From assembly GCA_017379955.1 (NCBI GenBank), contig JAFNVE010000091.1, positions 1-11,700 of the forward strand: DNA of 11,700 nucleotides, read 5' to 3'. This stretch comes from Tidjanibacter sp. Its GTDB lineage: Bacteria > Bacteroidota > Bacteroidia > Bacteroidales > Rikenellaceae. The notes under the pieces are model-generated. The model worked only from the letters and a program-made list of their open reading frames with translations. It ran no database searches and was not told where the DNA came from. Positions 1 through 11,700 of the stretch are shown here, in pieces; position 1 is the first letter of the stretch, and every line of letters begins with the position of its first letter. The position numbers and the translations under genes were made by a program.

Positions 1-26
1 ATTTTGCAGAACGAAACTTAAAAGGT

Positions 27-344
27 ATGGTTGGGAAGTACAAGGTTATCACGCTGTGTGGGAGTACCAAGTTTAAGGAGGAGTACACCAAGGCGCAGAA
101 GGAGCTGACGCTGCAAGGGAATATCGTTATCTCGGTAGGGCTCTTTGGTCACTCTGGCGATGCGGAGGTGTGGAGCGAGGGGACAAAAGAGATGCTCGAC
201 GATATGCACAAGCGCAAAATCGATATGGCAGACGAGATTTTTGTAATCAACGTAGGCGGTTACATCGGCAGCAGCACACGCAGCGAAATAGAGTATGCCA
301 CCAATCAGGGCAAAAAGGTTGGTTATCTGGTCCCTGTCGAATAG
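27..344 (+). CDS. Small nucleoside 2-deoxyribosyltransferase-like protein (possibly 5'-partial)
   Basis: A 105-residue protein with the layout of the nucleoside 2-deoxyribosyltransferase-like (Rossmann-type) superfamily. It has an N-terminal strand and turn ITLCGSTKF (residues 8-16), a central acidic segment with HKRKIDMADEIFVIN (61-75), and a C-terminal GGYIGSSTRSEIEYA (77-91) followed by a GKKVGYL strand. Known members cleave or transfer N-glycosidic bonds of nucleosides or nucleotides, and many short homologs are uncharacterised; the substrate here is unknown. The reading frame stays open upstream to the left edge of the window (FAERNLKG precedes the Met), so the true start could lie outside. 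I chose ATG 27 because the family usually begins a few residues before the CGST motif, and AAAAGG lies just upstream. The stop is 38 bases before purT on the same strand and no promoter is evident between them, so the two may be co-transcribed. Family assignment is moderately sure; function is not. Confidence 0.72.
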   Translation: MVGKYKVITLCGSTKFKEEYTKAQKELTLQGNIVISVGLFGHSGDAEVWSEGTKEMLDDMHKRKIDMADEIFVINVGGYIGSSTRSEIEYATNQGKKVGYLVPVE

Positions 345-382
345 GAAACAAATTTTTACAAACAAAATAAAACATTTCAATC

Positions 383-1573
383 GTGGTTAAAATTGGAACA
401 ACTCTCTCTCCCGTAGGTCGTAAGGCGTTGCTTTGCGGATCGGGTGAGCTTGGCAAGGAGGTTGCCATCGAATTGCAGCGTTACGGCGTAGAGGTCGTAG
501 CACTTGACAAATACCCCAACGCCCCTGCAATGCAGATTGCGCACCGCTCGTATGTGCTCTCGATGCTCGATGGAGAGCGTCTGCGCGAGATTATCGAGGC
601 CGAGAAGCCCGACTACATCATCCCCGAGATTGAGGCTATCGCTACTCCCACCCTTGTTGAGTTGGAGAAGGAGGGCTACAATGTAATCCCCACTGCCAAG
701 GCAACCCTGCTCACCATGAACCGTGAGGGTATCCGCCGTCTGGCTGCCGAGGAGTTGGGTCTGCCCACCTCGCCCTATCGTTTTGCGGCTTCGTTTGAGG
801 AGTTTTCGGCTGCCGTTAAGGAGATTGGCACTCCCTGCGTTGTTAAGCCCGTGATGAGTTCGTCGGGCCACGGTCAGAGTGTGTGCCACAGCGAGGAGGA
901 GATTGAGCGTTCGTGGCAGATTGCCCAGGAGGGTGGTCGTGCAGGTGCTGGTCGTGTGATTGTCGAGGGCTTTGTTAAGTTCGACTATGAGATTACCCTG
1001 CTCACCGTGCGTCACTCGGCAGGTACTACCGTGCTCAAACCTATCGGTCACCACCAAGTGGATGGCGACTACCGCGAGTCGTGGCAGCCACAGCCCATGA
1101 GCGAGGTGGCTATCGCTAAGGCTGAGGAGATTGCCAAGAAGGTGACAGGTGCTCTGGGTGGCTACGGTATCTTCGGCGTGGAGATGTTTATCTGTGGCGA
1201 CGAGGTGTTGTTCAGCGAGGTGTCGCCCCGACCCCACGATACCGGTATGGTGACTATGATCTCGCAGGATCTCTCGGAGTTTGCTCTCCACGCACGCGCA
1301 GTGCTTGGTCTGCCTATTCCCTCGGTGCGCTTCTACCGTCCTTCGGCTTCGAAGGCTATTGTTGTTGAGGGCGATAGCGATAAGGTGGTATTCGGTAACC
1401 TCGAGGAGGTGGTTGCTGAGGAGGATGTTCAGATCCGTATCTTTGGCAAGCCTGAGGTGGTTGGTCACCGCCGCTTGGGCGTTATCTTGGCCTCGGCAGA
1501 TACCATCGAGGAGGCACTCGCCAAGGCAGAGCGCGCATACTCGAAGTTGCAGGTTGAGGTTTTGCCCCGCTAA
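383..1573 (+). CDS. purT: Formate-dependent phosphoribosylglycinamide formyltransferase (GAR transformylase 2)
   Basis: PurT converts GAR, formate and ATP to formyl-GAR in cytosolic purine synthesis, without a folate cofactor. The 396-residue product matches E. coli PurT from memory almost without gaps over the first 310 residues: [12 protein letters not shown] (19-30) contacts [11 protein letters not shown] (81-88) and [14 protein letters not shown] (111-124) follow, and the ATP-grasp core has Arg114, Lys155, SSSGHGQS (159-166), Glu195-Val198 and Glu203. The metal ligands Glu267 and Glu279 and the [10 protein letters not shown] segment (281-290) are present, as is the C-terminal RIFGKPEV and RRLGV region (352-366). 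The start is GTG. It gives exactly the family N-terminus (GTTLSP against GTALRP in E. coli), and no in-frame ATG lies nearby upstream. One oddity is His163 where E. coli has Lys in the SSGKGQ loop that contacts ATP. The gene ends at a strong hairpin that it shares with the convergent nhaC. Confidence 0.97.
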
Positions 1574-1606
1574 TTGCATTACAAAAGTAGAATTCAAAAT
1601 TATAGA

Positions 1607-1646
1607 ACAGCCGAGAGATATTGCTTCTCTCGGCTGTCGTTTTTTT
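1607..1646 (+). terminator. Rho-independent terminator after purT, possibly bidirectional
   Basis: A perfect 12-bp stem, ACAGCCGAGAGA (1607-1618) with TCTCTCGGCTGT (1626-1637), encloses a 7-base loop and is followed by CG and seven Ts (1640-1646). It ends the purT transcript. The convergent nhaC stops at 1661, so its mRNA runs into the same hairpin from the other side. In that direction the bases after the stem (TCTATAATTTTG) are a weaker T-rich tract, so two-way function is plausible but less certain. Confidence 0.93.
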
Positions 1647-1660
1647 ATCGGAGTATTATC

Positions 1661-3124
1661 TTATTCTACATTTGCCGGCTCTTCTGCTTCGGTTTCGGGC
1701 TTATTGCGGAAAATCTTTATTCCGAGAGCAGCAACAGTGATTGTCATAATCGGGCTGATGATGTTGAAGAAGCAGTAGGGGAGGTAGGTGAGGGTTGCAA
1801 CGCCCAGCACTGTCGCCTGAGTCATACCGCACGAACTCCACGGGAAGAGCACCGATGTAACCGTCACGGCATCTTCGGTGGTACGGCTGAGGAGTCGCTC
1901 TTCGTGGCCTGTCTTCTTGTAAACATCCTTGAACAGGTTACCCGTAAGGATGATGCTCAGATATTGGTCGGCAGTACACATATTGAAGAGCAGACCTGCG
2001 CCTGTGGTTGAGGCTACCAGCGAGGTGGTGCGGTTCAGACGGCGTGCAAACGAGGAGATGATGCGCTGCAACATACCGCTACCCGTCATAACGCCACCAA
2101 AGCATACGGCGCAGATAATCAGCCAAATAGTGTCCATCATACCCGCCATACCCGAGGTGGAAACCAATACATCAAGGTCGGGATTACCCGTAGCGATAGC
2201 CGTTGAGCCATAAATCGAGATGAAGAAGGCGCGTGCCGCCACGATGGGTCTTGCTCCGCCCTCGCCACCAATCTGCGAGAGAAGTTGTGGCTGGAAGATA
2301 AGAAGTGCCATTGCCGCCATAAGTGCTGCGCAGAAGAGAGTAATCATCGGTGGCGTGCGACGAGCAATGAGCAGTGCCGTAAGTACGGGAACTATCAGCA
2401 TCAGCGGATTGAGGTTAAAGGTCTCCTTTATTGCATCTGCCACCTCCATAACCGAGGTCTCGCCGGCGTGAGGCAGGATGAAACCCGCCACGAGGAAGAT
2501 GATGAGCGAAATTACAAACGACGGCACGGTCGTAATCATCATATAGCGGATGTGGTTGAAGAGAGGCACATTGCAAATGGTGGATGCAAGTACGGTTGTG
2601 TCCGACAGAGGCGAGATTTTGTCACCGAAGTATGCACCCGAGATAATTGCGCCCGCTGTCCAGCCAGGGCTGAATCCGAGAGCATTGCCAATGCCGATAA
2701 AGGCCACTCCGACGGTTGCAATTGTGGTCCACGAACTACCCGTCATAACCGACACCACAGCACAGATAATGCTTGTGGTCAGTAGGAAGAAAGTGGGGGA
2801 GAGGATTTGCAGTCCATAATATATAAAGGTAGGCACAATGCCACTCACCATCCACGTTCCGGCAATCGCGCCAATCAGCAGCAGGATAACGATACCACTA
2901 CCAACGTGGCGGATGTTGTTGCAGATTGAATCTTCGAGGGTCTTCCAGGGGATTCGGTATGCGAGTAGTGCAATTGCCGAGCAGATGGCTGTGCCGGCAA
3001 ATAGGGCTACCTGAGTAGCACCCGAGAGCGCATCGCTGCCAAAGAGTTTGATAGCGACGGTGAGTATCGCAACAAGTGCGACGATAGGTATAAATGATAC
3101 CCAGAGTGAGGGTCTTTTCTCCAT
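1661..3124 (-). CDS. nhaC: NhaC-family Na+/H+ antiporter-like membrane transporter
   Basis: A 487-residue hydrophobic protein with roughly eleven to twelve membrane segments (for example about 10-28, 38-56, 76-100, 108-128, 198-218, 258-278, 330-350 and 436-470). Signature stretches of the NhaC family are visible: MTGSSWTT (127-134), GAYFGDKISPLSDTTVLAS (163-181), TGAGLLFNMCTADQYLS (374-390), SRTTEDAVTVTS (413-424) and FPWSSCG (427-433). Family members exchange Na+ for H+ at the inner membrane, and some relatives couple Na+/H+ to organic acids, so the exact substrate cannot be read from sequence. The gene lies 40 bases downstream of argR on the same strand, with no TAnnTTTG promoter element visible in the gap or at the end of argR, so the two are probably co-transcribed. 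This suggests, but does not show, a role tied to arginine status. The C-terminal tail (about 474-487) is short, acidic and cytosolic-looking. It converges on purT. Confidence 0.88.
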   Translation of the reverse strand: MEKRPSLWVSFIPIVALVAILTVAIKLFGSDALSGATQVALFAGTAICSAIALLAYRIPWKTLEDSICNNIRHVGSGIVILLLIGAIAGTWMVSGIVPTFIYYGLQILSPTFFLLTTSIICAVVSVMTGSSWTTIATVGVAFIGIGNALGFSPGWTAGAIISGAYFGDKISPLSDTTVLASTICNVPLFNHIRYMMITTVPSFVISLIIFLVAGFILPHAGETSVMEVADAIKETFNLNPLMLIVPVLTALLIARRTPPMITLFCAALMAAMALLIFQPQLLSQIGGEGGARPIVAARAFFISIYGSTAIATGNPDLDVLVSTSGMAGMMDTIWLIICAVCFGGVMTGSGMLQRIISSFARRLNRTTSLVASTTGAGLLFNMCTADQYLSIILTGNLFKDVYKKTGHEERLLSRTTEDAVTVTSVLFPWSSCGMTQATVLGVATLTYLPYCFFNIISPIMTITVAALGIKIFRNKPETEAEEPANVE

Positions 3125-3164
3125 TTTTTATTTATTGTCAGATATTGGTGATGGGTAGGATGGG

Positions 3165-3641
3165 TTAGTAGGGAATCTCAACCTTTGGCCAAAATTTTGC
3201 AAGCTCGCGTGCAAACTGTTTGCGTGAGCAACCCTCGCGCAGCGCAAAGAAGATTGTATCATCTCCGGCGATTGTTCCTGCAATCTCGGGAAACTTCTTG
3301 TTGTCAATCAAAACAGCAACCGCATTTGCGTAACCTGCCTTGGTGCGGATTATGCCAAGACTGCCCGAAAAGCATATCTCGACAATATTGTCAGTGATGA
3401 GCGAAGAGACGTTATTATCGGCCTGATAGGGAGCCATTTGCTCGGGAATAACGTATATATATCCCTTTTCTCTGTGGGGCACTTTTGCAACGTGCATATA
3501 CTTCAAATCCCTAGAAAGGGTGCTCTGTGTTGTTTCGATATTGTGCTCTTTCAGCCTGATTATCAGCTCTTCCTGCGATGCAATAGGCTCTGCCTCGATA
3601 ATCTGGCGGATGATTGAAAAGCGATGTGTGCGTTTGTTCAT
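3165..3641 (-). CDS. argR: Arginine repressor ArgR
   Basis: A 158-residue transcription factor that binds ARG-box operators when L-arginine is present. The N-terminal winged helix covers about residues 1-66, with SQEELIIRL (22-30) and the recognition region TQSTLSRDLKYM (38-49). The C-terminal hexamerisation and arginine-binding domain has IRTKAGYANAVAVLID (98-113) and the hallmark GTIAGDDTIFF (122-132), whose Asp pair binds arginine in E. coli ArgR. The position matching E. coli Gln106 is Asn. The frame is open ten residues further upstream to an ATG at 3671, but I chose the inner ATG at 3641: it gives the usual family length, and the outer ATG falls inside the predicted -7 promoter element at 3669-3676. 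The gene is divergent from carA, with about 106 bases of shared control DNA. Autoregulation is likely for this family, and a candidate operator overlaps the promoter. nhaC follows downstream. Confidence 0.95.
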   Translation of the reverse strand: MNKRTHRFSIIRQIIEAEPIASQEELIIRLKEHNIETTQSTLSRDLKYMHVAKVPHREKGYIYVIPEQMAPYQADNNVSSLITDNIVEICFSGSLGIIRTKAGYANAVAVLIDNKKFPEIAGTIAGDDTIFFALREGCSRKQFARELAKFWPKVEIPY

Positions 3642-3679
3642 AATGAATATATATTTTACATATTTATGCAAATGTAAAA
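3642..3679. promoter_or_regulatory. Candidate ArgR operator region (dyads between argR and carA)
   Basis: Two overlapping signals lie here. A perfect inverted repeat TTTTACAT (3654-3661) and ATGTAAAA (3672-3679) spans the argR -7 element, with ATTTATGCAA between the arms. Next to it, TGAATATATATTTT (3644-3657) matches the E. coli ARG-box core TGAATwwwwATTCA at 12 of 14 positions. TACATATTTATGCA (3657-3670) matches a carAB-style variant ending in ATGCA at 12 of 14. The box spacing is not the E. coli spacing, and AT-rich DNA gives such matches readily, so the exact operator is uncertain. Confidence 0.42.
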
Positions 3680-3700
3680 GATAGTTTTTATTTTACCAAA
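3669..3700 (-). promoter_or_regulatory. Predicted argR promoter (Bacteroidota type)
   Basis: Read on the minus strand, TTTG (plus-strand 3697-3700) is followed after 20 bases by TACATTTG (3676-3669). Both fit the Bacteroidota -33 TTTG and -7 TAnnTTTG consensus. Transcription would begin about 20 bases before the chosen argR ATG. The elements interleave with the divergent carA promoter. This is a motif match only. Confidence 0.68.
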
Positions 3701-3716
3701 AAATATACTATTTTTG
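3687..3716 (+). promoter_or_regulatory. Predicted carA promoter (Bacteroidota type)
   Basis: TATTTTTG at 3709-3716 fits the -7 consensus TAnnTTTG exactly. Upstream, TTTA at 3687-3690 with an 18-base spacer is a near match to the -33 TTTG. The predicted leader before the carA ATG (3748) is only about 25 bases, with no room for an attenuator and no Shine-Dalgarno sequence. Confidence 0.6.
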
Positions 3717-3747
3717 TGCGCGGTTATGTTATAATCATTATTTATCT

Positions 3748-4806
3748 ATGCAACTATACAAGAAGGCCCGCTTAACTCTCTCGGACGGTAGCGTCTATGA
3801 GGGTGTATCATTTGGTTACGAGGCCTCGGTATCGGGCGAGGTCGTCTTCCATACCGGGATGACCGGCTATCCCGAAAGTCTTACCGATCCCTCTTACAAA
3901 GGACAGATATTGGTATCTACCTATCCTATGGTAGGAAACTACGGAGTTCCCCACGAAAAGGTGGTAGATGGCGTGTCGATTAATTTTGAATCGGACGCCA
4001 TTTATTGTACTGCACTTATCGTTACGGACTACTCTCTGGTACACAGCCACTGGAACGCAGAGCGTTCGCTCAGTGATTGGCTGATTGAGCAAAAGGTTCC
4101 CGCACTTTGTGGTATTGACACTCGTGCGTTGACCAAGAAACTGAGAGATCAGGGTACTATGCTCGGCAAGATTGAGTTCGGCTCGGAGTGTGTACAATTT
4201 ACCGACCCCAACTCGCGTAACCTCGTTGCTGAGGTTTCTACCCGCACCGTAGAGCACTACGGCAAGGGCAGCAAGCGCATTGTGGTTGTTGACTGCGGTG
4301 TTAAGAACTCTTCGCTTCGTACCTTGATGAATTGGGATGTTGAGTTGGTGCGCGTACCTTGGGACTACGACTTCACTGCTGAGCAGTATGATGGTCTGGT
4401 AGTGTCAAACGGTCCTGGTGACCCTGCAACTTGCGGTGTGCTTATCAAACGCTTGCAGCAGGCACTCAAAGAGGATAAACCTATCCTTGGTATCTGCCTT
4501 GGCAACCAGTTGCTGGCTCGTGCAGCGGGTGCTTCGACCTATAAACTCAAATATGGCCACCGTGGCCACAATCAGCCTGTTGAGAGGGTTGGCAGTCAGA
4601 AGTGCTACATCACCTCGCAGAATCACGGCTTTGCAGTCGATGGTAAGAGTCTGCCCGAGGGTTGGGAGCCTCTCTTCCTCAATCTGAACGACGGTACTAA
4701 TGAGGGTATCCGCCACAGCGAGAAGCCTTTCTATGGTGTACAGTTCCAGATTGACGTGGAGAACCCCATTGTAGTGGAGTTTATGGATAAGGTAATGAAT
4801 AAGTAA
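3748..4806 (+). CDS. carA: Carbamoyl-phosphate synthase small (glutaminase) subunit, with altered catalytic triad
   Basis: CarA normally hydrolyses glutamine and feeds ammonia to CarB. The 352-residue product has the N-terminal CarA domain (GEVVFHTGMTGYPESLTDPSY, residues 30-50; GIDTRALTKKLR, 122-133) and a class I glutamine amidotransferase domain (about 177-352). The latter shows SNGPGDP (220-226), the nucleophile Cys250 in GICLGNQLL, KYGHRGHNQPV (268-278) and SQNHGFAVD (290-298). The end is abnormal. Where the family has F-HPE-SPGP, this protein has VQFQIDVENP (331-340), so the catalytic His is Gln334, the Glu is Asp336, and the SPGP loop is missing. No other frame restores HPE, so a simple frameshift does not explain it. 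It is about 30 residues shorter than E. coli CarA. carB follows after 23 bases, and the partner surface seems kept. It may be a structural or regulatory subunit with weak or no glutaminase activity. Confidence 0.94.
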   Translation: MQLYKKARLTLSDGSVYEGVSFGYEASVSGEVVFHTGMTGYPESLTDPSYKGQILVSTYPMVGNYGVPHEKVVDGVSINFESDAIYCTALIVTDYSLVHSHWNAERSLSDWLIEQKVPALCGIDTRALTKKLRDQGTMLGKIEFGSECVQFTDPNSRNLVAEVSTRTVEHYGKGSKRIVVVDCGVKNSSLRTLMNWDVELVRVPWDYDFTAEQYDGLVVSNGPGDPATCGVLIKRLQQALKEDKPILGICLGNQLLARAAGASTYKLKYGHRGHNQPVERVGSQKCYITSQNHGFAVDGKSLPEGWEPLFLNLNDGTNEGIRHSEKPFYGVQFQIDVENPIVVEFMDKVMNK

Positions 4807-4829
4807 AACCTCCGAAGATATATCAGAAA

Positions 4830-7800
4830 ATGAAGGAATTGAAAGATGTAAAGAAGGTGCTTCTGCTCGGTAGTGGAGCACTCAAAATTGGTGAGGCAGG
4901 TGAGTTCGACTACTCGGGTTCGCAGGCACTCAAAGCAATGCGTGAGGAGGGTAAGTATACTATCCTTATCAACCCCAATATTGCTACTGTGCAGACTTCG
5001 GAGGGTGTAGCAGATAAAATCTACTATCTCCCCATCACTCCCTTCTTCGTTGAGAAGGTTATCGAGCGTGAGCGTCCCGATGGCATCCTTTTGGCATTTG
5101 GTGGTCAGACCGCACTGAACTGCGGTGTGCAGCTCTTCGAGAGTGGTGTGTTGCAGAAGTATGATGTTCGCGTGCTCGGTACTCCTATTGAGGCAATTAT
5201 CGAGACTGAGGACCGCGAGATTTTTGCAAACCGTCTTCGTGAGATTAATGTAAAGACCCCTCGCAGTATCGCTGCCAACACTTTGGAGGAGGCTCGTGCT
5301 GCTGTTGAGGAGTTGGGCTTCCCTATCATCGTGCGTGCTGCATACGCGCTCGGTGGTCTGGGCTCGGGCTTCTGCGCCAATATGGATGAGTTGGAGCGAC
5401 TCGCTTCGAGTGCTCTTTCGTACTCGCCCCAGATTTTGGTTGAGGAGTCGCTCAAAGGCTGGAAAGAGATTGAGTATGAGGTGGTGCGTGACCGCTATGA
5501 TAACTGCATCACTGTATGTAATATGGAGAACTTCGACCCGCTGGGTATCCACACCGGCGAGAGTCTTGTAGTTGCTCCCTGCCAGACCCTCAGTAACCGT
5601 GAGGTGTCGCGTCTGAGAGCTATTGCAATCAGCATTGTTCGCCACGTTGGTATCGTTGGTGAGTGTAATGTGCAGTTTGCTCTCGACCCCTACTCGGAGG
5701 ATTACCGAGTTATCGAGGTTAATGCTCGTCTGTCGCGTTCGTCGGCTTTGGCATCGAAGGCAACAGGTTATCCTTTGGCATTTGTGGCTGCTAAGTTGGG
5801 CCTTGGCTACGGTCTGAAGGAGATTAAAAATGCAGTAACTAAGGTTACTACCGCATTTTTTGAGCCCTCGATTGACTATGTTGTCTGCAAGATTCCTCGT
5901 TGGGATTTGAGCAAATTCGACGGTGTGTCGAAGGAGATTGGCTCGTCAATGAAGAGTGTTGGTGAGATTATGTCTATCGGTCGTACCTTTGAGGAGGCTA
6001 TCCAGAAGGGTCTTCGTATGGTAGGACAGGGTATGCAGGGCTTCACTTGCAATAATGTCCGTATTCCCGATATCGACCACGAGCTTGCAAACCCCACCGA
6101 TAAGCGTGTGATGGCTATCGACAAGGCCTTCGAGATGGGCTACTCGGTAGATAAGATTTACGATATCACCAAGATTGACCGTTGGTTCTTGGAGCGTCTG
6201 TTGGCAATCCATAACCTCGGCAAGGATTTGTCTGTATACGATTCGATTGATAGTGTTCCCCGCGACCTGCTGTTGGAGGCTAAGCGTATGGGCTTCTCGG
6301 ATTGGCAGTTGTCGTACCTCACTATGAGCAAGTCGAACCTCTCGAAGAGTGCGCGTGAGTTGCAGGTGCGTGAGCGTCGTAAGGCCCTTGGCATCGTGCC
6401 TTGCGTTAAGCAGATTGATACACTTGCTGGTGAGTTCCCCGCTCAGACCAACTACCTCTATGTAACTTATAATGGTACTGAGAGCGATATTGAGTTCTGT
6501 CACGACAATAACTCGGTTGTTGTACTCGGCTCGGGTGCTTACCGAATTGGTAGTAGTGTGGAGTTTGACTGGTGCGGTGTAAATGCGTTGAAGACTGTAC
6601 GCGAGATGGGTTATCGTGGTATTATGATTAACTACAACCCCGAGACCGTAAGTACCGACTTTGATAACTGCGACCGACTCTACTTCGATGAGTTGAGCTA
6701 TGAGCGAGTTATGGATATCATCGAGGCCGAGATGCCTTATGGTGCTATTCTCTCGACAGGTGGTCAGATTCCTAATAACCTGGCTGTTGATTTGAACTCG
6801 GCAGGTGTGAATATCTTGGGTACCTCGGCTGCATCTATCGACCGTGCTGAGAACCGTCAGAAGTTCTCGGAGATGTGCGATATGCTCGGTATCGAGCAGC
6901 CTGAGTGGCAGGAGTTGTCGACCCTTGACGATATCTACAAGTTTGTCGATAAGGTGGGTCTTCCCGTGCTGATTCGTCCTTCGTATGTGCTTTCGGGTGC
7001 AGCTATGAACGTCGTGTCGAGCAAGGATGAGTTGGAGGAGTACCTTAACTTGGCGGCTGAGGTTAGTGAGGATTATCCCGTTGTGGTTACCAAGTTTATG
7101 GAGAACGCCAAGGAGTTGGAGATTGACGCAGTTGCACAGCGTGGTGAGTTGAAGGTTTATGCAGTCAGCGAGCACGTTGAGTATGCAGGTGTTCACTCGG
7201 GCGACGCAACTATCGTATTCCCCGCGCAGAAAATCTATATGGAGACCATCCGTAAGATTCGCAAGATTGCTAAGGCTGTGGCTCGCGAGCTGAATATCTC
7301 GGGTCCCTTCAATATGCAGTTCTTGGCTAAGGATAACCACGTTAGTGTTATCGAGTGTAACTTGCGTGCATCGCGTAGCTTCCCCTTCGTGTCGAAGGTT
7401 ATGAAGTTCAACTTTATCAATCTTGCAACCCGCATTATGCTGGGTCGTCAGGTTGAGGGTTATACCAAGTCTTTCCTCGATATCGACTATGTAGGTGTTA
7501 AGGCTTCGCAGTTCTCGTTTGCGCGTCTGTTGAAGGCTGACCCCGTGCTGGGTGTAGATATGGCTTCGACCGGTGAGGTAGGTTGTATCGGTGCTAACTT
7601 CGATGAGGCACTCTTGAAGAGTATGTACTCTGTTGGTCACCATATTCCCACTGAGGGTATTTTGATTTCGGCAGGTACTCTGCGTCAGAAACTCGATATG
7701 TTGGAGCCTACTCGTCTGATGGTTGAGCGTGGCTTTAAGATTTACGCTACTGAGGGTACTGCTAAGTTCCTCAATGAAAATGGCGTAGAGGCTGAGGCAC

Positions 7801-8060
7801 TCTATTGGCCCGATGAGAATAAGGAGCCCAATGTGATGGATTATCTCCACTCGAAGAAGATTGACCTTGTAATCAATATCCCGAAGAACAACACTCACCG
7901 TGAGCTTGGTAATGGCTACCGTATCCGCCGTGCTGCTGTTGACTTCAATATTCCTCTGATTACCAATGCTCGTCTTGCAGGTGCATACTTCAAGGCTATC
8001 TGCAATGTTGGCAGCATCGATAATCTGAAAATCAAGAGTTGGGAGGAGTACAACCACTAG
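4830..8060 (+). CDS. carB: Carbamoyl-phosphate synthase large subunit, eukaryote-like type
   Basis: CarB makes carbamoyl phosphate from bicarbonate, ammonia and two ATP, for arginine and pyrimidines. The 1076-residue chain has four regions: the carboxyphosphate ATP-grasp half (about 1-400; Arg129, Arg169, Glu215, then Glu296, Asn298, Arg300 in EVNARLSRSSALASK), an oligomerisation region (400-555), the carbamoyl-phosphate half (555-937; GSSVEFDWCGVNALK 575-589, RPSYVLSGAAMNVV 716-729, EHVEYAGVHSGDAT 781-794), and an MGS-like allosteric domain (937-1076). Wording throughout is closer to animal CAD/CPS1 than to E. coli CarB as I recall them, for instance INPNIATVQTSEGVADK (47-63), GWKEIEYEVVRD (210-221) and VKQIDTLAGEFPAQTNYLY (526-544). 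In the allosteric domain Thr974 and Thr977 are kept, but E. coli Lys993 is Trp993, as in CPS1 and CAD. I believe this type is common in Bacteroidales. A terminator follows at once. Confidence 0.98.
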   Translation: MKELKDVKKVLLLGSGALKIGEAGEFDYSGSQALKAMREEGKYTILINPNIATVQTSEGVADKIYYLPITPFFVEKVIERERPDGILLAFGGQTALNCGVQLFESGVLQKYDVRVLGTPIEAIIETEDREIFANRLREINVKTPRSIAANTLEEARAAVEELGFPIIVRAAYALGGLGSGFCANMDELERLASSALSYSPQILVEESLKGWKEIEYEVVRDRYDNCITVCNMENFDPLGIHTGESLVVAPCQTLSNREVSRLRAIAISIVRHVGIVGECNVQFALDPYSEDYRVIEVNARLSRSSALASKATGYPLAFVAAKLGLGYGLKEIKNAVTKVTTAFFEPSIDYVVCKIPRWDLSKFDGVSKEIGSSMKSVGEIMSIGRTFEEAIQKGLRMVGQGMQGFTCNNVRIPDIDHELANPTDKRVMAIDKAFEMGYSVDKIYDITKIDRWFLERLLAIHNLGKDLSVYDSIDSVPRDLLLEAKRMGFSDWQLSYLTMSKSNLSKSARELQVRERRKALGIVPCVKQIDTLAGEFPAQTNYLYVTYNGTESDIEFCHDNNSVVVLGSGAYRIGSSVEFDWCGVNALKTVREMGYRGIMINYNPETVSTDFDNCDRLYFDELSYERVMDIIEAEMPYGAILSTGGQIPNNLAVDLNSAGVNILGTSAASIDRAENRQKFSEMCDMLGIEQPEWQELSTLDDIYKFVDKVGLPVLIRPSYVLSGAAMNVVSSKDELEEYLNLAAEVSEDYPVVVTKFMENAKELEIDAVAQRGELKVYAVSEHVEYAGVHSGDATIVFPAQKIYMETIRKIRKIAKAVARELNISGPFNMQFLAKDNHVSVIECNLRASRSFPFVSKVMKFNFINLATRIMLGRQVEGYTKSFLDIDYVGVKASQFSFARLLKADPVLGVDMASTGEVGCIGANFDEALLKSMYSVGHHIPTEGILISAGTLRQKLDMLEPTRLMVERGFKIYATEGTAKFLNENGVEAEALYWPDENKEPNVMDYLHSKKIDLVINIPKNNTHRELGNGYRIRRAAVDFNIPLITNARLAGAYFKAICNVGSIDNLKIKSWEEYNH

Positions 8061-8075
8061 GATTACAACTTAGTT

Positions 8076-8122
8076 AACGAAAAACACGCATATAGAATAA
8101 ATATGCGTGTTTTTCGTTCTTT
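8076..8122 (+). terminator. Rho-independent terminator after carB
   Basis: A perfect 18-bp inverted repeat, AACGAAAAACACGCATAT (8076-8093) with ATATGCGTGTTTTTCGTT (8101-8118), has a 7-base loop and is followed by CTTT. The functional form is probably the inner ACACGCATAT stem with the TTTTT run of the right arm as the uridine tract, mirrored by an A tract on the left. It separates the carAB transcript from the downstream GNAT-argGCD unit, although read-through cannot be excluded. Confidence 0.88.
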
Positions 8123-8143
8123 ATGCAGTAAAATAGAGTTGAT

Positions 8144-8177
8144 TTTGGGTAGATGTATGAATTTATGCATATATTTG
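8144..8177 (+). promoter_or_regulatory. Predicted promoter of the GNAT-argG-argC-argD unit
   Basis: TATATTTG at 8170-8177 fits the Bacteroidota -7 consensus TAnnTTTG exactly. TTTG at 8144-8147 supplies a -33 element with a 22-base spacer, at the long end of the usual range. It lies just after the carB terminator and about 55 bases before the GNAT start codon. Confidence 0.62.
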
Positions 8178-8188
8178 CGCATATAAAT
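8158..8188. promoter_or_regulatory. Candidate ArgR operator at the second arg promoter
   Basis: An imperfect dyad, ATTTATGC (8161-8168) and GCATATAAAT (8179-8188, with a two-base insertion relative to the left arm), flanks the -7 element. TGAAT at 8158-8162 is followed by ATGCA at 8165-8169, the two halves of an ARG box, but two bases closer together than in E. coli. The 9-mer ATTTATGCA also occurs in the argR-carA control region. The role is inferred from position and the shared sequence. Confidence 0.35.
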
Positions 8189-8231
8189 TGAAAACAAATA
8201 GAATAATAGATAATAACTCAGTTTCCAGAAG

Positions 8232-8837
8232 ATGAAAATCGATGTAATGGTTGCAGGACAGGAGCACCTGCGTTATGTCAGCACAATCAACGACACTATT
8301 GACGAGGCTGCTAAGGCTCGCGGAACAGGTATTGCTCGCCGTACAGACGAGTATATCACCGACAAGATTAATCAGGGTAAGGCTATCATCGCTCTCAACA
8401 GAGAGGAGTTTGTTGGCTTTTGCTATATCGAGTCGTGGGGGCACGACAAGTTTGTTGCCAACTCTGGTCTGATTGTGAAGCCATCGTATCGTGGTATGGG
8501 TGTGGCTAAGAAGATTAAGAAGGCTGCTTTTGACCTTTCGCGTAAGCGTTTCCCCGATGCAAAGATTTTTGGTCTGACAACCGGCGAGCAGGTGATGCGT
8601 ATCAATACCGAACTCGGCTATGTTCCTGTTACCTTTGCAAAACTGACCGATGATGAGGAGTTCTGGGCAGGTTGCAAGTCGTGTGTAAACTTCGATATCC
8701 TGGAGCGTACCAATATGACTAAGTGCCTCTGTACCGGTATGGTATACGACCCCGTTGAGGCAGCAAAACGCGCTGAGGCAGAGAAGGCAGCAATGAAGAA
8801 ACCCGGATTCTGGGCAAGAGTATTTGGTAAGTATTAA
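8232..8837 (+). CDS. GNAT-family N-acyltransferase in the arginine operon (candidate acylglutamate synthase)
   Basis: A 201-residue GNAT protein. The acyl-CoA-binding motif A is LIVKPSYRGMGVAKKI (80-95), with the usual R-x-x-G-x-A pyrophosphate loop at 87-92, and ELGYVPV (127-133) is the typical GNAT closing segment. After it comes a cysteine-rich stretch, C148-x2-C151-x13-C165-x-C167, which resembles a metal site, and an Ala/Lys-rich tail (about 175-201). The gene is first in a unit with argG, argC and argD, and from memory Bacteroides has the same GNAT-argG-argC-argD order. Because ArgC and ArgD need an N-acylated glutamate, this gene is the obvious local candidate for the first acylation (N-acetyl- or N-succinylglutamate synthase). 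It is not similar to classical ArgA or ArgJ, so the activity is an inference and I give no gene symbol. No Shine-Dalgarno sequence precedes the ATG. argG starts 20 bases downstream. Confidence 0.9.
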   Translation: MKIDVMVAGQEHLRYVSTINDTIDEAAKARGTGIARRTDEYITDKINQGKAIIALNREEFVGFCYIESWGHDKFVANSGLIVKPSYRGMGVAKKIKKAAFDLSRKRFPDAKIFGLTTGEQVMRINTELGYVPVTFAKLTDDEEFWAGCKSCVNFDILERTNMTKCLCTGMVYDPVEAAKRAEAEKAAMKKPGFWARVFGKY

Positions 8838-8857
8838 TCAAACTTTGTGAAGAGGAA

Positions 8858-10045
8858 ATGAAGAAAGTAGTTTTAGCATATAGTGGAGGTTTGGATACCT
8901 CGTTTTGTGTGAAATATCTCTCTGAGGAGCTGGGTTATGAGGTCTATACCGCCCTTGCAAATACAGGTGGTTTCTCGGCCGAGGAGTTGGCTTCGGTAGA
9001 GGCTCGTGCCTACGCACTTGGCGCAAAGAAGCATGTCAATCTCGATATTACCGGTGATTACTACGATAAGTGTATCAAATATATGGTCTTTGGCAATGTC
9101 TTGCGTAATAAGACCTATCCTATTTCGGTAAGCTCGGAGCGTACCTTCCAGGCGTTGGCTATCGTGGCATACGCAAATGAGATTGGTGCAGACGCTATCG
9201 CTCACGGCTCGACAGGTGCGGGTAACGACCAAGTTCGTTTTGACCTGACTTTTGAGGTGTTTGCTCCTCAGATGGAGATTATCACTCCTACCCGCGATAT
9301 GAAACTCTCGCGCGAGTATGAAATTAACTACCTGAAAGAGCACGGCTTTGAGGCTGATTTTACTAAGATGGAGTACTCAATCAATAAGGGTTTGTGGGGT
9401 ACTTCGGTTGGTGGTAAGGAGACACTCTGCTCGGCGACCAATCTTCCCGACCACGCCTATCCTTCGCAGTTGAGCAAAGAGGGTACTGAGCAGTTGGAGT
9501 TGGAGTTCTGTTGTGGCGAGATTTCGGCTGTCAATGGCGAGAAGTGCTCGGGTGTGGATGCTATCCGCAAGATTGAGGCTATCGGCTCGGCTTGGGCTAT
9601 CGGTAGAGATACTCACGTTGGCGACACTATTGTTGGTATCAAGGGCCGTGTAGGTTTTGAGGCAGCGGCTCCTATGCTGATTATCAAAGCACACGAACTG
9701 CTCGAAAAACACACCCTCACCAAGTGGCAGCAGTATTGGAAGGAGCAGCTCGGCAATTGGTACGGTATGTTCCTCCACGAGGCTATGTACTCAGAGCCTG
9801 TGATGAGGGATGTGGAGAAGTTCCTCGACAACTCGCAGCGCAATGTTAGTGGTAAGGTATATATTACCCTGCGTCCTTATGGTTTCTCGCTGGTAGGTAT
9901 CTCTTCGGAGCACGATTTGATGAACTCCTCGTTTGCGGCCTATGGTGAGGATAACAAGGCTTGGACTGCTGATGATGTAAAGGGCTTCACCAAGATTCTC
10001 TCGATGCCCTTGAAGATTTATAATAAGGTAAACGACGACCTCTAA
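8858..10045 (+). CDS. argG: Argininosuccinate synthase
   Basis: ArgG joins citrulline and aspartate with ATP to give argininosuccinate, the penultimate step to arginine. The 395-residue product is of normal family length and begins with the PP-loop ATP motif AYSGGLDTSF (residues 7-16). It also has YPISVSSERTFQALA (87-101) and AHGSTGAGNDQVRFD (115-129), which corresponds to the substrate and ATP loop usually written HG-TGKGNDQVRF; the usual Lys is Ala here. Further on are NKGLWGTSVGGKETL and the C-terminal RPYGFSLVGISSEHDLM segment. The start codon is preceded by AGAGGAA, one of the few Shine-Dalgarno-like sequences in the window. The stop overlaps the argC start in TAATG, so translation is probably coupled. 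It is the second gene of the GNAT-argG-argC-argD unit. Confidence 0.96.
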   Translation: MKKVVLAYSGGLDTSFCVKYLSEELGYEVYTALANTGGFSAEELASVEARAYALGAKKHVNLDITGDYYDKCIKYMVFGNVLRNKTYPISVSSERTFQALAIVAYANEIGADAIAHGSTGAGNDQVRFDLTFEVFAPQMEIITPTRDMKLSREYEINYLKEHGFEADFTKMEYSINKGLWGTSVGGKETLCSATNLPDHAYPSQLSKEGTEQLELEFCCGEISAVNGEKCSGVDAIRKIEAIGSAWAIGRDTHVGDTIVGIKGRVGFEAAAPMLIIKAHELLEKHTLTKWQQYWKEQLGNWYGMFLHEAMYSEPVMRDVEKFLDNSQRNVSGKVYITLRPYGFSLVGISSEHDLMNSSFAAYGEDNKAWTADDVKGFTKILSMPLKIYNKVNDDL

Positions 10046-11013
10046 TGGAGCAGAAGATAAGAGTTGCCATTGCCGGAGGTGCAGGCTATACGGCAGGTGA
10101 ATTGTTGCGTCTGCTGGTGGCTCACCCAATGGCCGAGGTTGTGGCTGTGCAGAGCACTTCGCACGCAGGCTCGGCTGTGGGTAGTGTGCATAGCGACCTT
10201 GTGTGGTGGCAGAAGAGTTTTGTGGAGGCGATTGACTTTGAGCAGATAGATGTTGTCTTCCTCTGTATGGGTCACGGCCACTCGTTGGAGTTCTTTGCGC
10301 AAAATAATGTGCCTGAGAGAGTTAAGGTTATCGACCTCGGCAATGACTTCCGCTTGAAGGCAGACGCTAACGGCTTTATCTATGGTCTTCCCGAGTTGCG
10401 CAGAGAGGAGATTTGTGGTTGCTCGCGATTGGCTAATCCGGGCTGTTTCGCTACCTCTATCGAACTCGCTCTGTTGCCTCTTGCAGCGGCTGGTCTGTTG
10501 CCTGAGGAGGTTACTGTTGTTGCAATGACAGGTAGTACCGGAGCAGGACAGAAACCAACGCACGACACCCATTTCAGTAATCGTAGTGGCAACCTTTCCA
10601 ACTATAAGGTCTTCACTCATCAACACCTTGCCGAGATTGGCGAGACGCTTGCTGCGGCAGGTATGCAGACCGACTTGGCATTTGTTCCTGTTCGTGGTTG
10701 CCACACTCGCGGCATTATGGCTGATGTGGTGTTGCGCAGTGAGATGAGCGAGGAGGAGGTGAGAACTCTTTATAAGAATTTCTATGCCGACGCACCGTTT
10801 ACCTTTGTAAGTGATTCGCCTGTCTATATGAAACAGGTGGTCGGTACTAATTTCTGTATGATTTCTATCCAGAAAGAGGGCGATAAGTTGCTGATTACCT
10901 CTGTGATAGATAATCTTTTGAAGGGTGCATCTGGTCAGGCTGTGCAGAATATGAATCTGATGTTTGGTCTTGACGAGATGTGTGGACTACGACTCAAAGC
11001 GGTCGGTTTTTAA
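10045..11013 (+). CDS. argC: N-acyl-gamma-glutamyl-phosphate reductase
   Basis: ArgC reduces N-acylglutamyl phosphate to the semialdehyde with NADPH. The 322-residue product has the dinucleotide-binding turn AIAGGAGYTAGELLRLL (8-24), IDLGNDFRL (96-104), the active-site Cys134 in ANPGCFATS (130-138), TGSTGAGQKPTHDTHFS, the YKVFTHQHLAEI segment with the conserved His, FVPVRGCHTRGI, and the C-terminal DNLLKGASGQAVQNMN-MFG stretch. The wording is the Bacteroidales type. In Bacteroides the arginine intermediates are thought to be N-succinylated instead of N-acetylated; which acyl group applies here cannot be read from this gene, and the diagnostic transcarbamylase is outside the window. The ATG overlaps the argG stop by one base. 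argD begins 11 bases after the stop. Confidence 0.96.
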   Translation: MEQKIRVAIAGGAGYTAGELLRLLVAHPMAEVVAVQSTSHAGSAVGSVHSDLVWWQKSFVEAIDFEQIDVVFLCMGHGHSLEFFAQNNVPERVKVIDLGNDFRLKADANGFIYGLPELRREEICGCSRLANPGCFATSIELALLPLAAAGLLPEEVTVVAMTGSTGAGQKPTHDTHFSNRSGNLSNYKVFTHQHLAEIGETLAAAGMQTDLAFVPVRGCHTRGIMADVVLRSEMSEEEVRTLYKNFYADAPFTFVSDSPVYMKQVVGTNFCMISIQKEGDKLLITSVIDNLLKGASGQAVQNMNLMFGLDEMCGLRLKAVGF

Positions 11014-11024
11014 TAAGTTTATAT

Positions 11025-11700
11025 ATGGGGCTTTTTGATGTATATACGCTGATGGATGTAGAGCCTGCCGAGGCTCGTGGTTTGTGGATTACGGGTGCTG
11101 ACGGCTCTCGCTATCTGGACTTTTATGGTGGCCACGCCGTTATCTCCATCGGTCACTCGCATCCTCACTATGTGGAGCGAATTTCGACCCAGTTGTCGCG
11201 TATTGGTTTCTATTCCAATGCGGTGCAAAATCCTTTGCAGTCGGAGTTGGCTCAGTTGCTGGGCGAAGTTTCGGGCTATCCCGATTATAATCTTTTTCTC
11301 TGCAATAGTGGTGCTGAGGCAAATGAGAATGCTTTGAAGGTGGCATCGTTTGTTACGGGCCGAGATAGGGTAGTGGCTATGCGCGGTGCTTTCCATGGTC
11401 GTACAAGTGCGGCTGTGGCAGTGACCGATAATCCCTCAATTCAGGCACCTGTCAATTGTGGACATAAGGTTTCGTTTGTCCCTCTTGGCGACTTGGATGC
11501 TCTTGAAAAGGAGATTGCAGCAGGTGATGTTGCGGCTGTGATGATTGAGGGTATTCAGGGCGTGGGCGGTATTCGCGTGGCGAGTGATGAGTTTTTGCTC
11601 GGAGCGCGTGCCATTTGTGATAAATATGGCTCAATGCTCCTGCTCGACGAGGTTCAGTCGGGATATGGTCGCTCGGGTAAGTTTTTTGCTCACCAATATA
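11025..11700 (+). CDS. argD: N-acylornithine aminotransferase (3'-partial, runs off the window)
   Basis: A class III, PLP-dependent aminotransferase that turns N-acylglutamate semialdehyde into N-acylornithine. The 225 visible residues start MGLFDVYTLMDVEPAEARG and contain YLDFYGGHAVISIGHSHP (30-47), the PLP phosphate loop CNSGAEANENALKVA (93-107), GAFHGRT (121-127), MIEGIQGVGG (173-182) and DEVQSGYGRSG (208-218), in which Asp208 should bind the pyridine nitrogen. The lysine that bonds PLP lies beyond position 11700. The reading frame is intact to the edge. The start ATG is 11 bases after the argC stop, in line with an operon, and no Shine-Dalgarno sequence is visible. Acylornithine versus other omega-aminotransferase use is decided mainly by the argC neighbour. 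Confidence 0.95.
   Translation, partial: MGLFDVYTLMDVEPAEARGLWITGADGSRYLDFYGGHAVISIGHSHPHYVERISTQLSRIGFYSNAVQNPLQSELAQLLGEVSGYPDYNLFLCNSGAEANENALKVASFVTGRDRVVAMRGAFHGRTSAAVAVTDNPSIQAPVNCGHKVSFVPLGDLDALEKEIAAGDVAAVMIEGIQGVGGIRVASDEFLLGARAICDKYGSMLLLDEVQSGYGRSGKFFAHQY

Follow-up and report, generated by a model that had tools for sequence, protein, structure and literature searches.

Loss of the glutaminase triad from a Tidjanibacter carbamoyl phosphate synthetase, and its recurrence across the bacterial family

The carbamoyl phosphate synthetase (CPS) encoded in the arginine operon of a Tidjanibacter species has a small subunit, CarA, in which the glutaminase triad is broken. We think it quite probable, judging from sequence comparisons, that this subunit no longer acts as a glutaminase, that the enzyme is fed by ammonia and that CarA has been retained as a partner of the large subunit, CarB. 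Among the sequences surveyed, the triad is lost repeatedly in the family to which the genus belongs, Rikenellaceae, and by different mutations. The gene lies in an 11,700-nucleotide stretch of DNA (the window, meaning the whole of the stretch analyzed), with the following features.

3748..4806, + strand: carA, CPS small subunit with a broken glutaminase triad (TIGR01368, 401.6 bits against a cut-off of 307.35; Pfam CPSase_sm_chain and GATase)
4411..4425, + strand: GPGDP, residues 222-226, intact
4495..4497, + strand: Cys250, counterpart of E. coli Cys269, kept
4618..4629, + strand: QNHG, residues 291-294, counterpart of E. coli Gln310-Gly313, intact
4747..4755, + strand: Gln334-Ile335-Asp336, replacing the catalytic His-Pro-Glu (E. 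coli 353-355), as also in G006, G011 and P0002
4756..4803, + strand: shortened tail, VENPIVVEFMDKVMNK, then stop, with the SPGP loop (E. coli 357-360) reduced in the alignment to E. coli CarA

The carA frame is open and encodes 352 amino acids. Its product scores above the curated cut-off of the CarA profile (TIGR01368), has the two-domain fold of known CarA proteins and is encoded next to carB. Alignment to the E. coli protein gives Gln for His353, Ile for Pro354, Asp for Glu355 and a gap in the SPGP loop, with Ser47, Lys202, Gly241, Gly243, Cys269, Gln273, Asn311, His312 and Gly313 unchanged; the catalytic Cys of class I amidotransferases is thus present, as Cys250, and the catalytic His is absent, with Gln334 at its position. 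The initial annotation had placed Gln334 and Asp336 where His and Glu are expected. The exchange of His for Gln is firm in the alignments, whereas that of Glu for Asp depends on gap placement: D336 stands opposite E355 in some alignments and E338 does so in another. The SPGP loop, which presumably lines the ammonia tunnel, had been described as gone; the gap was reproduced, and the loop is reduced, together with a tail some 10 residues shorter than in close relatives. Cys250, the GPGDP motif (which we take to be the oxyanion/glutamine-binding loop) and QNHG are intact, just as first reported. A frameshift hiding the HPE motif was rejected, HPE being absent from both of the other forward frames, as the initial annotation had also found. 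An AlphaFold2 model (pLDDT 92, pTM 0.92) predicts that the CarA fold is intact, lying within 1.5 Å of human CPS1 over 348 residues and 1.6-1.8 Å of E. coli CarA over 341.

When relatives were aligned, as had been proposed, Gln-Ile-Asp proved common to four CarA proteins: those of the window genome (G000), G006 (98% identity), G011 (92%) and P0002 (84%). The window's own cluster, P0001, stands for 56 member sequences and 12 contigs. Because related genomes carry the same change, a sequencing or assembly error was rejected. Cys-His-Glu is found in the other 118 of the best 120 database matches. Genomes belonging to other families of the order, 24 in all, yielded CarA in 18 cases, each with Cys-His-Glu. 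Of the 80 loci drawn from named genomes, 76 show Cys-His-Glu, two are Tidjanibacter records and two, L096 and L105 (described below), are other losses. The records at 98% and 92% identity are Tidjanibacter metagenome-assembled genomes from yak cecum and sheep rectum, in keeping with the earlier supposition of a gut organism. The CarA tree groups the four Gln-x-Asp proteins, with support, in a single clade nested within intact arginine-type CarA. An intact arginine-type CarA is also present in two genomes of the genus, G002 and G003, and the intact triad is therefore likely to be the ancestral state.

A second, intact carA elsewhere in the genome, raised as a possibility at the outset, was rejected: none was found in G000 (a 1.49 Mb draft, 77% complete, of which the window is one contig), G006 (85%) or G011 (95%), all of them drafts. 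Nor was a second CarB found in G000 or G011; in G006, carB is split into two overlapping pieces on two contigs. Elsewhere, a second carB, 63-64% identical, occurs in at least seven of 60 relatives (G003, G025, G028, G030, G034, G053 and G058), on a separate contig or well away from the carA-carB pair (for example G030:C1:1152737-1155946), with no second carA found. Also, carA and carB are apparently fused at L015 and L136 (G037), in one open frame of 1457 amino acids.

The genes around carA place the enzyme in an arginine cluster.

3165..3671, - strand: argR-like regulator, divergent from carA (TIGR01529, 120.8 bits, just below the cut-off of 130.45)
4830..8060, + strand: carB, CPS large subunit (TIGR01369, 1495.7 bits; identical to E. 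coli at 24 of 28 checked positions)
8232..8837, + strand: GNAT acetyltransferase between carB and argG (PF00583)
8858..10045, + strand: argG, divergent argininosuccinate synthase (NF001770, 293.4 bits against a cut-off of 334; Pfam Arginosuc_synth)
10045..11013, + strand: argC (TIGR01850, 290 bits against a cut-off of 233.6)

The order is thus the argR-like gene, upstream on the opposite strand, followed by carA, carB, the GNAT gene, argG and argC. This order is kept in G011, where two more frames, by eye argD and argB, follow argC. Between carA and carB, stop to start, lie 23 bases, and the two genes are separate frames, unlike the single chain of vertebrate CPS1. Among the CarB positions compared with E. 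coli, a choice of 28 that reflects our own assumption, one of the four differences (D207 to E) is conservative. ArgG lies below both curated NCBIfam cut-offs (293.4 against 334, and 250.7 against 268.2 bits), hence its description as divergent.

According to excerpts of PMC6245113, E. coli CPS cannot hydrolyze glutamine without Cys269 and His353, and its large subunit makes carbamoyl phosphate from ammonia, the ammonia requirement being very high and likely unphysiological. Given that dependence on both residues, the window CarAB most likely uses free ammonia, its glutaminase activity presumably having been lost. In the mechanism that we infer, loss of the His353 equivalent, and perhaps of its Glu partner, would leave the Cys250 thiol without a general base, so that glutamine would not be hydrolyzed to ammonia. 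Free gut ammonia would instead enter the complex, possibly through the reduced SPGP loop or close to it, for use by CarB. CarA would be kept because CarB would depend on it structurally and allosterically. The reduced loop spans E. coli Gly359, the site of the G359F mutant (PDB 1m6v), and a study referenced in PMC6245113 reports in its title that blocking the ammonia tunnel by engineering stops the use of glutamine but not that of ammonia. The high ammonia demand of the E. coli enzyme counts against this reading, as do the incomplete state of G000 (77%) and signs that the organism goes on making and using glutamine: G000, G006 and G011 have glutamine synthetase matches, and the CTP synthase and PurL triads are intact.

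The extent of triad loss was assessed in 150 genomes sampled from the family, taken to be Rikenellaceae, from which 125 CarA sequences were analyzed (30 loci, 77 of the 78 in a further set and 18 from earlier comparisons); the fragment L376 was excluded. CarA is called dead here if its three triad columns do not read Cys-His-Glu. By this definition 83 of the 125 keep the triad and 42 do not, the dead states being SHE (10), GHE (9), DQD (6), CQD (3), SYE, GDT, GNE and GDA (2 each), and GQD, NHE, GES, GEA, CQE and RNE (1 each). The Cys itself is lost in 38 of the 42, with outcomes that include Gly, Ser, Asp and Asn. Counted by genome, 82 have an intact CarA and 39 only a dead one, and no CarA sequence was obtained from 29. 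Three proteins of genus g40 (G088, G114 and G119) keep the triad, have lost other site residues and were counted as intact. The dead or intact label requires at least 10 changes on a quick tree of the family rows and 14 on a wider quick tree of 158 rows (10 of these forced by supported branches). A more careful tree, built from 83 rows that include 81 of pyrimidine type, requires nine (bootstrap 7-9, at least six forced). All of these are counts of changes without a direction of gain or loss. This recurrence points the same way as the ammonia-fed reading of the window enzyme.

Within the window's own genus, nine of 11 CarA proteins lack the triad, intact CarA being found only in G002 and G003. 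Five genomes (G009, G012, G013, G016 and G017) have a pyrimidine-operon CarA in which Cys has become Gly with His-Pro-Glu kept, and the pyrimidine-operon CarA of G002 has Ser for Cys, again with His-Pro-Glu. By eye, this operon consists of dihydroorotase, carA, carB, PyrK-like and PyrD-like frames. A second, independent Gln-x-Asp clade is found in genus g46, where Cys has become Asp or Gly alongside the motif VQYQPD; from the Alistipes sp. labels on several database matches, g46 appears to be Alistipes. Of the best 120 database matches of one g46 member, 117 fit Gln-x-Asp by a pattern script, P0305, where the script matched at an earlier position, also has Gln-x-Asp in its tail, and the remaining two read LPD and HPD. 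Outside the family, the CarA of a goat omasum Bacillota metagenome-assembled genome (L096:6001-6999) has Asp for Cys and Ile for His, with further changes at Ser47, Lys202 and Gln273, and that of Lederbergia citri (L105:6001-6999) has Gly for Cys and Glu for His.

A second glutamine-dependent enzyme is affected in the family. A short-type GMP synthase (GuaA), from which most of the glutaminase domain is gone, occurs in 13 of 23 genomes of the genus and in 21 of 62 of g46, short being a score class (PF00958 at or below 134.6 bits) defined without reference to length. The proteins are mostly of 432-459 amino acids (435 in G008, G016 and G021), with longer examples in G156 (513), G139 (471) and G121 (570) and shorter ones of 339-346 in some g40 genomes; that of G016 (L197:1434-2738) covers 76 of 190 GATase positions and has a full synthetase part. 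GuaA of G011 is cut by contig ends, none was found in G000, and G094, which carries both types, was counted as full. Across the 150 genomes, short GuaA accompanies dead-only CarA in 31 and intact CarA in three, against six and 73 for full GuaA, a raw Fisher p of 1.9e-18 that ignores relatedness; within g46 the corresponding numbers are 21 and 0 against 6 and 30. On independent pairs of the CarA tree the association is not significant, with four concordant, no discordant and two uninformative (p 0.125). An across-the-board loss of class I glutaminases was rejected, the triads of PurL (Cys and His-x-Glu in all 22) and CTP synthase (Cys and HPE in 19 genus loci, representing 18 genes because G005 was counted twice) being intact; glutaminase loss is selective. 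G003 has, beside another PyrG match, a second CTP synthase (L208:429-2051) with Ala for Cys (FGLALGMQ) and Asn for His (FNSE).

The genus also varies in how carbamoyl phosphate might be made. CPS was not found in 13 of its 23 genomes, seven of which are 98-99% complete and one only 59%. All 13 have a carbamate kinase match of at least 352 bits, four of them just below the curated cut-off of 358.25, and in these genomes the kinase may be the source of carbamoyl phosphate. Among the 10 genomes with CPS, carbamate kinase is present in G016, G002 and G003 give no more than weak, partial matches (28 and 18 bits), and none was found in G000, G006 or G011; the association with CPS absence has a Fisher p of 1.2e-5, relatedness being ignored. 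Matches of the aspartate/ornithine carbamoyltransferase (ATCase/OTC) type occur in all 23, so users of carbamoyl phosphate remain. The ammonium transporter AmtB (PF00909) was found in none of the 23, against 14 of 14 in the control. Since AmtB serves when ammonia is limited, ammonia otherwise diffusing in (excerpts of PMC12304020), its absence fits an ammonia-rich niche. Glutamine synthetase (PF00120) is present in 19 of the 23, and G000, G006 and G011 have only a long form (open frames of 733-750 amino acids), taken for type III. One genome that is 99% complete, G005, has no PF00120 match.

It could be argued that carA is dispensable and decaying, or that the change is an error of assembly. 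Selection was estimated over the three pairs of the clade, giving dN/dS values for carA of 0.048, 0.077 and 0.100, with 0.045-0.148 for the GATase half and 0.036-0.052 for the first half; in one pair, carB, argG and argC gave 0.038, 0.033 and 0.053. Strong purifying selection of this order argues against decay, as the initial annotation had supposed. Some relaxation is seen across the family: in matched columns of the family rows, where pairs are not independent, the 25 dead pairs have a median GATase dN/dS of 0.124 and the 126 intact ones 0.111, with median ratios of GATase to first-half dN of 1.71 and 0.91. A less strict set, which included rows of other families and codons before the start, gave 1.51 (29 dead pairs) against 0.78 (133 intact), in the same direction. 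The GATase domain of dead CarA is thus mildly relaxed and under strong constraint. The clade differs at 17 sites where at least 95% of 118 intact relatives share a residue, and 10 of the 17 fall from residue 329 onwards, within the final strand, loop and helix. The mild relaxation is what decay would predict, but with the change present in four related proteins, their frames open, the GATase half constrained and the gene order kept in G011, decay or error is extremely unlikely.

Two further possibilities turn on what the clade has kept, for conservation of Cys and of the other glutamine-site residues checked counts against a site that is simply dead and leaves room for a role in glutamine sensing. 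CarA might be a pseudo-glutaminase that binds glutamine, perhaps as a stable thioester on Cys250, and so signals nitrogen status to an ammonia-fed CarB. Such intermediates have precedents in class I enzymes with Asn for His, solved, to judge from their entry titles, as the glutamyl thioester of SpuA H221N and the gamma-Glu intermediate of gamma-glutamyl peptidase H192N; the E. coli 1a9x chain, with Asn at 353, is likewise titled as caught in the act of glutamine hydrolysis. Yet Cys is gone from 38 of the 42 dead proteins of the family, and we think a sensor unlikely. Alternatively, another residue might activate Cys250 and allow glutamine to be used at a lower rate, and here the intact binding residues and Cys, as well as the presence of glutamine synthetase, would fit. 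Against this, His353 is reported to be essential in E. coli (excerpts of PMC6245113), the loop after the His site is also reduced, and other lineages have lost Cys outright, which makes a rewired glutaminase very unlikely. A bolder scenario, in which gut Rikenellaceae are giving up glutamine in the synthesis of carbamoyl phosphate and GMP, one enzyme and one lineage at a time, with the CarA of the window clade as a glutamine sensor whose Cys250 binds glutamine or is acylated without turnover, tuning an ammonia-fed CPS through its Gln-x-Asp site, is to our minds quite unlikely. The reading with which the analysis began, that of a CarA weak or inactive as a glutaminase in an ammonia-fed enzyme that is not decaying, is supported by these comparisons.

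Loss of the triad or glutamine site in an otherwise kept domain, taken as the mark of an ammonia-dependent CPS, is what the window CarA displays, and its closest solved relative by sequence and fold is human CPS1 (PDB 5dot/6uel), in which a GATase-like fold is kept but inactive and ammonia is the substrate. CPS1 would probably be the best match of an intact Bacteroidales CarA too, so the match is in itself no evidence of ammonia use. CPS1 differs in being a single chain that needs N-acetylglutamate and in having lost Cys instead, as the initial annotation had pointed out: excerpts of PMC4655335 state that human CPS1 cannot use glutamine, its Cys being Ser294, and that ammonia may enter along a route bypassing the former glutaminase site, and HPE is kept in the aligned segment (by eye, QFHPEV). 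The CPS of bullfrog and of Alcolapia fish has also naturally lost or weakened its use of glutamine (excerpts of PMC7657897 and PMC4655335), but there the triad is kept and glutamine-binding residues are changed, the reverse of the window CarA. The E. coli CarA mutants H353N (1a9x), G359F (1m6v) and C269S (1c30) are changed at the same site, but they are single laboratory substitutions, whereas in the window His-Pro-Glu and the loop are changed together and naturally fixed. In Pyrococcus, a carbamate kinase-like system of another protein family likewise takes ammonia as its nitrogen source (excerpts of PMC6245113 and PMC6022934, the ammonia-dependent wording coming from a cited title).

Annotation hides losses of this kind: the dead CarA of the window and of G013 and the truncated GMP synthase of G016 all score above the cut-offs of NCBIfam models named "glutamine-hydrolyzing". 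No description of a bacterial CPS with a dead glutaminase was recognized in searches of open-licence literature, by title and start of abstract, and a 2018 review (PMC6245113) names glutamine as the nitrogen donor that E. coli CPS uses physiologically and extends this to every bacterial CPS. Ammonia-dependent CPS is known from vertebrates, and what is surprising is its apparent counterpart in repeated, parallel loss within one bacterial family, of which the change in the window is one case. The pattern parallels the vertebrate switch from glutamine to ammonia and suggests that ammonia in the gut niche is lastingly high. Repeated loss of the triad would amount to a natural experiment, with several replicates, on when free ammonia suffices for the synthesis of carbamoyl phosphate.
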